From: Geothrix sp. 21YS21S-2
GTDB taxonomy: Bacteria; Acidobacteriota; Holophagae; Holophagales; Holophagaceae
Assembly (NCBI RefSeq): GCF_030846775.1
Contig: NZ_CP132910.1
Location: 1,956,001-2,020,000 of the forward strand
Direction of reading: 5' to 3'
Length of the DNA: 64,000 nucleotides
Notes under the pieces: model-generated
The model's database searches: none
The model's input: the letters and a program-made list of their open reading frames with translations, nothing else
Told to the model about the DNA's origin: nothing
Shown here: positions 1 through 64,000 of the stretch, piece after piece
Layout of the letters: the number at the start of each line of letters is the position of its first letter
Numbering within the stretch: the first letter of the stretch is position 1
Position numbers and translations under genes: made by a program

Positions 1-1664
1 TGCAGCGCGGCCACCGCGTCGCGGCTGCCGGGGCGCACTTCGTCGGCGAGGGCGAACAGCGCCAGGACGGCCTTGCCGTCGGTGAGCAGGAGGGTGGTCT
101 TGCCCTGCTGCTCCAGGGCCTCGAGGCGCGCCTCCAGTTCCGGCGAGCAGACCCCCAGCTCCTCGATGAGGTGGTGGTTGCCCAGGCTGTAGACGGTGCC
201 GCCGATGCTCCCCTGCACCCCCTGGCCGGGCAGGGCGCGGAAGGCCTCGACCTCGGCCACGGGGACGCCGGGCCGCACCAGGGCCCGGGACACGGGGTGG
301 TCCGAACGGGAGGCCAGGCTCGTGGCCAGGCGCCACGCGGCGTCCCCCTCCAGGGCCAGGGGCGCGAAATCCGTGAGCGCCGGTTCGCCCCGGGTGAGGG
401 TGCCGGTCTTGTCGAAGGCGATCCAGGCGAGGTTCCGGCCCTCCTCCAGCCAGCGCCCGCCCTTGACGAGGATCCCGTGGCGGGTGGCGGCGGCGAGGCC
501 GCTGACGACGGTCACGGGGGTGGAGATCACCAGGGCGCAGGGGCAGGCGATCACCAGCAGCACCAGGGCCCGGTAGACCCACACGGACCAGGCGCCCCCC
601 AGGAGGAGCGGCGGCGCCACCGCCACCGCCACGGCCACGATCAGCACCGCGGGGGTGTAGATCTTCGCGAAGCGGTCCACGAACCGGTGGGTGGGTGACC
701 GGGACTCCTGGGCCTCCTCCACCGCGTGGATGATGCGGGCCAGGGTGGTGGAGCCCTCCTCGGCGGTGACCGTGAATTCGAAGGAGCCGGTGAGGTTGAG
801 GGTGCCCGCGAAGACCGGATCCCCCTCGCCCTTGTCGACGGGGAGGCTCTCCCCGGTGATTGGGGCCTGGTTCACCGAGGAGCGCCCCGCGGCCACCTTC
901 CCGTCCAGGGGGATGGCCTCCCCGGGGCCCACCCGCACCCGGTCCCCCACCCGCACCGACCGGGCCTCGGCCTCGGCCCAGCCGCCGGGGCCCAGGACCG
1001 TGGCCGTCGCCGGGGAGAGCCGCAGGAGGCCGTGGATGGCGTTCCGGGCCCGGTCCAGGCTCAGCGTCTCGATGCGCTCGGCCAGGGCGAACAGCACCAT
1101 CACCATGGCCGCCTCCGGCCACTCCCGCAGGGCCATGGCCCCGGTGACGGCGATGCTCATGAGGGCGTTGATGTTCATGTCGCCGTTGCGCAGGCTGATC
1201 CAGCCCTTGCGGTAGGTGCCCAGGCCGCAGGCGGCCACCGCCGCCACGGCCAGGACCGGGGAGGCCCAGGACGGCAGTCCGGCCAGGGCCGCCGCCTCGG
1301 AGGCCAGGGCGGCCAGGGCGCCCAGGGCCAGGGACCAGGGCCACGTCCGCGCCGGGGGCGCCGGGGGGGCGTCCATGGACTCGGGCGTCATGCCCAGCTC
1401 CCGGATGGCGCCTTCGATCTCCGGCAGGAGCCCGGGGGCGTGGACGACCGACAGGACCCGCTCCATCAGGTTGAACTCCAGGCCGTGGAGGCCCTTGCGG
1501 CCCCCCAGCTTCTTCCGGATCAGGGCCTCCTCGGTGGGGCAGTCCATCTGGGCGATGCGCAGCCGGCTGCGCAGGGCGCCTTCCGGAACCTCCCCGGGGG
1601 CGTCCGGGACGGCCGCCTCGCAGTGGCAGTGGGAGCAGGTTGAAGGTTCTCGGTCGAAAGCCAT
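1..1664 (-). CDS. cadA: Heavy-metal P1B-type ATPase (Zn/Cd/Pb efflux), 3' end beyond window
   Basis: Exports soft divalent metal ions across the inner membrane using ATP. 554 codons are visible and the reading frame is still open at position 1, so the nucleotide-binding end is missing. Reading from the start at 1664: a short Cys/His-rich N-terminus (CSHCHC), a metal-binding-like domain with MDCPTEE near residue 40, membrane segments, the transmembrane CPC metal site (Cys374-Pro-Cys376) and the phosphorylation motif DKTGTLT at Asp418. CPC plus MDCPTEE is typical of CadA/ZntA pumps rather than copper pumps, although CPC alone would not separate them. It is divergent from a CadR-like regulator, which supports Zn/Cd/Pb. 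The ATG at 1664 lies only 6-7 bases downstream of the predicted -10 box, so the mRNA may be leaderless. Confidence 0.93.
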   Translation of the reverse strand, partial: MAFDREPSTCSHCHCEAAVPDAPGEVPEGALRSRLRIAQMDCPTEEALIRKKLGGRKGLHGLEFNLMERVLSVVHAPGLLPEIEGAIRELGMTPESMDAPPAPPARTWPWSLALGALAALASEAAALAGLPSWASPVLAVAAVAACGLGTYRKGWISLRNGDMNINALMSIAVTGAMALREWPEAAMVMVLFALAERIETLSLDRARNAIHGLLRLSPATATVLGPGGWAEAEARSVRVGDRVRVGPGEAIPLDGKVAAGRSSVNQAPITGESLPVDKGEGDPVFAGTLNLTGSFEFTVTAEEGSTTLARIIHAVEEAQESRSPTHRFVDRFAKIYTPAVLIVAVAVAVAPPLLLGGAWSVWVYRALVLLVIACPCALVISTPVTVVSGLAAATRHGILVKGGRWLEEGRNLAWIAFDKTGTLTRGEPALTDFAPLALEGDAAWRLATSLASRSDHPVSRALVRPGVPVAEVEAFRALPGQGVQGSIGGTVYSLGNHHLIEELGVCSPELEARLEALEQQGKTTLLLTDGKAVLALFALADEVRPGSRDAVAAL

Positions 1665-1669
1665 GGCCC

Positions 1670-1700
1670 ATTTCAAACCCTGAAGCTACTTTAGGGTCAA
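1670..1700 (-). promoter_or_regulatory. MerR-family operator and cadA promoter with long spacer
   Basis: A near-perfect 21-base dyad at 1677-1697 (ACCCTGAAG/CTTTAGGGT, one mismatch between arms) sits between a -35 box TTGACC (1700-1695) and a -10 box TGAAAT (1675-1670) on the minus strand. The spacer is 19 bp. Over-long spacers with the operator inside are the hallmark of MerR-regulated promoters, where the metal-bound activator twists the DNA. The dyad closely resembles known CadR/PbrR operators. Confidence 0.85.
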
Positions 1701-1723
1701 GGGATTTCCGGGGAGGGCCGTCC

Positions 1724-2155
1724 ATGACCATAGGCGAATTGGCACAGGCGGCCCAGTGCACCGTGGAGACCATCCGCTACTACGAGAAGGAGGGCCTCCT
1801 GCCGGCCCCGGGCCGCACCGGCGCCAACTACCGGCGCTATGCCGCCGTGCACCTGGAGCGCCTGCGCTTCGTGCGGCACTGCCGGGCCCTGGACATGGCC
1901 CACGCCGAGATCCGGTCCCTCACCGCCCTGCTGGACCAGCCCCAGCTGGACTGCGGCGCCGTCAACGTCATCCTGGACGAGCACATCGACCACGTGCGGG
2001 TGCGCATCGACCAGCTGGTCCAGCTGGAGGCCCAGCTGAAGAGCCTGCGGGACCGCTGCCGCACGGAGCGCACGGTGGAGGACTGCGGCATCCTCCAGGG
2101 CCTCGCGGAGATGGAGGGGGAGGCCCGCACGGGCAGACCCACCCACCTGGGGTAG
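1724..2155 (+). CDS. cadR: MerR-family metal-responsive regulator, CadR/PbrR-like
   Basis: 143-residue transcription regulator. The N-terminal winged helix-turn-helix (MTIGELAQAA...ETIRYYEKEGLL) is typical MerR; a dimerisation helix follows (about 85-115). Cys77, Cys112 and Cys121 match the three-cysteine metal site arrangement of CadR/PbrR, so it probably senses Cd, Pb or Zn. The ATG at 1724 is chosen because GGGAGGG (1711-1717) precedes it and homologues begin with this M-x-IGELA motif; the frame stays open upstream to 1640 but that part has no domain. It diverges from the P-type ATPase gene and the operator lies between them, so it should regulate the pump and itself. Confidence 0.93.
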   Translation: MTIGELAQAAQCTVETIRYYEKEGLLPAPGRTGANYRRYAAVHLERLRFVRHCRALDMAHAEIRSLTALLDQPQLDCGAVNVILDEHIDHVRVRIDQLVQLEAQLKSLRDRCRTERTVEDCGILQGLAEMEGEARTGRPTHLG

Positions 2156-2187
2156 TAGACTGGGATTCCACCTCCAAGAGAGCGCGC

Positions 2188-4302
2188 ATGATCCTCCCGA
2201 CGATCCTTCTCGCCGGCGCCCTGTCGGCCCAGGCCTCCGGCCCCCGGACGCACTTCGTCAGGCAGGTCCTCCAGAACGCGGCGCGGCGCTCCGCCTGGGT
2301 CCTGGTGGCCCGGGAGCGGGACCTGGCCCCGGACCCGTGGCGGCTGGACGAGACCTTCCTGAGGCTCCAGGAGGACAAGGACCTCTCCGTCTTCGCGGCG
2401 CCCCCGTCCCCGGCCGTGCTGATGTGGGACCACTGGAGCCGTTCCTCCGAGGCGCGATGCCTGCTGGTGAGCCGGGACTTCAGGACGATCCTCGAGTTCC
2501 GGGGGCTGCCTTCCGGCGAGGCCCTGCTCGCGGCGATGACGGCGGGAGGCTACCGCACCGTGCGGGTGCGCCGGGAGGCCTTCCTGAAGGAGTTCCCCGA
2601 CCACGGGGAGGCGCTGGACGAGAAGCTGGGCTCGGCCCTGGGCGTCCTGGGGGCGCGCCTGCGCCTGTCCCAGGCCCTGACGGAGCCCGAGGCGGACCGG
2701 ATGTACCAGGAGACCGCCGACACCCTGGACCAGCTCCTCAAGCTTCCGGACTGGTGGCGGCTCTCCCGCATGCCGGACCTGGCCCGGGCCCTGGAGGAGG
2801 GTCAGGCGGGACGCTCCCCTCGCATGCGAGGCATCATGACCGGCCTGCGGGAGGCCGCCCGGGAGCGCTGGGCCCGCTCCCCGGCCTCGGGCAGCGCCCG
2901 GGAGGGGGCCTTGTGGATCGCCCTGGAGCGCGGGCTGGAGGAGGACCGGGTGGGTATCCTGCCCGACCTGGTCCCGCCGCCGGGGGAGACCTGGCCCAGC
3001 CGCCTCGAGGTCAACCTCCTGGTGCGCAGGCCCTGGATGCGCAAGGAGTGGAGAGGCGTGGCGGCCTTCCTGGAGGACCTGCCCGAGGTCATCCCGGGCC
3101 GGGCCGCGGGGCCCGGGGACTGGCGGCGCTTCGTGGAACTGCAGGTCCACGTGCGGCTCCTGCTGGCGGTGGCCTATGGCAAGCAGCTTCTCTGGGAGAA
3201 CGCCGACGCGGCGGCCCTGGAGTGCCGCCGGTGGGCGGGAGGCTCCTGGCCCGCGGCCGCGCAGGCCCTGCTGGACGCCTTCGCCATGGAGCCCTTGCCC
3301 CGCAGCTTCTCCGGCATCCTGGGGCTGGATGCCCTCCCCGACTGGCCCATCCCGGTGCGGGAGGAGCCTCTGCGCCTGGTCCGCAAGGGACCGCCCCTGA
3401 AGCCTGCGCAGGACGCCGCGCTCCGCGGCGACCCCGCCTTCCTCCTCTGGGGGCCCCGGGAACTCCGCTGGGGCATGGCTTCGCCCCGGGAGGCGGAAAT
3501 CATGGGGCAGAGCGCCTGGGGGGCCTTCCGGGGCGCCACGACCCTCCTCGCCGCCTGGGAGGATCCGGCGCGTCCCGGCGCGATGGGCCATACCCTCGAG
3601 GCCCTGGACACGCCACGGCTGGCCTGGCTCAACCCCTTCATCCGCCGGGACCCCATCCACCTGGACGCCCGCCGGAAGCGGTTCCGCATCCTGCGGGACC
3701 GCATGCCCTCCCCCGGGCTGGAACCCGCCCTCGCCGCCGACGCCACGGCGGCGTTCCTGGAGGTGGAGACCGGCGAGGGCGGCTGGCGCCCGGATACCGC
3801 CGCCTGGGCCGCGCCCCTCGCCGCCGCCATGCCCGAACTGGAGGCCGCCCTGCGCCGGTGGCCAAGCTCCGCCGGGCTCTGGGAGACCTGGATCTCCTGG
3901 GCCCGGCTGTGCCCGGACCGGCCCTCCGCCTACGCCTTCGCCCGGACGATGCCCGCCGCCGAGCCCCGTTCCCGGTGGCTTTGCCTCCTGCCGGAGAAGG
4001 TCCACCGGGCCGTGGCCCGGGAGCTCCTGGAGGCGCACCGCGACGTGGAGTGCCGCGGCTGGTTCCAGGAATGCTGGGAGGGGCTGAAGCTCGTGGCCGA
4101 CGACCTTCCGGTGCGCATCACCTCCGCCCAGGTGGACCTCGTCTTCCCCTTCCTCAAGGCCGCCGGGGAGGACGGCACGGAACTGGCGAGGGAGCGCGAC
4201 GCCCTCCTGGCGAGCATCCCCGCCCCGCGCCCACCCTCGGCGGAACCCGCGCCCGGCGCCTTCGCGGCGCTCACGGACCTGCGGGTTCCGGGGCGGAAGT
4301 GA
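2188..4302 (+). CDS. Secreted protein of unknown function (704 aa)
   Basis: I do not recognise a family. The predicted protein starts with a short hydrophobic signal-like stretch (MILPTILLAGALSAQA), so it is probably exported. The rest is rich in Leu, Arg, Trp and Glu, looks mostly helical, and has no catalytic motif that I can identify. The open frame continues upstream to 1756 across the MerR gene, but the ATG at 2188 gives a signal peptide and avoids that overlap. It is co-directional with the regulator (32 bases after its stop) and could be read through from it, but nothing links it to metals. Its stop codon is one base from the stop of the convergent S9 peptidase gene. Confidence 0.75.
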   Translation: MILPTILLAGALSAQASGPRTHFVRQVLQNAARRSAWVLVARERDLAPDPWRLDETFLRLQEDKDLSVFAAPPSPAVLMWDHWSRSSEARCLLVSRDFRTILEFRGLPSGEALLAAMTAGGYRTVRVRREAFLKEFPDHGEALDEKLGSALGVLGARLRLSQALTEPEADRMYQETADTLDQLLKLPDWWRLSRMPDLARALEEGQAGRSPRMRGIMTGLREAARERWARSPASGSAREGALWIALERGLEEDRVGILPDLVPPPGETWPSRLEVNLLVRRPWMRKEWRGVAAFLEDLPEVIPGRAAGPGDWRRFVELQVHVRLLLAVAYGKQLLWENADAAALECRRWAGGSWPAAAQALLDAFAMEPLPRSFSGILGLDALPDWPIPVREEPLRLVRKGPPLKPAQDAALRGDPAFLLWGPRELRWGMASPREAEIMGQSAWGAFRGATTLLAAWEDPARPGAMGHTLEALDTPRLAWLNPFIRRDPIHLDARRKRFRILRDRMPSPGLEPALAADATAAFLEVETGEGGWRPDTAAWAAPLAAAMPELEAALRRWPSSAGLWETWISWARLCPDRPSAYAFARTMPAAEPRSRWLCLLPEKVHRAVARELLEAHRDVECRGWFQECWEGLKLVADDLPVRITSAQVDLVFPFLKAAGEDGTELARERDALLASIPAPRPPSAEPAPGAFAALTDLRVPGRK

Positions 4303-4303
4303 T

Positions 4304-6391
4304 TCAGCGCAGCGTCTTGTCCAGGAAGGTGTAGGCCAGGGCCCAGAAATGCGCGGTCTGGCGGTTGTCGGCGCCCGCGCCGTGGCCGCCCTCGATGTTC
4401 TCGAAGTACCGCACGTCGTAGCCCATGTCCTTCATCTTCGCGAACATCTTGCGGGCGTGGGCGGGGTGCACCCGGTCGTCCCGGGTGGTGGTCATGAAGA
4501 AGGTGGCGGGGTACTTCCGGCCCGCCTTCACGTTCTGGTAGGGGGAGAAGGTCTGGAGGTAGGCCCACTCCTCGGGCTTGTCGGGATCGCCGTACTCCTC
4601 CATCCAGGAGGCGCCCGCCAGCAGGTGGGAGTACCGCTTCATGTCCAGCAGGGGCACCTGGCAAACCACGGAGCCCATGAGCTCGGGGTACATGACCAGC
4701 ATGTTGCCCACCAGCAGCCCGCCGTTGCTGCCGCCCATGATGCCCAGGTGCTTCGGGGAGGTCACCTTCCTCGCGGCCAGGTCCCGCGCCACGGCGGCGA
4801 AGTCCTCGTAGGCCCGGGGGCGGTTGGCCTTGAGGGCGGCCTGGTGCCACCGGGGGCCGTACTCGCCGCCCCCGCGGATGTTCGCGAGGACCAGCACCCC
4901 GCCCCGGCTCAGCCACGCGCGGCCCACGGCCCCGCTGTAGTAGGGCACGGAGGAGACCTCGAAGCCGCCGTAGCCGTCCAGCAGCGTGGGGTTGGCGCCG
5001 TCCAGCTTCAGGCCCTTGCGGGACACTTGGAAGTAGGGGATGCGGGTGCCGTCCTTGGAGGGGGTGAAGTGCTGGGTGACCTCGAGGTCCCCGGCGTCGA
5101 AGAAGGCCGGCAGGGACTTCAGCAGCCCGGGCTCCCGGCCCAGGGTGCCCAGGTAGAGGGAATCGGGGGTGAGGAAGTCCCGGGTGACCATGAAGAAGTC
5201 GTCCGAGGCTTCGTCGTCCACCGCGGAGACCGAGGTGGTGCCCATGGCCGGGGCGCCCTTGAGGGGCTCGGCCTTCCAGGTGCCCGGGGTCAGCACGGAA
5301 AGGCGGTTCTTCACGTCGTCCATGACGTTGAGGACCAGGCGGTTCCGCGTCCAGGTGGCGTCCTCCAGGGACGTGGTGGCGCTGGGCTGGAAGAGCACGG
5401 CGAAGTCGCGCCTGCCGGCCATGAAGTCGTCGAACTTCGCGGCGAGGAGGGACCCCGCGGCGTAGGTAGTGCCGCCCACCGTCCAGGAGGTGCGCAGCTT
5501 GACGGTGAGCCACTCGCGGTGGAGGGAGGGCTCGGCGTCCAGGGGCACGTCCACCTTGCGCCGGGAGCCGTCCTTCGCCAGCAGGAAGAATTCGTTGGTG
5601 AAGAAGGTGGGCTTGCGGACCAGGAAGTCCCTCTCGAACCCGGGAGCGGGGTCATGGTAGGCCACCGCCTCCATGTCGGTCTCCAGGCCCTCGAAGACCA
5701 ACTTGGCCTGGGCCAGGGGCGTGCCGCGCTTCCAGATCTTGGCCACCCGGGGGTACCCGGAGGTCGTCATGGAGCCCTTGCCGAAGTCGGTGCCCACGAA
5801 CAGGGTGTCCCTGTCGATCCAGCTCACCTGGGACTTGGCCAGGGGAAGGGAGAATCCGCCCTCCACGAAGGTCCGGGTCTCCACGTCGAACTCCCGCACC
5901 ACCGCGGCGTCGGAGCCGCCCGGAGACAGCGAGACCAGGCACCGGCGATAGTCGGGCCGCAGGAACTGCGCGCCGTGGAACACCCAGCCCTGCTTCTCGG
6001 CCTTGCCCAGGGCGTCGATGTCCAGCACGGTCTCCCAGGCGGGCTCGGCCTTGCGGTATTCCGCCAGGGTGGTGCGCCGCCAGAGGCCGCGGGGATGGGC
6101 CGCGTCCTTCCAGAAATTGTAGTAGTGGGCGCCCGACTTGGTGATGTAGGGGATCTTCTCCTTGGAATCCATGATCGCGAGGAGATCGTCCTCGAGCTTC
6201 CTGTAGGCGGGAGAACCTTCCAGCTCCTTCGCGGTGACGGCGTTGGCCGCCCGGACCCAGTCAAGGGACTTTTCGCCGGTGACGTCCTCCAGCCAGAGGT
6301 AGGCGTCCTCGGGGGCGGGGGTGGGTGCGGGGGTCTTGCCTGAGGCCATGAGCGTGATCCCTAGAAGGAGGGGCAACCATCTTCTTTCCAT
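4304..6391 (-). CDS. Prolyl oligopeptidase-family serine peptidase (S9), exported
   Basis: 695-residue serine peptidase that would cleave short peptides, typically after proline. An N-terminal signal-like stretch (MERRWLPLLLGITLMASG) suggests export to the periplasm. The beta-propeller covers roughly residues 30-430 and the alpha/beta-hydrolase domain follows: nucleophile Ser555 in GGSNGG, Asp638/639 in TRDDRVHP and His670 in EGGHGAG. All three catalytic elements are present and the length is normal for the family. The ATG at 6391 is preferred to the upstream TTG at 6403 because GGAG lies eight bases before it. It ends tail-to-tail with the unknown secreted protein. Together with the tricorn-like protease (23421-26612) it suggests peptide use. 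Confidence 0.93.
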   Translation of the reverse strand: MERRWLPLLLGITLMASGKTPAPTPAPEDAYLWLEDVTGEKSLDWVRAANAVTAKELEGSPAYRKLEDDLLAIMDSKEKIPYITKSGAHYYNFWKDAAHPRGLWRRTTLAEYRKAEPAWETVLDIDALGKAEKQGWVFHGAQFLRPDYRRCLVSLSPGGSDAAVVREFDVETRTFVEGGFSLPLAKSQVSWIDRDTLFVGTDFGKGSMTTSGYPRVAKIWKRGTPLAQAKLVFEGLETDMEAVAYHDPAPGFERDFLVRKPTFFTNEFFLLAKDGSRRKVDVPLDAEPSLHREWLTVKLRTSWTVGGTTYAAGSLLAAKFDDFMAGRRDFAVLFQPSATTSLEDATWTRNRLVLNVMDDVKNRLSVLTPGTWKAEPLKGAPAMGTTSVSAVDDEASDDFFMVTRDFLTPDSLYLGTLGREPGLLKSLPAFFDAGDLEVTQHFTPSKDGTRIPYFQVSRKGLKLDGANPTLLDGYGGFEVSSVPYYSGAVGRAWLSRGGVLVLANIRGGGEYGPRWHQAALKANRPRAYEDFAAVARDLAARKVTSPKHLGIMGGSNGGLLVGNMLVMYPELMGSVVCQVPLLDMKRYSHLLAGASWMEEYGDPDKPEEWAYLQTFSPYQNVKAGRKYPATFFMTTTRDDRVHPAHARKMFAKMKDMGYDVRYFENIEGGHGAGADNRQTAHFWALAYTFLDKTLR

Positions 6392-6465
6392 TTGTGGCTC
6401 CAAGTCCAGTTACCTGGGGTAACCAAACAACCTTCCCACCGGACGGGCCGGCCTGTCAAAGAACG

Positions 6466-8274
6466 TCAGCAACCTTCGTACAGGTTCCCGATGGCGTCGG
6501 CGTAGCGCTCGCACACCGCCTTGCGCTTGATCTTGAGGCTGGGGGTGAGCAGACCGGAGTCCAGGGTCATCTCCTCGCTGGAGAGGACGATCTTCCGGAT
6601 GCGCTCGAAGTTGGACAGGTGCTCGTTGATGCGTTCGATGCGCGACATGACCTTGGCCATGGCCTCGGGCCGGGCCACCAGCTCGGCGTCGGACGCGTAC
6701 GCGACCCCGGCGCGCTCCGCCCAGCGGCGCAGGCTGGCCATGTTGGCGATGATGATCGCGCTGAGGAAGTTGCGGTGGTCCCCGATGACCACGGCCTGGG
6801 CGATGTACTTGTCCTGGGTCAGGAGCCGCTCCAGGGGCTGGGGGGCGACGTTCTTGCCGCCGGAAGTGACCAGGAGCTCCTTCTTGCGGTCCGTAATCCG
6901 CAGGCGGCCCAGCTCGTCGAGGGCCCCGATGTCGCCGGTGCGGAAGTAGCCCTCCTCGTCGAAGGCCTGCTCCGTGGCGAAGGGGTCGTTCCAGTAGCCC
7001 AGGGTCACGTTGGGCCCCTGGCAGAGGATCTCCCCGTCCTCGCTGAGCTTGAGGAAGGGCTTGCCCTGCCATTCGTCCAGGAGGGGCTTGCCCACGTATC
7101 CGGGCCGGACCTGGTTGACCATGTTGATCGTCAGGATGGGGCTGGTCTCCGACAGGCCGTAGCCCTCGAAGACCGGCACGCCGGCCGCCCAGAAGAACTC
7201 CATGACGGGCGCGCCCAGGGCGGCCCCGCCCGAGGCCGAGATCTCCAGGCGCCCCCCCAGCCGGTCCCGCACCTTGGAAAAGACGGCCCTGTCGGCCGCC
7301 CCGTAGAGCGCCCCCAGCAGCAGCCCCGGCGCCTTGCCCACGTAGCGCAGGGCCGCCATGCGCCGCCCCACCCACATGGCCCAGTGGAAGACGTAGCGCT
7401 TGGCGGGGCCCGCCGCGGCCACCGCCTCGCGGATCCGCGCGTAGACCTTCTCGTACACCCGCGGCACCGCCAGCAGCACCTGGGGACGAACCTCCAGGAA
7501 GGCCGCGGGCAGGTTCTCCAGGTCGGTGACGTAGTAGATCGCCACCCCCGCGTGGAACATCGTGTAGTGCCCCCCCATCCGCTCGAAGATGTGGGAAAGC
7601 GGCAGGAAGCTCATGCAGCGCTGGCCCGGATGGATCTCTAGCACCTTCAGGGCCGCCAGGATGTTGGAGACCAGGTTCCCGTGGGTGAGCATGGCCCCCT
7701 TGGGCTCGCCGGTGGTGCCCGAAGTGTAGATGAGCGTGAGGAGCTGGCCCGGGTCCCGCTGCGAGGCCCAGACCCGCACCTGGGGCCGCAGGTCCTCCTG
7801 GAGCCTCCCTGCGGCCTGCAGGCCCTTCCAGGTGAGGATGCGCCGCCCGGGAACCTCCGGAGGCTCGCCGTCCATGAGCACCGCGGTCTGAAGCTCCGGC
7901 AGCCGGGGCCAGGCCGCCAGGACCTTGTCGAGCTGGGTCTGCGTGGAGCAGAAGATCATCCGGGCCCCGCTGTGCCGGATGATGTACTCGGTGGAGAGGG
8001 GGTTCAGGGTGGGATAGACCGGGGCGGAGACGATGCCGAGGATGGCGCAGGCGTAGTCGGCCATGGCCCATTCGGGCCGGTTCTCGCAGAGGATGGCCAC
8101 CCGGTCGCCCTCCAGGATCCCCTCGTGCCGGAGCGCCAGGGCCAGCCGCTCCACCGTCGTTTGGATATCCCGATGGGAGAGCGGGACATACGTTCCCCCG
8201 GCCTTGTAGGCCATGGCATCGGGCAGGTCATGACCCAGGGCTTCGTAAAAAAGCTCTGCAATGGTCTTGATCAA
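6466..8274 (-). CDS. fadD: Long-chain fatty-acid--CoA ligase (AMP-forming)
   Basis: 602-residue acyl-adenylate enzyme that activates fatty acids to acyl-CoA with ATP, the entry step of beta-oxidation. The AMP-binding P-loop motif YTSGTTGEPKG is at residues 183-193, the GYGLSETSP motif lies in the middle, and the C-terminal lid carries TGDIG and ITDRKKELLV. It is most like the FAA1/FadD15 branch. The start is a TTG at 8274 with GGAGGAG eight bases upstream; no ATG fits. It is divergent from the fadJ operon across 266 bases, so the two are probably co-regulated. Chain-length preference cannot be read from sequence alone. Confidence 0.9.
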   Translation of the reverse strand: MIKTIAELFYEALGHDLPDAMAYKAGGTYVPLSHRDIQTTVERLALALRHEGILEGDRVAILCENRPEWAMADYACAILGIVSAPVYPTLNPLSTEYIIRHSGARMIFCSTQTQLDKVLAAWPRLPELQTAVLMDGEPPEVPGRRILTWKGLQAAGRLQEDLRPQVRVWASQRDPGQLLTLIYTSGTTGEPKGAMLTHGNLVSNILAALKVLEIHPGQRCMSFLPLSHIFERMGGHYTMFHAGVAIYYVTDLENLPAAFLEVRPQVLLAVPRVYEKVYARIREAVAAAGPAKRYVFHWAMWVGRRMAALRYVGKAPGLLLGALYGAADRAVFSKVRDRLGGRLEISASGGAALGAPVMEFFWAAGVPVFEGYGLSETSPILTINMVNQVRPGYVGKPLLDEWQGKPFLKLSEDGEILCQGPNVTLGYWNDPFATEQAFDEEGYFRTGDIGALDELGRLRITDRKKELLVTSGGKNVAPQPLERLLTQDKYIAQAVVIGDHRNFLSAIIIANMASLRRWAERAGVAYASDAELVARPEAMAKVMSRIERINEHLSNFERIRKIVLSSEEMTLDSGLLTPSLKIKRKAVCERYADAIGNLYEGC

Positions 8275-8441
8275 CGGGATCTCCTCCGAGGTTGGGTCAT
8301 CCTATATCCAATTCACCGGGAAAAAAGAAATAATCAAATCTTGCATGGGGGTCCGGGAGGCGGCAGAATGCTCCATCTTTTCCAGCTACGCCGCCGTGCT
8401 GATGGGTTTCGGCGAGAATCTGGGCGGAGCGGGAAACTGAA

Positions 8442-8475
8442 AAACTAAATAGTTTATTCGATATTAATTGATCGA
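8442..8475. promoter_or_regulatory. AT-rich inverted repeats in fadD/fadJ divergent control region
   Basis: The 266-base gap between the acyl-CoA synthetase and fadJ has an AT-rich core unlike its surroundings. It contains a perfect 14-base dyad AAACTA-AA-TAGTTT (8442-8455) and directly after it TCGAT-N8-ATCGA (8458-8475). These are good candidate operators for a fatty-acid-responsive repressor (FadR/FadP/TetR type), but no regulator gene is adjacent. I could not place unambiguous -35/-10 boxes. Confidence 0.45.
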
Positions 8476-8540
8476 TTCTCACCGTTATCCCCCGCCGACA
8501 CCCCAGGACAACCCGGTCAATTTATAGGAGCACCCGCACC

Positions 8541-11863
<3,323 letters not shown>

Positions 11864-11911
11864 TACCTGACAATCCAGCCCACAAGGTTTCCTCACCGAT
11901 ACGGAGGCACT

Positions 11912-13729
11912 ATGGCTCAGATTCTTGCGGACCGCAGGGATATCGACTTCGTCCTTCACGAGCAGCTGAAGGTCGAGACCCTAAGCACGCATGACCGCTT
12001 TGCGGACTTCAGCCGGAAGTCGATCGACCTGATCATCAACGAAGCCCGGAACCTGGCCGTGAAGGAGATCCTCCCCACCCAGGTGGACGGGGACCGCGTC
12101 GGGGCCCGGTTCGACGAGGGCCGGGTCAAGGTGCCGGAGTCCTTCCACAAGGCCTGGAAGGCCCTGCGCGCGGGCGACTGGCTCGCCATGACCGAGGACC
12201 CGGAGTGGGGCGGCCAGGGCATGCCCCGCGTCGTGGCCACGGCGGCCTCCGACTACCTCATGGGGGCCAACTTCGCCTTCATGATGCACGGCGGGCTCAC
12301 CCACGGGGCCGGCAAGCTCATCGAGACCTTCGGCACGGACACCCAGAAGCGCCTCTACCTCAAGAAGCTCTTCAGCGGCGAGTGGACGGGCACCATGCTC
12401 CTCACCGAGCCCGAGGCGGGCTCGGACGTGGGCGCCCTCACCACCACCGCCACCCCCAACCCCGACGGCACCTACACCATCACGGGGAACAAGATCTTCA
12501 TCTCCGGCGGCGAGCACGACCTGACCCCCAACATCATCCACCCGGTGCTGGCCCGCATCGAGGGGGCGCCGGCCGGCACCGCGGGCATCTCGCTCTTCGT
12601 GGTGCCCAAGATCCGCGTGAACGACGACGGCAGCCTCGGCGAACCCAACGACGTGGTCTGCACCGGCATCGAGGAGAAGATGGGCATCCACGGCAACGCC
12701 ACCTGCTCCATCGCCCTGGGCGGCAAGGGCGGGTGCCGGGGCACCCTCCTGGGCGAGGCCAACAAGGGCATGCGGGCCATGTTCATGATGATGAACGACG
12801 CCCGGCTCATGGTGGGCAACCAGGGCCTCTCCTGCGCCAGCCCTTCCTACCTGTACGCCGTGAACTACGCCCGCACCCGCCTCCAGGGCCGGCACCTGCT
12901 CAAGATGATGGACAAGAGCGCCCCCGCCGTGCCCATCATCCAGCACCCCGACGTGCGCCGCATGCTCATGCTCATGAAGGTCTACGTGGAGGGCATCCGC
13001 AGCCTCTTCTACTACCTCGCCCACTGCTCGGACAGCATCGCGGTCTCCACCGACGCCGACGAGAAGGCCCGGCTCCAGGGCATCATCGACTTCCTCATCC
13101 CCATCGCCAAGGGCTACGTCACCGAGCGCTGCTTCGACGTCTGCAGCCTGGGCGTCCAGGTCTACGGCGGCTATGGCTACATCCGCGAATACCCCATGGA
13201 GCAGCTGCTGCGGGACTGCCGGATCACGGCCATCTACGAGGGCACCAACGGCATCCAGGCCATGGACCTGCTGGGCCGCAAGCTCGGCCAGAACCAGGGC
13301 CGGCCCATCATGGACCTGTTCGAGGCGTTCCGCGCGACCCTGGCCGAGGCCCGGGACGTGGACCGCGCCGCGCCCCTGGCCGAGGCCCTCGAACCCGCCG
13401 TGATCCGCCTGGAGGAGGTGGCCCGCCACATGGGCACCACCGCCCTCTACGGCGACCTCCTCACGGCCGCCGCCCACGCCCACCCCTTCATGGAGGTGTG
13501 CGGCGACGTGGTCCTGGGCTGGCAGCTCCTGTGGCGGGCCAAGGTCGCGGCCGAGGCCCTGGCGGTGGGCGGCAAGGAGAAGGACATCGCGTTCTACGAA
13601 GGCCAGATCCGGAGCGCCCAGTTCTTCAACGCGGTCCTCCTCCCCGTGGCCCTGGGCCGCATGGACGCCATCCTCTCCGGCTGCGCCATCGCGGTGGAGA
13701 TCCCCGAGGACGCCTTCGGCGGCAAGTGA
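11912..13729 (+). CDS. Acyl-CoA dehydrogenase, long (about 600 aa) type
   Basis: 605-residue FAD enzyme that oxidises acyl-CoA to enoyl-CoA and passes electrons to ETF. It shows the middle-domain segment MLLTEPEAGSDVGAL and the C-terminal YGGYGYIREYPMEQLLRDCRI and IYEGTNGIQAMDLLGRKL segments typical of the family. About 200 extra residues over classical FadE-type dehydrogenases place it in the long subgroup with an extra C-terminal domain (DmdC/FadE5-like). Position in the beta-oxidation operon and co-location with etfBA make fatty acyl-CoA the likely substrate; chain length cannot be inferred. Confidence 0.92.
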   Translation: MAQILADRRDIDFVLHEQLKVETLSTHDRFADFSRKSIDLIINEARNLAVKEILPTQVDGDRVGARFDEGRVKVPESFHKAWKALRAGDWLAMTEDPEWGGQGMPRVVATAASDYLMGANFAFMMHGGLTHGAGKLIETFGTDTQKRLYLKKLFSGEWTGTMLLTEPEAGSDVGALTTTATPNPDGTYTITGNKIFISGGEHDLTPNIIHPVLARIEGAPAGTAGISLFVVPKIRVNDDGSLGEPNDVVCTGIEEKMGIHGNATCSIALGGKGGCRGTLLGEANKGMRAMFMMMNDARLMVGNQGLSCASPSYLYAVNYARTRLQGRHLLKMMDKSAPAVPIIQHPDVRRMLMLMKVYVEGIRSLFYYLAHCSDSIAVSTDADEKARLQGIIDFLIPIAKGYVTERCFDVCSLGVQVYGGYGYIREYPMEQLLRDCRITAIYEGTNGIQAMDLLGRKLGQNQGRPIMDLFEAFRATLAEARDVDRAAPLAEALEPAVIRLEEVARHMGTTALYGDLLTAAAHAHPFMEVCGDVVLGWQLLWRAKVAAEALAVGGKEKDIAFYEGQIRSAQFFNAVLLPVALGRMDAILSGCAIAVEIPEDAFGGK

Positions 13730-13731
13730 AC

Positions 13732-15756
13732 ATGACACCCTTCTCGCCGGCCACCGCAACCCTGGCGGGCCTTCCCGCCAGGATCCCGTTCCTCCTCATC
13801 CCCCTGGCGGGCCTGGCGGTCTTCGCCTGGATCATCCGCCGGCGCCTGGAGCCCCTGCTCCGGGCCGCGCCGGATCCCCGGCGCGGCCAGACCGGGGCCC
13901 GCCTCTTGCTGGTCCTGAAGATCTGGCTCGCCCAGTGGCGGCACCCCCGCTACCTGCTGGCGGGGGTCCTGCACATCATCCTCTTCTTCGGCTTCCTGGT
14001 CCTGGGCGCGCGCTCGACCCAGCTGGTGTTCCTGGGCTTCATCGACGGGTTCTCCCTGCCGGGCTTCGGCCACGCTTACGACGTGCTCAAGGACTATGCC
14101 GCCACGGCCACGTTCGTGGCCGTGGCCATCCTCGCCGTGCGCCGTGCCGCCTTCAAGCCGGCCCGCTACGCCGTTCCGGCGGACATGGGCAAGGACCACA
14201 CCCCGGAAGCCCTCCTGATCCTGGGCATGATCCTCACCCTGCTCCTGTCCGAGAGCCTCTTCGAAGGCAGCCTCCTGGCCGCCGCCGGCGGCACCGCCTC
14301 TCCCCTGACCCTGGCCTGGGCCTTCCGCCACGCCCTGGCCTCGGCCCCGGTGCCGGTGCTGGGGCACCTGAACCTCGCCGGGTACGCCGTCCACGACCTC
14401 ACGTTCTTCCTCTTCCTGTGCTTCCTTCCCCTGGGCAAGCACTTCCACGTCATCACCTCCCTTTTCAACGTGTTCTGGATGCGGGTGGAGACCGGCAACG
14501 TCAAGCCGGTTCGCCACGGCGTCGGCGACGCGCAGCTTGACGAGATCAAATCCTTCGGCGTCAAGAAGTTCGAGGACTTCACCTGGAAGCACATGCTGGA
14601 CTTCTACAGCTGCGCGGACTGCGGACGGTGTTCGGACCGGTGTCCGGCCAACTTCGTCAAGCGGCCCCTCTCCCCCCGCTTCATCAGCATCAAGGCCCGG
14701 GACTACGCCTTCGCCCACTATCCGCTCCTGGGTTCCGCGGTGGAAGGCAAGCCCCTCGTGGGGAGCATCTTCAGCGAGGACGAGATCTGGAGCTGCACCA
14801 CCTGCGGCGCCTGCGAGGAGGAGTGCCCCCTGGGCATCGAATACGTGGACAAGATCGTGGACCTGCGCCGGGGCATGGTGGACGAGGGCCTCGTGCCCCA
14901 GTCCATGCAGAAGCCCCTGGGCGCCATCGAGAAGCGCGGCAATCCCTGGGGCAAGCTCGAGAAGAAGCGCGCCGACTGGTGTGCGGATGCGGGCGCCTCC
15001 GTCAAGCAGGTGGACAAGGGCGACACCGCCGAGGCCCTCTACTTCGTGGACAGCATCACCAGCTACGACGACCGCATGCAGAAGATCGCCCAGGCCTCGG
15101 CCCGGATCCTCGACAAGGCCGGCGTCGACTTCGTGGTGCTGGGCAAGGACGAGAAGGACAGCGGCCACGACGTGCGGCGATTCGGCGAGGAGATGCTCTT
15201 CCAGAGCCTGAAGGAGCAGAACACCGAAGGCATCCGGGCCTCCCAGGCCCGGCGCATCGTCACGAACGACCCCCACGCCTACAACGCCCTCAAGCACGAC
15301 TACCCGGGGATTCCCCCGGTTCAGCACATGAGCGAGCTCATCGCCGCCGGGATCGAAAGCGGCAAGCTGCGCATGCGGACCCCCGCCGACGGCCGCACCT
15401 ACACCTACCACGACCCCTGCTACCTGGGCCGCCACAACGGGGTCTACGACGCGCCCCGCCAGGCCCTGGACGCCATCCCGGGCCTCAAGCGCGTGGAGAT
15501 GGAGGGCAACTGCCGGGACCGCTCCTTCTGCTGCGGAGGGGGCGGCCTCATGCTCTTCTACGAGCCCCACGAGGAGCAGCGCATGGGCGTGGTCCGGGTC
15601 GAGATGGCCCGCAAGGCCGGGGCCGACGTGATCGTCACCGCCTGCCCCTACTGCCTCACCAACATCGAGGACGCCATCAAGGTGGCCGGCCTCGAAGGCA
15701 AGATGGAAGCCATCGACCTGTGCGAACTGGTCGACGGCCACCTTCAGAACGACTGA
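13732..15756 (+). CDS. Membrane-bound Fe-S ETF:quinone oxidoreductase-type protein (EtfD/EmoB-like)
   Basis: 674-residue protein that probably takes electrons from reduced ETF into the membrane quinone pool. The first 265 residues hold several hydrophobic helices (NarI/heterodisulfide-reductase-like membrane domain). A ferredoxin domain follows, with one CxxCxxCxxxCP set beginning at Cys294 and a second beginning at about Cys355. The C-terminal region has a CCG-type cysteine motif near residue 600 (SFCCGGGG) and CPYCLTNIEDA. Its stop lies 15 bases before etfB. The true start is the ATG at 13732, just after the dehydrogenase stop; the upstream open frame is an artefact of GC bias. Related proteins are described as ETF:(methyl)menaquinone oxidoreductases; the electron acceptor is inferred. 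Confidence 0.88.
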   Translation: MTPFSPATATLAGLPARIPFLLIPLAGLAVFAWIIRRRLEPLLRAAPDPRRGQTGARLLLVLKIWLAQWRHPRYLLAGVLHIILFFGFLVLGARSTQLVFLGFIDGFSLPGFGHAYDVLKDYAATATFVAVAILAVRRAAFKPARYAVPADMGKDHTPEALLILGMILTLLLSESLFEGSLLAAAGGTASPLTLAWAFRHALASAPVPVLGHLNLAGYAVHDLTFFLFLCFLPLGKHFHVITSLFNVFWMRVETGNVKPVRHGVGDAQLDEIKSFGVKKFEDFTWKHMLDFYSCADCGRCSDRCPANFVKRPLSPRFISIKARDYAFAHYPLLGSAVEGKPLVGSIFSEDEIWSCTTCGACEEECPLGIEYVDKIVDLRRGMVDEGLVPQSMQKPLGAIEKRGNPWGKLEKKRADWCADAGASVKQVDKGDTAEALYFVDSITSYDDRMQKIAQASARILDKAGVDFVVLGKDEKDSGHDVRRFGEEMLFQSLKEQNTEGIRASQARRIVTNDPHAYNALKHDYPGIPPVQHMSELIAAGIESGKLRMRTPADGRTYTYHDPCYLGRHNGVYDAPRQALDAIPGLKRVEMEGNCRDRSFCCGGGGLMLFYEPHEEQRMGVVRVEMARKAGADVIVTACPYCLTNIEDAIKVAGLEGKMEAIDLCELVDGHLQND

Positions 15757-15771
15757 CCCCGGAGGAGAGGA

Positions 15772-16539
15772 ATGGAGATCCTGGTTTGCGTGAAGCGCGT
15801 TCCCGACGCCGCGGAGAACGAGATCGCCGTGGAGGGCGGGGCCATCCGCGGCGACGACCTCGTCTACTCAGTGAACGAGTGGGACAACTATGCGGTGGAG
15901 GAGGCCATCCAGATCGTCGAGCGGGAGGGGGGCAGCGTCACCGTGGTCACCGTGGGCGACGGCGACGCCGAGGAGGTGCTGCGCCGCGAGATGGCCATGG
16001 GCGCCAACCAGGGCCTGCTGCTGTCCGACCCCGCCTTCGCCGGCGCCGACGGCCTGGGCCTGGCGACCATCCTGGCCGCGGCCGTGCGCAAGGGCGCCTA
16101 CGACCTGGTGCTCACCGGGGCCCTGGCCGACGACGGCGCCGCCCAGGTGGGCGGCATGCTGGCGGCCCTCCTGGACTGGCCCTTCGCGTCCCTCGTGAAC
16201 CTCGTCGAGGTGGACGGGTCCCGCCTGAGGGTGGGCCGCGAGATCGAGGGCGGCACCCAGGAGGTCAGCGACATCGACCTGCCCTGCGTCCTCTCCATCC
16301 AGACCGGCATCAACGAGCCCCGCTACGTGGGCCTCCGGGGCATCCGCAAGGTGGCCTCCGTGGAGATCCCGGTGCTGGACGCCGCGGCCCTGGGCGTGAC
16401 GCCCGCGGCGGCGAAGGTCCGGCGCCTCGACTACTTCGTGCCCCCGGCGGGAGCCGGGGCGGACATGCTCACGGGGACCACGGCCGAGCTGGCCGGGCAG
16501 CTGCTGGGGCTCCTGAAGGCCAAGGGAGGGATCAAGTGA
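15772..16539 (+). CDS. etfB: Electron transfer flavoprotein, beta subunit
   Basis: 255-residue ETF beta subunit; with EtfA it forms the soluble FAD-containing carrier that accepts electrons from the acyl-CoA dehydrogenase. The N-terminus MEILVCVKRVPD and the AMP-binding-type segments (NEWDNYAVEEAIQI, GVLA-type loops and LPCVLSIQTGINEPRY) are characteristic. GAGGAG stands just before the ATG. Its stop overlaps the etfA start, so translation is coupled. Whether this pair can bifurcate electrons cannot be told here; the neighbours favour plain beta-oxidation. Confidence 0.94.
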   Translation: MEILVCVKRVPDAAENEIAVEGGAIRGDDLVYSVNEWDNYAVEEAIQIVEREGGSVTVVTVGDGDAEEVLRREMAMGANQGLLLSDPAFAGADGLGLATILAAAVRKGAYDLVLTGALADDGAAQVGGMLAALLDWPFASLVNLVEVDGSRLRVGREIEGGTQEVSDIDLPCVLSIQTGINEPRYVGLRGIRKVASVEIPVLDAAALGVTPAAAKVRRLDYFVPPAGAGADMLTGTTAELAGQLLGLLKAKGGIK

Positions 16540-17510
16540 TGGCTACCGTCTTCGCCTACATCGCCCATGCCGGCGGCAGGGCCGACGACTCCGCCCTGGA
16601 GCTCCTCGCTGCCGTCCGCACGCTGTTCCCGGGCGCAGACCCCGTCGCCCTGGTGGCCGGCTCCGGCCCCTCCCTGGAGGCCGCGTGCCAGGAGGCCGCC
16701 GCCTCCTTCGCCGAGGTGTGGAAGTTCGACCAGGAGGCCCTGGCCTATCCCAACGCCGAACTGCTCCGCCCGCTCCTGGCCAGGGTCCTGCCCCCCGGCG
16801 CCCTGGTGCTCCTGCCCCACAGCACCCTCGGCATGGACCTGGGCCCCGGACTCGCCGTGAAGCTGGGCGCGGCCTACCTGCCCGACGTGGTGGGCGGAAG
16901 CCCCCTCGAGGGGACCTCCCTGCAGGCCGTGCGCCAGGAGTTCAGCGGCCAGGTGTCGGCCCACGTGGCCTGTGACGTGTCCGGCGGCGCCGTGGTCACC
17001 CTGCGTTCCGGCGCCTTCAAGGCCGAGCCGTCCCGGTCCGCCGGGGGCAGGGTGGTGGACCGGTCCGCCGACGCCGGGGGCCTTTCCGCCCGGCGCCGCT
17101 TCGTCAAGCTGGTGCAGGCCGAGGCCGGCGACATCGACATCACCCGCGAGGACGTGCTGGTGTCCGTGGGCCGGGGAATCGGGGACAAGGAGAACATCGC
17201 CCTGGTGGAGGAGCTTGCCGAGGCCATGGGCGCGGCCCTCTGCTGCTCCCGCCCCATCGTGGACGCCAAGTGGCTGGAGAAGCCCCGGCAGGTGGGGACC
17301 TCGGGCCAGACCGTCAAGCCCAAGGTCTATCTGGCCCTGGGCATCAGCGGCTCCTTCCAGCACCTGGGCGGCATCAAGGGCAGCCCCTTCCTCGTGGCCG
17401 TGAACAAGAATCCCAAGGCGCCCATCTTCCAGGCCGCCAGCGTGGGGATCGTGGCCGACCTGCTGGAGCTGGTGCCGGCGCTGACGGAGGCGATCCAGAA
17501 GGGGAAGTAG
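16539..17510 (+). CDS. etfA: Electron transfer flavoprotein, alpha subunit
   Basis: 323-residue ETF alpha subunit. The C-terminal FAD domain is intact, with RPIVDAKWLEKPRQVGTSG, KPKVYLALGISGSFQH and AVNKNPKAPIF. The start ATG overlaps the etfB TGA by one base (TGATG), and this start gives a normal N-terminus (MATVFAYIAH); the longer open frame upstream is not coding. Last gene of the beta-oxidation operon, followed by a strong hairpin at 17542-17582. Confidence 0.94.
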   Translation: MATVFAYIAHAGGRADDSALELLAAVRTLFPGADPVALVAGSGPSLEAACQEAAASFAEVWKFDQEALAYPNAELLRPLLARVLPPGALVLLPHSTLGMDLGPGLAVKLGAAYLPDVVGGSPLEGTSLQAVRQEFSGQVSAHVACDVSGGAVVTLRSGAFKAEPSRSAGGRVVDRSADAGGLSARRRFVKLVQAEAGDIDITREDVLVSVGRGIGDKENIALVEELAEAMGAALCCSRPIVDAKWLEKPRQVGTSGQTVKPKVYLALGISGSFQHLGGIKGSPFLVAVNKNPKAPIFQAASVGIVADLLELVPALTEAIQKGK

Positions 17511-17541
17511 GCGGATCTCATTCCATCCATCCCTTCGATCC

Positions 17542-17582
17542 GGTTCATCCCCGCGCCAGCCCTGCTGGAACGGGGATGAACC
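17542..17582. terminator. Strong hairpin between convergent etfA and CoA-transferase genes
   Basis: A perfect 12-bp stem (GGTTCATCCCCG pairing with CGGGGATGAACC) encloses a second small stem (CCAGC/GCTGG). Imperfect complementarity extends about 15 bases further out on both sides. There is no T-run, so it is either a Rho-assisted bidirectional terminator or an intergenic palindromic repeat. The rest of the 149-base gap shows nothing else. Confidence 0.55.
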
Positions 17583-17659
17583 GTATGCAGGGGATGAAGG
17601 GGGTGGGAAGGATCAGGTGTTTCGGGCCTGGGACGCGCTCCGGGCGGCCGGTTCCGGAT

Positions 17660-19273
17660 TCATTCCGGCCGCGGGGACAAAAGGGCCAGCAGCCCCATGG
17701 GTTCCGGCCGGAAGATGGCCGGGTGCATCAGGCGGAGATCCCCGGCGATGGCCGGGACGAAATCCATCCGACCGAGGATGTCCCGCTCCAGGTCCACGCC
17801 GGGGGCGATCTCGGTGAGCTCCAGGCCGGTTTCCATGAGGCGGAAGACGCAGCGCTCGGTGACGTACAGCACCTTCTGGCCCTGGCGGAAGGCCACCTCG
17901 CCGCTGAAGGTGCGGTGTTCCACCTCCTTGACGAACTTGCGTGCCGAACCCTCCTTGCGGATGGTCAGGCGGCCCTCCTCCACGGCCACGTCCAGGCCGC
18001 CGGCGGTGAAGGTGCCCACGAACACCACGGTCTTGGCCGACTGGGAGATGTTGATGAAGCCTCCGGCGCCGGCGAGGCGCGGGCCGAACTTGCTGACGTT
18101 CAGGTTGCCGCGGGCGTCCGCCTGGGCCAGGCCCAGGAACGCCAGGTCGAGGCCCCCTCCGTCGTAGAAATCGAACTGGGAGGGCTGGTCGATGACCGCG
18201 GCGGCATTGGTGCCCGCGCCGAAGCTCAGGCCCCCGGCCGGAACGCCGCCGATGACCCCGGGCTCCGTGGACAGGGTCATGAGCCCGGAGGCGCCTTCCT
18301 CCACCGCGACCGAGGAGATGCCCTCGGGCATGCCGATGCCCAGGTTCACCATGCAGTCCGGCTCGAGTTCCATGGCGGCGCGCCTGGCGATGACCTTGCG
18401 CTCGTCGAGGGCCATGGGAGCCAGGGAGGAGAGAGGCACGCGGATCTCGCCGCTGTACGCGGCGTTGTACTGCTCCAGGAAGGTCTGCATGTGGTACTCG
18501 GGACGCTCGGCGACCACCACGTAATCCACAAGGACTCCGGGCACCTTCACCTCCCTGGGATTGAGCGTGCCCCGCTCGGCGATGCGCTCCACCTGGACGA
18601 TCACCTTGCCGCCGCTGTTGTGCACGGCCATGGCGATGGCCTGGGCCTCGAGCGTGAGGGCCTCCCGCTCCATGGTGACGTTGCCGTCGGGATCGGCGGT
18701 GGTGCCGCGGATGATCCCGATCTGGATGGGGAAGGCGTTGTAGAGGAGGTAGTCCCGGCCGTGGATGACGATGCGCTCGACCACGTCCGCCGTGGTTCGG
18801 GCGTTGAGCTTGCCGCCCCCGAATTCCGGGTCCACGAAGGTGCCCAGGCCCACGTGGCTGATGGTTCCCGGCTTGCCTGCGGCGATATCCCGGAACATGT
18901 GCGCGATGACGCCCTGGGGCAGGTTGTAGGCGTCGATCTGCTCGGCGAAGACGAGTTTCTGGAGCTTGGGGGTCAGGCCCCAGTGCCCCGCGATGACCCG
19001 CCGGAGCAGGCCCGGATGGGCCAGGTGGTTCACGCCCCGCTCCCCGGCGTCCCCCTGCCCCGCGGCGAAGAAGAGCGTCAGGTCCCGGGGGGACCCGGTC
19101 TCGAGGAAGCGCTTCTCGAGGACCAGCGCCACGTTCTCGGCGAATCCGATGCCGGCGAAGCCGCCGGTGGAGATGACGTCCCCGTCCTTGATGATGGCGA
19201 CCGCCCCGGCCACGGACGTGACCTTGCTCCTGCGCAGACGGGGTTCCTGGGCGGCGGGGGCTGGGGCGTGCAT
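17660..19273 (-). CDS. Acyl-CoA:acetate/propionate CoA-transferase (family I)
   Basis: 537-residue fused alpha-beta CoA-transferase that moves CoA between short-chain acids such as acetate, propionate, butyrate or 3-keto acids. The likely catalytic Glu337 lies in [11 protein letters not shown]; the N-terminal half has the [10 protein letters not shown] and [16 protein letters not shown] loops of propionate CoA-transferase/YdiF-type enzymes. Length is usual for the fused form. A sigma-54 promoter (19306-19321) lies directly upstream, and the next gene encodes a sigma-54 activator. Substrate range is not determinable; use of acids made by, or fed into, beta-oxidation is a reasonable inference. 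Confidence 0.87.
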
Positions 19274-19305
19274 GGCGGCTCCTGTCGAAAGGTCGGCTGG
19301 CGTAT

Positions 19306-19321
19306 CGCAATGGGGATGCCA
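19306..19321 (-). promoter_or_regulatory. Sigma-54 (-24/-12) promoter of the CoA-transferase gene
   Basis: On the minus strand TGGCAT-N5-TTGCG has the GG and GC elements at the exact spacing of sigma-54 promoters (consensus TGGCAC-N5-TTGC). It is about 33 bases upstream of the ATG at 19273. A sigma-54-dependent activator gene sits just upstream on the same strand, which fits. Confidence 0.8.
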
Positions 19322-19384
19322 ACATTCTAAACCGCACGGAATAAGCAGTTAAACAACCCCCGCCAGGCGCCGCGTCCCGGGTTT

Positions 19385-19412
19385 GAGACACCGGGACCGG
19401 AATCCGGGTCTC
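19385..19412. promoter_or_regulatory. Putative activator-binding dyad upstream of the sigma-54 promoter
   Basis: GAGAC-A-CCGG ... CCGG-GTCTC forms an imperfect inverted repeat about 65-105 bases upstream of the -24 element, a usual distance for an upstream activating sequence. Further GAGAC/GTCTC half-sites follow up to about 19431. Assignment to the adjacent activator is inference. Confidence 0.4.
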
Positions 19413-19428
19413 CATCGTGCGACACGTC

Positions 19429-20886
<1,458 letters not shown>

Positions 20887-20892
20887 GAGTCG

Positions 20893-21459
20893 CTAGGGGA
20901 TCTGCAGGGCCCGGTAGCGCAGGGCCCGGCCGATCCGTCTGCACCCGGTCTTGAGCTTGAGTTCCCTCAGGAACTCCCAGGGGTCCGGCAGTTCCTTCCA
21001 CACCGAGGGCAGGAAGGTCGCCCGCAGGGCCCCCGCGCACAGGACCAGGCCGTCCCGGCCCGGCACCAGCCGGCGGACCAGGTCCGCCTCGCAGGCGAAT
21101 TCCAGGGGCCGGAGCCGGGTGAGGATGGAGATGGACACCTCCAGGTCCTCCAGGTCCCGGGCCCGCAGCGGCGGGAACCGGGAATCCAGGAAGGCCGCGG
21201 CGAAGGCGTTGTCCGCCACGTCCCGGGCCAGGGGACGCGTGGCCTCGAGGCGGCCCGTGCAGCCGCGCAGCTCCCCCCAGCGGCGGAGGGTGACGAAGGT
21301 GGCGCGGGGGCGGGCCAGGGCGGGCGGCAGCAGGGCCAGCTCCACCGGCAGGGGCGTCCCCGCCTCCACGCCGTGGCGGATGGAGGCCCGCGCCAGGTCC
21401 AGGAGCAGCTGGCGCCCGGTGGCTCCCAGGACGGCTTCAGGCGAAAGCGAAGGCGCCAT
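20893..21459 (-). CDS. amrA: AMMECR1-family protein (AmmeMemoRadiSam system protein A)
   Basis: 188-residue AMMECR1 domain protein. The conserved core FVTLRRWGELRGCTGRLEATRPLARDVADNAFAAAFLDSRFPPL is clear, covering about residues 55-100. The biochemical function is not known; the family is linked by genome context to MEMO-like proteins and a radical SAM enzyme, all three of which are present here. It overlaps the 3' end of the MEMO gene by 23 bases, so the two are translationally coupled. Confidence 0.9.
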   Translation of the reverse strand: MAPSLSPEAVLGATGRQLLLDLARASIRHGVEAGTPLPVELALLPPALARPRATFVTLRRWGELRGCTGRLEATRPLARDVADNAFAAAFLDSRFPPLRARDLEDLEVSISILTRLRPLEFACEADLVRRLVPGRDGLVLCAGALRATFLPSVWKELPDPWEFLRELKLKTGCRRIGRALRYRALQIP

Positions 21460-22222
21460 AGCCCACCACCCGGTCCCGGCCCCCGGCCGTGTCGCCGGAA
21501 TTGCGCACGTCGAGGACCTCGGCTTCCAGCCCGCGGCGGCGCGCCGCCACCAGGAGCCCGCGCACCGGCGCGCAGCCGCAGGCGGCCTCGTCGCCCAGGG
21601 CGGCCGCGTCCAGGCGCCGGATGGCCTCGGCCGTGGCCAGGTCCATCTTCCGCGCTTCCGCCGACGTCAGGTAGTGGCTCAGGTCGGAGGAGACCACCAC
21701 CGCCGTCCCCGCCTCCTCCCAGAGCCGCTCCACCACCCCGGCCACCTCGCCGGGTCCCGCTTCCCCCACCACCACCGGCACCAGCGTGAAGGCGCCCAGC
21801 ACCTCCTGCAGGAAGGGCAGCTGCACCTCGAGGCTGTGCTCCAGCTCGTGGGCGGCCTCCAGGAGGCACACGGCGGGCAGGTCCAGGAGCCCGTCGGAAC
21901 CCTCCCGGTCGACGGGCACCGTGCCCAGGGGCGTGGCGAACCCGCCGGCGCCGCTCAAAGCCAGCCCCCGGAAGGCCACCCGGTGGGAAGGTCCCAGCAC
22001 CGCCACCCGGCGGATCCGGTCCCGGCCCAGGCCCAGCCTGGCGAAGGCCTGGCCCGCCACCGGGCCGGAGTAGACGTAGCCCGCGTGCGGAGCGATGACG
22101 GCCAGGGGCGCCGCGCCCCCGGGCCGCGCCTTCCCCAGGCAGCCCTGCACCAGGGCCCGCAGCCGCAGGGGATCGGCGGGGTAGAAGGAGCCGGCGAAGG
22201 CGGGCTGGCGAATGTGGCCCAT
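21437..22222 (-). CDS. amrB: MEMO1-family protein (AmmeMemoRadiSam system protein B)
   Basis: 261-residue MEMO-like protein related to extradiol dioxygenases. The family metal/active-site features are present: IAPHAGYVYSGPVA, GPSHRVAF, a His-rich HELEHSLEVQLPFL segment and SSDLSHYL. GGAGG precedes the ATG. It is the first gene of the minus-strand unit and is divergent, across 99 bases, from the radical SAM member. Reaction unknown; the context suggests a shared pathway with the AMMECR1 and radical SAM proteins. Confidence 0.9.
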   Translation of the reverse strand: MGHIRQPAFAGSFYPADPLRLRALVQGCLGKARPGGAAPLAVIAPHAGYVYSGPVAGQAFARLGLGRDRIRRVAVLGPSHRVAFRGLALSGAGGFATPLGTVPVDREGSDGLLDLPAVCLLEAAHELEHSLEVQLPFLQEVLGAFTLVPVVVGEAGPGEVAGVVERLWEEAGTAVVVSSDLSHYLTSAEARKMDLATAEAIRRLDAAALGDEAACGCAPVRGLLVAARRRGLEAEVLDVRNSGDTAGGRDRVVGYGAFAFA

Positions 22223-22321
22223 GGGGGACCTCCGCAGCCGAACGAACTAGCTTGTCCGTCCCAACATCCGGGTTGCGCGCCCCCCTGTCAATGACCGAAA
22301 TTGTGCTCATCCGAGGGAACC

Positions 22322-23365
22322 ATGGTGCCTGCGACGCAGTCTCCCTCCGCACGCTTCTGGCGCAGCCTGGAGGGCGGGGCCGTGGCCTGCGGACTCTGTC
22401 CCCGCCGCTGCCGCCTGCGGGAGGGCCAGCGGGGCTACTGCCTCATGCGGGGCAACGAGGGCGGCGCCATGGTGCTGCGCGGCCCTGGCCGGTCCAGCGG
22501 CTTGTGCGCCGACCCCATCGAGAAGAAGCCCCTCTACCATTTCCTGCCGGGCACCCAGGTGCTCTCCTTGGGCACCCTGGGCTGCAACCTGGGCTGCCGG
22601 TTCTGCCAGAACTGGGACATCAGCCGCGCGAGCGCCGAGGCCCTGCTCACGGACGGCGCCGCACCGGAGGCCGTGGCCCGCATGGCCCTGGCCCGCCGCT
22701 GCCGAGGCGTCGCCTTCACCTACAACGACCCCGTGGTCTTCCACGAGCAGGCCGTGGACACCGCCCAGGCCTGCCGGGAGCTGGGCCTGGCCACCGTGGC
22801 CGTGACCGCGGGCTACCAGTGCCCGGAACCCCGCGCGGAGTTCTACCGGCACATGGACGCCGTCAACATCGACCTCAAGGGCATCACCGACGGCTTCTAC
22901 CGGCGGTACTGCGCCGGGCGCCTGGGGCCGGTGCTGGACACCCTGAAGTACGTGCGCCGGGAGACGCGCACCTGGCTGGAGGTCACCACCCTCCTCATCC
23001 CCGGCGCCAACGACTCCCCCGCGGAACTGGACGCCCTCACCGGTTGGGTCGCGGACAACCTCGGGCCCGACGTCCCGCTCCACTTCACGGCCTTCCACCC
23101 CGCCTGGAAGCTCACCGCGCTCCCCCCGACCCCCGCCGCCACGCTCCTGGAAGCCCGGAACACCGGCCTGCGCAACGGCCTGCGCCACGTCTACCTGGGC
23201 AACGTCCGGGAACCCGAAGGCAGCGCCACCGTGTGCGCGGGGTGCGGGCACCTCCTCATCGGCCGGGACGGGTACCGCCTGACGCGGTGGGACCTCACGC
23301 CCCGCGGCGACTGCGTCCGCTGCGGAACATCCCTCCCCGGCGTCTTCGGGGCCGACCCGGGATGA
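22322..23365 (+). CDS. amrS: Radical SAM enzyme of the AmmeMemoRadiSam system
   Basis: 347-residue radical SAM protein. The cluster motif is C88-x3-C92-x2-C95 (LGCNLGCRFCQNWDI), preceded by an N-terminal Cys set (CGLCPRRC, about 23-30) and followed by C-terminal CxxC pairs (CAGCG, CVRCG). The PFL-activating-enzyme-like layout and the IEKKPLYHFLPG segment are diagnostic of this system. The ATG at 22322 with GAGGGAA upstream is preferred to a TTG at 22301. Substrate and reaction are unknown. Confidence 0.91.
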   Translation: MVPATQSPSARFWRSLEGGAVACGLCPRRCRLREGQRGYCLMRGNEGGAMVLRGPGRSSGLCADPIEKKPLYHFLPGTQVLSLGTLGCNLGCRFCQNWDISRASAEALLTDGAAPEAVARMALARRCRGVAFTYNDPVVFHEQAVDTAQACRELGLATVAVTAGYQCPEPRAEFYRHMDAVNIDLKGITDGFYRRYCAGRLGPVLDTLKYVRRETRTWLEVTTLLIPGANDSPAELDALTGWVADNLGPDVPLHFTAFHPAWKLTALPPTPAATLLEARNTGLRNGLRHVYLGNVREPEGSATVCAGCGHLLIGRDGYRLTRWDLTPRGDCVRCGTSLPGVFGADPG

Positions 23366-23420
23366 CGGGCATGCATCGGGTTTTGAGGTAAACTGGGGAA
23401 CCCAACCCTCCGGAGGCCCG

Positions 23421-26400
23421 ATGCGCCCCAACCTCTGCCACGCCCTCGTCCTGGCTCCCTCCCTCCTCCTGGGACAGAGCGACCTGCCCCGGTTCGTGAC
23501 CTATCCCGACATCCACGGGGACGAGGTGGTCTTCACCTACGAGGGCGACCTCTGGACCGGCACCGTCAAGGGCGGGCCCGCCCGGAGGCTCACGAGCCAT
23601 CCCGGCGCGGAGTTCGCGGCGCGCTTCAGCCCGGACGGGAAATGGCTGGCCTTCACCGGCCAGTATGACGGGGGCAGCAACGTGTACGTGATGCCCGCCG
23701 GAGGGGGTACGCCCCGGCGCCTCACCTGGCGCGGGGCGTGCACGGTCCAGGGCTGGTCTCCGGATGGGGCCCGGGTGCTCTTCCGGGCCGCGGTGCAGGG
23801 CGACTGCAACCCCATGACCCAGATCTGGTCGGTGGATCTCCAGGGCCACGAGCCCCAGGCCCTGCCGCTGGGCAAGACCGCATTCCAGGCCGCCATCTCC
23901 CCCGACGGATCGAAGGTGCTCTTCAACCCCACGGGCAGCGAGGACTACTTCTGGAAGCGGTACAAGGGCGGCCTGCACGCGGAGCTCTGGCTGGAGGACG
24001 TGAAGGCCGGCACCTGGCGGCGGGTCACCGATCATCCCGGGAAGAGCGCCTACCCCATGTGGACGGCCCAGGGCGGCGTCCTCTTCCTCTCCGACCGGGG
24101 CGAGGGGGGCTTCTCCAACCTCCACACCCTCGACCTGGCCACGGGGGCCGCCAGGGCGCTGACCTCCTACAAGGACTTCGACGTGCAGTGGCCGGCCACC
24201 GACGGGCGCAAGGTCGTCTTCGTCAAGGGGGGCTTCCTCCACCTTCTGGACCCCGCCACGGGTGAGGCCCGCCGCCTCGAGATCACGGCGCCCACCGACG
24301 GCTGGCGCTTCGGCCCCCGCACCATCAACGCCAAGGACTACATCCAGTCGGTGCGCCTGGCGCCCGGAGGGAAGAGCCTCCTCCTGGAAGCCCGGGGCGA
24401 GCTGTTCTCGCTTCCCGCCGACGCCGCCGGATCCGCCAGGAACCTCACCCTGACCCCCGGCGTCCGCGAGCGTTTCCCCGAGATCTCCCCGGACGGCAAG
24501 CGCGTCGCCTACCTTTCCGACGCCAGCGGCGAGTACGACCTCTACGTCCGCCCCGCCGAGGGGGGCCCCGCCACGCGCCTGGCCACGGGCCTGGCCACCA
24601 CGCTCTACCACCTCTCCTGGAGCCCCGACGGCCAGAAGCTGATGTTCGGCGACAAGAGCTTCTCCCTCTACGTCATGGACGTGGCCACCGGCAGGCTCGA
24701 GCGCATCGACGGTTCCGCCAACCTCAAGAACGACGAGTTCACCTGGGAGGTGGCCGACTACGCCTGGGCCCCCGACTCCACCTGGATCGCCTACTCGTAC
24801 CCCGAGGCCAACCGCAACAACCGCATCTGGCTCTACAACCTCAAGACGAAGCAGAAGGTCGCCCTCACCGACGGGTTCTTCGACTCCCTCAATCCCTGCT
24901 TCGACCTGGACGGGACCACCCTCTACTACCTGAGCTACAACAACTTCCATGTGCGCCTCGACGCCGGCGAGATGAACGCCATCGAGCCCAATCCGGTCCA
25001 GGTCATGGCCGTCGGCCTGCGGGAAAACGGGGCGGGCCCGTTCCGCATCGACGTGGACGGGCTCGGGGACCGCACCGCGCTGCTGCCCGTCAAGCCGGGC
25101 AACATCTTCCACCTCAAGGCCGGCAAGGGCCTCGTGGGCTATTCCACGGTGGAAGGCTGGGACGACTCCGTGGTGGAGGAGGTCTTCAGGCCCCGCGGCC
25201 AGACCAAATGGCAGATGCACTTCTTCGAGACCGGGCCGAAGAAGGAGACCGTCCTGCCCGACCCCGTCGCCGAGTGGGGCTTCTCCCCCGACGGCGCCAG
25301 CCTCTATGTGCGCAGGGCCGACGCCGTCCATGCCGGCCCCGTCCAGGCCGTCCTGGCCTCCAAGGCGCTTCCCGAGCGCGTCAACCTGGACCGGCTGGCC
25401 CTCACGGTGGTCCCCCGCGAGGAGTGGAAGCAGATCTTCGAGGACGCCTGGCGCTGGTACCGGGACTTCTTCTACGACGCCAACATGCACGGACGCGACT
25501 GGAAGGCCGACCATGACCGCTACGCCCAGTGGCTGCCCCAGCTCACCAGCCGGGAGGACCTCAACTGGCTGCTGAGCCAGATGGTGGGCGACCTGTGCGT
25601 GAGCCACACGTACGTGGGCGGGGGCGACCGCGGACCCGCCCCCGCCCCCGGCCCCGTGCGCGCCGCGGGCCTCCTGGGCGCGGACCTGGCGGCGGAGGGA
25701 GGCCTCTACCGCTTCACGCGGATCCTGGGCCCCACCCCCTACGCCCCTGAACTGAAGGGCCCCCTGGCCGGAAAGGTGAAGGAGGGCGAGTATCTCATCG
25801 CGATCGACGGCACGCCCCTCAAGGCCCCGGAGGCCGTCTACGAGCGCCTCCAGGTCGTGCCCGGCCAGAAGGTCGTGCTCACCGTCAACACCCGGCCCGT
25901 GGCCGGCGGAGCCCGGACCGTGGAGGTCGAGCCCATCTCCAACGAGTTCCCCCTGCGGTACGAACGCTGGATCGCCGACAACGTCGCCACCGTGGAGAAG
26001 CTCTCCGGGGGCCAGCTGGGCTACCTGCACCTGTCCGCCATGGGCGCGCCCAACATCGGCCAGTTCGACAAGTTCTGGCGCGCCTTCCGCTACCGCAAGG
26101 GCATCGTGGTGGACGTGCGCGGCAACCACGGGGGCTGGACCGAGTACTTCATGGCCGCCAAGCTGGAGAATCACCAGGTCGGCTTCAACGTCCTGCGCGG
26201 CATGACCCCCTTCCGGGTGCCCAATACCGCCTCCGACGGCCGCTACGTGTTCCTGAGCAACGAGCAGAACGGCAGCGACGGCGAGGCCTTCCTCAGCCAC
26301 GTGAAGGCCCGCAACCTGGGCCCCGTCGTCGGCGTCCCCAGCTGGGGCGGCCTGGTGGGCATCATCAACACCCAGATCACCCTGGACGGCGGCCGCGTGG

Positions 26401-26612
26401 AGCAGTCCAACAACGCCTTCTACGGCAAGGAGGGCAAGTGGTGGGTGGAGAACGAGGGCGCCATCCCCGACATCCGCGTGGAGAACGACCCCGCCAGCTT
26501 CCTGGCCGGCCATGACCGGCAGCTGGAGGTGGGCGTGGCGACCCTCCTGAAGCAGCTCAAGGAGAACCCCACCCCCGCGTTCCCGCCGGTGCCGGCCTAT
26601 CCCGTGAAATAA
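23421..26612 (+). CDS. Tricorn-like protease (S41 family), probably exported
   Basis: 1063-residue tricorn protease homologue that would degrade oligopeptides in a large ring-shaped assembly. An N-terminal hydrophobic stretch suggests export, unlike the cytosolic archaeal enzyme. Two beta-propellers (about 30-340 and 340-650, with repeated FSPDGKWLAF/WSPDG blades), then a helical domain with Ser728-His729 (CVSHTYVG), a PDZ domain (about 765-850) and the S41 catalytic core with Ser952 in QNGSDGEAF and Glu1012 in WVENEGAIPD. These match the Ser-His/Ser/Glu catalytic set of tricorn. GGAGG precedes the ATG. Followed by a strong terminator. Confidence 0.9.
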   Translation: MRPNLCHALVLAPSLLLGQSDLPRFVTYPDIHGDEVVFTYEGDLWTGTVKGGPARRLTSHPGAEFAARFSPDGKWLAFTGQYDGGSNVYVMPAGGGTPRRLTWRGACTVQGWSPDGARVLFRAAVQGDCNPMTQIWSVDLQGHEPQALPLGKTAFQAAISPDGSKVLFNPTGSEDYFWKRYKGGLHAELWLEDVKAGTWRRVTDHPGKSAYPMWTAQGGVLFLSDRGEGGFSNLHTLDLATGAARALTSYKDFDVQWPATDGRKVVFVKGGFLHLLDPATGEARRLEITAPTDGWRFGPRTINAKDYIQSVRLAPGGKSLLLEARGELFSLPADAAGSARNLTLTPGVRERFPEISPDGKRVAYLSDASGEYDLYVRPAEGGPATRLATGLATTLYHLSWSPDGQKLMFGDKSFSLYVMDVATGRLERIDGSANLKNDEFTWEVADYAWAPDSTWIAYSYPEANRNNRIWLYNLKTKQKVALTDGFFDSLNPCFDLDGTTLYYLSYNNFHVRLDAGEMNAIEPNPVQVMAVGLRENGAGPFRIDVDGLGDRTALLPVKPGNIFHLKAGKGLVGYSTVEGWDDSVVEEVFRPRGQTKWQMHFFETGPKKETVLPDPVAEWGFSPDGASLYVRRADAVHAGPVQAVLASKALPERVNLDRLALTVVPREEWKQIFEDAWRWYRDFFYDANMHGRDWKADHDRYAQWLPQLTSREDLNWLLSQMVGDLCVSHTYVGGGDRGPAPAPGPVRAAGLLGADLAAEGGLYRFTRILGPTPYAPELKGPLAGKVKEGEYLIAIDGTPLKAPEAVYERLQVVPGQKVVLTVNTRPVAGGARTVEVEPISNEFPLRYERWIADNVATVEKLSGGQLGYLHLSAMGAPNIGQFDKFWRAFRYRKGIVVDVRGNHGGWTEYFMAAKLENHQVGFNVLRGMTPFRVPNTASDGRYVFLSNEQNGSDGEAFLSHVKARNLGPVVGVPSWGGLVGIINTQITLDGGRVEQSNNAFYGKEGKWWVENEGAIPDIRVENDPASFLAGHDRQLEVGVATLLKQLKENPTPAFPPVPAYPVK

Positions 26613-26623
26613 CTGGGGACACC

Positions 26624-26666
26624 AGGAGGCCCCGCTGCCATCACCCGAAGGGCGGCGGGGCCTCCT
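26624..26666. terminator. Bidirectional terminator hairpin
   Basis: A perfect 12-bp stem (AGGAGGCCCCGC with GCGGGGCCTCCT) extended by partly paired bases toward the loop. It lies between the tricorn-like gene (stop 26612) and the convergent small gene (stop 26668), so it can serve both. Confidence 0.75.
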
Positions 26667-26667
26667 G

Positions 26668-26871
26668 CTAGCGCTTCAGCGCCATCTGGCCGATGCGCGA
26701 GATGCGGTACCTGCCCACCTCCCCCTCCCGGATCAGGTCGTGCTGCAGGAGGTAGTCAAGGTCGGCGGCCTGCACCCCCTTCAGGGAGAGAAGCTTCTCC
26801 CTCGGGGCGTCCGGGTGCCGGGCCACGGTCAGGAGCAGGCTCAGGCGCAGCGGGGTGATCACGTCAATCAT
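26668..26871 (-). CDS. Small hypothetical protein, winged-helix-like (67 aa)
   Basis: 67 residues with no named family that I recognise. The pattern (PLRLSLLLTVARHPDAPREKLLSLKGVQAADLDYLLQHDLIREGEVGRYRISRIG) looks like a compact winged helix: three helices then a short strand-turn-strand ending RYRISRIG. It could bind DNA, but this is inferred from the pattern only. Its ATG overlaps the end of the DUF188 gene by eight bases, so the two are translationally coupled and probably function together. Confidence 0.7.
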   Translation of the reverse strand: MIDVITPLRLSLLLTVARHPDAPREKLLSLKGVQAADLDYLLQHDLIREGEVGRYRISRIGQMALKR

Positions 26872-27349
26872 GGAGGGTCCTTCCGGGGGCGCGGGTGCGC
26901 TCCAGCTTGAGCAGGGCCTGGATCTGGTTCTCCAGGGCGCCCAGGAACCGGGAGCGGTCCGCGGGGGCGTAGGGTTTCGGACCGGTGCCGAGCTCGCCCA
27001 TGTCCCGCAGGAAGGCGCTGATCTCGCGGCTGGCCATCGCGTCGACGATGGAGTCCTCGGTGAAGAGGCGGCCCTTGGGATCCAGGACCCGGGCCCCCTT
27101 CTTCAGGCAGCGGTCCGCCAGCGGGATGTCGGAGGTGACGGCGATGTCGCCGGCCGCGGCCTGCTCCACGATCCAGTCGTCGGCGGCGTCGAAGCGCCCG
27201 CTCACCACCACCGCCTTGAACAGGGGGTCCCGGGGCAGGTTCAGGCGGCTGTTGGACACCACGTGCACCGTCAGGCCGTGCCGCCTGGCCACCCTGAACA
27301 CTTCGTCCTTCACGGGGCAGGCATCGGCGTCGACGTAGATCTGGATCAA
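26864..27349 (-). CDS. yaiI: YaiI/YqxD family protein (UPF0178, DUF188)
   Basis: 161-residue PIN-like conserved protein. The signature start IQIYVDADACPVKDEV and the VSNSRL, DAADDWIVEQ and SDIPLADRCLKKGA segments are diagnostic for the family, whose biochemical function is not firmly known. The start is a TTG at 27349 with GGAG seven bases upstream, because the frame runs on upstream without a better start. Coupled to the small gene downstream. Confidence 0.88.
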   Translation of the reverse strand: MIQIYVDADACPVKDEVFRVARRHGLTVHVVSNSRLNLPRDPLFKAVVVSGRFDAADDWIVEQAAAGDIAVTSDIPLADRCLKKGARVLDPKGRLFTEDSIVDAMASREISAFLRDMGELGTGPKPYAPADRSRFLGALENQIQALLKLERTRAPGRTLHD

Positions 27350-27390
27350 GCGGGCTCCTGGCGGTCCAGTCCATGCTACCGCACCGCCGG

Positions 27391-28560
27391 CTACAGGCTG
27401 GCCTCCAGTTCGGGCAGGCCTTTCCAGGGCACGACCTCCACGCCGCCGTGGCGCAGGGCGGCCTCGCCTCCATAGACGAGCCAGGAGGCTCCTCCCGTCC
27501 TGCCCGCGAGCGCATTCCAGCGGTCCAGGGAATCGAAGGCATCCGTCGCGATCGTACGCCCCGACTTGACCTCGATGGGCTGGATTCCTCCGTCCTTCTC
27601 CACCACCAGATCCACCTCCAGCCCTCGGCTGTCGCGCCAGAAGTGAAGGTCGGGAGGCACCCCCCGGTTCAGGCGCGCCTTCAGGAGATCCGTCACCACG
27701 AGATTCTCGAAGAGGGAACCCCGCAGGGCGTGGAAGGCCATCTGGGCCGGCTCCCGGATGCCCAGGAGCCACCCTGCCAGACCTGTGTCGCAGAAATAGA
27801 GTTTTGGCGCCTTGACCAGCCTCTTGCTGAAATTCGAGAAGTGGGGACGGAGGAGGAAGACGATGTAGCTGGCCTCGAGAACCGAAAGCCAGGCGGAGGC
27901 GGTGTTGTGGGAGACACCGCAATCCGCGGCGAGCGAAGAAAGGTTCAGCAACTGCCCAACCCTCGCGGCGCACAGCCTGATGAACCTCTGGAAGGCGGAG
28001 AGGTCCCGCAAGGCGATGAGCTGGCGCACATCCCGTTCCACGTAGGTGCTGATGTAGTTCCCATGCCAGTCCGCCGGAGCCAGATCCCGGTCATGAAGGG
28101 GAGGGTAGGATCCGCGGAGCAGGAATTCGTCCAAGTCTCCGGGCAGCCGCCCGGCCTCCCTCAGCTCGCCCATGGAGAAGGGGAGCAGCTGCACCAGGCC
28201 GACCCGCCCCGCAAGGGTCTGGGTGATGCCGGAAAGCAGCCCGAACTGCTGGGAGCCGGTAAGGACGAAGGAGCCGGGACGAAGGCTCTCGTCCACCTGG
28301 GTCTGGAGGTAGGAAAACAGGTTCGGCGCCCGCTGGACCTCGTCGAGGATCGCGCCTTCCGGGAACCGGGAAAGGAGGCCCCGGGGATCGGATTCGGCAA
28401 GGTCCCGGAGATCCGGGTCCTCCAGACTGAGGTAGGCCTTCCCGGCGAAGGCGGCCTTGGCGAGGGTCGTCTTGCCCGACTGGCGGGGCCCCGTAATGGC
28501 AACGATAGGGAACCCCCTTGCGAGGCGCATCAGGGTTTCGCTGGCGGCACGGGCGATCAT
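27391..28560 (-). CDS. AAA-family ATPase with DUF4143 domain
   Basis: 389-residue protein of the AAA_14/DUF4143 type. Walker A is GPRQSGKT (about 24-31) and a Walker B-like ILDEVQRAPNLF follows; a central LTGSQQF sensor, then a winged-helix region (LSSLAADCGVSHNTASAWLSVLEASYIVFLL) and a C-terminal DUF4143 domain with DLHFWRDSRGLEVDLVVE, which resembles a nuclease-like fold (the D-x-n-EVD...EVKSGR pattern is present). Function is unknown; such proteins are scattered and often transferred between genomes. An AT-rich 168-base gap upstream stands out from the surrounding DNA. Confidence 0.88.
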   Translation of the reverse strand: MIARAASETLMRLARGFPIVAITGPRQSGKTTLAKAAFAGKAYLSLEDPDLRDLAESDPRGLLSRFPEGAILDEVQRAPNLFSYLQTQVDESLRPGSFVLTGSQQFGLLSGITQTLAGRVGLVQLLPFSMGELREAGRLPGDLDEFLLRGSYPPLHDRDLAPADWHGNYISTYVERDVRQLIALRDLSAFQRFIRLCAARVGQLLNLSSLAADCGVSHNTASAWLSVLEASYIVFLLRPHFSNFSKRLVKAPKLYFCDTGLAGWLLGIREPAQMAFHALRGSLFENLVVTDLLKARLNRGVPPDLHFWRDSRGLEVDLVVEKDGGIQPIEVKSGRTIATDAFDSLDRWNALAGRTGGASWLVYGGEAALRHGGVEVVPWKGLPELEASL

Positions 28561-28581
28561 GGGGAGAGGGTAAAGGGGTCA

Positions 28582-28637
28582 TCACAAATTGTCAATTCAA
28601 CTCTAATTTTGTGAACCCATTTATTAACTATAGTTAA
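28582..28637. promoter_or_regulatory. AT-rich intergenic with inverted repeats between DUF4143 gene and sbcD
   Basis: This 168-base divergent gap contains TCACAAA-N19-TTTGTGA (28582-28614) and a perfect 14-base palindrome TTAACTATAGTTAA (28624-28637). Both are AT-rich in a GC-rich region and could be operators for the ATPase gene, for sbcDC, or remnants of an insertion. I cannot assign a protein to them. Confidence 0.4.
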
Positions 28638-28728
28638 ATGCATAAGGAGCGCATCCGGACCCTCGTCAGCCCCTGTCGCTCCCACGGGGGCAGAGTACCA
28701 TCTAGCCTCAACCGGAACGGACCTCCCC

Positions 28729-29877
28729 ATGCGCATTCTCCACACTTCGGACTGGCACCTGGGCCGCGTCCTCCACGAGTTCCCGCTCCTGGAGGACCAG
28801 CGGCAGGTGCTTGGGCAGCTCATCGCGCACTGCAGGGCCGAGCCGTACGACGCGCTCCTCGTCGCGGGCGACGTCTTCGACCGAAGCCTCGCCTCGGAGG
28901 AGGCGGTGCGCCTCTGGAGCGGCTTCCTGCGCGACCTGCGCGCGGACTGTCCGGACCTGCCCCTCCTGGTCATCGCGGGCAACCACGACTCCGCCACCCG
29001 CATCGCCTACGCGGCCGACGCCCTGGCCCTGGCGAAGATCCACGTGCGGGGCGGCCCGGACGCCCTGGAGACCCCGGTGGAGATCCGGGACGCGGCGGGC
29101 TCCCGCATGCAGGTGTGGATGATCCCCTTCCTGTGGGCGGGGGACTGCGACGGCGGCGGCGAGGACCGGCGCATCCGCACCCAGGAGGAGACCCTGGCCG
29201 CGGCCGTGGAGCGAATCCGGCCCCTCCAGGACCCGGGGGCGGTGCAGGTGGCCATGGCCCACTGCTTCGCCCGGGGGGCCCTCGCCTCGGATTCCGAGCG
29301 GGTGCTGGTGGGCACCGCCACCGACGTGGAGGCCGCGCTCTTCGCGTCCTTCGACTACGCGGCCCTGGGGCACCTGCACCGGGGCCAGCGCGTGCTGGAC
29401 GGGGTCTGGTACTCCGGCTCCCCCCTGCCCTACTCCTTCTCCGAGACCGGCGACGCCAAGGCCGTGCTCGCGGTGGAGCTCGCCAAGGGCCGGCCTCCCG
29501 CGGTCACGCAGCTCCCCCTCCACCCGCCCCACCCCCTCGCGCGCCTGCGGGGAGGCCTCCGGGAGCTCCTGGAGGACCCGGCCTTCGCCGCCCACGCGGA
29601 CAGCTTCGTGGAGATCACCCTGGATCCCCGGGACGCCGGCGCCAACCCCTTCGCGCTCCTCAAGGGGCGGTTCCCGTTCCTGCTGCACCTGTGCTACCTC
29701 GGCCCCGAGGCCGGAGAGGCCGCGGAAGGCGCGCCCGCGGCGGAACGCGCCGGGGACCTCCTGTCCGACTACCGGCAGTTCGTGGCCGACCTGGGCCTGG
29801 AGGACGACGCGCTGGAGCGCCGCACCGCCCTGGCCGCGGTCCTCGCCGCCGAACTCGCCCGCCGGGAGACCGCATGA
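28729..29877 (+). CDS. sbcD: Exonuclease subunit SbcD (Mre11-like)
   Basis: 382-residue Mn-dependent nuclease subunit of the SbcCD complex, which opens DNA hairpins and processes double-strand ends. Phosphoesterase motifs are all present: HTSDWHLG, AGDVFDRS, AGNHDS, and GHLHRGQ near residue 220. The ATG at 28729 gives the canonical MRILHTSDWH start. Its stop overlaps the sbcC start (ATGA), a normal arrangement. Confidence 0.95.
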   Translation: MRILHTSDWHLGRVLHEFPLLEDQRQVLGQLIAHCRAEPYDALLVAGDVFDRSLASEEAVRLWSGFLRDLRADCPDLPLLVIAGNHDSATRIAYAADALALAKIHVRGGPDALETPVEIRDAAGSRMQVWMIPFLWAGDCDGGGEDRRIRTQEETLAAAVERIRPLQDPGAVQVAMAHCFARGALASDSERVLVGTATDVEAALFASFDYAALGHLHRGQRVLDGVWYSGSPLPYSFSETGDAKAVLAVELAKGRPPAVTQLPLHPPHPLARLRGGLRELLEDPAFAAHADSFVEITLDPRDAGANPFALLKGRFPFLLHLCYLGPEAGEAAEGAPAAERAGDLLSDYRQFVADLGLEDDALERRTALAAVLAAELARRETA

Positions 29878-32800
29878 AGCCCCTGCGCCTGACCCTGCAG
29901 AACTTCGGCCCCTACGCCGGGGAGCCCGTGGTGGTGGATTTCACCCACCTGGACCCCCTCTTCCTCATCACCGGGGACACCGGGGCCGGCAAGACCTCGC
30001 TCTTCGACGGCATCTGCTACGCGCTGTACGGCGCCCCCCTGGGCACCCGCACCGAGGCCTCGGTGCGGTCCAAGCTCGCCGCGGACGGCGAGAGCACCTT
30101 CGCCGAGTTCGAATTCGAGGTGCGCGGGGTGCGCCACCTCGCCACCCGGTCCCCGGCGTGGTTCGAGGCGAAGAAGAAGGGCGCCGGCTTCCGGAAGCCC
30201 GAGGAGATCCACAACCTGAAGAGGTGGGGGGAGGCCGGCTGGGTGACCCTGTCCTCCCGGAAATCCGAGATCGACGCCCGGGTCGAGGCCATCCTGGGCC
30301 TCACCCAGGACGAGTTCGCCAAGATCCTCGTGCTCCCCCAGGGCGACTTCCAGCGGTTCCTGGAGATGGGCACCGGGGAGCGCGAGGCCATCCTCGAAAA
30401 GCTCTTCCCCATCAAGGAGCACCAGCGGCTCGCGGAGTACGCGCGCAGGCGGGCCGAAGAAGCCAGGAACCTCAAGACGGAGCTGGGCCTGCGCCTGGAG
30501 GAGGCCCAGGGCGGGACCCACCAGGACGCCGCCCAGGCCCAGACCATGGAGGAGGAGCTGAGCGGGGCCGCCGGCGCCGCCGACGCGGCCAGGGACCTGG
30601 CCCTGAAGCTGCGCGACGAGGCCCAGCGCGAGGCGCAGAACGCCCGGCGGGCGGAAGCCGCCTTCCAGGAGCAGGCGTCCCTCCGCGCCGGGGAGCAGGC
30701 CTACGAGGACGCCCGGGCCCACCGGGAGGGCTTGGAACGCGAACGGGAGCGGGCGCGGGGCGCCGCCTCCTGCGAGCCCGCCGTGAAGGCCCGGGAGGAC
30801 GCCGGAGCGGCCCTGGGGAAGACCGAGGAGGCGTGCCGGAAGGCCGGCGTGGATCTGGAAGCGGCCCGGCGGGAACGGGACGGCCTCCAGCCGGACCTGG
30901 ACGGCGCCCCGGAACGACGGTCCGCCCTGATGAAATTGCGCGACGAGCAGGTTCTGAGCCTCAAGCGGCTCGACGACCTGAAGGCGTTCGGCACGGTCTG
31001 GCGCGAAGGCGCCCGGGCCGCGGAGGCCTTCGCGAAGGCCACGGAGGGCCTCGAGGCGGCGGAAGCGGAGGTCTCGAAAAACCAGCGGGGGCTGGAGGCC
31101 CTCGAACCGGTGGAGCGGGACCGGGGGACCCTCCAGGAGGAATGGAACAGCCTCGCGCCCCTTCGCACCCGGCTGGACCGGCTGCAGTCCGACGCGGACG
31201 TGGTGCGCGCCTGGCCCGGCCTGGAAACGAAGCTGCGCGCGGCCGTGGAGGGCGCGGAAACGAACGCCCGCGCAGCCGCAGAGCGTCTGCGGGCGGACGT
31301 GGACCGGGTCGAAGCGGCCCGGGCGCTGCGCGAAGCCAACCTCGCCGCGGCCCTGGCCACCCGCCTCGCCCCGGGCTCCCCCTGCCCCGTTTGCGGCTCC
31401 GCCGACCACCCGCATCCGGCTTTGCCGCACCCGGATCTGGACCCGGAGGCCCTGGCCCTGGAACCGCCCCGCGTGGATGCGGCCCTGATGGCCTCGGACC
31501 AGAAGGCCCGTTCGGCGTCTGACCTGGCCGTCAGCCGTCTGAAGGAGGCCGGGCAACGCCAGGGCGAGGCCCTGGCTCGCCTGCAGGAGGCCGGCTGGCC
31601 CGAGATCGCCGCCTACGACGCCGCCCGGACCAACCTAACGACCATACAAACGGGGCTGGAGGTGCGGCTCCGGGAGAAGGCGCACCTTCTGGCGGGCCGC
31701 GAGGACCTCAGGCGCAGGCTGAGGGAAGCGGAAACCGTCCGGGACACCGCCCGGAACCAGCGCGAGGAGGCCCTGCAGGCCGACACCGCCGCCCGGGAGA
31801 AGCGCCAGGCCCTGGAGCGGAGCCTCGGCCTTGCCATCGAGGACCCGGTGAAGGCCTGGCGCGAGGCGCAAACGGCGCACGACGCCCGCGGGCTCCGCAT
31901 CGAGGAGCTGGACGGGGCCCTGGCGGACCTGGACGCCCGGCGGGAGAAGGCCGACGCCGCCCTGACCAGCCTGACCCGGCTCCTGGAAGTCCGGAAGGAG
32001 CACCTCGACCAGGCCCGGGCGGTCCTGGCCGCGGCCCAGGAGGCCATGGAGACCGCCCTGGCGGCCTCCGGTTTCGCATCGCCCGGAGAGCAGCTCCAGG
32101 CCCGGCGCGAGGCGGCGAGGCTCCTCGAGATCGACGCCGCCCTGGGCAAGGCGGCCGAGGACCGCGCGGTCCGCCTGGCCCGCCTGCAGACCCTGGATGC
32201 CGAACTGGACGGCAAGGCCCGCCCCGACCTGGAGGCCCTGGACGCCGCCCGGGAGGAAGCCGCCGGGGCCTTCACCCGGGCCGCCGCCGAGGCGCAGGCG
32301 GCAGCCGCCGCCCTCGAGGCCTTCCGCTCGCGCCGGAGCCGCGTCCAGCAGCTCCAGGACGAGCTCCAGGCCGCCACCGAGGCCTCCGCCGACCTCATCC
32401 AGCTGTCGGCGGAACTGGACGGCGCCAACCGCCGGCGCATGAAGTTCTCCTCCTGGGCCCTGGCCTGGTGGCTGCAGCGGGTGCTGGAGCACGCCTCCCG
32501 CCAGCTGGACCTGCTCTCCGGGGGCCGCTACCGGTTCCGGCTGCGCACCGAGGTGGACGACAAGCGCCGCTCCGCGGGCCTGGAGATCGACGTGCACGAC
32601 GCCTACGCCAACGGCACCCGCAGCGTGCGCACCCTGTCGGGCGGCGAGAAGTTCCTGGCCTCCCTGTCGCTGGCCCTGGGCCTGGCCGAGGTCATCCAGA
32701 GCCGCAGCGGCGGCATCGAGCTGGACGCCCTCTTCATCGACGAGGGCTTCGGCTCCCTGGACGACGAGACCCTGGAGAAGGCCATGCGGGTCCTGGACAA

Positions 32801-32930
32801 GCTCGGCCAGGGCCGGATGGTCGGCCTCATCAGCCACGTGGAGGCCATGAAGCAGGCCATCGACTGCCAGATCCGGGTGCGCAGGCAGGACGGGGGGAGC
32901 CGGGTGGAGCTGGTGCGGGTGTCCCGGTAG
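29874..32930 (+). CDS. sbcC: Exonuclease subunit SbcC (Rad50-like ATPase)
   Basis: 1018-residue SMC-like ATPase partner of SbcD. Walker A GDTGAGKT (34-41), long coiled coils (about 180-480 and 530-840), the zinc-hook Cys504-Pro-Val-Cys507 at the apex, the ABC signature LSGGEKFLASLSLALG (about 921) and Walker B LDALFIDEGFGSLDD (about 951). All functional elements are intact. Start overlaps the sbcD stop. Followed by a long perfect hairpin at 32929-32989. Confidence 0.95.
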   Translation: MKPLRLTLQNFGPYAGEPVVVDFTHLDPLFLITGDTGAGKTSLFDGICYALYGAPLGTRTEASVRSKLAADGESTFAEFEFEVRGVRHLATRSPAWFEAKKKGAGFRKPEEIHNLKRWGEAGWVTLSSRKSEIDARVEAILGLTQDEFAKILVLPQGDFQRFLEMGTGEREAILEKLFPIKEHQRLAEYARRRAEEARNLKTELGLRLEEAQGGTHQDAAQAQTMEEELSGAAGAADAARDLALKLRDEAQREAQNARRAEAAFQEQASLRAGEQAYEDARAHREGLERERERARGAASCEPAVKAREDAGAALGKTEEACRKAGVDLEAARRERDGLQPDLDGAPERRSALMKLRDEQVLSLKRLDDLKAFGTVWREGARAAEAFAKATEGLEAAEAEVSKNQRGLEALEPVERDRGTLQEEWNSLAPLRTRLDRLQSDADVVRAWPGLETKLRAAVEGAETNARAAAERLRADVDRVEAARALREANLAAALATRLAPGSPCPVCGSADHPHPALPHPDLDPEALALEPPRVDAALMASDQKARSASDLAVSRLKEAGQRQGEALARLQEAGWPEIAAYDAARTNLTTIQTGLEVRLREKAHLLAGREDLRRRLREAETVRDTARNQREEALQADTAAREKRQALERSLGLAIEDPVKAWREAQTAHDARGLRIEELDGALADLDARREKADAALTSLTRLLEVRKEHLDQARAVLAAAQEAMETALAASGFASPGEQLQARREAARLLEIDAALGKAAEDRAVRLARLQTLDAELDGKARPDLEALDAAREEAAGAFTRAAAEAQAAAAALEAFRSRRSRVQQLQDELQAATEASADLIQLSAELDGANRRRMKFSSWALAWWLQRVLEHASRQLDLLSGGRYRFRLRTEVDDKRRSAGLEIDVHDAYANGTRSVRTLSGGEKFLASLSLALGLAEVIQSRSGGIELDALFIDEGFGSLDDETLEKAMRVLDKLGQGRMVGLISHVEAMKQAIDCQIRVRRQDGGSRVELVRVSR

Positions 32931-32989
32931 ATCTGCTGTGGCGCCTGGCTTGGCCCCAGGAGGGTCGAGGCAGGCGCCACAGCAGATCT
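32929..32989. terminator. Long perfect hairpin between sbcC and the chemoreceptor gene
   Basis: Two perfect 19-base inverted arms (32929-32947 and 32971-32989) separated by 23 bases. The left arm begins in the sbcC stop codon, and the right arm ends three bases before the chemoreceptor stop codon. There is only a TT after the right arm, so termination may need Rho, but the position between convergent genes fits a bidirectional terminator. Confidence 0.7.
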
Positions 32990-32991
32990 TG

Positions 32992-34749
32992 CTACCCCTG
33001 CATGAACCGCTCGGGGTTGAACCCCATCACCAGCGCCCCCCAGTGCTTGCCCCCCACGTGGATGGGCATGGACAGGTCGTTCAGGATCTCCCCCGTGTCG
33101 CGCATATAGGTCTGGAAGAGGAAGGCCTCGAGGTTCCGGGAGCGGCGCTTCTCCGTCTCCACGTTGAAGTAGAGCCTCATGTTGCGGCTCTTCAGGAGAT
33201 CGACCTTGGGGTCGCCGGTCATGGGGTCGCTGACGCCGGAGTGGTGGACGGCGAGGTACCCGTTCACGTCCAGCGCCACGGCGTAGATGGAGCCCAGGTC
33301 CTTGCGGGCCTCGTCGAAGAGGGGCTGCAGGTCGGCGGCCACCACCTCGGTGTAGCCGGTGACGAACTTCTGGGGATCGGTGCCGGGAACGGGGCGGTAG
33401 TTCCGGTCGAAGACGTCCACGCCCTTCCCGGCCAGGGCGGCGATGCGGGCCTGCATGGCGTCCCGCCACCGGTAGGCCTTGGCGATGACCGTCTCCAGTT
33501 CGCTGTCGCCGGTGCGGAAGCTGCTCACCAGTTCCAGCAGCTTCTCCGTGGCGCGGTTCATCTCGCTGGACAGCCGGGTGGACTCCTCGAGCCGCTGGGC
33601 CCCGTCCCGGCTCAGCGCCAGGATCTCCCGGGACTGGCCGTGGATGGCCTCGCTGGTGGTGGAGATGCCCTCCACGGCGCTGGTGGCGCCGCTGAGCTGG
33701 GAGGTGTTGTCCTCGAAGTCCCCCACGAGCTTGCCGAAGTGCTCCGAGGCCCGGCCGAGGAGGGCGGAGGTGCCCTGGATGTCCTGGCTGATCTCGGCGA
33801 TGCCCAGCGACGTGCTCTCGGTGTCCTGGAGCATGTTCCCCAGGTTCCGGGTGATCTCGATGGCGGCCTCCCGGGCCCGGTCGGAGAGCTTGCGCACCTC
33901 CTCGGCCACCACGGCGAAGCCCCGCCCGGCGTTGCCGGCGTGGGCCGCCTCGATGGTGGCGTTGAGGGCCAGGAGCTTGGTCTGGTCGGAGATGCCCTCG
34001 ATGAGCTGGGCCACCCCGCTGATGCGCTCGGAGCGCTCCTTCAGCCTCGCCACCAGCTCGGAGAAGTCCGTCAGCCGGCGGTTGGTGGCGGCCATGCCCT
34101 GCTCGGCCTCCAGCAGCTCCTGGCGGGTGGACTGGGCCGAATCCAGGTTGCTCATGGTCGAGGCGGCGATGAAGGAGGTGGCCAGGGCCACCTCGCGGAC
34201 GGCCTCCTCCACCTCCTGGCTGGTGCGGGTGATGCGCTCGGAGAGCTCGCCCTGCTGCTGGGCTCCCTTGGCGGAATCGGCGGAGAGCTTGAAGGTGCGG
34301 GTTGACCCCACGGCGATGGTGAGCCCCAGGCGCTTGGACTCGTTGAGGATGTCGCGCACCTTGCCCGAGAACAGGTTGAAGGCGTCGGCCAGCTGGCGGA
34401 TCTCGTCGTGGGTGTCCAGCTTCAGGTCCCCGGAGAAATCCCCCGCCCCGATCACCGAGGAGATCTGGCGCAGCGGCACCGTCACCGAGAGGTGGAAGGT
34501 GAGGTAGGCGACGGCCCCCACCGCCAGGGCCAGGAGGGGCACCGCGACGGCCAGCGTCTGCGCCCGGGACAGCGCCTCGAGGGCCTCAGGCGGGGCGCCG
34601 GCCTTCAGGGCACCGGCCATGCGCAGCAGCTGGACGCTGAGCACCAGCATCAGCAGGAAAAAGGGAACCATGATCCCGAGGATCTTGCGCAGGAGCGAAT
34701 GGAAGAAGGTCCTCTCCAGGAATTGGTAGAGGAGCTTGAACAGGAACAT
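32992..34749 (-). CDS. Methyl-accepting chemotaxis protein with C-terminal sensor domain
   Basis: 585-residue chemoreceptor. Two membrane helices (about 24-44 and 66-88) are separated by only some 20 residues, so there is no periplasmic ligand domain. A HAMP domain (about 88-140) leads to the signalling domain, whose hairpin tip is ISDQTKLLALNATIEAAHAGNAGRGFAVVAEEVRKLSDRA. After it, about 150 residues (from about 430) form a cytoplasmic C-terminal domain with VALDVNGYLAVHHSGVSDPMTGD and FLFQTYMRDTGEILNDLSMPI, resembling the Cache-like C-terminal sensors of some proteobacterial receptors. Sensing is thus probably cytoplasmic. No CheR-tethering pentapeptide is visible. GAGGGGG precedes the ATG. 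No che genes are near. Confidence 0.9.
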   Translation of the reverse strand: MFLFKLLYQFLERTFFHSLLRKILGIMVPFFLLMLVLSVQLLRMAGALKAGAPPEALEALSRAQTLAVAVPLLALAVGAVAYLTFHLSVTVPLRQISSVIGAGDFSGDLKLDTHDEIRQLADAFNLFSGKVRDILNESKRLGLTIAVGSTRTFKLSADSAKGAQQQGELSERITRTSQEVEEAVREVALATSFIAASTMSNLDSAQSTRQELLEAEQGMAATNRRLTDFSELVARLKERSERISGVAQLIEGISDQTKLLALNATIEAAHAGNAGRGFAVVAEEVRKLSDRAREAAIEITRNLGNMLQDTESTSLGIAEISQDIQGTSALLGRASEHFGKLVGDFEDNTSQLSGATSAVEGISTTSEAIHGQSREILALSRDGAQRLEESTRLSSEMNRATEKLLELVSSFRTGDSELETVIAKAYRWRDAMQARIAALAGKGVDVFDRNYRPVPGTDPQKFVTGYTEVVAADLQPLFDEARKDLGSIYAVALDVNGYLAVHHSGVSDPMTGDPKVDLLKSRNMRLYFNVETEKRRSRNLEAFLFQTYMRDTGEILNDLSMPIHVGGKHWGALVMGFNPERFMQG

Positions 34750-34798
34750 TGCAGTCCCCCTCGGCAGAGTTGGTTATTTCACCATCCATACTGACCGA

Positions 34799-35452
34799 TC
34801 AGCGCGCTTCTGCCTCCAGATTCCTTTCGGCGGACGCATGGAGCATGCCGTGCCGGAGGATCGCGGACACTTCCTTCATGGCCGTGGCGGAATCCAGGCC
34901 GAACTGGTTCGGGATGCCGAAAAGGATCTCCACGGCGAAATACTGGAGGAACACCCGGCTCGCCAGCATGGAGGCGGTGATGGGCTGGAACCCGTCGCCC
35001 AACTCGTCCTTCAGGGAACCGTCCGGGAACCGCTTGTTCAGGAACGTCTCGAAGCGGCCCGCCATCTCCGTGTAGAACTTCCGGATGTGGTTCCCTTCGA
35101 ATTCCACCACGTCCACATAGATGAGGATCACGTGGCGCCGCCAGGTCCGGACGCTCTCCTCCGCCGCCTGGGCCAGGGCCTCCAGGTCGAAGGGGAAGGC
35201 CCCCGCCGCCAGGGCCTTGTTGAAGGGGAACTCGGGGCTCTCGATGGCCTCCCAGTATTCGCCCAGCAGGGTGGTGAACAGCGTCTCCTTGTCCGGGAAG
35301 TGGTGGTAGACGTTGCCGGTGGAAAGGCCGGCCTCGGCGGCGATCTCGCGGATGCTCGTGCCGCGGTAGCCCTGCTTCGAGAACAGCCGCAAGGCCGCCT
35401 CCAGGATGGCCACCTGGCTGCGTTCCGATTTCTCCCCTTGCGACACTCTCAA
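34799..35452 (-). CDS. TetR-family transcriptional regulator
   Basis: 217 residues. The N-terminal helix-turn-helix is typical (ILEAALRLFSKQGYRGTSIREIAAEAGLSTGNVYHHFPDKETLF, about 16-60); the C-terminal ligand domain is unassigned. The start is uncertain: TTG at 35452 or GTG six bases on. It lies between the FUSC-type protein gene (upstream, same strand) and the chemoreceptor gene, so it may repress the FUSC gene or itself; a short dyad at 35482-35495 precedes it. Confidence 0.85.
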   Translation of the reverse strand: MRVSQGEKSERSQVAILEAALRLFSKQGYRGTSIREIAAEAGLSTGNVYHHFPDKETLFTTLLGEYWEAIESPEFPFNKALAAGAFPFDLEALAQAAEESVRTWRRHVILIYVDVVEFEGNHIRKFYTEMAGRFETFLNKRFPDGSLKDELGDGFQPITASMLASRVFLQYFAVEILFGIPNQFGLDSATAMKEVSAILRHGMLHASAERNLEAEAR

Positions 35453-35481
35453 GCCCCTGCCCCCCTCGGAAATTTACCAAA

Positions 35482-35495
35482 GCCTGGAATCAGGC
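35482..35495. promoter_or_regulatory. Short dyad upstream of the TetR gene
   Basis: GCCTG-GAAT-CAGGC, a perfect 5-base-arm inverted repeat in the 66-base gap between the FUSC-type gene stop and the TetR start. It may be an autoregulatory operator or a weak 3' hairpin of the upstream gene. Confidence 0.3.
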
Positions 35496-35518
35496 ACTAT
35501 GCACTATATCTACAATTT

Positions 35519-37654
35519 CTAGAACTCGATAAGCATGGCGTTCAACTCCGTCCCCGCCAGATCCAGCTGGGACGTGACGTAGGCCGTTCGGGGGTCCGAC
35601 AGGCCGGGCAGTTCCGCCGCCTCCAGGGCTTCCCGCGGACCGGCCAGGGCCGCGGGGTCCGCCCCCTCGGCAACGGCGGCCATGGCCTCCAGGGCTTCCC
35701 CTGCCGCCCGGGCCAGGGGCTCCAGGCCGGGTATCGGCGGGCCGCCGGCCCGGAAATGCACCGCCGCCACGCTGAGCCACCGGGTGATCCGCAGGTTGTG
35801 GTTGGCCAGGGCCGCGTTGCGCTCGATGCCCTCCCGCATCACGTCCGGGTCGCCAGCCATGCGGTTCAGGGAGGAGAAGACGAGACTGTTCGCCCGCTGT
35901 GCCTTGCGCTTGGCCTTGAGCACCAGCGCGGGCGTCAGGTCCGGGTCCCCCCCCAGCCCCAGGCAGAGGCGTTCGAGGAAAAGGGCGTTGGCCCGGAGGG
36001 CGTCGGCCAGGAGGGGGGGGAAACGATCCCGCTCCCACACCGGCCAGAAGCTCAGCGCGGCCAGCATGGCCAGCAGGCAGCCTGCCATGGTGAAGGCCAG
36101 GCGCTGAAGCGTGAGGGCCAGGGTCACCGGCCCGGCCGCCTCGAACTGGAGCACGACCAGGAGCGTGATGTAGAACACGGCCACGGCGTAGTTGCGCTTC
36201 ACGTACCAGGTGAAGGCCCAGCACACCGCGGCGGTGGCCGCCAGGAGGAGCCAAAGGGGCAGGTGCAGCCAGAGCAGCGCGCTGCCCGCCAGTCCGCCCG
36301 CGATGGTGCCCACCACGCGCTGGGTGGCCCGGACCCGGGTGGCGCCGTAGTCCGGCTGGAGCACCACCATGACGCACAGCGGAATCCAGAATCCGTGGGG
36401 CAGGTGCCAGGCGCGCCAGACCCAGGTGCCGGCCATCATGATGACCGCCAGGCGGAAGGTGAACCGCACCAGGGCCGGGTCCACCTGGAGGCTGAAGTTC
36501 AGGGCCGAGGCCAGGGGGCGCAGGCTCCAGGCGCGCAGATCGAACAGCTCGAAGGAGATGGGCCCCCGCTCCCGCACGCGCTCCATGGAGGCCCGCAGGG
36601 TGGCGCGCAGGGTGGGCAGGTGCTCCTGGAGCTTGCCCAGGACGTCCGAGAGGTGGGCCCGCTCCGGGGAGTCCTGCACCTTGGCGGCCACCCGGGACTG
36701 GAGCACCCTCACCAGGCCCCCCAGCCGCCGCAGCCGCACCTCGAACCGGGCAAGATGGCCGGCCTGGTGGGACACCACGGCCAGGGCCAGGGACCGGGTC
36801 GAGTTCACGGCGGAGGCCAGGAAGGACCGGAAGGAGGCCGCCAGGGCCCCGGGGCCCGGGGGCTCCATGAGGCGTTCGATGCTGGGGTTGAGGGCCATGA
36901 GGTAGTTGGCCAGCTGGGCCGCGGCCTGGTTCAGGGCCTCCAGCTCCCGCACCAGGGGACGGCTGCTCTTGGCGTTGGCGCCCTTGAGGGCCTCCTTCGA
37001 AAGGTCCAGGGCCGCGCGCAGGTCGTTTTCGCAGGCCGCCACCCGGGCATGCCGGGCGGGAGCGTCGGCCGCCTCCACCGCGGGCAGGGCCTCGGCCAGG
37101 TTCGCCAGGGCGAGCCAGACCGCCGCCACCGTGCGCCGGAGGGGATGCTGGGCCAGGAAGGGCCAGAAGGCGGCGTGCACCACGATGCTGAAGCCGCACC
37201 CGGCCAGGGTGGCCGCCGCGGCCGCAGGGGGCGTGGCCCCCTCCCGGGAGATGAGTCCCAGGAAGAAGAGCAGGGCCGCCGTGGAGGCCACCGAGGGCCC
37301 GTACTCGCCCAGGCCGTGCCGCCAGGCCCCCGCCCCCAGGGCGATGAGCCCCGTGGCCAGCACCGCCATCAGCACGCTGCGCCCCGCCCCCACCCCCAGC
37401 CAGGCCGCGCCCGCGAACACCAGGCTGAGGCCCACCAGGAGGAAGAGGCGCAGGGAATAGGCGCCCTTCACGTCCAGCCCCCCCACGGCATGGCCGGCGA
37501 AGGAGGCCAGCACGGCCTGGGTGCCCGTGATCAGCCCCAGGGAGGCCAGGACGAGCGGCAGCATGAACGCCACCGTGGCCCGGAGGGCGCGGGTGGCGGA
37601 GGGGTCAACCAGTTCCCGGGCGGCAACGCGTCCGAGCAGTCGTGAAAGGGCCAT
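35519..37654 (-). CDS. FUSC/YccS-type inner membrane protein, putative exporter
   Basis: 711 residues with the duplicated layout of the family: an N-terminal membrane bundle (about 25-165), a cytosolic helical middle region (about 165-395), a second membrane bundle (about 400-545, including PHGFWIPLCVMVVLQPDYGATRVRATQRVVGTIAGG, the most conserved segment) and a C-terminal helical tail. Family members are linked to export of aromatic acids and similar compounds; the substrate here is unknown. The TetR gene just downstream may control it. Confidence 0.85.
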   Translation of the reverse strand: MALSRLLGRVAARELVDPSATRALRATVAFMLPLVLASLGLITGTQAVLASFAGHAVGGLDVKGAYSLRLFLLVGLSLVFAGAAWLGVGAGRSVLMAVLATGLIALGAGAWRHGLGEYGPSVASTAALLFFLGLISREGATPPAAAAATLAGCGFSIVVHAAFWPFLAQHPLRRTVAAVWLALANLAEALPAVEAADAPARHARVAACENDLRAALDLSKEALKGANAKSSRPLVRELEALNQAAAQLANYLMALNPSIERLMEPPGPGALAASFRSFLASAVNSTRSLALAVVSHQAGHLARFEVRLRRLGGLVRVLQSRVAAKVQDSPERAHLSDVLGKLQEHLPTLRATLRASMERVRERGPISFELFDLRAWSLRPLASALNFSLQVDPALVRFTFRLAVIMMAGTWVWRAWHLPHGFWIPLCVMVVLQPDYGATRVRATQRVVGTIAGGLAGSALLWLHLPLWLLLAATAAVCWAFTWYVKRNYAVAVFYITLLVVLQFEAAGPVTLALTLQRLAFTMAGCLLAMLAALSFWPVWERDRFPPLLADALRANALFLERLCLGLGGDPDLTPALVLKAKRKAQRANSLVFSSLNRMAGDPDVMREGIERNAALANHNLRITRWLSVAAVHFRAGGPPIPGLEPLARAAGEALEAMAAVAEGADPAALAGPREALEAAELPGLSDPRTAYVTSQLDLAGTELNAMLIEF

Positions 37655-37679
37655 TCCGCAATGGTATCAGAGGCTTATT

Positions 37680-38267
37680 TCAGGGCTGCCCTTCCTTCAT
37701 GATCGCGGACATGGCCTTGAACTGGGGGTGGACCTTGTCCCGGCACCACTCGAAGGCCACGGATTCGTGGTTGGTGAGCACGGCGCCCGCCGCGGCCATG
37801 CGCTCGATGGCGTGCTTCCGGTAGTCCTCCCCCCGTCCGCTCACCGCATCCCAGCAGAGGTGCACCTCCTGGCCGGAGGCCAGGAGCTCCAGGACCGTCT
37901 GGCTGACGCACACCTGGGCCTCGATGCCCGCCACGACGATCTGGCGCTTCCGGGGCTCCACGTCGGGCCTCGCGGCCTGGAGCAGCTTCTCGAAACCGGG
38001 ATCCCCGCAGCAGCCGAAGGAGGTCTTCTCCATATAGTACGTGGGCGTGGACAGGCCGTCGAATGCGGCCTGGATGCTCGCCTCGGTGGGGCCGATCCCC
38101 TGGGGATACTGCTCGGTCATCACCACCGGAACCTGGAACAGGTCCGCCAGGCGCAGGAGCCTCCGGGTGGCCTCCAGGACCATGTCCGGGCGGTGGACCA
38201 TATGGACCAGCTTGCCCTGCAGGTCGATGACGACCAGGATGCTCCGGTTTGCGTCGAGAAGGGCCAT
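37680..38267 (-). CDS. Isochorismatase-family cysteine hydrolase
   Basis: 195-residue cysteine hydrolase of the isochorismatase/nicotinamidase fold. Asp in VVIDLQ, a conserved cis-peptide region and the nucleophile in GIEAQVCVSQTVLELL are visible. Most like the YcaC-type group; the substrate is unknown. The ATG at 38267 has AGGAGG nine bases upstream and is clearly better than the longer frame starting at 38408. It is divergent from the LctP-type permease gene. Confidence 0.88.
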   Translation of the reverse strand: MALLDANRSILVVIDLQGKLVHMVHRPDMVLEATRRLLRLADLFQVPVVMTEQYPQGIGPTEASIQAAFDGLSTPTYYMEKTSFGCCGDPGFEKLLQAARPDVEPRKRQIVVAGIEAQVCVSQTVLELLASGQEVHLCWDAVSGRGEDYRKHAIERMAAAGAVLTNHESVAFEWCRDKVHPQFKAMSAIMKEGQP

Positions 38268-38375
38268 GGGTGCCTCCTGGTCGATTTTCGCACGATCCGG
38301 GAACCACCGGGGCGGGGCCGGAGGCTGGAAAAAAAAGGAGGCCGAATATAAATACACGGACCGGTCACGTCCCCT

Positions 38376-38389
38376 GATATGTTCATATC
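38376..38389. promoter_or_regulatory. Dyad upstream of the permease operon
   Basis: GATATG-TT-CATATC, a perfect 14-base inverted repeat 23 bases before the permease ATG, in an AT-rich leader that also contains a TATAAA sequence at 38347-38352. A plausible operator for the permease-to-LarA operon; no linked regulator gene is seen. Confidence 0.45.
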
Positions 38390-38411
38390 CATTCAAACCA
38401 GGAGGCAATAT

Positions 38412-40046
38412 ATGTTGACCGGGGCTCTAGTGGCTTCCCTGCCGCTTCTCGTTCTGCTCATCGGCATCCCGCTGATGATGAAACCCGCGGCCAAGGTGGC
38501 TCCCATCGCACTGCTGGTGACCATTCTCGGGGCCATCCTCGGCTTCGGTCTGCCCGCGAAGGTGGTGCTCCTTTCGGCCCTGCAGGGCGGGATCACGGGC
38601 ATCTTCCCCATCATGTACATCCCCTTCGGCGCCCTGGTCATCTACAACGTCCTCAAGGTCACCGGCTGGATGGACAAGATGCAGGGGGCCATGGCCAACC
38701 TGACCATCGACCGCCGCGCCCAGGCCCTCCTCATCGCCTTCGGCTTCGGCGCCTTCCTGGAAGGCATCTGCGGCTTCGGCGCCCCCGTCGCCATTCCCGC
38801 CATGATCCTCGTCGGCCTGGGCTACAACCCCATGATGGCCGCCATGGTCTGCCTGGTGGCCAACACCGGTCCCGTGCCCTTCGGGTCCCTGGCCATCCCC
38901 ACGGTCACCCTGGCCAAGACCACCGGCCAGGACCTCATGAGCCTCTCGATGATGACCGGCCGCCTCATGGCGCCCCTGGCCTTCATCATGGCCTTCGCCA
39001 CCGTCTACGCCATGAGCAAGGGCAAGGGCATGCGGGGCATCCTCCCCACCATCTTCGTCACGGGCATCAGCTTCGCCGTCACCGAGTTCCTGGTGTCGAA
39101 CTTCGTCAGCGCCGAACTGACCTCGGTCCTGGCCGCCCTGGTGTGCCTCACGGCCACGGCCGTCTTCCTGAAGTTCAAGGCCAAGGAGGAGCCCTGGCTC
39201 TTCGAGGGCGAGAAGGCCTCCGAGACCGTGGTTCGCGAGTTCCATCCCAAGGAGCTGTTCCTGTCCTGGCTGCCCTACCTGCTCCTGGCCGTCTTCATCA
39301 TCCTGGTGAACCTGGCCAAGACCAAGCCCCTGTTCGCGGGCACCGCCCCCGGCTGGCACGCCCTCCTCATCAAGTTCCAGATCTACAACCCCAACAAGAT
39401 GTACGCCTTCTCCTGGCTGCAGACCCCCGGCACCGTCATGCTCATCGCCGGCATGGTGGCCTTCCCCTTCATGGGCGTGAAGTACAGCGTCGTAGGCTCC
39501 CAGTTCGGCAGGACGTTCAAGCAGATGATCCCCTCCTTCATCGCGGTGGCCTGCATCCTGGCGATCTCTGAAGTGATGAACGTCTCCCTGCCCATCGTCG
39601 ACCCCAAGACCAAGCTGGCCGTGTGGGGCACGCTGGGCGTCAAGCAGATCTCCATGGTCGCCACCCTGAGCCAGAGCATCGTCCACGTGGTGAGCCGCTC
39701 CATCTATCCCCTCCTGAGCCCCCTGTTCGGGATGATCGGCGTGTTCCTCACCGGCTCCAACACGTCGGCCAACGCCCTGTTCGGCAACCTCCAGGTGCTC
39801 ACCGCCAAGGCCATGGGCCTGTCCGACATCCTCATGGCGGCCGCCGGCAGCGCCGGCGCCTCCGCGGGCAAGATGATCAGCCCCCAGAGCATCGTCATCG
39901 CCGCCACCGCCGTGGGCCTCTCCGGCAAGGAAGGCCAGATCATGCGCCAGACCATCAAGTACACGATCCCCTACGTGATCCTCCTGGGTCTCATGGTGTG
40001 GGGCTTCGCGTTCCTGTTCCCGGGCCTGGTCCCCCTGGGGAGGTAG
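38412..40046 (+). CDS. lctP: LctP-family 2-hydroxy acid permease
   Basis: 544-residue inner-membrane carrier of the lactate permease family, with at least twelve hydrophobic segments. The family signatures GICGFGAPVAIPAMILVGLGY and TGSNTSANALFGNLQ, and the SAGASAGKMISPQS segment, are present. LctP proteins move L-lactate, D-lactate and glycolate; the operon partners (glycerate kinase, LarA homologue) suggest glycerate or another 2-hydroxy acid. Start at 38412 follows a perfect AGGAGG; the upstream ATG at 38379 has none. Confidence 0.9.
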   Translation: MLTGALVASLPLLVLLIGIPLMMKPAAKVAPIALLVTILGAILGFGLPAKVVLLSALQGGITGIFPIMYIPFGALVIYNVLKVTGWMDKMQGAMANLTIDRRAQALLIAFGFGAFLEGICGFGAPVAIPAMILVGLGYNPMMAAMVCLVANTGPVPFGSLAIPTVTLAKTTGQDLMSLSMMTGRLMAPLAFIMAFATVYAMSKGKGMRGILPTIFVTGISFAVTEFLVSNFVSAELTSVLAALVCLTATAVFLKFKAKEEPWLFEGEKASETVVREFHPKELFLSWLPYLLLAVFIILVNLAKTKPLFAGTAPGWHALLIKFQIYNPNKMYAFSWLQTPGTVMLIAGMVAFPFMGVKYSVVGSQFGRTFKQMIPSFIAVACILAISEVMNVSLPIVDPKTKLAVWGTLGVKQISMVATLSQSIVHVVSRSIYPLLSPLFGMIGVFLTGSNTSANALFGNLQVLTAKAMGLSDILMAAAGSAGASAGKMISPQSIVIAATAVGLSGKEGQIMRQTIKYTIPYVILLGLMVWGFAFLFPGLVPLGR

Positions 40047-40050
40047 CGCC

Positions 40051-41193
40051 ATGCGCATCGTCGTAGCGCCTGACTCCTACAAGGGAAGCGTCTCGGCCAT
40101 CGGTGTCGCCGACGCCATCGAACGCGGCATCCTGGCCGTGTTCCCCGAAGCGGAAGTGCGGAAGGTCCCCATCGCCGACGGCGGTGAAGGCACGGTGGAG
40201 GCCCTCGTTTCGGCCACCCGGGGCCGGTTCTTCCGCACGCAGGTGCCGGGGCCCCTCGGCGAGCCGGTCACGGCCACCTGGGGGGTCCTGGGCGACGGTG
40301 TCACCGCCGTCATCGAAATGGCGGCCGCCTCAGGGCTGCCGCTGGTTCCCAGGGACCGGCGCGATCCCCGCGTCACCTCCACCGCGGGCACGGGCCACCT
40401 CATCAAGGCCGCCCTGGACGCGGGCCTGGACAAGCTCGTCATCGGCATCGGCGGCAGCGCCACCAACGACGGCGGCACGGGCATGGCCCGGGCCCTGGGC
40501 GTGAGGTTCCTGGACGCCGAGGGCCGCCCCCTCCCCGAAGGCGGGGGCGCCCTCGCGCGCCTGAAGACCATCGACCTCTCCGGCCTCGACCCCCGCCTGG
40601 CCACGGCCAGCATCCTCGTGGCCTGCGACGTGGACAACCCGCTCTGCGGCCCCCGCGGGGCCTCGGCCATCTACGGGCCGCAGAAGGGCGCCGGCCCCGA
40701 GGCGGTCCAGGAGCTCGACCACGCGCTCGGCGTCCTCGCCCGGGTCGCCGCCGCCGCCACCGGCCGCGACGTGGCCCTGCGCCCCGGCGCGGGCGCCGCG
40801 GGCGGCCTGGGAGCGGGCCTCATGTGGTTCACCCCCGCCCTGCTCCGCCCGGGCGTGGAGATCGTGCTGGAGGCCACGGGCTTCGAGGACCTGGTCAAGG
40901 GCGCCGCCCTGGTCATCACCGGCGAAGGCCGCACCGATGCCCAGACCGCGATGGGGAAGGCCCCCGTGGGCGTGGCCGCGGTGGCCAGGCGCCACCGGGT
41001 GCCGGTCGTATGTTTGTCTGGTGGCCTCATCGAGGGCGCCGACGACGTGCTGGCCCACGGCATCGATGCTGTTGCGAGCATCGTGCCGGCGCCCATGGCC
41101 CTGGAGGACTGCATCAGCCAGGGCGCCGCCCTGCTCGAGGCCGCCGCGGCCCGGGTCTGCAGGCTCGTGAAGGTGGGCATGGCCATTCGGTAG
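40051..41193 (+). CDS. glxK: Glycerate kinase (class I, GarK/GlxK type)
   Basis: 380-residue kinase that phosphorylates D-glycerate, giving 2-phosphoglycerate in most enzymes of this class. Typical signatures: MRIVVAPDSYKGSVSA, IADGGEGTVEAL, GIGGSATNDGGTGMA and PGAGAAGGLGAGL. Four bases after the permease stop; same operon. It is the one gene here that identifies a substrate for the cluster. Confidence 0.94.
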   Translation: MRIVVAPDSYKGSVSAIGVADAIERGILAVFPEAEVRKVPIADGGEGTVEALVSATRGRFFRTQVPGPLGEPVTATWGVLGDGVTAVIEMAAASGLPLVPRDRRDPRVTSTAGTGHLIKAALDAGLDKLVIGIGGSATNDGGTGMARALGVRFLDAEGRPLPEGGGALARLKTIDLSGLDPRLATASILVACDVDNPLCGPRGASAIYGPQKGAGPEAVQELDHALGVLARVAAAATGRDVALRPGAGAAGGLGAGLMWFTPALLRPGVEIVLEATGFEDLVKGAALVITGEGRTDAQTAMGKAPVGVAAVARRHRVPVVCLSGGLIEGADDVLAHGIDAVASIVPAPMALEDCISQGAALLEAAAARVCRLVKVGMAIR

Positions 41194-41220
41194 TAGCATC
41201 AAACCCTTCCAGGAGTTCCC

Positions 41221-41724
41221 ATGACCGCCTCGAACCCTGCCGTCGTCCACGAGACCCCCAGCCTTGGCGATGCGCGCCTGTACCTCGCCACCGCCGCCAT
41301 GGTCCTGGGCAACGTCCTCCTGCCCTATGCCGTGCACGGCATTCCCGGCGCGGGCCGGGCGCTGCTGCCGATCCTCTTCTTCACCCTGGTCGCCGGCTGG
41401 CGCTACGGCCTCACGGCGGGCCTGCTCACCGCGGTGCTCTCGCCCCTGGCGAACCATTTACTAACCGGCATGCCGCCGGCGGCGATGCTCCAGACCCTCA
41501 TCCTCCAGGGCGCCCTCCTGGGCGTGCTGGCCGCGGCCACCCGCGGCCGCAGGGCCACCCTGCCCCTCCTGGCCCTGGTGGTGCTCGCGCACCAGGCCCT
41601 GACCCTGGCGCCTTCGGGCGCGGCCGCCTTCGGCCTCTTCAGGCTGCACGCCCCCGCCATCCTCCTCCAGATCCTGGGCGGCTGGGCGCTGCTGCGGGCC
41701 CTCGAGCCCCGCCGTGAGGCCTGA
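41221..41724 (+). CDS. Small membrane protein, ECF-transporter S-component-like
   Basis: 167 residues with about five hydrophobic segments. The pattern (conserved small residues in GWRYGLTAGLLTAVLSPLANHLLTGMPP and a short arginine-rich loop) resembles the S-components that bind vitamins for ECF transporters, but I see no family-specific motif. Operon position between glycerate kinase and a DUF1893 gene is the only functional hint. It overlaps the next gene by 11 bases. Confidence 0.65.
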   Translation: MTASNPAVVHETPSLGDARLYLATAAMVLGNVLLPYAVHGIPGAGRALLPILFFTLVAGWRYGLTAGLLTAVLSPLANHLLTGMPPAAMLQTLILQGALLGVLAAATRGRRATLPLLALVVLAHQALTLAPSGAAAFGLFRLHAPAILLQILGGWALLRALEPRREA

Positions 41725-42118
41725 GCTGGGGGACAGCGAGACCCTGGCCCTCTACGCCGGGTCCGAGGCCGTCTTCACCAGCGGGAGGCACTGGCTGCAT
41801 CCCCTCTTCGACCTGGAGGGCTTCCTGGCCTCCAGCCCCGTCGATCCTGCCGGTGCGGTCCTGCTGGACCGCATCACCGGCCGCGCCGCGGCGTTCCTGG
41901 TGGCCAGGCTGGGCCTCCGGGACCTGCGCACCGGGCTCCTCAGCCGCCGGGCCATCCCGGTGCTGGAGGCGCACGGCATCACCTACCAATGCCGCGAGCT
42001 GGTCGACAAGGTGGCCTGCGCCACCGAGGACCTGCTCGCGGATGTCCGGGATCCGGAGGCGGCCTGGGCCGTCCTCCAGGAGCGCCGGGCCAGGGCCCTC
42101 GCCAAGGAGGCACCATGA
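41714..42118 (+). CDS. DUF1893 domain protein (134 aa)
   Basis: 134 residues, most like the DUF1893 family (AGSEAVFTSGRHWLHPLFDL...RITGRAAAFLVARLGLRDLRTGLLSRRAIPVLEAHGI), whose function is unknown. The GTG start at 41714 overlaps the preceding stop, and its own stop overlaps the ATG of the LarA homologue (ATGA). The tight coupling suggests it works with the LarA-type protein or the small membrane protein. Confidence 0.75.
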   Translation: MRPELGDSETLALYAGSEAVFTSGRHWLHPLFDLEGFLASSPVDPAGAVLLDRITGRAAAFLVARLGLRDLRTGLLSRRAIPVLEAHGITYQCRELVDKVACATEDLLADVRDPEAAWAVLQERRARALAKEAP

Positions 42119-43395
42119 AGACGGTTGATCTCGCCTACGGCAGGAATGGCCTGAAGATGGCCGTCCCCGGCGACGCCCACGTCATCGAGCCCCGGCACCT
42201 CGAGGGCCTCCCGGACGAGGAGGGCGCGGTGCGCGCCGCCCTGCGCAACCCCATCGGCACCCCGCCCCTGAAGGGGATGGTCAAGGCCACCGACCGCGTG
42301 GCCATCGTCATCTCCGACATCACCCGCCCCACGCCCAACCACAAGCTGGTGCCCTGGCTCATGAGCGAGCTCTCCCACGTCCCCCGGGAGAACTTCATCA
42401 TCATCAACGGCCTGGGCAGCCACCGCGCCAACACGCGCGACGAGCTCATCCAGATGCTGGGCCGGGAGATCGTGGAGACCGTGGCCATCGAGAACCACGA
42501 CGCCTTCGACGACGCCAGGCTCGTCCACGTGGGCCGCAACACCTACGGCTCAGAGATCTGGCTGAACAGGACGTACGTCGAATGCGACTTCCGCATCGTC
42601 ACGGGCTTCATCGAGCCGCACTTCTTCGCGGGCTTCTCGGGGGGCCCCAAGGGCATCAACCCCGGCATCGTGGGCATCAAGACCATCCTGGACTTCCACA
42701 ACGCCGAGATGATCGGGCACCCCAACAGCACCTGGGGCCTCATCGAAGGCAACATCCTCCAGGACTCCGCCACCCAGAACTGCCTGATGGCCAAGCCCCA
42801 GTTCATGCTGAACGTGACGCTGAACGGGAAGAAGGACATCACCAACGTCTTCGCCGGCGACGTCATCGAGGCCCACCGCGTGGGCTGCGACTTCGTGCGG
42901 GAGTCGGCGATGTACGCCGTGGACCGGCCCTTCGACATCGTCATCACCACCAACTCCGGCTACCCGCTGGACCAGAACCTCTACCAGACCGTGAAGGGCA
43001 TGAGCGCCGCCGCGCTCATCGTCAGGCAGGGCGGCGCCATCCTCAGCACCAGCGAGTGCTGCGACGGCGTCCCCAACCACGGCAACTACGCCAAGATCCT
43101 CCAGATGCGCGATACCCCCAAGGAACTGCTGGAGATGATCGAGGACCGCAGCTTCTCCATGTTCGACCAGTGGCAGGTGCAGGTGCAGGCCATCATCCAG
43201 CTGAAGGCGGAGTGCCTCCTGTACTCCACCCTGGACGACGAGACGGTCCGAAAGGCGAAGTTCACGCCCATCAAGGACCCCGAAGCGGCCCTGGCCGCGC
43301 TCCTGGAGAAGTTCGGTCCCGGGGCCAGGGTGGCGGTGCTGCCCTACGGCCCCCTGACCATCCCGTACGTCAAAGTCCCCGTGGCCGTAGGCTGA
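42115..43395 (+). CDS. larA: LarA-family nickel-pincer racemase/epimerase homologue
   Basis: 426 residues. The residues that define LarA and hold the nickel-pincer (NPN) cofactor in Lactobacillus plantarum are all at matching places: Asp68 and Arg71 (SDITRP), His103 (GSHRAN), His169 (EPHFFAGFSGG), Lys179 (GPKGINPG, the covalent attachment Lys) and His195. Such enzymes racemise lactate or other 2-hydroxy acids. No cofactor genes (larB, larC, larE) are in the window. Sitting with glycerate kinase and an LctP permease, the substrate may well be glycerate rather than lactate; that is inference. Confidence 0.9.
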   Translation: MKTVDLAYGRNGLKMAVPGDAHVIEPRHLEGLPDEEGAVRAALRNPIGTPPLKGMVKATDRVAIVISDITRPTPNHKLVPWLMSELSHVPRENFIIINGLGSHRANTRDELIQMLGREIVETVAIENHDAFDDARLVHVGRNTYGSEIWLNRTYVECDFRIVTGFIEPHFFAGFSGGPKGINPGIVGIKTILDFHNAEMIGHPNSTWGLIEGNILQDSATQNCLMAKPQFMLNVTLNGKKDITNVFAGDVIEAHRVGCDFVRESAMYAVDRPFDIVITTNSGYPLDQNLYQTVKGMSAAALIVRQGGAILSTSECCDGVPNHGNYAKILQMRDTPKELLEMIEDRSFSMFDQWQVQVQAIIQLKAECLLYSTLDDETVRKAKFTPIKDPEAALAALLEKFGPGARVAVLPYGPLTIPYVKVPVAVG

Positions 43396-43400
43396 CAGAT

Positions 43401-43548
43401 CTTTTCTCGGCGAACCTCGGCGCCTCGGCCACCTCGGCGATAAATTCTGTTTCAAGACGCTGCGGCGCGATGAATTTTTGCGCCGAAGCAGTCTGGAAAA
43501 GAAAAGTATCGCCGAGGTGGCCGAGGCGCCGAGGTTCGCCGAGAAAAG
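43401..43548. repeat. Dispersed repeat copy 1: perfect 42-bp inverted arms around a 64-base core
   Basis: Arms 43401-43442 and 43507-43548 are exact reverse complements. Within each arm a CTCGGCG/CTCGGCC heptamer occurs four times. The core has its own short GC stem (GGCGC/GCGCC). A second copy lies at 58425-58570 in inverted orientation; a 15-base stretch ATTCTGTTTCAAGAC is shared exactly by the two cores. Lies between the convergent larA homologue and HIT gene, six bases after the larA stop. Nothing protein-coding is supported in it. Confidence 0.93.
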
Positions 43549-43555
43549 AGGAAAG

Positions 43556-43963
43556 CTAGTCTTTCGCTTCGAACGGGCAGATTTCCCGCATGTGGTTTCC
43601 CTTGCACGGGATCACCATCCGCACCCCGCCCCGCGGGTTCTCCACGTCCCCGGCGCGCCTCGGGATCAGGTGGATGTGGCTGTGGAAGATCGTCTGTCCC
43701 GCCACGTGCCCCGCGTTCACCCCGATGTTGAATCCCTCAACCGTGGGATCCTCGGCCAGGATGGCCTCGCGCAGCCCCAGCACCAGTTCGTTGCAGGCCT
43801 CCCGCTCCTCCGGCGTGAGGCCGAAGAAGTCCGCCACGTGGCGGTGGGGAATGACCAGCGCGTGGAATTCCGTGACCGGGAACGCGTCCCGCATGGCATA
43901 GGCGAGGCCGTTGCTGGCGATCACGCGCTTGGTGTCGGGACCGCAGAAGGGGCAGGGGCGCAT
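43556..43963 (-). CDS. HIT-family nucleotide hydrolase/transferase
   Basis: 135-residue histidine-triad protein; such proteins hydrolyse nucleoside monophosphate linkages such as adenosine-phosphoramidates and dinucleotides. The triad HSHIHLIPR is at about residues 94-102, and an N-terminal CPFC pair (PCPFCGP) may bind zinc. A second C/H pair near the C-terminus (IPCKGNHMREICPF) could complete it. The ATG at 43963 has GAGG just upstream and is preferred to the ATG at 43978. Convergent with the larA homologue across the repeat. Confidence 0.9.
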   Translation of the reverse strand: MRPCPFCGPDTKRVIASNGLAYAMRDAFPVTEFHALVIPHRHVADFFGLTPEEREACNELVLGLREAILAEDPTVEGFNIGVNAGHVAGQTIFHSHIHLIPRRAGDVENPRGGVRMVIPCKGNHMREICPFEAKD

Positions 43964-43984
43964 GGGGGCCTCACGCATTGACGG

Positions 43985-44048
43985 CGTGCCCAGGCACGTG
44001 GTCGAGGAGGGTGCGGAGCGTCCGGGTATCCATGAAACCGATTATCGG
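43985..44048. promoter_or_regulatory. Divergent control region upstream of malate synthase-like gene
   Basis: The 168-base gap between the HIT gene and the malate synthase-like gene contains CGTGCC-CA-GGCACG (43985-43998) and CCGA-TTA-TCGG (44038-44048). Either could be an operator; no promoter boxes are convincing. Confidence 0.3.
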
Positions 44049-44131
44049 ATTATTCGATACCGGTCCCCTGCTTTTTTCGCTGGATCCGATGAGGATCCGG
44101 GGCCAAATTGGTTCACCGATGGAGGTTCCCC

Positions 44132-46003
44132 ATGGTCCTCGAATACCGCAAAGGCATCCTCTCGCAGTACCCCGATGTCCTGACTCCCCAGGTCCAGCGC
44201 GCCCTGGAGACCCTGGCGCCCCTGGACGCGCGCCGCCGGGACCTCATGACCGAGCGCGCCGCCCGCCGGAAGGCCCGGGCCCAGCGGCGGGAGCCCATCG
44301 GCTTCCTGGACCCCGCCTCCACCATCCCCGGCACCTCCATCACCGTGGCCGAGGCCCGGGCCGGCAGCTTCGACGGGGCGGAGATCCCCGCCGACCTGCG
44401 CCGGCAGTGGATCCAGGGCACGGGCCCGGCCACCAAGCCCCACGCCGATCCCCGCTCGGGCATCCGCAACGTGGCGTACGCCCTCCTGTCCGGCGCCGAC
44501 GGGTGGATGTTCGACGGGGAGGACGCCCTGGGGCAGGTGGAGACCATGAGCCTGGACAACCACCGCAACCTCAAGCTGGCCCTGGCCCGGGACCCCCTCT
44601 TCCTGGACGTGGCCGAAGGGGTCTCGCACGAGATGAACCGCTGGGCCCAGGGCTTCTTCGGCCACCCGATCATCGAGGACTGGCGAAAGCAGCTGGACTT
44701 CACCACCGTGCTCTACCGCGCCCGGGGCCTGCACCTGGACGACCGCCACATCCGCCACGCCGGCGGCCCCGCCTTCTCCGCCTCCATCGCCGACCTGGCC
44801 ACCTTCGCCGTGAACAACGCGGCCACGCTGCGCGCCGCGGGCCGCAGCCTCGTGTACTACCTGCCCAAGATCCAGACCGCCGCCGAGGCCGCCTGGTGGA
44901 ACACCCTCCTCCTGGCCCTGGAGGACCACCTGGACCTGCGGGCCGGCACCATCAAGGTCTACGTCCTGGTGGAGCAGCTGGAGCAGAGCTTCCAGCTCAT
45001 GGAGATCCGCGCGGCCCTCGCGCCCCATTTCGTGGGCTTCAACACCGGGCGCTGGGACTACATCAACAGCGTCTCCGACGCCCTGGCCTGGGATCCCGCC
45101 TTCCACAACCCCAACATCGACACCATCACCATGACCTACGGGTACATGCGGAACTACGAGGACCGGGTGCGCCGGGCCGTGAACACCCCGGACCGCCTGG
45201 GCCGCCACGCCCTCTGGCAGGGCGGCATGGAACCCAACATCCCCGTGGGCTCGGACGTGGGCGTGGCCGCGAGCATGCGGCGGGCCGTGGCCGGGGCCGA
45301 GCGGGAACAGCGGGAGGGCGCCTCGGGCAAGTGGGTGGCCCACTGGAAGATGGTCCACATCGTGCGCCCCGTGTGGGAAAAGGCCGGCCAGGACAACCAG
45401 GCGGGCCGTTCCTTCCCGGCCCTCACCTACGGCCCGGAGGACGCCGCCGGCCTGACCCTGCTGGAACCCGCCTCCCGCACGGTCCCCGGCGCCCGGGACC
45501 TCCTCTCCGTCGCCATCCAGTACGGCAACGCCTTCCTGCAGGGCCTCCAGGCCGCGGCGCTCAAGCCCGCCGACCACTTCGGCAACGACGACGTGCTCTA
45601 CCTGATGGAGGACATGGCCACCGGGGAGATCCGGCTGTCCATCCTCTGGGAGTGGATCCACAAGAAGGCCCCCCTCACCGACGGCGACGAGATCCTGGGC
45701 GTGCGGCCCGGCGACACCCTCACGCCCGCCCTCTTCAACCGGCTCCTGGAGGAGGAGTACGCCAAGCTGCTCGCCGCCCGCAGCAAGGACGTCCATGACG
45801 ACTCCAAGACCACCACCCTGCCCATCGCCCGGGCCATCGCCTGGGCCTATGTGCAGAGCGACGTGAAACCCCCCTGGTACGTGGACCTCCTGAACCTGAA
45901 CCTGGGGGTGGACAAGCTGGAGGCCGCCCAGGGCCGGATCGCCCGGTTCCTGGAGACCTTCAAGGCCACGGGGGAACGCATCACGGAGAACCTGGACTTC
46001 TGA
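44132..46003 (+). CDS. aceB: Malate synthase-like protein (AceB superfamily)
   Basis: 623 residues. Condenses glyoxylate and acetyl-CoA to malate if the assignment is right. Family hallmarks are visible: DGWMFDGEDALGQVETMSLDNHRNL, IKVYVLVEQLEQSFQLMEIRAALAPHFVGFNTGRWDYINSVSDAL, and MEPNIPVGSD. It is about 80 residues longer than typical malate synthase A, and the IETLPAAFEMDEI-type segment is altered to VEQLEQSFQLMEI. GGAGG stands six bases before the ATG at 44132. No isocitrate lyase gene is in the window, so its glyoxylate source is unclear; glyoxylate could come from elsewhere, or the enzyme may have a related reaction. Confidence 0.75.
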   Translation: MVLEYRKGILSQYPDVLTPQVQRALETLAPLDARRRDLMTERAARRKARAQRREPIGFLDPASTIPGTSITVAEARAGSFDGAEIPADLRRQWIQGTGPATKPHADPRSGIRNVAYALLSGADGWMFDGEDALGQVETMSLDNHRNLKLALARDPLFLDVAEGVSHEMNRWAQGFFGHPIIEDWRKQLDFTTVLYRARGLHLDDRHIRHAGGPAFSASIADLATFAVNNAATLRAAGRSLVYYLPKIQTAAEAAWWNTLLLALEDHLDLRAGTIKVYVLVEQLEQSFQLMEIRAALAPHFVGFNTGRWDYINSVSDALAWDPAFHNPNIDTITMTYGYMRNYEDRVRRAVNTPDRLGRHALWQGGMEPNIPVGSDVGVAASMRRAVAGAEREQREGASGKWVAHWKMVHIVRPVWEKAGQDNQAGRSFPALTYGPEDAAGLTLLEPASRTVPGARDLLSVAIQYGNAFLQGLQAAALKPADHFGNDDVLYLMEDMATGEIRLSILWEWIHKKAPLTDGDEILGVRPGDTLTPALFNRLLEEEYAKLLAARSKDVHDDSKTTTLPIARAIAWAYVQSDVKPPWYVDLLNLNLGVDKLEAAQGRIARFLETFKATGERITENLDF

Positions 46004-46093
46004 CCGGGTGGAATGCCCAATTGGCCGATAAGTAATGGCAATTAGCCGGACCTGGGTCTGGCCTGGCGTTCATACGTGACTACCCTGGTAACC

Positions 46094-47152
46094 ATGATGG
46101 ACGCCCCGCGCCACAATGCCCAGCCCCAGGATGAACCACTTGTCATGGGTCCCGCCTCCACCGCCATGATCCTGACCATGGCGTATTTCAGCCTTTTCAA
46201 CCACCCCTTGCGGGAGGACGAACTCCTCCGGTACTGCCACTTCTTCGCCATCAGCCCGGCCGCCTTCAGGGACACCCTCGGGGCCCTTCTGGACCAGGGA
46301 ATCCTCGTCAAGTCAGGGGCCCTGTTCCACCTTCGAGGCGATGACGCCCTCCCTGCGATCCGGGGGGAACGGGAGGCCCGGGCGGCCACCTGGCGGGTCC
46401 GGGTGGCCCGGTCGGCCTCCGTACTGGCCCGCCTGCCCTTCCTGCGGGGCCTGTTCCTGTCCGGCTCCCTCTCCAAGGGAACCCAGGACGAGCGAGGCGA
46501 TATCGATTTCCTCCTCGTGACGGCCGGGAACCGCCTCTGGACGACCCGCTTCTTCGCCAGCTTGCTTCTCAAGTCGATCCCCGAATCCGGCCGCCGCAAC
46601 TTCTGCATGAACTACTTCCTCCCCGAGGACCGGCTGGGCATCCCGGACCGCACCCTGTTCTCCGCCACGGAGGTGGCCTGCCTGAAGCCCCTGTGGAACA
46701 CCCCGGGCAGCGCCGCCTTCTTCAAGCAGAACAGCTGGTTCCGGGCGTTCTATCCGAACCTGGAACCCGCGGCCCCCCCGGAGGCGCCCCACCGCCCGCC
46801 GTTCCTTCAGCGCCTGCTGGAGTGGCCCCTGTCCGGACGGTTGGGGGATCGATTCGAGGCCTGGGCCACCCAATGGTTCATCCATCGCCTTTCCCATCAG
46901 CTGGCCACCCTCCCGCCGGATCGCTCACCCGAGGACTTCCGCATCGGTCCCTGGGAGTACAAGGGCCATACCAAGGGCTTCCACGGCCGGCTGCGGAAGG
47001 CCTGGCACGAGCGCCTGAACAGCCTGGAAGCAGCCTTCGGCGTCCAGCTGATCCGGTGGCCCTGGGGCCGGACCCCACGCCCGGGGCAGGCCCCGGCCGA
47101 AGGGTTCGCGAGGCTGCCCGTGCCCCTCAGGATCCGGCGCCACCAGCTATGA
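46094..47152 (+). CDS. Nucleotidyltransferase-fold protein with N-terminal winged helix
   Basis: About 352 residues. The N-terminal part (about 25-85) looks like a winged helix (TMAYFSLFNHPLREDELLRY...LLDQGILVKSGALFHLRG). It is followed by a nucleotidyltransferase signature GSLSKGTQDERGDIDFLLV, with the G-S and D-x-D pattern used to bind metal and nucleotide. The remainder is not assigned. The start is uncertain: ATG 46094 (chosen), GTG 46076 or ATG 46145; none has a clear ribosome site. Its 3' end overlaps the convergent methyltransferase gene by 26 bases. Substrate unknown. Confidence 0.7.
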   Translation: MMDAPRHNAQPQDEPLVMGPASTAMILTMAYFSLFNHPLREDELLRYCHFFAISPAAFRDTLGALLDQGILVKSGALFHLRGDDALPAIRGEREARAATWRVRVARSASVLARLPFLRGLFLSGSLSKGTQDERGDIDFLLVTAGNRLWTTRFFASLLLKSIPESGRRNFCMNYFLPEDRLGIPDRTLFSATEVACLKPLWNTPGSAAFFKQNSWFRAFYPNLEPAAPPEAPHRPPFLQRLLEWPLSGRLGDRFEAWATQWFIHRLSHQLATLPPDRSPEDFRIGPWEYKGHTKGFHGRLRKAWHERLNSLEAAFGVQLIRWPWGRTPRPGQAPAEGFARLPVPLRIRRHQL

Positions 47153-48044
47153 CGGTGAAGGTATCCCCCAGCCGGCCCCGCCCCAGCCAGCCCAGGACGG
47201 ACCGGGCCGCCAAGCGCGAGGCCCGGCCCAGGTTGCCGGGGAGGGGGCATGCTGAATTCATGGATCCGTCCACGATCCAATCGGGCGTCTCGCCGGCCGT
47301 GGCCTGGATCCGGTAGCCCGTTTCGACGAGAAGGGCTTCCAGGCTTCCCGGCGTGTAGTGGACCAGATGCCGGGGCAGGCCGAGGCCGCGCCAGTGGCGC
47401 CCGAAGAGCCTGGCTCCAAGGCCTTCGATGTTCGAGAGACCGATGGCCAGGATGCCCCCGGGCGCCAGCGAAGGGCGGATCTTCTCAAGCAGTTCCCGCG
47501 GGTGGTAGGAAAGCTGGAACATCCCCCAGAGGGTGACGGCATCGAAGGGGCCCGGCGGGAACGGTTCCCGGTCCGCGTCCAGCACCCTGCAGCCCGGGAG
47601 GCCAAGGTGCGTCCTCGCATAGGCCACGACTCCCGGCTCGATGTCGACGCCCTCCACGTCCCAGCCCCGTTCCCGCATGGCCGCGAGGAAGAGGCCATCG
47701 CCCATCCCCAGGTCCAGGACGCGTCCCGGCGCCGGATGGACCCCGGTGACGAGCTCGATCCGGCGGAGGAAGGCGGCCGTCTCCCGGGGGGAGGGCGGGC
47801 CCGCGGCCTTCCGGGCCCGCTCGTAGAAGGGGTAGGCCCCTTCGAAGGCCAGGTGCTTGGTGGCCTCGGAGAACCGGGGGCTGGTGTACCTGGCCCGGCA
47901 CCGGGCGCAGCGCATCACGCAGAACCGCTGCTCCCGGGCGGGTCCGTCCGGAATCCAGTCGTCCCCCGCCAGCAGGAGGGCCCGCGCCTCCGTCGCCCCG
48001 CAGATGGGGCAGGACGGATGCTCGAGGGCATCCTCAATGGCCAT
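47127..48044 (-). CDS. SAM-dependent methyltransferase with N-terminal zinc-ribbon-like motif
   Basis: 305 residues. An N-terminal four-Cys pattern (CPIC at about 12-15 and CARC at about 46-49) precedes a class I methyltransferase domain with VLDLGMGDGLFLAAMRERGWDVEGVDIEPG (about 107-140). The C-terminal third is unassigned. Such proteins commonly methylate sugars or other small molecules in cell-surface or secondary pathways; no target can be named. Its ATG overlaps the 3' end of the fructose-bisphosphatase gene by 11 bases, so the two are coupled. Confidence 0.85.
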   Translation of the reverse strand: MAIEDALEHPSCPICGATEARALLLAGDDWIPDGPAREQRFCVMRCARCRARYTSPRFSEATKHLAFEGAYPFYERARKAAGPPSPRETAAFLRRIELVTGVHPAPGRVLDLGMGDGLFLAAMRERGWDVEGVDIEPGVVAYARTHLGLPGCRVLDADREPFPPGPFDAVTLWGMFQLSYHPRELLEKIRPSLAPGGILAIGLSNIEGLGARLFGRHWRGLGLPRHLVHYTPGSLEALLVETGYRIQATAGETPDWIVDGSMNSACPLPGNLGRASRLAARSVLGWLGRGRLGDTFTVIAGGAGS

Positions 48045-49131
48045 GGATCCCCAGCCCCTTCAGGAAATCCTCCCGCATGGGCGTGCCCTTGCGGTCCAGC
48101 TGGTGGATGGCCTGGATGTGGCGCACGGTGCCGCTTCGGGCCCGCATGAGGATCGAGTGGGTCTCGGCCTGGTGGCCGATGAGCTTGACGCCGGGCAGCA
48201 GGGAGCTGTCCGTGATCCCGGTGGCGCAGAACAGGGCGCTGTCGCCCACCACCAGGTCCCGTACGTGGAAGACGCGCCGCAGCTCGGCCGCGGGCACCTG
48301 GGCGCTCACCTCGGCCAGGTGCTCGGGGTGGCGGGCAGGGTCGAACCACATGCGCAGCTGGATGTCTCCGCCCAGGCACTTGAGGGCCGCCGCGGCCAGG
48401 ACGCCCTCCGGCGAGCCGCCCATCCCGATGTAGAGGTCCACGCCCGACAGGGGCAGCGAAGGCGCCACCGCCGCGGTGATGTCGCCGTCGGAGATGAGCC
48501 GCAGGGCCGAGCCGGCCTTCCGCACCTGGTGGATGATGTCGTCATGCCGGGGGCGGTCCATGGTGACCACCACCAGTTCGCTCACCCGCTTGCCCAGGGC
48601 CTCGGCCACGAAGCCCAGCACCTCGCTCAAGGGCTGGTCCAGGAAGGAGGGGCGCGGGTGCAGGTCCAGGGCCGCCTTCACGGCCGGGCCGTAGGCGATC
48701 TTGTGGCTGTAGAAGCTGGGTAGGTTGCGCAGGGCGTGCGTCGCCCCGTCGGCCACCTGGGCCGCCGCGATCACCGAGATGCTGTTGGGCAGCCCCTTGG
48801 CGATGTTGGTCGTGCCGTCGATGGGGTCCAGGGCGATGTCGAAGCGGGGGGCGCCGGGCCGCCAGGTGCCCAGCTTTTCGCCCACGAAGATGCCCGGGGC
48901 CTGATCCTTGATCCCCTCCCCGATGACCACCTCGCCCTGGATGTCCAGCTGGTCCAAGACCCCTGCGATGGCGGCGCACGCCACCGCGTCCGCCTTCTCC
49001 TTCTCGCCCCGCCCCGACCAGCGGATGGCCTGCAGGGCCGCGTTTTCCGTAGCCCGCACGAACTCGAACTCGAGGATCCGCTCGCGATCGTAGGGGCTTC
49101 CGTCGGGGATGGGAGAAGGGACAAATGCCAT
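48034..49131 (-). CDS. glpX: Fructose-1,6-bisphosphatase class II
   Basis: 365-residue Mg/Mn-dependent phosphatase of gluconeogenesis (some homologues also act on sedoheptulose bisphosphate). Signatures: GEVVIGEGIKDQAPGIFVGEKLG, ALDPIDGTTNIAKGLPNSISVIA, MDRPRHDDII and GMGGSPEGVLAAAALKCLGG. The ATG at 49131 gives the normal N-terminus; the frame continues upstream for 14 codons without a homologous start. Confidence 0.93.
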   Translation of the reverse strand: MAFVPSPIPDGSPYDRERILEFEFVRATENAALQAIRWSGRGEKEKADAVACAAIAGVLDQLDIQGEVVIGEGIKDQAPGIFVGEKLGTWRPGAPRFDIALDPIDGTTNIAKGLPNSISVIAAAQVADGATHALRNLPSFYSHKIAYGPAVKAALDLHPRPSFLDQPLSEVLGFVAEALGKRVSELVVVTMDRPRHDDIIHQVRKAGSALRLISDGDITAAVAPSLPLSGVDLYIGMGGSPEGVLAAAALKCLGGDIQLRMWFDPARHPEHLAEVSAQVPAAELRRVFHVRDLVVGDSALFCATGITDSSLLPGVKLIGHQAETHSILMRARSGTVRHIQAIHQLDRKGTPMREDFLKGLGIHGH

Positions 49132-49247
49132 GAGGACACCTTTTGGGCGATGGGCCCACAAGGCAAGGTACAACGGAACCGCCCCCGGGTCCGGCCGGGG
49201 GCGGAAAAGAATTCGGTCAGAGCCGGCCGATTTGGATTAAACGTTAA

Positions 49248-51002
49248 TTACTTTCGCTCCGGCTGGCGCTTCGCGAAACCCGCCGCGGTCTCGCCGGCGA
49301 TGCGCCCGAACGTGATCGTCTGGGAGATGCTGTTGCCCCCCAGCCGATTGGCGCCGTGCACGCCGCCGGTGACTTCGCCCGCGGCGAAGAAGCCCGGGAT
49401 GGCCTTGCCGTCCTTGGCCAGCACCCGCGTGGCCGTGTCCACCGCCAGGCCGCCCATGGTGTAGTGGATGCCGGGGTTCACCTCGATGGCGTAGAACTTC
49501 GGGGTGCGCAGGGCCCTGGGCAGGTCGGGGCGCTTGAAGAGCGGATCGAGCTTGGCGTCCACCGCCGCGTTGTAGGCGTCCAGGGTGGCCCGGAGGGCCG
49601 CACCGGGAAGGCCCAGCACCCGGGCCAGGTCCTCGGGCGTGGCGCCCTCCTTGACCAGCTTCAGGTGGAAGTAGCCGTCGATCTGCTTGAGGCTCTGCCG
49701 GACGCCCTCGTCGAAGAGGAGGAAGGCGGACTTGCCCTCCTGGTGCAGGATGGCCTGGGACACGGCGTCCCGGGTGCCGATCTCGTTGAAGAAGCGCTCG
49801 CCCTGGCGGTTCACCAGGATGGCGCCGTTGCCCCGCACGGCCTCGGTGATGAGGATGCGGCTGCCCTTGGCGACACTGGGGTGGATCTGGATCTGCTCCA
49901 GGTCCCGCAGCTTGCCGCCCCTGGCTTCGCCCAGGTCCAGGCCGTCGCCGGTGGCGCCGGGCTGGTTGGAGCTGGCCATGCCCTCGAGGGAGGGCTGGTA
50001 GCGCGCCACCCGCGCGGGGTTGGCCGAGAAGCCGCCCGAAGCCATCACGACGGATTTCGCGAGGATCCGGTACGTCCCGCGGTGGAGGCCGCAGACTTCG
50101 ACCCCGGTGACGGCCCCGTCCCTGCCCTCCAGGAGCTTGACGACCCGGGAGTTCACGCGCACGTCCAGCTTGCGCGAGGCCGCGTTGCGCCGGAGCACGT
50201 CCACCAGGTGGGCGCCCACGGGCAGGCCCCCCGTGGGCCGGTGGGCGCGGCTGACGCTGGCCCCGCCCAGGCGGCCCACGTCCGAGAGATCGGCCCCGAG
50301 ACCTTCCATGTAGTCGACCGAGGCCGCGGAGCCCCGGGCCAGGATCTCCACCAGGGCGGGCTCGGCCAGGAACTTGCCGCCCTTGAGGGTGTCCTCCCGC
50401 ATGAGTTCGACGCTGTCCTTGATCCCCTTGCGGGCCTGGGCCTTCGTGCCGGCGGCGTTCATGCCGCCCTCGGCCAGCATGGAGTTGCCGCCGGTGAGGG
50501 GCTGCTTCTCCAGGACGATGACCCGGGCCCCGGCGTCGTGGGCGGTGATGGCCGCCACCATGCCCGCTGCGCCGCTGCCCACCACCACGACGTCCGCGCG
50601 GTCCACGCGCCTGTCCCTGCGGGCCGGATCGGGCCGGGGCTTCCAGGCCGCGTCGGTCCCGCCGGGCATCTTCATGTCGAAATCGTGGCAGCTCAGGCAG
50701 TAGGACCGGGAGGCCTCGTGGCCCCGGTGGCAGATGGTGCAGCTGGTCGCGCCCAGGTGGGAGGCGTGGGGGTTGAGGGGATCGGCGGCGCCCTTGGCCA
50801 TGGCCTTGAGGTCGCCGTGGCAGCGCACGCAGGCGAGGTTCGGGGCCTGCTCGTTGTCGTCCACCCGCGCCTTGCCCTTGCCGTGGCAGTCCGCGCAGGC
50901 CACGCCCTTGTCCGCGTGGAGCCGGGCCAGGGGGGCCGGCGCCGCCAGGGCCGCCGCGGCCACGGCCATGCCGGCCAGGAATTTCCGGATCTCTCGGTGC
51001 AT
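49248..51002 (-). CDS. Tetraheme flavocytochrome c, fumarate-reductase-like
   Basis: 584 residues, exported (signal peptide about 1-30). Four CxxCH heme sites (36-40, 58-62, 88-92, 102-106) precede a flavoprotein domain with VVVGSGAAGMVAA (about 138-150), the GGNSMLAEGGMNAAGT loop, and TEAVRGNGAILVNRQGERFFNE and GGVHGANRLGGNSISQTITFG at the C-terminus. This is the layout of Shewanella FccA/IfcA-type soluble periplasmic fumarate reductases, whose hemes pass electrons from the quinol pool via a CymA-like protein. No such electron donor is adjacent. Fumarate is the likely but not proven acceptor. The two-component system next to it should regulate it. Confidence 0.9.
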   Translation of the reverse strand: MHREIRKFLAGMAVAAAALAAPAPLARLHADKGVACADCHGKGKARVDDNEQAPNLACVRCHGDLKAMAKGAADPLNPHASHLGATSCTICHRGHEASRSYCLSCHDFDMKMPGGTDAAWKPRPDPARRDRRVDRADVVVVGSGAAGMVAAITAHDAGARVIVLEKQPLTGGNSMLAEGGMNAAGTKAQARKGIKDSVELMREDTLKGGKFLAEPALVEILARGSAASVDYMEGLGADLSDVGRLGGASVSRAHRPTGGLPVGAHLVDVLRRNAASRKLDVRVNSRVVKLLEGRDGAVTGVEVCGLHRGTYRILAKSVVMASGGFSANPARVARYQPSLEGMASSNQPGATGDGLDLGEARGGKLRDLEQIQIHPSVAKGSRILITEAVRGNGAILVNRQGERFFNEIGTRDAVSQAILHQEGKSAFLLFDEGVRQSLKQIDGYFHLKLVKEGATPEDLARVLGLPGAALRATLDAYNAAVDAKLDPLFKRPDLPRALRTPKFYAIEVNPGIHYTMGGLAVDTATRVLAKDGKAIPGFFAAGEVTGGVHGANRLGGNSISQTITFGRIAGETAAGFAKRQPERK

Positions 51003-51020
51003 GCTGCCTCCAACCCTTAA

Positions 51021-51098
51021 ATCGATATTTTTTTATCGATCTCAACCCCATGATTGCGGGGCGCCCCTCCGGGTGGAAGCTATTGAAAGTATTTTCAA
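51021..51098. promoter_or_regulatory. Control region upstream of the flavocytochrome gene
   Basis: The 105-base gap between the flavocytochrome start and the response regulator stop is AT-rich. It contains ATCGATA-N6-TATCGAT (51021-51040) and TTGAAA-GTAT-TTTCAA (51083-51098). The second is a 16-base dyad and could bind the adjacent response regulator; the first lies close to the start. A TTGAGA sequence with 17-bp spacing to ATTTAA is a weak promoter candidate on the minus strand. Confidence 0.4.
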
Positions 51099-51107
51099 GT
51101 TTTATAA

Positions 51108-51812
51108 CTAAAGAAAGGGGCGGACGGCCTCTCCGCCCCCGGCCTGCAGCTGGTAGAGGTGCAGGGGCCGCCCGATGGCGCCGTAGGCCGAGCCCCGGCG
51201 CAGCACCTGGATCGTGCAGAGGAACTCCAGGTACTTCCGCACGGAGACCCGGCTGAGCCCCACCCGCCGGGCCAGGTCCTCGCACGTGAAGCTCCGCTCC
51301 CCCTGCGCAAGGGGCCCCAGGGCCTCCCACACGCTGCCGAGGGTTCCGCGGTCCAGGCCCTTGGGCAGGTCCGGGGCCGCCGCGGACCGCGCGAAGACCC
51401 GGTCCAGCTCGTCCTGGCTGGCGGGGCGGTCCAGGCTCATCATCCGGTGCGTCTGGGCGTAGTGCTCCAGGGCCTGCCGCATGCGCTCGAACTCGAAGGG
51501 CTTGATGAGGTAGTCCATGGCCCCCAGTTTCAGGGCCCGGGAGATGGTGCGGGTGTCCCTCGCGGCCGTGACGAAGATGACGTCCACCGCCAGGTCCGAG
51601 GCCCGGATGGCGGCCAGCAGGTCCAGCCCGTCCGGGCCCGGCATGCCGATGTCCAGGAGCACCAGGTCGATCCGGCGGGTCCGCAGCGCCTCCAGGGCGG
51701 CCGCGCCGTCCCGGGCGCTGGCCGCGGTGCGGAAGCCCGGCACCCGGTCCACGTAGAGGCGGTTGACCTCGGCCACCATGGGATCGTCCTCGACCAGCAG
51801 CACCTGGATCAT
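51108..51812 (-). CDS. Response regulator, DcuR/CitB-like
   Basis: 234 residues. Receiver domain with acidic pocket Glu8-Asp9-Asp10, phosphoacceptor Asp54 (LVLLDIGMPG) and Lys104 (YLIKPF). The C-terminal part (about 155-225) has a helix-turn-helix (CEDLARRVGLSRVSVRKYLEFL), typical of the CitB/DcuR family that controls C4-dicarboxylate and citrate metabolism. It overlaps the sensor kinase gene by four bases. Confidence 0.92.
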   Translation of the reverse strand: MIQVLLVEDDPMVAEVNRLYVDRVPGFRTAASARDGAAALEALRTRRIDLVLLDIGMPGPDGLDLLAAIRASDLAVDVIFVTAARDTRTISRALKLGAMDYLIKPFEFERMRQALEHYAQTHRMMSLDRPASQDELDRVFARSAAAPDLPKGLDRGTLGSVWEALGPLAQGERSFTCEDLARRVGLSRVSVRKYLEFLCTIQVLRRGSAYGAIGRPLHLYQLQAGGGEAVRPFL

Positions 51813-53086
51813 GGCTGAACCTCCTCGGGGAAGGGGATCACGGCCCGGAAACGGGCGCCGCCCCCTTCGCGGCCGGACGCGGCGAGGGTGCCCCCGAGGG
51901 CCTCCACCCGCTGGCGGACATGGTGCAGGCCGTAGCCCCGGTCGGCGCCCTTGGTGGAGAAGCCCTTGGCGAACACGGGCCCCGGGGGCAGCCCCGGTCC
52001 GCGGTCCTCCACCTGGATGGCCAGGCTGCCCTCCTCCGACCGCAGGGAGACGTCGATGTCGCCTCCCGCGCCCATGGCCTCCACCGCGTTCTCCAGGAAA
52101 TTGCCCAGGATCGTGATGACGTCGTGGACGCTAGCGGGCGCCCCCGGCGACGGCACGCTGGAGTCCGGCGACAGGACCACCCGCAGGCCCTTCTCCCGGG
52201 CCGAGGCGGTCCGGGCCAGGAGGAAGCCCGCGATCACCGGGTCCTTCACGGCCCTCACGACGCCGCCCACGTCGCCGTCCGCGGTACGGGCGAGGTCCGC
52301 GAGGTAGTCCGCGAGGCGCTCCATCTCCCCCAGGCGCGCCAGCCCCAGGATCACGTGGAGCCTGTTCATGAACTCGTGGGTCTGGCCCCGCAGCGCGTCG
52401 GCGTAGAGCTTCACGCCCGCCAGTTGCTCCTGGAGGGCGGCGGCGATCTCCACCGGCTCCATGCCCAGGAGGTTGCGCTTGATGCGGGAGGCCACCGCGA
52501 ACGCCCCCAGGACCCCCGTGGCCAGGCCCAGGAGCAGGCCTCCCAGGACCATCCGGCGCACCACCAGGAGGTGGTGGTCGATGCCGGTCATGAGCACGCC
52601 CACCGCCACCGCCCCTACCTGCCCACCGTCCCGGCCGTAGACCGGCATGAACACCCGCAGGGCCGTCCCCAGGGTGCCCCGGGCCACCGAGGTGTAGGTG
52701 CGGCCCAGGAACACCTCCCGGTCGTCCCCGCCCTGGAAGCGGTCCCCGATGAGGGAAGGGTTGGGGTGGGTGATGCGCTTGCCGGCCAGGTCCAGGACCA
52801 CCACGTAGTCCACGCCCGAGGCCAGGCGCAGCCGCTCCGCCGAGGCCTGGGCCCCGGAACGCCTCCCGGACAGGGTCTCCACCACCTCCTCGTCCCGGGC
52901 CGCCAGGCTCGCCACCACCGCGGCCTTGTCCGCCAGCAGGGCACGGGTGTGCCGCTCCATCTGCCAGCTCACCAGGAGCCCGGTGACCAGGAGGGCCGGG
53001 ACGAGGGTGGCGCAGACCAGGAGCAGGATCCGGGTGCGGAGGCTGGGGACGGGGAAGATTCTCATCGGGGCCATTATCCCTTGCAT
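51809..53086 (-). CDS. Sensor histidine kinase, DcuS/CitA-like, lacking the cytoplasmic PAS domain
   Basis: 425 residues. Membrane helix about 19-40, a periplasmic Cache/PAS-fold domain (about 45-175, with VDYVVVLDLAGKRITHPNPSLIGDRFQGG and FMPVYGRDGGQVGAVAVGVL), a second helix about 178-200, then the linker NLLGMEPVEIAAALQEQ that in the family leads into a second PAS. Here it runs straight into the phosphorylation box with His237 (ALRGQTHEFMNRLHVILGL), so the inner PAS is missing. The HATPase domain is complete (NFLENAVEAM, DRGPGLPP, GYGLHHVRQRVE). Start is uncertain: ATG 53086 has its AGGAG adjacent, so ATG 53074 or 53065 may be real. It begins 20 bases from the divergent acetate kinase gene. 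Confidence 0.9.
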   Translation of the reverse strand: MQGIMAPMRIFPVPSLRTRILLLVCATLVPALLVTGLLVSWQMERHTRALLADKAAVVASLAARDEEVVETLSGRRSGAQASAERLRLASGVDYVVVLDLAGKRITHPNPSLIGDRFQGGDDREVFLGRTYTSVARGTLGTALRVFMPVYGRDGGQVGAVAVGVLMTGIDHHLLVVRRMVLGGLLLGLATGVLGAFAVASRIKRNLLGMEPVEIAAALQEQLAGVKLYADALRGQTHEFMNRLHVILGLARLGEMERLADYLADLARTADGDVGGVVRAVKDPVIAGFLLARTASAREKGLRVVLSPDSSVPSPGAPASVHDVITILGNFLENAVEAMGAGGDIDVSLRSEEGSLAIQVEDRGPGLPPGPVFAKGFSTKGADRGYGLHHVRQRVEALGGTLAASGREGGGARFRAVIPFPEEVQP

Positions 53087-53106
53087 CTCCTGCTATTGTT
53101 TGTCCC

Positions 53107-54276
53107 ATGTTCGTCCTCGTCCTGAACGCCGGCTCCTCCAGTCTCAAGTTCAACCTCTTCGACATGGCGAAGGAGGTCTCCATCGCCGACGGCATGGCCG
53201 AGCGCATCGGGCTGGCGGAAGCCAACCTGGAGTGCAACCTCGCCGGCGACAAGCGCAAGGAGGCCCTGCCCCTGCCCACGCACCGGGAGGCCCTGGAGGC
53301 CATCCTGGAGCGCCTGCGCGCCGCGGTGCTCCACGATACGCCCATCCACGCGGTGGGCCACCGGGTGGTGCACGGCGGGCCCAAGTACGGGGACTCGGTC
53401 CTGGTGACCGAGGAGGTCGTGAGCGACATCGAGCATTTCGCCCTCTACGCGCCCCTGCACAACCCCGCCAACGCCCTGGGCATCCGCACCGCCATGGAGG
53501 CCTTCCCGGACGTCCCCCACGTGGCCGTCTTCGACACGGCCTTCCACCACGACATCCCCGACTTCGCCCGCATCTACGGCATCCCGTACGACCTCAGCCA
53601 GAAGTACGGCATCCGGCGCTACGGCTTCCACGGCACCAGCCACGCCTTCGTGGCCGCGCGCACCGCCCTGCTCCTGTGCCGCCCCCTGCGCTCCCTGAAG
53701 ATCATCACCTGCCACATCGGCAACGGCACGAGCATCTGCGCCGTGCTCAACGGCAAGAGCATGGACACCTCCATGGGCATGACGCCGCTGCAGGGCGTGA
53801 TCATGGGCACCCGCTGCGGCACCATCGACCCCAGCGTGGTCGAGATGCTCATGGAGTACGAGAACCTCGACTACAAGGCCATCACCGATCTTCTCAACAA
53901 GAAGTCCGGACTCCTGGGCATTTCAGGCGTCTCCTCCGACTTCCGGGAGATCGAACAGGCCGCCAACCAGGGCAACGAGCGGGCCCGCCTGGCCCGGGAC
54001 CTCCTCACCTACAACGTGCGCCAGTTCATCGGCTCCTACGCCACGGTCCTGGACGGCGTCGACGCCATCACCTTCACCGCCGGCATCGGCACCCACAGCA
54101 CCTTCGTCCGGGCCAAGGTCTGCAGCAAGCTCACGTTCCTGGGCGTCAAGCTGGACCCCGAGGCCAACGAGCACGGCAAGGGCGAGCGGATCATCAGCAC
54201 GCCGGATTCCAAGGTGGTGGTGACCGTCGTGCCCACGAACGAGGAACTGATGATCGCAAGGGAAGCGGTGCGCTAG
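53107..54276 (+). CDS. ackA: Acetate kinase
   Basis: 389-residue enzyme converting acetyl phosphate and ADP to acetate and ATP, the substrate-level energy step of fermentation. Signatures: MFVLVLNAGSSSLKFNLF, HAVGHRVVHGG, VFDTAFHHDIPD, RRYGFHGTSHAFVA and FTAGIGTHS. The start is fixed by homology, yet no ribosome site is visible in the 20 bases shared with the divergent sensor kinase, so the mRNA may be leaderless. The stop TAG shares CTAG with the stop of the convergent sigma-54 activator. No phosphotransacetylase is in the window. Confidence 0.94.
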   Translation: MFVLVLNAGSSSLKFNLFDMAKEVSIADGMAERIGLAEANLECNLAGDKRKEALPLPTHREALEAILERLRAAVLHDTPIHAVGHRVVHGGPKYGDSVLVTEEVVSDIEHFALYAPLHNPANALGIRTAMEAFPDVPHVAVFDTAFHHDIPDFARIYGIPYDLSQKYGIRRYGFHGTSHAFVAARTALLLCRPLRSLKIITCHIGNGTSICAVLNGKSMDTSMGMTPLQGVIMGTRCGTIDPSVVEMLMEYENLDYKAITDLLNKKSGLLGISGVSSDFREIEQAANQGNERARLARDLLTYNVRQFIGSYATVLDGVDAITFTAGIGTHSTFVRAKVCSKLTFLGVKLDPEANEHGKGERIISTPDSKVVVTVVPTNEELMIAREAVR

Positions 54277-56246
54277 ATCCCGAACTTCTCCATCTTCCGG
54301 TAGAGGGTGTTCCTCGAGATCCCGAGATCCTGCGCCGCCCGGGTCATGTTCCCCTTCGCCGAGCGCAGGCACGCGAGGATGTCCTCCCGCTCCTCCTCCG
54401 CCAAAAGGTCGCGCAGCTTCACGGGCCCCGAGGCCACGGCCGTCAGCCGCGCCGGAGGCGCCTCCGGCGGCCTCAGCAGCTCCTCGGGCAGGTGTTCCAC
54501 CTGGATCCGGCCGCCCCGCACCGAAAGGGCCATGCGCTCCACGACGTTCTGGAACTCCCGGATGTTGCCGGGCCAGGCGTGGGCCTGGAGGACGGCCACC
54601 ACGGCGGGGTCGATGGCCAGGCCGGCGCGGCCCTTGAGCTTGCGGAGGAAGGCCTCCAGGAGCACCGGGACGTCCTCGGGGTGCTCGCGAAGCGGGGGGA
54701 GCTTGATCGTCGAGACGTTGAGCCGGTAGTAGAGATCCTGGCGGAAGGTGCCCCGCCGGGCCTCCTCCCGCAGGTCCTTGTGGGTGGCGCAGATGATCCG
54801 GACGTCCACGAGGAAGGCCCGGTCCCCGCCGAGGCGGGTGATGGTGCGGTCCTGGAGCACCCGCAGGAGGGCCACCTGCTGCTCCAGGGGCATGTCCCCG
54901 ATCTCGTCCAGGAAGAGGGTGCCGCCCCCGGCCAGCTCGAACTTCCCGGGGCGGCCGCCCCGGGCGGCCCCGGTGAAGGCGCCGTCCTGGTAGCCGAAGA
55001 GCTCGCTGGCGATGAGCTCCCGGGGGATGGCCCCGCAGTTCACCGCCACGAACGGCCCCCTGCGCCGGTCGGACTGGTTGTGGATGGACTGGGCGAACAT
55101 CTCCTTGCCCGTGCCGCTCTCGCCCGTCAGCAGGACGTTGCTGTCGTTCTCCGAGGCGGCCCGCCCCAGCTGCACCGCCTTCACCAGGGCCTCCCCGCCC
55201 CCCAGGATGTCCTCGAAGCGGAAGGTGGCCTGGGCCCCCGAGAAGCGGTTGACGAGCCGCTTGAGCTTGTTGATGGGGTTCACGAACAGCACGGCCCCCC
55301 GCACCGCCCCGGCGGCGCCCAGGATGGGCTTTCCGCTGGCCAGGCAGTGCTGCAGGCCCTGGCCGCTGCGCACGTCCACCTCCCGGTCCAGGAATTCCCG
55401 CCCCTGCGCCAGGAGCGCCGCGAGGGGCTCGGGGTCCAGGACCAGGTCCTGGATGGCCGTCCCTTCCGCCTGGGGCCCCCGGATCGCCAGGATGCGCTCC
55501 GCCACGGGGTTGATCCGGCCGATCGCGCCCTGGGCGTCCACCACGATCACGCCGTCGGTGACGGTGCCCAGGATGCGGGAGAGCCGGTCGTTCAGGAGGG
55601 TCAGCTCCTGGTTCCGCTGCTCCAGGGCCAGCGAGTTCTGGATGGCCGCCACCGAAGCCATCACCAGCCCCAGGGTGTGGGAGTGGGTCTCGTCCACCGG
55701 CCCGGACAGGTCCAGGACGCCCAGGGCCCTGCCCTCCGGGTCGAGGATGGGGGCGCCCGAACAGGTCCAGCGGTGGTGCTTCCGGCAGAAATGCTCCGGG
55801 CCCGACACCTGGAAGGGCCGCCCCAGGACCAGGCAGGTGCCGGCGCCGTTGGTCCCCACCTCGTGCTCGTCCCACAGGGCCCCGCCGTTGAGGTTCAGGT
55901 CCTGGCAGGTGCGGATGCGCTCAGGATCCCCCACCGCCTCCAGCAGGATCCCGTTCTCGTCGAAGAGCAGGACCACGAAGGCTCCGGCCACCAGGCTGAA
56001 CAGGTTGTCCATGAAGGGCTTGGCGACCCGGATCAGGTCCTGCTTGCGCTCCACCAGCGCGGCGAAGGCCGAGGGGCGGAGCACCCCCATGGCCCGGCCC
56101 GCGAAGGGATCCACCCCCGCCTCCTGGCACCGGCGCCAGGACGCCTCCACCTCCGGGGCCAGGACGCCCGGCTCCAGGTCCCCCGTGCTGACGAACTGCT
56201 CCCAGGCGGAAAGGATGGCCGGCGTGTTGATCTTGCGATAACCCAT
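54273..56246 (-). CDS. Sigma-54-dependent activator, AcoR-like (GAF-PAS-AAA-Fis)
   Basis: 657 residues. GAF-type domain about 60-210 (with the WDEHEVGTNGAGT motif typical of AcoR/DhaR-like regulators), PAS about 215-330, AAA+ domain with Walker A GESGTGKE (375-382), GAFTGA loop (422-427) and Walker B GTLFLDEIGD, then a C-terminal Fis helix-turn-helix. AGGAG precedes the ATG at 56246. It is divergent from an aldehyde oxidoreductase gene that carries a sigma-54 promoter, and therefore probably activates it, perhaps in response to an aldehyde or alcohol. Confidence 0.92.
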   Translation of the reverse strand: MGYRKINTPAILSAWEQFVSTGDLEPGVLAPEVEASWRRCQEAGVDPFAGRAMGVLRPSAFAALVERKQDLIRVAKPFMDNLFSLVAGAFVVLLFDENGILLEAVGDPERIRTCQDLNLNGGALWDEHEVGTNGAGTCLVLGRPFQVSGPEHFCRKHHRWTCSGAPILDPEGRALGVLDLSGPVDETHSHTLGLVMASVAAIQNSLALEQRNQELTLLNDRLSRILGTVTDGVIVVDAQGAIGRINPVAERILAIRGPQAEGTAIQDLVLDPEPLAALLAQGREFLDREVDVRSGQGLQHCLASGKPILGAAGAVRGAVLFVNPINKLKRLVNRFSGAQATFRFEDILGGGEALVKAVQLGRAASENDSNVLLTGESGTGKEMFAQSIHNQSDRRRGPFVAVNCGAIPRELIASELFGYQDGAFTGAARGGRPGKFELAGGGTLFLDEIGDMPLEQQVALLRVLQDRTITRLGGDRAFLVDVRIICATHKDLREEARRGTFRQDLYYRLNVSTIKLPPLREHPEDVPVLLEAFLRKLKGRAGLAIDPAVVAVLQAHAWPGNIREFQNVVERMALSVRGGRIQVEHLPEELLRPPEAPPARLTAVASGPVKLRDLLAEEEREDILACLRSAKGNMTRAAQDLGISRNTLYRKMEKFGI

Positions 56247-56304
56247 GACTGCTCCTGGCGTGGACCGTACCGAAGTGTCACATATCGTCCGGGCGGCGGT
56301 ACGT

Positions 56305-56316
56305 TGTTGCGCAACA
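56305..56316. promoter_or_regulatory. Palindromic upstream activator site for the sigma-54 regulator
   Basis: A perfect 12-base palindrome TGTTGCGCAACA about 100 bases before the -24 element of the aldehyde oxidoreductase promoter, and about 60 bases from the regulator gene start. The position suits an enhancer for the adjacent activator. TCACAT and ATGTGA half-sites flank it. Confidence 0.6.
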
Positions 56317-56413
56317 TGTGACGGAGTTGCACATGCATGGAACATTGATAATCCCATCTTTTTTCCTGAACCGCCATTGATGGAGGCTGGCATCCGGACC
56401 CCAGTGCCACCCG

Positions 56414-56429
56414 TGGCACAACCCATGCA
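56414..56429 (+). promoter_or_regulatory. Sigma-54 (-24/-12) promoter of the aldehyde oxidoreductase gene
   Basis: TGGCAC-N5-ATGCA: the -24 element is perfect, the -12 element has one change from TTGCA, and the GG-to-GC spacing is exactly that of sigma-54 promoters. It lies 40 bases before the ATG, with the activator gene divergent. Confidence 0.78.
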
Positions 56430-56469
56430 TTTACACGGGTTCCGCCATGCGGCTCAAAGGGAGAACACG

Positions 56470-58200
56470 ATGGACAGGATTCTCAGGGTCAACCTGACCG
56501 ACCTCACCACCCGGATCGAGGAGACGCCCGGGGAGTGGGCGGGCCTGGGGGGCCGCGCCCTCACCTCCACCATCGTGGCCAGGGAGGTCCCCCCGGCCTG
56601 CCACCCCCTGGGCCCCAACAACAAGCTCGTCTTCGCCCCCGGCCTCCTCTCGGGCACGTCGGCCTCCAACTCGGGCCGCCTCTCCTGCGGGGCCAAGAGC
56701 CCGCTGACCGGCGGCATCAAGGAGAGCAACGTGGGCGGCACCGCGGCCCAGATGTTCGCGCGGCTCGGCATCAAGGCCCTGATCGTCGAGGGCATGCCCA
56801 AGGGCGCCGCGTGGTACGGCCTTCGGGTCACCAGGGACGGGGTGGCCATCCAGGAGGAGCGGGAGCTGGTCGGCAAGAACAACTTCGCGGTTCTGGAGGC
56901 CATCGAGGGCCGCCTCGGGAAGAAGGCCGGCGTGCTTTCCATCGGCACCGCCGGCGAGATGCGCGTGACGGCCGCCAACATCTCCGTCCGGGACCCCTCG
57001 GGCAAGCTCCGCAGCCACGGCCGCGGGGGCCTGGGCGCCGTCATGGGCTCCAAGCGCGTCAAGTTCATCACCATCGAGGACGAAGGCGCCCCCGGCATCC
57101 AGCTGGCCGATCCCGACAAGTTCAAGGCGGCCTCCCGCGTCTTCACCAAGGCCCTCATGGACCATCCCGTGAGCGGCACCGGCCTGCCCACCTACGGCAC
57201 CAACGTCCTGGTGAACATCCTGCACGAGGCGGGGGGCCTGCCCACCCGCAACTTCACCTCGGGCCGCTTCGACGGGCACGAGTCCATCTGCGGCGAGACC
57301 ATGCACGAAACCATCGTCGCCCGCGGCGGCAAGCCGCGCCACGGCTGCCATGCCGGCTGCGTCATCCAGTGCTCCCAGGTCTACAACGACAAGGACGGCA
57401 ACTACCTCACCTCCGGCTTCGAGTACGAGACCATCTGGGGCCTGGGCGCCAACTGCACCATCACCGACCTGGACGACATCGCGACGGCCGACAGCATCAT
57501 GGACGACCTGGGCATCGACTCCATCGAGACCGCGGTCGCCTTCGGCGTGGCCATGGAGGCCGGCATCCTCCCCTGGGGCGACGGCAAGGAGATGCTGCGC
57601 ATCCTCCGCGAGGAAGTGGGCCAGGGCACCGCCCTGGGCCGCGTCATCGCCTCGGGCGCGGGCGCCGTGGGCCGCACCTACGGCATCACCCGCGTCCCCG
57701 TGGTGAAGAACCAGGGCATCCCCGCCTACGACCCGCGCTCGGTCAAGGGCATCGGCATCACCTACGCCACCACCCCCATGGGCGCCGACCACACCGCCGG
57801 CTACACCATCGCCACCAACATCCTCAACGTGGGCGGCCAGGTGGATCCCCTCAAGAAGGACGGCCAGGTCGAGCTCAGCCGCAACCTGCAGATCGCCACC
57901 GCCGCCATCGACTCCACGGGCATGTGCATCTTCGTGGCCTTCCCCGCCCTGGACATCCCCGAGTGCCTGCCGGCCATGATCGACATGATCAACGCCCGGT
58001 ACGGCGCCGAGCTCACCGGCGACGACGTGGTGGCCCTGGGCAGGACCGTCCTCAAGACCGAGCGCGGCTTCAACATGGCCGCCGGCATGACCAGCGTCCA
58101 CGACCGGCTTCCCGAGTTCTTCCGCACCGATCCCGTCGCTCCGCACGACGCCGTGTGGGACTTCACCGACGAAGAGGTCGACGCGTTCTGGAACTTCTGA
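56470..58200 (+). CDS. aor: Aldehyde ferredoxin oxidoreductase (tungsten-type)
   Basis: 576-residue W/Mo-bis-pterin enzyme that oxidises aldehydes to acids with ferredoxin, or the reverse. The N-terminal pterin-binding segment (LVFAPGLLSGTSASNSGRLSCGAKSPLTGGIKESNVGG, about 53-90), the EYETIWGLGANC segment and the Fe4S4-binding Cys293, Cys297 and Cys301 are present, with a further Cys486 (GMCIF) as the probable fourth. The spacing here is CxxxCxxxC rather than the better-known CxxCxxxC. The ATG at 56470 is six bases after AAAGGGAGA; the open frame from 56245 is non-coding. Paired with a MoaD-like gene whose ATG overlaps its stop. Probable role: oxidising aldehydes from amino-acid breakdown. 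Confidence 0.92.
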   Translation: MDRILRVNLTDLTTRIEETPGEWAGLGGRALTSTIVAREVPPACHPLGPNNKLVFAPGLLSGTSASNSGRLSCGAKSPLTGGIKESNVGGTAAQMFARLGIKALIVEGMPKGAAWYGLRVTRDGVAIQEERELVGKNNFAVLEAIEGRLGKKAGVLSIGTAGEMRVTAANISVRDPSGKLRSHGRGGLGAVMGSKRVKFITIEDEGAPGIQLADPDKFKAASRVFTKALMDHPVSGTGLPTYGTNVLVNILHEAGGLPTRNFTSGRFDGHESICGETMHETIVARGGKPRHGCHAGCVIQCSQVYNDKDGNYLTSGFEYETIWGLGANCTITDLDDIATADSIMDDLGIDSIETAVAFGVAMEAGILPWGDGKEMLRILREEVGQGTALGRVIASGAGAVGRTYGITRVPVVKNQGIPAYDPRSVKGIGITYATTPMGADHTAGYTIATNILNVGGQVDPLKKDGQVELSRNLQIATAAIDSTGMCIFVAFPALDIPECLPAMIDMINARYGAELTGDDVVALGRTVLKTERGFNMAAGMTSVHDRLPEFFRTDPVAPHDAVWDFTDEEVDAFWNF

Positions 58201-58424
58201 TGATCGTCACCGTCAAGCTCTTCGCGCATTTCCGCAACGGCAGGTTCAAGGAGGCCGAGAAGGCCTTCCCGGATGGCGTGGACTGCCTCCACGTCATCCA
58301 GAGCCTCGAATTCACCGCCAGGGACATGGGGATCGTGATGGTGAACGGACTGCATGCCGCCCTGGACAGGCCCCTGGAGGACCGGGACATCCTGGCCCTG
58401 TTCCCCCTGGTCGGGGGCGGGTAG
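58200..58424 (+). CDS. MoaD/ThiS-like sulfur carrier, linked to AOR
   Basis: 74-residue ubiquitin-fold protein ending in VGGG, the terminal glycine motif that is activated to a thiocarboxylate. Such proteins provide the dithiolene sulfur of molybdopterin; small MoaD homologues are often fused or linked to AOR genes. ATG overlaps the AOR stop (TGATG), so it is translationally coupled. Too short for domain details beyond this. Confidence 0.82.
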   Translation: MIVTVKLFAHFRNGRFKEAEKAFPDGVDCLHVIQSLEFTARDMGIVMVNGLHAALDRPLEDRDILALFPLVGGG

Positions 58425-58570
58425 TTTCCTCGGCGAACCTCGGCCCCTCGGCCACCTCGGCGATGCCTTTCTATTCATGGATGCCGCGGCGCGAAGATCC
58501 ATTGCGCCGCACCGTCTTGAAACAGAATGCATCGCCGAGGTGGCCGAGGGGCCGAGGTTCGCCGAGGAAA
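58425..58570. repeat. Dispersed repeat copy 2: perfect 42-bp inverted arms around a 62-base core
   Basis: Arms 58425-58466 and 58529-58570 are exact reverse complements, and the copy is inverted relative to the element at 43401-43548. Arm differences from copy 1 (for example GGCGCC to GGCCCC, TTTTC to TTTCC) are matched by the complementary change in the opposite arm. The core holds a GCGGCGC/GCGCCGC stem. It begins at the stop codon of the MoaD-like gene and ends two bases before the stop codon of the convergent XRE-cupin gene. Confidence 0.93.
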
Positions 58571-58572
58571 AG

Positions 58573-59127
58573 CTAGGCCACGACGTTCAGGATGAAACTC
58601 AGGCTCCCCTTGCCCGTGTTGGCGAAGGCGTAGGGCGTGTCCGAGGGGAAGGCGATGGACTCGCCGGCCTTGAGCACCTGGGTCGCGCCGCCCTGCTCGA
58701 GGGTGAGTTCGCCCCGCACCACGTACACCATCTCCCGGTATCCCGGCAGGTCCGGCTCGCCCTGGTAGCGGTCCCCGGGCGCGATGGTCCACTTCCACAG
58801 CTCCACCGTGCGCTTCGCGGGAAAGCTCTGGAGCAGGTCCACCTTGGTGCCGGGGCTGCTGCCCTGCCAGAGCTGGACGCCCCGGTCGGGGTGGGGGGCC
58901 TCCTGGGCCGCGTTCACCAGCTCGGAGAAGGTCAGCTCGAACGCCGCGGCGATGTGGCCCAGGGTGGCCAGGCTCACGTTGCTCTCGCCGCTCTCGATCA
59001 TGCCGATCATGCGCCGGGAGAGCCCGGCGCGGTCGGCCAGCTCCTGCTGGCTCCACTTCAGGTCGTGCCGCTTTTTGACAATGTTCAGGGAGATGGGGAG
59101 GAAGAGTTTTCGCGGGTCGAAGGCCAT
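58573..59127 (-). CDS. XRE-family regulator with C-terminal cupin domain
   Basis: 184 residues. Helix-turn-helix about 13-70 (LKWSQQELADRAGLSRRMIGMIESGESNVSLATLGHIAAAFEL), then a cupin domain (about 95-180, with PGYREMVYVVRGELTLEQGGATQVLKAGESIAFPSDTPYAFAN) that would bind a small ligand. This layout is common for regulators of amino-acid catabolism. GAGG precedes the ATG at 59127. It is divergent from the ornithine operon, and a 31-base dyad in the shared control region is the expected operator. Confidence 0.9.
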   Translation of the reverse strand: MAFDPRKLFLPISLNIVKKRHDLKWSQQELADRAGLSRRMIGMIESGESNVSLATLGHIAAAFELTFSELVNAAQEAPHPDRGVQLWQGSSPGTKVDLLQSFPAKRTVELWKWTIAPGDRYQGEPDLPGYREMVYVVRGELTLEQGGATQVLKAGESIAFPSDTPYAFANTGKGSLSFILNVVA

Positions 59128-59143
59128 GGGAACCTCAAAGGGT

Positions 59144-59178
59144 AATATATTGCACATCCCAAAAATGCGCAATATACT
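59144..59178. promoter_or_regulatory. Operator with overlapping divergent promoters for XRE-cupin gene and ornithine operon
   Basis: Arms TATATTGCACAT (59146-59157) and ATGCGCAATATA (59165-59176) form a dyad with one mismatch and a 7-base spacer. On the plus strand TTGCAC (59150-59155), 17 bp, TATACT (59173-59178) is a good sigma-70 promoter for arcB. On the minus strand TTGCGC (59172-59167), 17 bp, TATATT (59149-59144) is an equally good promoter for the regulator gene. The two promoters lie on top of each other within the palindrome, so one bound repressor would shut both. Confidence 0.8.
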
Positions 59179-59203
59179 TGCCATGCCGAAAAGGAGAACA
59201 ACC

Positions 59204-60190
59204 ATGGCCGTCAACCTCAAGGGTCGCAGCTTCCTCAGCCTCATGGACTTCACCGTTGAGGAGGTGCGCTACCTCCTGGACCTCTCCCGGGACCTCAAGG
59301 CCAAGAAGCGCATGGGCATCTACAACTACCTCCTGAAGGGCAAGAACATCGTCCTGCTCTTCGAGAAGGCCTCCACCCGCACCCGCTGCGCCTTCGAGGT
59401 GGCGGCGCTGGAGGAGGGCGCCCACGTCACCTTCCTGGACAGCAACAGCTCCCAGATGGGCAAGAAGGAGTCCCTGGAGGACAGCGCCAAGGTCCTGGGC
59501 CGGTTCTTCGACGGCATCGAGTACCGCGGCTACAAGCAGGAAGTGGTGGAGAACCTGGCGAAGTTCTCCGGCGTGCCGGTCTGGAACGGCCTCACGGACG
59601 TCGACCACCCCACCCAGATCCTTGCCGACTTCCTCACCATCGAGGAGCACGTGGCCAAGCCCCTCAACAAGGTCAAGCTGGTGTTCGCCGGCGACATCCG
59701 CAACAACATGAGCTACGCCCTGATGTACGGCGCCGCCAAGACCGGCATGCACTTCGTCGGCCTCGGGCCCAAGGAGCTCTACCCCAGCCAGGAGATCCTG
59801 GACCGGGTGCGCGAAGTGGGCCGGCTCACCGGCGCCAAGATCGAGATCACCGACGACGTGAACGCCGTCGCGGGCGCCGACGTCATCTACACCGACGTGT
59901 GGGCCTCCATGGGCGAGGAGGACCAGATCCCCGAGCGCGTGCGCCTCCTGACCCCCTTCAAGGTCACAATGGACCTCGTGAAGAAGACGAACAACCCCGA
60001 CATGATCTTCCTGCACTGCCTGCCGGCCTTCCACGACTTCGAGACGAAGCTGGCCAAGGACATGATGGACAAGGGCTACGACATCCGCGAAGTGACCGAC
60101 GAGGTCTTCCGCAGCCACCACTCCAAGGCCTTCGACGAGGCGGAGAACCGGATGCACACCATCAAGGCCGTCATGGTCGCCACGCTGTAG
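59204..60190 (+). CDS. arcB: Ornithine carbamoyltransferase, probably catabolic
   Basis: 328 residues. Carbamoyl-phosphate site STRTR (57-61), HPTQ (135-138), the DVWASMG loop (about 231-237) and HCLP (271-274) are intact. The enzyme interconverts ornithine plus carbamoyl phosphate and citrulline plus phosphate. As the first gene of an ornithine-degradation operon it probably runs in the catabolic direction, giving ornithine and carbamoyl phosphate from citrulline. The sequence cannot itself tell ArcB from ArgF. AAGGAG precedes the ATG. Confidence 0.9.
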   Translation: MAVNLKGRSFLSLMDFTVEEVRYLLDLSRDLKAKKRMGIYNYLLKGKNIVLLFEKASTRTRCAFEVAALEEGAHVTFLDSNSSQMGKKESLEDSAKVLGRFFDGIEYRGYKQEVVENLAKFSGVPVWNGLTDVDHPTQILADFLTIEEHVAKPLNKVKLVFAGDIRNNMSYALMYGAAKTGMHFVGLGPKELYPSQEILDRVREVGRLTGAKIEITDDVNAVAGADVIYTDVWASMGEEDQIPERVRLLTPFKVTMDLVKKTNNPDMIFLHCLPAFHDFETKLAKDMMDKGYDIREVTDEVFRSHHSKAFDEAENRMHTIKAVMVATL

Positions 60191-60203
60191 CCCGGGAGAA
60201 GAC

Positions 60204-61259
60204 ATGAGACAGGAAAACGTGAAGGTCTCCATCTGGGGATTCGGAGCCATGGGCGGCGGCATCGCCGAAGTGCTCCTGCGCAAGAAGGGCGTCGACATCG
60301 TCGGCGTGTGCGACATCCACCCCGACCGCGTCGGGAAGAGCATGTTCGAGGTCCTGGGCGTGCCCCGCGGGGACCGCCGGGACGTGGTCATCCAGGGCGA
60401 CATCCACAAGGTGGTCACCCGCGGCAGCGCCGACGTGGTGATCCTCGCCACCGACAGCTTCACCCGCAAGGCCTTCGACAAGATCAAGCTGATCGTGGAG
60501 CAGGGCATCAACGTCATCTCCACCGCCGAGGAGATGGCCTACCCCAAGGCCAAGGAGCCCGCCCTGGCCGAGGAGCTGGACCGCCTGGCCAAGACCAACG
60601 GCGTCAGCATCCTGGGCACCGGCATCAACCCCGGGCTGATGATGGACCTGCTGGTGATCCTCATGACCGGCGCCTGCACCGACGTGGACTACATCAAGGC
60701 CGAGCGCGTCAACAGCCTGTCCCCCTTCGGCCCCGCCGTCATGGAGGAGCAGGGCGTGGGCCTGACCCTGGACGAGTTCAACGCCCAGTCCGCCTCCGGG
60801 CACCTGGCCGGCCACGTGGGCTTCAACGAGTCCGTGAACATGATCTGCGACGCCATCGGCTGGAAGCTGGACAAGCCCGTGGAGCAGTCCATGGCCCCGA
60901 TCGTCTCGAACGTCCTGCGCAAGACGAAATACGCGGAAGTGAAGCCCGGGAACGTCGCCGGCTGCACCATGCTGGGCTTCGGCACCGTGGACGGCAAGCT
61001 GGCCGTCGAGATGGTCCACCCCCAGCAGATCGAACCCGAGCTCGAAGGCACCGACACCGGCGACTACGTGGTGATCAAGGGCACCCCCAACGTGAACCTG
61101 TCCAACAAGCCCGAGATCCCCGGCGGCATCGGCACCATCGCCATGTGCATCAACATGATCCCCCAGGTGATCAACGCGCGCCCGGGCCTGTTCACGATGA
61201 TCGACCTGCCCGTGCCCCGCGCCATCATGGGCGACATGAGGGAACAGATCCATCCGTAG
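60204..61259 (+). CDS. ord: 2,4-diaminopentanoate dehydrogenase
   Basis: 351-residue NAD(P)-dependent enzyme that oxidatively deaminates 2,4-diaminopentanoate to 2-amino-4-oxopentanoate in the ornithine pathway. The Rossmann motif WGFGAMGGGIAEVLL is at residues 11-25, and GTGINPGLMMDLLV is the most typical later segment. It resembles dihydrodipicolinate reductase, but neighbours on both sides fix the role. Same operon as arcB, 13 bases after it. Confidence 0.92.
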   Translation: MRQENVKVSIWGFGAMGGGIAEVLLRKKGVDIVGVCDIHPDRVGKSMFEVLGVPRGDRRDVVIQGDIHKVVTRGSADVVILATDSFTRKAFDKIKLIVEQGINVISTAEEMAYPKAKEPALAEELDRLAKTNGVSILGTGINPGLMMDLLVILMTGACTDVDYIKAERVNSLSPFGPAVMEEQGVGLTLDEFNAQSASGHLAGHVGFNESVNMICDAIGWKLDKPVEQSMAPIVSNVLRKTKYAEVKPGNVAGCTMLGFGTVDGKLAVEMVHPQQIEPELEGTDTGDYVVIKGTPNVNLSNKPEIPGGIGTIAMCINMIPQVINARPGLFTMIDLPVPRAIMGDMREQIHP

Positions 61260-61309
61260 CTTTTCCCCGGCGATCCTCTGCGAGGCCTCGCGGAGGATCG
61301 CCGGAAAAG
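61260..61309. repeat. Hairpin element related to the dispersed repeat, inside the ornithine operon
   Basis: A long hairpin of about 24 bp with a 2-base bulge and one mismatch, closing on GCGAGGCCTCGC with almost no loop. Its outer end AGCTTTTCCCCGGCGA matches the right end of copy 2 (AGCTTTTCCTCGGCGA, read on the minus strand) at all but one base. It fills most of the 65 bases between the ord stop and the ortA start, so it may set the ratio of upstream to downstream gene expression. Confidence 0.7.
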
Positions 61310-61324
61310 ACAAAAAGGGAGCCA

Positions 61325-61606
61325 ATGATGAACGTCATTCCCAAGGGCACCTGGGTCGAGATCGAGCGGGTGCTGCTTCAGCCCGGGGACCGGGCCCCCA
61401 ATCTCCCGGAAGAGACCCGGATCTGTCCCTACGTCCTCAGAATCTCGGGCTTCCTCCAGGAGGATGCCGAACTGGGAGCCCAGGTCACGGTGCACAGCCT
61501 GATCGGCCATGCCCACCAGGGCGCCCTGAAGGTCGTCAATCCCGGCTATTCCCACAGCTTCGGCACGACCGTTCCGGAACTCCTCCACATCGGGGTGCGC
61601 CCATGA
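61325..61606 (+). CDS. ortA: 2-amino-4-oxopentanoate thiolase, alpha subunit
   Basis: 93-residue small subunit of the thiolase that cleaves 2-amino-4-oxopentanoate with CoA to alanine and acetyl-CoA. Its identity rests mainly on position directly before ortB and on the family pattern (GTWVEIERVLLQPGDRAPNLPEETR, GHAHQGALKVVNPGYSHSFG). AGGGAG precedes two adjacent ATGs (61325, 61328). Its stop overlaps the ortB start. Confidence 0.88.
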   Translation: MMNVIPKGTWVEIERVLLQPGDRAPNLPEETRICPYVLRISGFLQEDAELGAQVTVHSLIGHAHQGALKVVNPGYSHSFGTTVPELLHIGVRP

Positions 61607-63006
61607 AGGACATGTCCTACCAGGCCGTCATGGGCCGGCGCAACGAGATCATGAAGGCCAGCCTGGGGATCGATTTCACCGACTACATCCAGAGCCCCAT
61701 CGCCTTCGACTACGAGCGCATGATGCGCGAGACCGGGTACGCCCTGGAGGACATCGTCCGAATCCAGGCGGAGACCAAGGTCGGCAACACGCCGCTGTTC
61801 GAACTGACCAACCTCACCGAGGCGGTGCGCGCCTTCGCGGGCCCCGGCAAGGGCGCCCGCATCCTCGTCAAGGACGAGGCCGCCAACGCGGGCGGGTCCT
61901 TCAAGGCCCGCCGCGCGGCCATCAGCGCCTTCGAGGCGAAAAAGCGCGGCTACGCGGGCCTCGTGGCGGCCACCTCCGGCAACTACGGCGCGGCCGTGGC
62001 ATCCCAGGCCGCCATGCGCGGGCTGAAGTGCATCATCGTCCAGGAGGTCTTCGACAGCCGTGGCGTGGGGCAGCCCGAGATCCTGGAGAAGAGCCGGGCC
62101 TGCGAGGCCTACGGGGCCGAAGTGCAGCGCCTCTCCGTGGGGCCCGAGCTCTTCTTCCAGCTGCTGCTCACCCTCGAGACCACGGGCTTCTTCAACGCCA
62201 GCCTCTACACCCCCTTCGGCATCAAGGGCGTGGAGACCCTGGGGGTCGAGGTGGCCGAACAGGTGCGGGCGCGCTACGGCCAGGATCCCGACGCCGTGGT
62301 CATCACCCACGCGGGCGGCGGCAACCTCACGGGCACCGCCCGCGGGCTCATCGCGGCCGGGAGCACCGGCACCCGCGTCGTGGCCTGCTCCGTGGACCTG
62401 GGCGGCCTGCACATGGCCTCCGACACGGACTTCAACCGCAAGTCCTTCACCACCGGCCACACGGGCTTCGGCGTGCCCTTCGCCACCTGGCCGGACCGGG
62501 TGGACGTGCCCCGCAACGCGGCCCGCAGCCTGCGCTACATGGACGAGTACCAGCTGGTCACCCAGGGCGAGGTGTTCTACGTCACCGAACTCCTGGCCAA
62601 GCTGGAGGGCCTGGAACGGGGCCCGGCGGGCAACACCAGCCTCACGGCGGCCGTGACCCTGGCCCGCGCCATGGACCGGGACCAGATCGTGGTGGTTCAG
62701 GAGACGGAGTACACCGGCGCCGGCAAGCACCACAACCGCCAGCTCTCCTTCGCCCGGGAGAACGGCATCGAGGTGCGGGTGGGCGATCCCCGGGAGAACG
62801 TCCCCGGCAGGGTGATCGTCATACCCGAGCGCCTGGAGCAGGTGCGGGGCAGCGTCCAGGACATGGACAAGCTGCGTCTGTCCTACCTGCGCAACGCCGC
62901 CAAGGCCCATCCCATCCCGCTGTGGAGCGATGCGGACCGGGCCTTCCTCGCCGCCGACCTCAAGAAGGACCTCGACTGGGTGGCCCAGGCCGCCGCGACC
63001 CTCTGA
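61603..63006 (+). CDS. ortB: 2-amino-4-oxopentanoate thiolase, beta subunit (PLP enzyme)
   Basis: 467-residue pyridoxal-phosphate protein of the threonine-synthase-like fold II family; catalytic subunit of the OrtAB thiolase. PLP lysine is Lys101 in AGGSFKARRAA, with SGNYGAAVASQAAMRG as the phosphate/substrate loop region and HAGGGNLTGTARG as the glycine-rich loop. The start overlaps ortA (ATGA). Product: alanine and acetyl-CoA, which links to acetate kinase via acetyl phosphate if a phosphotransacetylase exists elsewhere. Confidence 0.92.
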   Translation: MKDMSYQAVMGRRNEIMKASLGIDFTDYIQSPIAFDYERMMRETGYALEDIVRIQAETKVGNTPLFELTNLTEAVRAFAGPGKGARILVKDEAANAGGSFKARRAAISAFEAKKRGYAGLVAATSGNYGAAVASQAAMRGLKCIIVQEVFDSRGVGQPEILEKSRACEAYGAEVQRLSVGPELFFQLLLTLETTGFFNASLYTPFGIKGVETLGVEVAEQVRARYGQDPDAVVITHAGGGNLTGTARGLIAAGSTGTRVVACSVDLGGLHMASDTDFNRKSFTTGHTGFGVPFATWPDRVDVPRNAARSLRYMDEYQLVTQGEVFYVTELLAKLEGLERGPAGNTSLTAAVTLARAMDRDQIVVVQETEYTGAGKHHNRQLSFARENGIEVRVGDPRENVPGRVIVIPERLEQVRGSVQDMDKLRLSYLRNAAKAHPIPLWSDADRAFLAADLKKDLDWVAQAAATL

Positions 63007-63023
63007 ACCCAACGGAGAACCCC

Positions 63024-63398
63024 ATGACGGATGAAACCCAGGCCCGGAAAGACCGGTTCGCGCTCCGCCAGGCCGAACTGGCCCAGCTGAGCGACGCCCA
63101 GCTCAAGGAACGCTTCTGGCAGCTCTGCAACCAGGTGGTGGCACCCATCGTGGACCTCGCCCGCACCCACACCAGCCCGTCCATCGAGCGCTCCGTACTC
63201 CTGCGCATGGGCGTGGACAGCGTCAGCTCCCACGGCGTGGTGGACCGCATCTTCGAGGCGGGCCTGCTGCCCAAGGGCGCGGGCAACGTGCTCCTGAAGG
63301 TGGGTGAGCGGGAAGGCAAGGACGTGCGCGGCGCCGCCGCGGCCATCCTCGAGAACAAGGACGTCCTCAAGAACCTCTTCCAGAGCGTGAACGCATGA
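63024..63398 (+). CDS. oraS: D-ornithine 4,5-aminomutase, S subunit
   Basis: 124-residue small subunit of the adenosylcobalamin/PLP-dependent mutase that converts D-ornithine to 2,4-diaminopentanoate. Typical family size; segments TSPSIERSVLLRMGVDSVSSHGVV and GLLPKGAGNVLLKV are characteristic. Its stop overlaps the oraE start (ATGA). Confidence 0.9.
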   Translation: MTDETQARKDRFALRQAELAQLSDAQLKERFWQLCNQVVAPIVDLARTHTSPSIERSVLLRMGVDSVSSHGVVDRIFEAGLLPKGAGNVLLKVGEREGKDVRGAAAAILENKDVLKNLFQSVNA

Positions 63399-64000
63399 GC
63401 GAGCATCTCGAACCCAACGTCAAGCTCGACATCGAGCACATCCTCGAGGGCCTGGAGGACTACCATCCCCCACGCAAGGGCTGGACCTGGCGCGACGTGC
63501 CCACCGAGGGCGTCAACATGGGCCCCTTCCACTTCCGGGACATGTCCAAGCCCCTGAAGAACTCCATCGGGCTCCCCGCCTCCAAGTACTTCGACCACAT
63601 CGACCCCCAGCCCTCCTGCGTGGTCACCACCGAGATCGCCTCCGGGCGCTTCGAGGACGACATCCGCCGCATGCGCATGGCGGCCTGGCACGGGGCGGAC
63701 CACATCATGGTCATCCGCACCACCGGCCAGAGCCACATCGACGGCCTGCTGGAAGGCACCCCCGAGGGCATCGGCGGGGTGCCCATCACCCGCAAGCAGA
63801 TCCGCGCCAGCCGCAAGGCCTGCGACCTCATCGAGGAGGAGGTGGGCCGGCCCATCAACTTCCATTCCTACGTCTCGGGCGTGGCGGGCCCCGAAGTGGC
63901 CGTGCTGTTCGCCGAGGAGGGCATCAACGGCGCCCACCAGGACCCCCAGTACAACGTCCTCTACCGCAACGTGAACATGTACCGCTCCTTCGTGGACGCC
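63395..64000 (+). CDS. oraE: D-ornithine 4,5-aminomutase, E subunit (5' part only)
   Basis: 202 codons, open to the window end. Large catalytic subunit with PLP and adenosylcobalamin sites. The N-terminal segment GWTWRDVPTEGVNMGPFHFRDMSKPLKNSIGLPASKYF and the long SHIDGLLEGTPEGIGGVPITRKQIRASRKACDLIEEEVGRP are typical of OraE. The B12- and PLP-binding domains lie beyond the window. An ornithine racemase, needed to supply D-ornithine from L-ornithine, is not seen and may be downstream. Confidence 0.92.
   Translation, partial: MSEHLEPNVKLDIEHILEGLEDYHPPRKGWTWRDVPTEGVNMGPFHFRDMSKPLKNSIGLPASKYFDHIDPQPSCVVTTEIASGRFEDDIRRMRMAAWHGADHIMVIRTTGQSHIDGLLEGTPEGIGGVPITRKQIRASRKACDLIEEEVGRPINFHSYVSGVAGPEVAVLFAEEGINGAHQDPQYNVLYRNVNMYRSFVDA

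Follow-up and report, generated by a model that had tools for sequence, protein, structure and literature searches.

Long palindromes at gene ends in a Geothrix genome and their link with GxxExxY genes flanked by arms of the same type

Two long palindromes lie between convergent genes in the window, the whole 64-kb stretch of Geothrix DNA analysed here, and probably belong to a dispersed family of mobile repeats, as copies that lack a gene; relatives with the same type of arm bear GxxExxY. The family recurs along the genome and in the genus, its two arms covary, copies have been gained and lost at orthologous sites, and arm type is associated with GxxExxY genes both within the genus and across phyla. 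The pairing of GxxExxY with such arms is well supported; as to the mechanism behind it, we infer that GxxExxY mobilises the repeats.

Two palindromes and their dispersed family

Copy 1, on the forward strand, is made of a left arm of TCTTTTCTCGGCGAACCTCGGCGCCTCGGCCACCTCGGCGATA type (43400-43442) with its tail outside and its head inside, a core (43443-43506) and a right arm (43507-43549) that forms a perfect inverted repeat with the left one. Alignment and fold place a smaller hairpin in the core, between CGGCGC (43463-43468) and GCGCCG (43480-43485). Copy 2 lies on the reverse strand, with arms at 58425-58466 and 58529-58570 around a core (58467-58528) whose inner hairpin (58487-58492 with 58504-58509) was located from the sequence and alignment A1. 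Both inverted repeats are perfect, as claimed in the initial annotation, but the arm length of 42 bp that it gave holds for copy 2 only, the arms of copy 1 being 43 bp long. The matched arm differences that it listed between the two copies (GGCGCC against GGCCCC, TTTTCTCGG against TTTCCTCGG, GATA against GATGC) are present as described, and so are the opposite orientation and the common ATTCTGTTTCAAGAC of the cores, which appears in the copy 2 core as its reverse complement GTCTTGAAACAGAAT. Folded as DNA, copy 1 gives a single hairpin of -81.4 kcal/mol, compared to a mean of -27.9 for shuffled sequences (z -18.5).

A search with copy 1, followed by one with a covariance model of 18 copies, located the family at about 45 places of the window's own genome (G000; 5.25 Mb, one contig). 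Copies are thus not restricted to the window, a restriction that the initial annotation had named as the result that would speak against it. Each of the six genus members sampled yielded copies with the covariance model, and 54 other relatives yielded none. Searched with Rfam 15, the 64-kb window gave no match at the gathering score, and a literature search for the unit sequences, strings that may not be indexed as typed, found nothing; as far as Rfam and the literature searched go, the earlier remark that the element fits no named family stands.

The arm is directional, about 40 bp long and built of tandem (C)GCCGAGG units, with GCATCGCC as head and GAGAAAAGA as tail, and can be read as a succession of CTCGGCGAA CCTCGGCC CCTCGGCCA CCTCGGCGATGC. 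Two inverted arms make one copy, and those of the window have their tails outside and a small GGCGC hairpin in the core. Single arms exist as well (L031, L038, L043, L045, L046), as does a copy devoid of core (L047). Throughout the 18 aligned copies, the arm varies and covaries in the linkers that separate its nearly constant CCTCGG parts, while the inner pairs 64-69 with 81-86 show almost no variation. The tandem units depend on the species, being CGCCGAG, CGCTGGG or CGCGGAG, and the GGCGC inner hairpin is retained in the copies of two further genomes of the genus, G002 and G003, though their arm units differ.

Gene ends, turnover of sites and matched arm changes

As noticed at the outset, both copies separate convergent genes and lie within a few bases of stop codons. 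Copy 1 follows by 4 bp the stop of a LarA-like lactate racemase gene (42115-43395, forward strand; PF09861, PF21113) and precedes by 6 bp that of a gene for a HIT-domain protein (43556-43978, reverse strand; PF01230). Similarly, copy 2 abuts the stop codon of a gene for a ThiS-like protein (58200-58424, forward strand; PF02597) and ends 2 bp from the stop of an HTH/cupin regulator gene (58573-59253, reverse strand; PF01381, PF07883). Of 33 family places, for which gene direction was derived from a simple codon-usage score, 24 are flanked by convergent genes, nine by genes of the same direction and none by divergent genes, and the stops are typically 2-20 bp from the copies at convergent sites. 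Since a circular chromosome has equal numbers of convergent and divergent pairs, the ratio of 24 to 0 is not due to chance; promoter avoidance would be enough to account for it.

Such a location, a very stable hairpin and covarying arms would also suit an element that serves the convergent genes at their 3' ends, as a bidirectional terminator or RNA stabiliser whose RNA stem is under selection. We consider this improbable. An intrinsic bidirectional terminator has a T run after its stem-loop, whereas the stem of copy 1 is followed by AAAA, and a terminator scan at copy 1 found no terminator-like site. Among the one-arm changes, G-U is not commoner than A-C (ten of each), which gives no sign of RNA-stem selection, weak as this test is with the transcribed strand unknown. 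Both results speak against the paired-RNA element kept by stem selection that the initial annotation had put forward. Moreover, invariance is found in the CCTCGG units of the arm, as in a sequence recognised by a protein, and covariation in the linkers. Finally, the element is kept at none of the orthologous sites examined in G002 or in another genome, G005.

Indeed, G005 lacks the element at the site of copy 2, where the flanking genes are 91-93% identical and their stops stand about 10 bp apart (TAA GGATCCTG TCA). Ten orthologous sites could be placed in G002, drawn from about 2 Mb of that genome, and the element is present at none of them. Several of these sites are short spacers, two hold a palindrome of a different family between the same two genes according to inverted-repeat detection (CGCTGGG at c4766485 and TTCATCCC at c710755), and three further sites hold a different palindrome as judged by eye. 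Because orthologous sites are empty or otherwise occupied, copies of the family have been gained or lost. The sites c4766485 and c710755 also illustrate that one convergent intergenic site can hold palindromes of different families in sister species. As for target-site duplications, direct repeats of at least five were seen in 4 of 26 cases, compared to 2.5 expected from mismatched flanks, and none was above expectation.

The two arms of a copy do not change independently. In the 18 copies, both members have changed in 22 of the 42 arm pairs; the covariation score is 0.208, a value that 0 of 500 shuffles reached, compared to 0.095 in shuffles, and all five measures of covariation exceed every one of the 500 shuffles. 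With the ragged outer end trimmed and two divergent copies set aside, 19 identical both-arm changes are counted, where about 0.7 would be expected under independent change of the arms, together with 28 one-arm changes. These counts are inflated by the shared ancestry of the copies, which leaves unaffected the changes private to one copy: four matched changes, including a C-to-G in copy 1, versus six one-arm changes. Transversions occur among the private matched changes, and in L021 and L025 the same 8-bp unit is missing from both arms. The proposal that the arms covary is thereby borne out for the matched changes, which are far above expectation, but not as strict identity of the arms, since many copies have one-arm mismatches as well.

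Matched changes of this kind are hard to obtain through two separate mutations. Like the 8-bp losses, they are expected when one arm serves as template for the other, for example in template switching, a process through which multi-base matched changes arise in both arms of a hairpin by one event (PMC8794818). The hairpins homogenised in this manner reflect a mutation process, whereas the palindromes described here form a family of elements. These palindromes also offer a natural data set on how identity between the arms of a long palindrome is maintained. Among the roles initially suggested, that of a non-autonomous dispersed element agrees with arms held identical at the DNA level and with the position of the copies at gene 3' ends, and that of a protein-binding palindrome is possible.

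GxxExxY genes and tandem-unit arms

Genes of the GxxExxY family (TIGR04256/PF13366) were found in 55 of 149 sampled genomes of the phylum and occur in many other phyla as well. A tandem-unit arm, defined as at least three similar 7-mers in a row with a period of 8-11 bp and no more than 300 bp from the gene, lies upstream of the gene at 26 and downstream at 23 of 30 loci of the phylum, the typical unit being CRCNGAG. By the same definition, Y1_Tnp genes gave 0/30 upstream and 1/30 downstream, shuffled sequences 0/150, and distal windows of the same loci 13/180. A set of 80 named loci, taken from Acidobacteria, Bacteroidota, Chloroflexota, Planctomycetota, Verrucomicrobia, Proteobacteria, Cyanobacteria, an archaeal bin and others, has arms upstream at 47, downstream at 52 and on both sides at 38. 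The upstream and downstream sequences of one locus present an inverted match of at least 20 in 50 of 70 pairs, compared to 22 of 279 pairs made across loci. GxxExxY is also present in 14 of the 16 genomes with at least five generic arms versus 41 of the 133 others (Fisher p 1.6e-5). Arms were recognised here by a narrow pattern, which recovers 1 of the about 45 places of G000 and by which all of these 41 GxxExxY genomes have few arms. In most gene-bearing copies the tails face the gene, while those of the window copies are outside. GxxExxY genes flanked by paired arms in such a range of phyla suggest that a class of small mobile DNA has been overlooked.

We do not hold GxxExxY to be the only gene that defines such elements, since four-helix-bundle genes (PF05635, 23S_rRNA_IVP family; phylum loci L394-L423), run as a control, were positive for inverted arms, with a match of at least 20 in 23 of 26 own pairs versus 7 of 95 cross-locus pairs. 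The arm units at these loci (for example AGTCAGC, TAGGGGAC, GCGTAWA, TGGGCAGA) differ from the GxxExxY type. A small gene between inverted arms is thus a wider theme, and GxxExxY may be one among several cargo genes and not the mover.

An alignment of 36 GxxExxY sequences shows an invariant D and an invariant E-x-K, residues of catalytic type. The predicted structure has a pLDDT of 94; a sequence search against solved structures returned no match, and Foldseek returned weak matches only, headed by Cas4 SSO0001 and the Hjc resolvase. A second structural aligner gave Cas4 SSO0001 with Z 9.9 (rmsd 3.2, 98 residues) and restriction enzymes and resolvases with Z 6-7. The predicted fold supports the Pfam placement of GxxExxY in PD-(D/E)XK, as a protein of nuclease fold and putative activity. 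Proximity of the fold to Cas4, Hjc and restriction enzymes, along with the cognate arms, could suggest a host or defence nuclease recognising or cleaving hairpins, with the flanking arms as its own binding or control sites and the dispersed copies as its targets. We regard this as the least probable of the explanations weighed here, as it would by itself leave the multiplication and turnover of the palindromes unexplained. In the literature searched, GxxExxY, PF13366 and TIGR04256 receive incidental mentions only, with no function given, and the link of so widespread a protein to matching, species-specific palindromes offers it a testable role.

Within the genus, two sister species, G001 and G002, have arms of their own type around GxxExxY. 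The G002 GxxExxY gene L376 has arms (AAACGCTGGGGCGCAGAGGGCTCGCTGGGGCGCTGGGGAAAG) that are nearly letter-identical to the dispersed palindromes of that genome (AAACGCTGGGGCGCAGAGGGCTCGCTGGGGCGCTGGGAAAAG), of which there are about 20 in 2 Mb. Four other GxxExxY genes of G002 lie, as judged by eye, between TTCATCCC-type sequences, the type of a second palindrome family in this genome. That second family is the more abundant one, with TTCATCCC units, a GGGCC core and about 40 copies in 2 Mb (tiles L264-L363). In G001, arms of CGCGGAG type flank whole GxxExxY genes and also about 25 dispersed copies from which most of the gene is deleted (L377-L393). In G000, eight full-length GxxExxY genes directly follow a palindrome of CCGAGG units. 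An element of the proposed kind, in which inverted tandem-unit arms flank the gene, was found in G001, in G002 and across phyla, G000 having the palindrome upstream of the gene only. In G003, a draft that is 81% complete, many copies of the palindrome were found and GxxExxY was not.

Within the genus, many GxxExxY genes lie together with their arms inside insertion sequences. In G000, the gene of an IS630-family transposase, a palindrome and a GxxExxY gene adjoin each other in seven or eight near-identical copies (L049-L056). Several copies of an ISL3-family insertion sequence (L032-L036 and L040, near 5.196, 3.671, 1.760, 1.410, 1.228 and 2.167 Mb) present an inside-out palindrome, with heads outside and tails inside, between one end and the transposase gene; in L036, the ISL3 end adjoins another, single arm. 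The GxxExxY units examined in G001 (L377-L393) end in CTAG-type inverted repeats, and those of G002 do likewise.

IS630, ISL3 and CTAG-ended units can move GxxExxY genes or palindromes within the genus in the absence of any GxxExxY activity. It could accordingly be argued that arms and GxxExxY are passengers of ordinary insertion sequences, and that the dispersed palindromes are remnants of decay, immobile themselves; the repeated IS630-type units, the ISL3-type units at about seven places and the CTAG-type ends in G001 and G002 would all be in line with this. We nevertheless find it rather unlikely, because the window copies and most others have no insertion-sequence ends, empty sites differ by little beyond the element and a short spacer, and the link between GxxExxY and arms spans many phyla, where different insertion sequences would be needed. 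At the loci examined, palindromes lie inside the IS630 and ISL3 units, and matching arms were not seen to enclose a transposase gene.

Also to be weighed is an origin as a classic MITE, through deletion within a DDE-transposase element that has long terminal inverted repeats. Bacterial MITEs are small, non-autonomous intergenic repeats with inverted ends (Delihas review, PMC2229807), a description that suits these short, non-coding and dispersed palindromes, and the gene-bearing copies of G001 are internally deleted. However, target-site duplications are missing, neither a DDE transposase between matching arms nor a parent DDE element carrying them was seen at the loci examined, and the arms consist of tandem units that occur in either order, tails out or tails in, and also singly. 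Such an origin is therefore very unlikely.

We thus lean towards gene-less copies of a mobile repeat family with GxxExxY-bearing relatives. New copies would arise from a folded, hairpin form of the DNA, and one arm would be copied from the other, either at the birth of a copy or through later template switching, leaving matched differences. GxxExxY, or its parent element, would supply the activity in trans, a role proposed for RAYT with REPINs, and copies would persist chiefly between convergent genes because insertion there is least harmful. In the gene-bearing relatives, arms of this type would enclose the GxxExxY gene or adjoin it directly. A bolder proposal, possible but doubtful in our opinion, is that GxxExxY is the working part of an unrecognised class of small mobile elements, acting on its own arms, spreading gene-less palindromes in trans and co-evolving with them species by species.

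Comparison with known repeat systems

TIRtrons share the general arrangement. Di Nocera et al. (2013; PMC3733652) describe a gene (TIRYT) located between long inverted repeats that are also dispersed singly or as dimers, list Acidobacteria among the hosts, and place the repeats downstream of and between convergent genes. In that study, the TIRtron gene encodes a tyrosine transposase and a GGGGWSAS motif is given, whereas here GxxExxY and CRCNGAG units are found.

The closest parallels are with REPINs and their RAYT partner (REPtrons). Both systems comprise dispersed, intergenic, non-coding inverted pairs (about 45 places here), single-arm remnants and species-specific families, as well as a gene, present once or in low copy number, that has these sequences on either side in inverted order. 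Changes on one side that compensate those on the other, reported for REPINs in both Nunvar et al. (2010, PMC2817692) and Bertels and Rainey (2011, PMC3116915), occur here too. On the contrary, the 18 aligned copies have no GTAG/GTGG-type head as in REPs, and the arm is a series of tandem CCTCGGC units, not itself a palindrome. The partner differs as well, GxxExxY having a predicted PD-(D/E)XK fold in place of a Y1 tyrosine transposase. A RAYT/Y1 partner (PF01797) was considered and rejected: the genome has five Y1 matches, none near clusters of CCGAG units, and none of the 30 Y1 loci of the phylum has an arm upstream. With a different arm and a different partner gene, the family falls outside REPIN/RAYT proper. 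It is best read as a REP-like dispersed palindrome, in a REPIN-like system that would be paired with GxxExxY; if this pairing is true, REP-like systems would have a second kind of partner protein.

Follow-up and report, generated by a model that had tools for sequence, protein, structure and literature searches.

The window that we analysed, a stretch of 64,000 nucleotides from Geothrix sp. 21YS21S-2, contains a palindrome of about 146 bp that occupies the whole gap between two convergent stop codons. The upstream neighbour (58200..58424, forward strand) encodes a ThiS/MoaD-like protein (PF02597) and stands downstream of an aldehyde ferredoxin oxidoreductase gene; its TAG stop codon (58422-58424) abuts the palindrome. 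The downstream neighbour (58573..59127, reverse strand) encodes an HTH and cupin regulator (PF01381, PF07883), whose stop codon, read as CTA at 58573-58575, lies 2 nt off the other end. A repeat finder run on the window reported an inverted repeat with 45-nt arms at 58425-58469 and 58526-58570 that are 98% complementary. The outer 42 nt of these arms pair without mismatch, and a second run also gave a 42-nt arm. The 56-nt spacer (58470..58525) encodes no gene and holds an inner stem, CGGCGC at 58487-58492 and GCGCCG at 58504-58509. A second copy of the palindrome is found in the window at 43400..43549, also between convergent called ORFs, which lie 6 and 8 nt away.

Each arm is itself layered. 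Four heptamers start at 58429, 58439, 58447 and 58456 of the left arm (forward strand), with start-to-start steps of 10-8-9, and the same four are found on the opposite strand in the right arm, at 58533, 58542, 58550 and 58560. In the left arm, the order is CTCGGCG, CTCGGCC, CTCGGCC and CTCGGCG, separated by AAC, C and AC. These spacers of 3, 1 and 2 nt agree with a preliminary description of this DNA, which had each arm composed of four CTCGGCG or CTCGGCC units set 1-3 nt apart. Single heptamers are mildly enriched in the window (115 observed vs 72 expected under an order-1 Markov model). The array is strongly non-random: across both strands of the genome of 5,248,135 bases, the pattern CTCGGCS-N1-3-CTCGGCS-N1-3-CTCGGCS gave 31+34 matches, compared with 0+0 for the reversed pattern that served as a control. 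With 65 triplets against none, the spacing is not one that is merely as common as expected, which was the outcome that would have spoken against the preliminary description.

That description also supposed that a single strand could pair in several registers. This is not what the predicted fold suggests, as the MFE and centroid structures of the element both consist of one full-length pairing register, in which the inner stem is paired as well. The fold has a predicted energy of -129 kcal/mol (z -17), and none of 200 shuffled sequences was equally stable. The proposal that the layout is unlike a simple terminator fared better: a scan allowing loops of 3-8 nt only found 0 terminator-like sites in 58150-59250 and, by eye, both strands leave the stem into GAAAAG or GAAAC, with no T-run. 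On these grounds we dropped an intrinsic terminator as a candidate. When the element was searched against Rfam, nothing scored above the gathering threshold, and the sub-threshold matches were mostly microRNA families falling on the palindrome.

The window palindrome belongs to a family of palindromes, each about 146 bp long, that occurs across the genus and has spread by inserting into the gaps between genes, a dispersal that the preliminary description did not bring out. When its own genome was searched with the window element, 92 DNA matches were obtained, which group into 40 places (40 of 124 candidates scored). With a covariance model derived from 16 copies, 90 matches were found in that genome, on both strands, and 32, 16, 10, 6 and 4 in five further Geothrix genomes. 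Nearly all of the 16 aligned copies retain the inner stem. The preliminary description had called for a genome search for heptamer clusters outside the repeat; clusters are indeed abundant, but 29 of the 32 grouped triplet places turned out to be the same palindrome family, the remaining three being at genome positions 576468, 2166837 and 4091474. The ends of the copies bear no conserved GTAG/CGTC tag, and the GTAG next to the window copy takes in the neighbouring gene's stop codon. A search of the window element against plasmid records returned no match.

Copies in this genome are of three types: dispersed copies that resemble the one in the window, copies inside an IS630-like element, and copies inside an ISL3-like element. 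The inner stem (58487-58509 in the window; 3059-3081 in locus L033) is common to the dispersed and the IS630-borne palindromes, though their arms differ. Subtracting the nine places assigned to an insertion sequence (IS), a procedure by which single-copy ISs would go unnoticed, leaves 31 dispersed copies. Nineteen of these are between convergent genes, eight between tandem genes and two between divergent genes, while two lie inside a called ORF. The convergent share compares with 7 of 35 adjacent gene pairs in the window (binomial p 6e-7 at an expected 20%, 2e-5 at 25%); these contexts come from a home-made ORF caller, which missed the small ThiS-like gene of the window.

Comparison with relatives reveals what the junction looks like when the element is absent. 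Both flanks were present in two of the 40 relatives searched, G152 and G149. In the sister genome G152 the site is empty and the same two genes are 8 nt apart, so the element is dispensable there. At the level of sequence comparison, the window element was inserted into an intergenic gap. G149 has a different insert of 418 bp in the same gene junction (L143), with ends that look inverted by eye. Three further genomes (G151, G097 and G156) match on the regulator side only, with other sequence beyond, and stem-loops can be made out by eye in G151 and G156. No clear target-site duplication was seen at four empty sites, whose flanks have diverged: that of the window copy and those of three copies in another genome, G142. 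Changes in the two arms are coordinated. Among the 16 aligned copies, 11 of 48 pairs were altered on both sides in some copy, and in two copies (L027 and L028) the same 8-nt unit is missing from both arms.

The IS630-borne copies bring the palindrome next to a GxxExxY gene, of the family PF13366. In the IS630-like copies the palindrome is located between the transposase gene and this gene, and in the ISL3-like copies the arms are turned the opposite way about a short loop. Of 10 PF13366 matches in the genome, eight have a heptamer palindrome adjoining. All eight belong to copies of a single IS, which reduces the local association to one event. PF13366 is found in 55 of 149 genomes of the phylum, and there the fetched genes are mostly bracketed by inverted arrays, with repeated (A)ACCRCNGAG upstream and repeated CTYNGYG downstream. 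The ISL3-like copies have this cassette layout. The four units of each window arm correspond to the CTYNGYG type, except that two of the four are CTCGGCC and differ at the last base. As most cassettes read CRCNGAG on the left and CTYNGYG on the right, while CTCGGCG reads on the left arm in the window, the window copy is reversed relative to them.

We assessed this bracketing in two sets of loci. In the phylum set, from which 4 of 30 loci cut by contig ends were left out, flanks aligned with a score of at least 40 in inverted orientation at 20 of 26 loci and in direct orientation at 4 of 26, compared with 0 of 52 shifted windows. The second set, of named loci, spans many bacterial phyla along with some archaea. 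Its loci were retrieved with patterns from eight GxxExxY proteins and are the best 80 of at least 590; five of the 80 were left out. At least three CRCNRAG units upstream together with at least three CTYNGYG units downstream were found at 53 of these 75 loci and in 1 of 252 control windows. The remaining 22 lack the full inverted layout, and the opposite layout occurs at 8 of the 75 loci (control windows, 0 of 252). Two archaeal loci (L179 and L239) are among the 53 and a third (L177) is not. When scored by alignment (at least 40), inverted flanks were present at 38 and direct flanks at 16 of the 75 loci, with 3 of 252 in control windows. The downstream array starts close to the gene, at a median of 10 nt past the stop codon (n=55 named loci). 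Direct repeats accompany some cassettes: at L064 a long direct repeat of host sequence (score 131) flanks the cassette, as though the beginning of the following gene had been copied, and direct repeats are also found at L079 (222) and L065 (77).

In a rank test, 19 loci had their own partner arm in first place among 53 and 30 had it within the top three; arm-specific matching is therefore real, though partial. Between nearest protein neighbours, the commonest heptamer is shared in 24 of 53 cases, compared with a shuffled mean of 12.0, a result that kinship could give too. Closer to the window, GxxExxY loci at the family level have inverted unit arrays in 18 of 20 cases by eye, the exceptions being L147 and L148, the latter one-sided. 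Most of the GxxExxY loci in G149 and G152 do not have CTYNGYG arrays on both sides. Three loci from sister genomes (L148, L310 and L311) carry a four-unit upstream array with the same 10-8-9 steps as the window arms. These arrays are the closest tie between the arm design of the window and a GxxExxY gene; no intact gene was found with the exact arm sequence of the window.

We compared these loci with those of another small ORF, PF05635, the 23S rRNA intervening-sequence/four-helix-bundle protein, using a set of 26 loci (again 4 of 30 cut by contig ends were left out). At least four CTYNGYG units were present in the best-matched arms of 22 of 26 GxxExxY loci, and not a single unit was present in the matched arms of any of the 26 PF05635 loci. 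The PF05635 genes nonetheless have inverted flanks (score at least 40) at 18 of 26 loci, which are built of other 7-8-nt units; in these loci (L093-L122, all from other genomes) we saw arrays of GGGATCA, GGCAGTA, GTAGTCC and others. PF05635 genes with arrays of their own units look to be a parallel system. The genome of the window has 0 matches to PF05635.

Palindrome and gene also co-occur across the phylum. At least five CTCTGYG pairs were found in 38 of the 55 genomes that encode GxxExxY vs 3 of the 94 that do not, counts that are not corrected for phylogeny and that follow one unit variant only. The three exceptions are among the 34 genomes that lack GxxExxY and encode PF05635; the variant reached this number in none of the 60 genomes lacking both and in 7 of the 15 encoding GxxExxY alone. 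Seventeen of the 55 GxxExxY genomes, including that of the window and G097, have fewer than five such pairs. The genome G150 has 32 covariance-model matches and no PF13366 match, in an assembly that is 81% complete. In a search of 72,556 plasmid records with one GxxExxY query, 8 matched, so spread by plasmids looks minor.

A cassette inside an operon, together with gene-less relatives, is found in G142. Here an array-GxxExxY-array cassette is located between rpoB and rpoC, where the gap between anchors is 505 nt. The cassette is missing there from the 11 other genomes searched: the corresponding gap is 39-51 nt in nine of them and 89 and 99 nt in two, in which the anchors aligned further out. 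The arms of this cassette have many matches in G142 and one in 11 other genomes (25 candidates scored per genome). Twenty of the matching regions in G142 were fetched, and the repeat finder recovered 15 heptamer palindromes from them, two of these in L284; a sixteenth repeat, at L272, is unrelated. For two of the palindromes, each in a short intergenic gap, the site is empty in six of six relatives. Judged from these sequences, this genome has the element both with and without the gene, and the arms are shared between the two forms.

In G097, PF13366 gives 49 matches, mostly fragments. At the loci L322-L361 a GxxExxY cassette rides in an IS that encodes a DDE_Tnp_1 transposase; dozens of copies are present, and several different internal deletions affect their nuclease gene. 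The 40 fetched loci are copies of this IS, except for L353, which had no match, and 37 of the 40 extend over both arrays (L327, L352 and L353 do not). We had considered the deleted copies as miniature derivatives made by the nuclease, and we rejected this because an IS with its DDE transposase amplifies them; they do not, therefore, show mobilisation by GxxExxY.

What might the GxxExxY protein do? It matches PF13366 (E 4e-44) and TIGR04256, for which the NCBIfam name is just "GxxExxY protein". An AlphaFold model, built with 23 hand-picked sequences from the named loci, reached a pLDDT of 95.6. Its best PDB match is 4ic1 (Z 9.5, 95 aligned residues, 3.4 A), SSO0001, a Cas4-type PD-(D/E)XK protein. 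Archaeal Holliday-junction resolvases matched with Z of 5.8 to 7.0; scores of 7 and less may reflect only the shared superfamily fold. A sequence search of the PDB found no homologue at E <= 1, and Foldseek alone gave no match at E <= 0.001. Residues D64, E74, K76 and Q88 are invariant in alignments of 24 and 23 sequences. In its modelled fold and its D...ExK active site, the protein has what is expected of a PD-(D/E)XK nuclease.

Altogether, we favour, at somewhat better than even confidence, the interpretation that the window palindrome is a gene-less member of a mobile element linked to this nuclease. The element would belong to a class of inverted CTYNGYG arrays in which array, gene and inverted array make up a complete cassette; palindromes like that of the window would be non-autonomous, gene-less forms or pairs of arms. 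The small nuclease would recognise the heptamer array, probably in the hairpin or cruciform shape that a pair of inverted arrays adopts, and would cut there; repair could then place copies of the element at gene junctions or carry it from one junction to another. If one arm is copied from the other along the way, the arms would stay matched. That GxxExxY binds the arrays, that it cleaves them, and that it rather than another enzyme drives their spread are the steps we infer. Weighing against the interpretation are the reversed layout of the window copy, the failure to find an intact gene with its exact arms, the single event behind the local association, the named loci that lack the full inverted layout, the GxxExxY genomes poor in CTCTGYG pairs, and the model matches of G150 in a genome with no PF13366 match. 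A broader proposal, to which we give a little less than an even chance, is that arrays and a lone GxxExxY gene together form a self-sufficient mobile element of a previously undescribed kind in bacteria and archaea, which spreads through a hairpin or cruciform, sheds gene-less miniatures such as the window element, and has a parallel in the four-helix-bundle genes.

Several of the same observations could be explained by selection on RNA. The hairpin might shield the 3' ends of both mRNAs or separate converging transcription, as a REP-like element does, in which case spread would be incidental. The excess of copies between convergent genes, the stability of the predicted hairpin, the compensatory changes in the arms and the stem-loops at the same junction in G151 and G156 would all fit. 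Nevertheless, we consider this unlikely, as the G152 junction does without any element in the 8 nt between its stop codons, no terminator-like site is present, a cassette of the class sits within the rpoB-rpoC operon, and the loss of one unit from both arms is easier to bring about by copying than by selection. A related idea, in which RNase III cuts the cassette from the transcript at the inverted arrays, as in an intervening sequence (IVS), while the DNA spreads by another route, strikes us as scarcely probable. The PF05635 family shares the cassette plan, excision of IVSs by RNase III is described in passages of PMC4990558, and one cassette sits in the rpoB-rpoC operon. Against it, the genome of the window has no PF05635 match, the units at PF05635 genes are wholly different from those at GxxExxY genes, and the window copy is gene-less and lies between convergent genes.

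The other two explanations concern a different protein partner. DDE insertion sequences are accompanied by MITEs, gene-less inverted-repeat elements that exist beside longer, gene-bearing ones, and the palindromes could be passengers of this kind, moved by IS630-, ISL3- or other DDE transposases with GxxExxY as cargo. The palindromes riding in IS630-like and ISL3-like elements here, and the arrays riding in the DDE_Tnp_1 IS of G097, are what such a mode of spread would produce. We nevertheless think it improbable, because the arrays are internal to the IS630-like and ISL3-like elements rather than terminal, only 9 of the 40 places can be assigned to an IS (single-copy ISs would not show), and the arrays close on GxxExxY genes in many phyla. 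The preliminary description saw in the array a site along which a dimeric or oligomeric protein could bind, and suggested nucleoid proteins; a proposal of 2009 for Geobacter metallireducens likewise invoked a global regulator. Binding of a protein along the array is plausible. Its regular run of near-identical units agrees with a regulator site, as do the paired sites in passages of PMC2700814, one class of which has the unit TCTCCGTS and was read as sites for a global regulator or IHF/HU. We hold this explanation to be very improbable for the window element: the IHF consensus was found in none of the 40 copies, searched with 20 nt of flank at either end, a count that says nothing on HU, the arrays follow one nuclease gene family, and the copies favour gene ends. 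The genomic context points to the GxxExxY nuclease rather than nucleoid proteins as the likely partner of the array, and the interpretation offered in the preliminary description is, overall, partly supported.

Many genomes of the phylum surveyed here have heptamer-array palindromes between their genes, and the window element on its own is of a known sort, the dispersed intergenic palindrome. In our literature search no title or abstract opening linked GxxExxY or PDDEXK_3 to repeats, no published origin of heptamer-array palindromes was found, and a search by sequence strings gave nothing relevant among the matches listed. Multicopy palindromes and direct repeats have been described in intergenic regions of G. 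bemidjiensis (in passages of PMC2996986). In Geobacter metallireducens, Aklujkar et al. (2009, PMC2700814) described paired tandem-repeat sites whose units include TCTCCGTS. These resemble the palindromes in being multicopy inverted pairs of tandem 7-8-nt units with a variable spacer, and their class 2 unit, TCTCCGTS, fits CTYNGYG. They differ in having been interpreted as regulator or IHF/HU sites, and the main-text passages of that paper make no link to a GxxExxY gene.

Set beside the MITEs of DDE insertion sequences, the palindromes differ in that their arms do not coincide with the termini of the IS630-like and ISL3-like elements, and no clear target-site duplication was seen in flanks that have diverged. 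The IVSs treated in passages of PMC4990558 likewise consist of a small ORF between stem-forming inverted ends in transcribed regions, but with another protein (S23/four-helix-bundle), other units, and rRNA as their site. A RAYT/Y1 transposase was rejected as a partner of the palindromes, as none of the five Y1_Tnp loci in the genome of the window has heptamer triplets or arrays. Of the Y1 transposase copies there, L059, L060 and L061 contain one in-frame TAG each and L058 is open. The REP elements with their tyrosine transposases are the nearest functional analogue. Like the palindromes, REP/REPIN-RAYT systems comprise short multicopy intergenic palindromes, for which mobilisation in trans by a repeat-flanked gene is proposed in passages of PMC3733652. 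REPs are 20-40 bp long with GTAG/CGTC tags, and a Y1 HUH enzyme acts on those with GTAG (same passages of PMC3733652); the elements described here are about 146 bp, tagless and composed of heptamer arrays, with a PD-(D/E)XK nuclease as candidate partner. The tie between palindrome and GxxExxY would give each a role, the protein as a small nuclease and the palindrome as the DNA on which it acts. If the link is causal, it would represent a new kind of mobile system, a nuclease-based counterpart that stands beside REPIN/RAYT and accounts for the origin of many intergenic palindromes.
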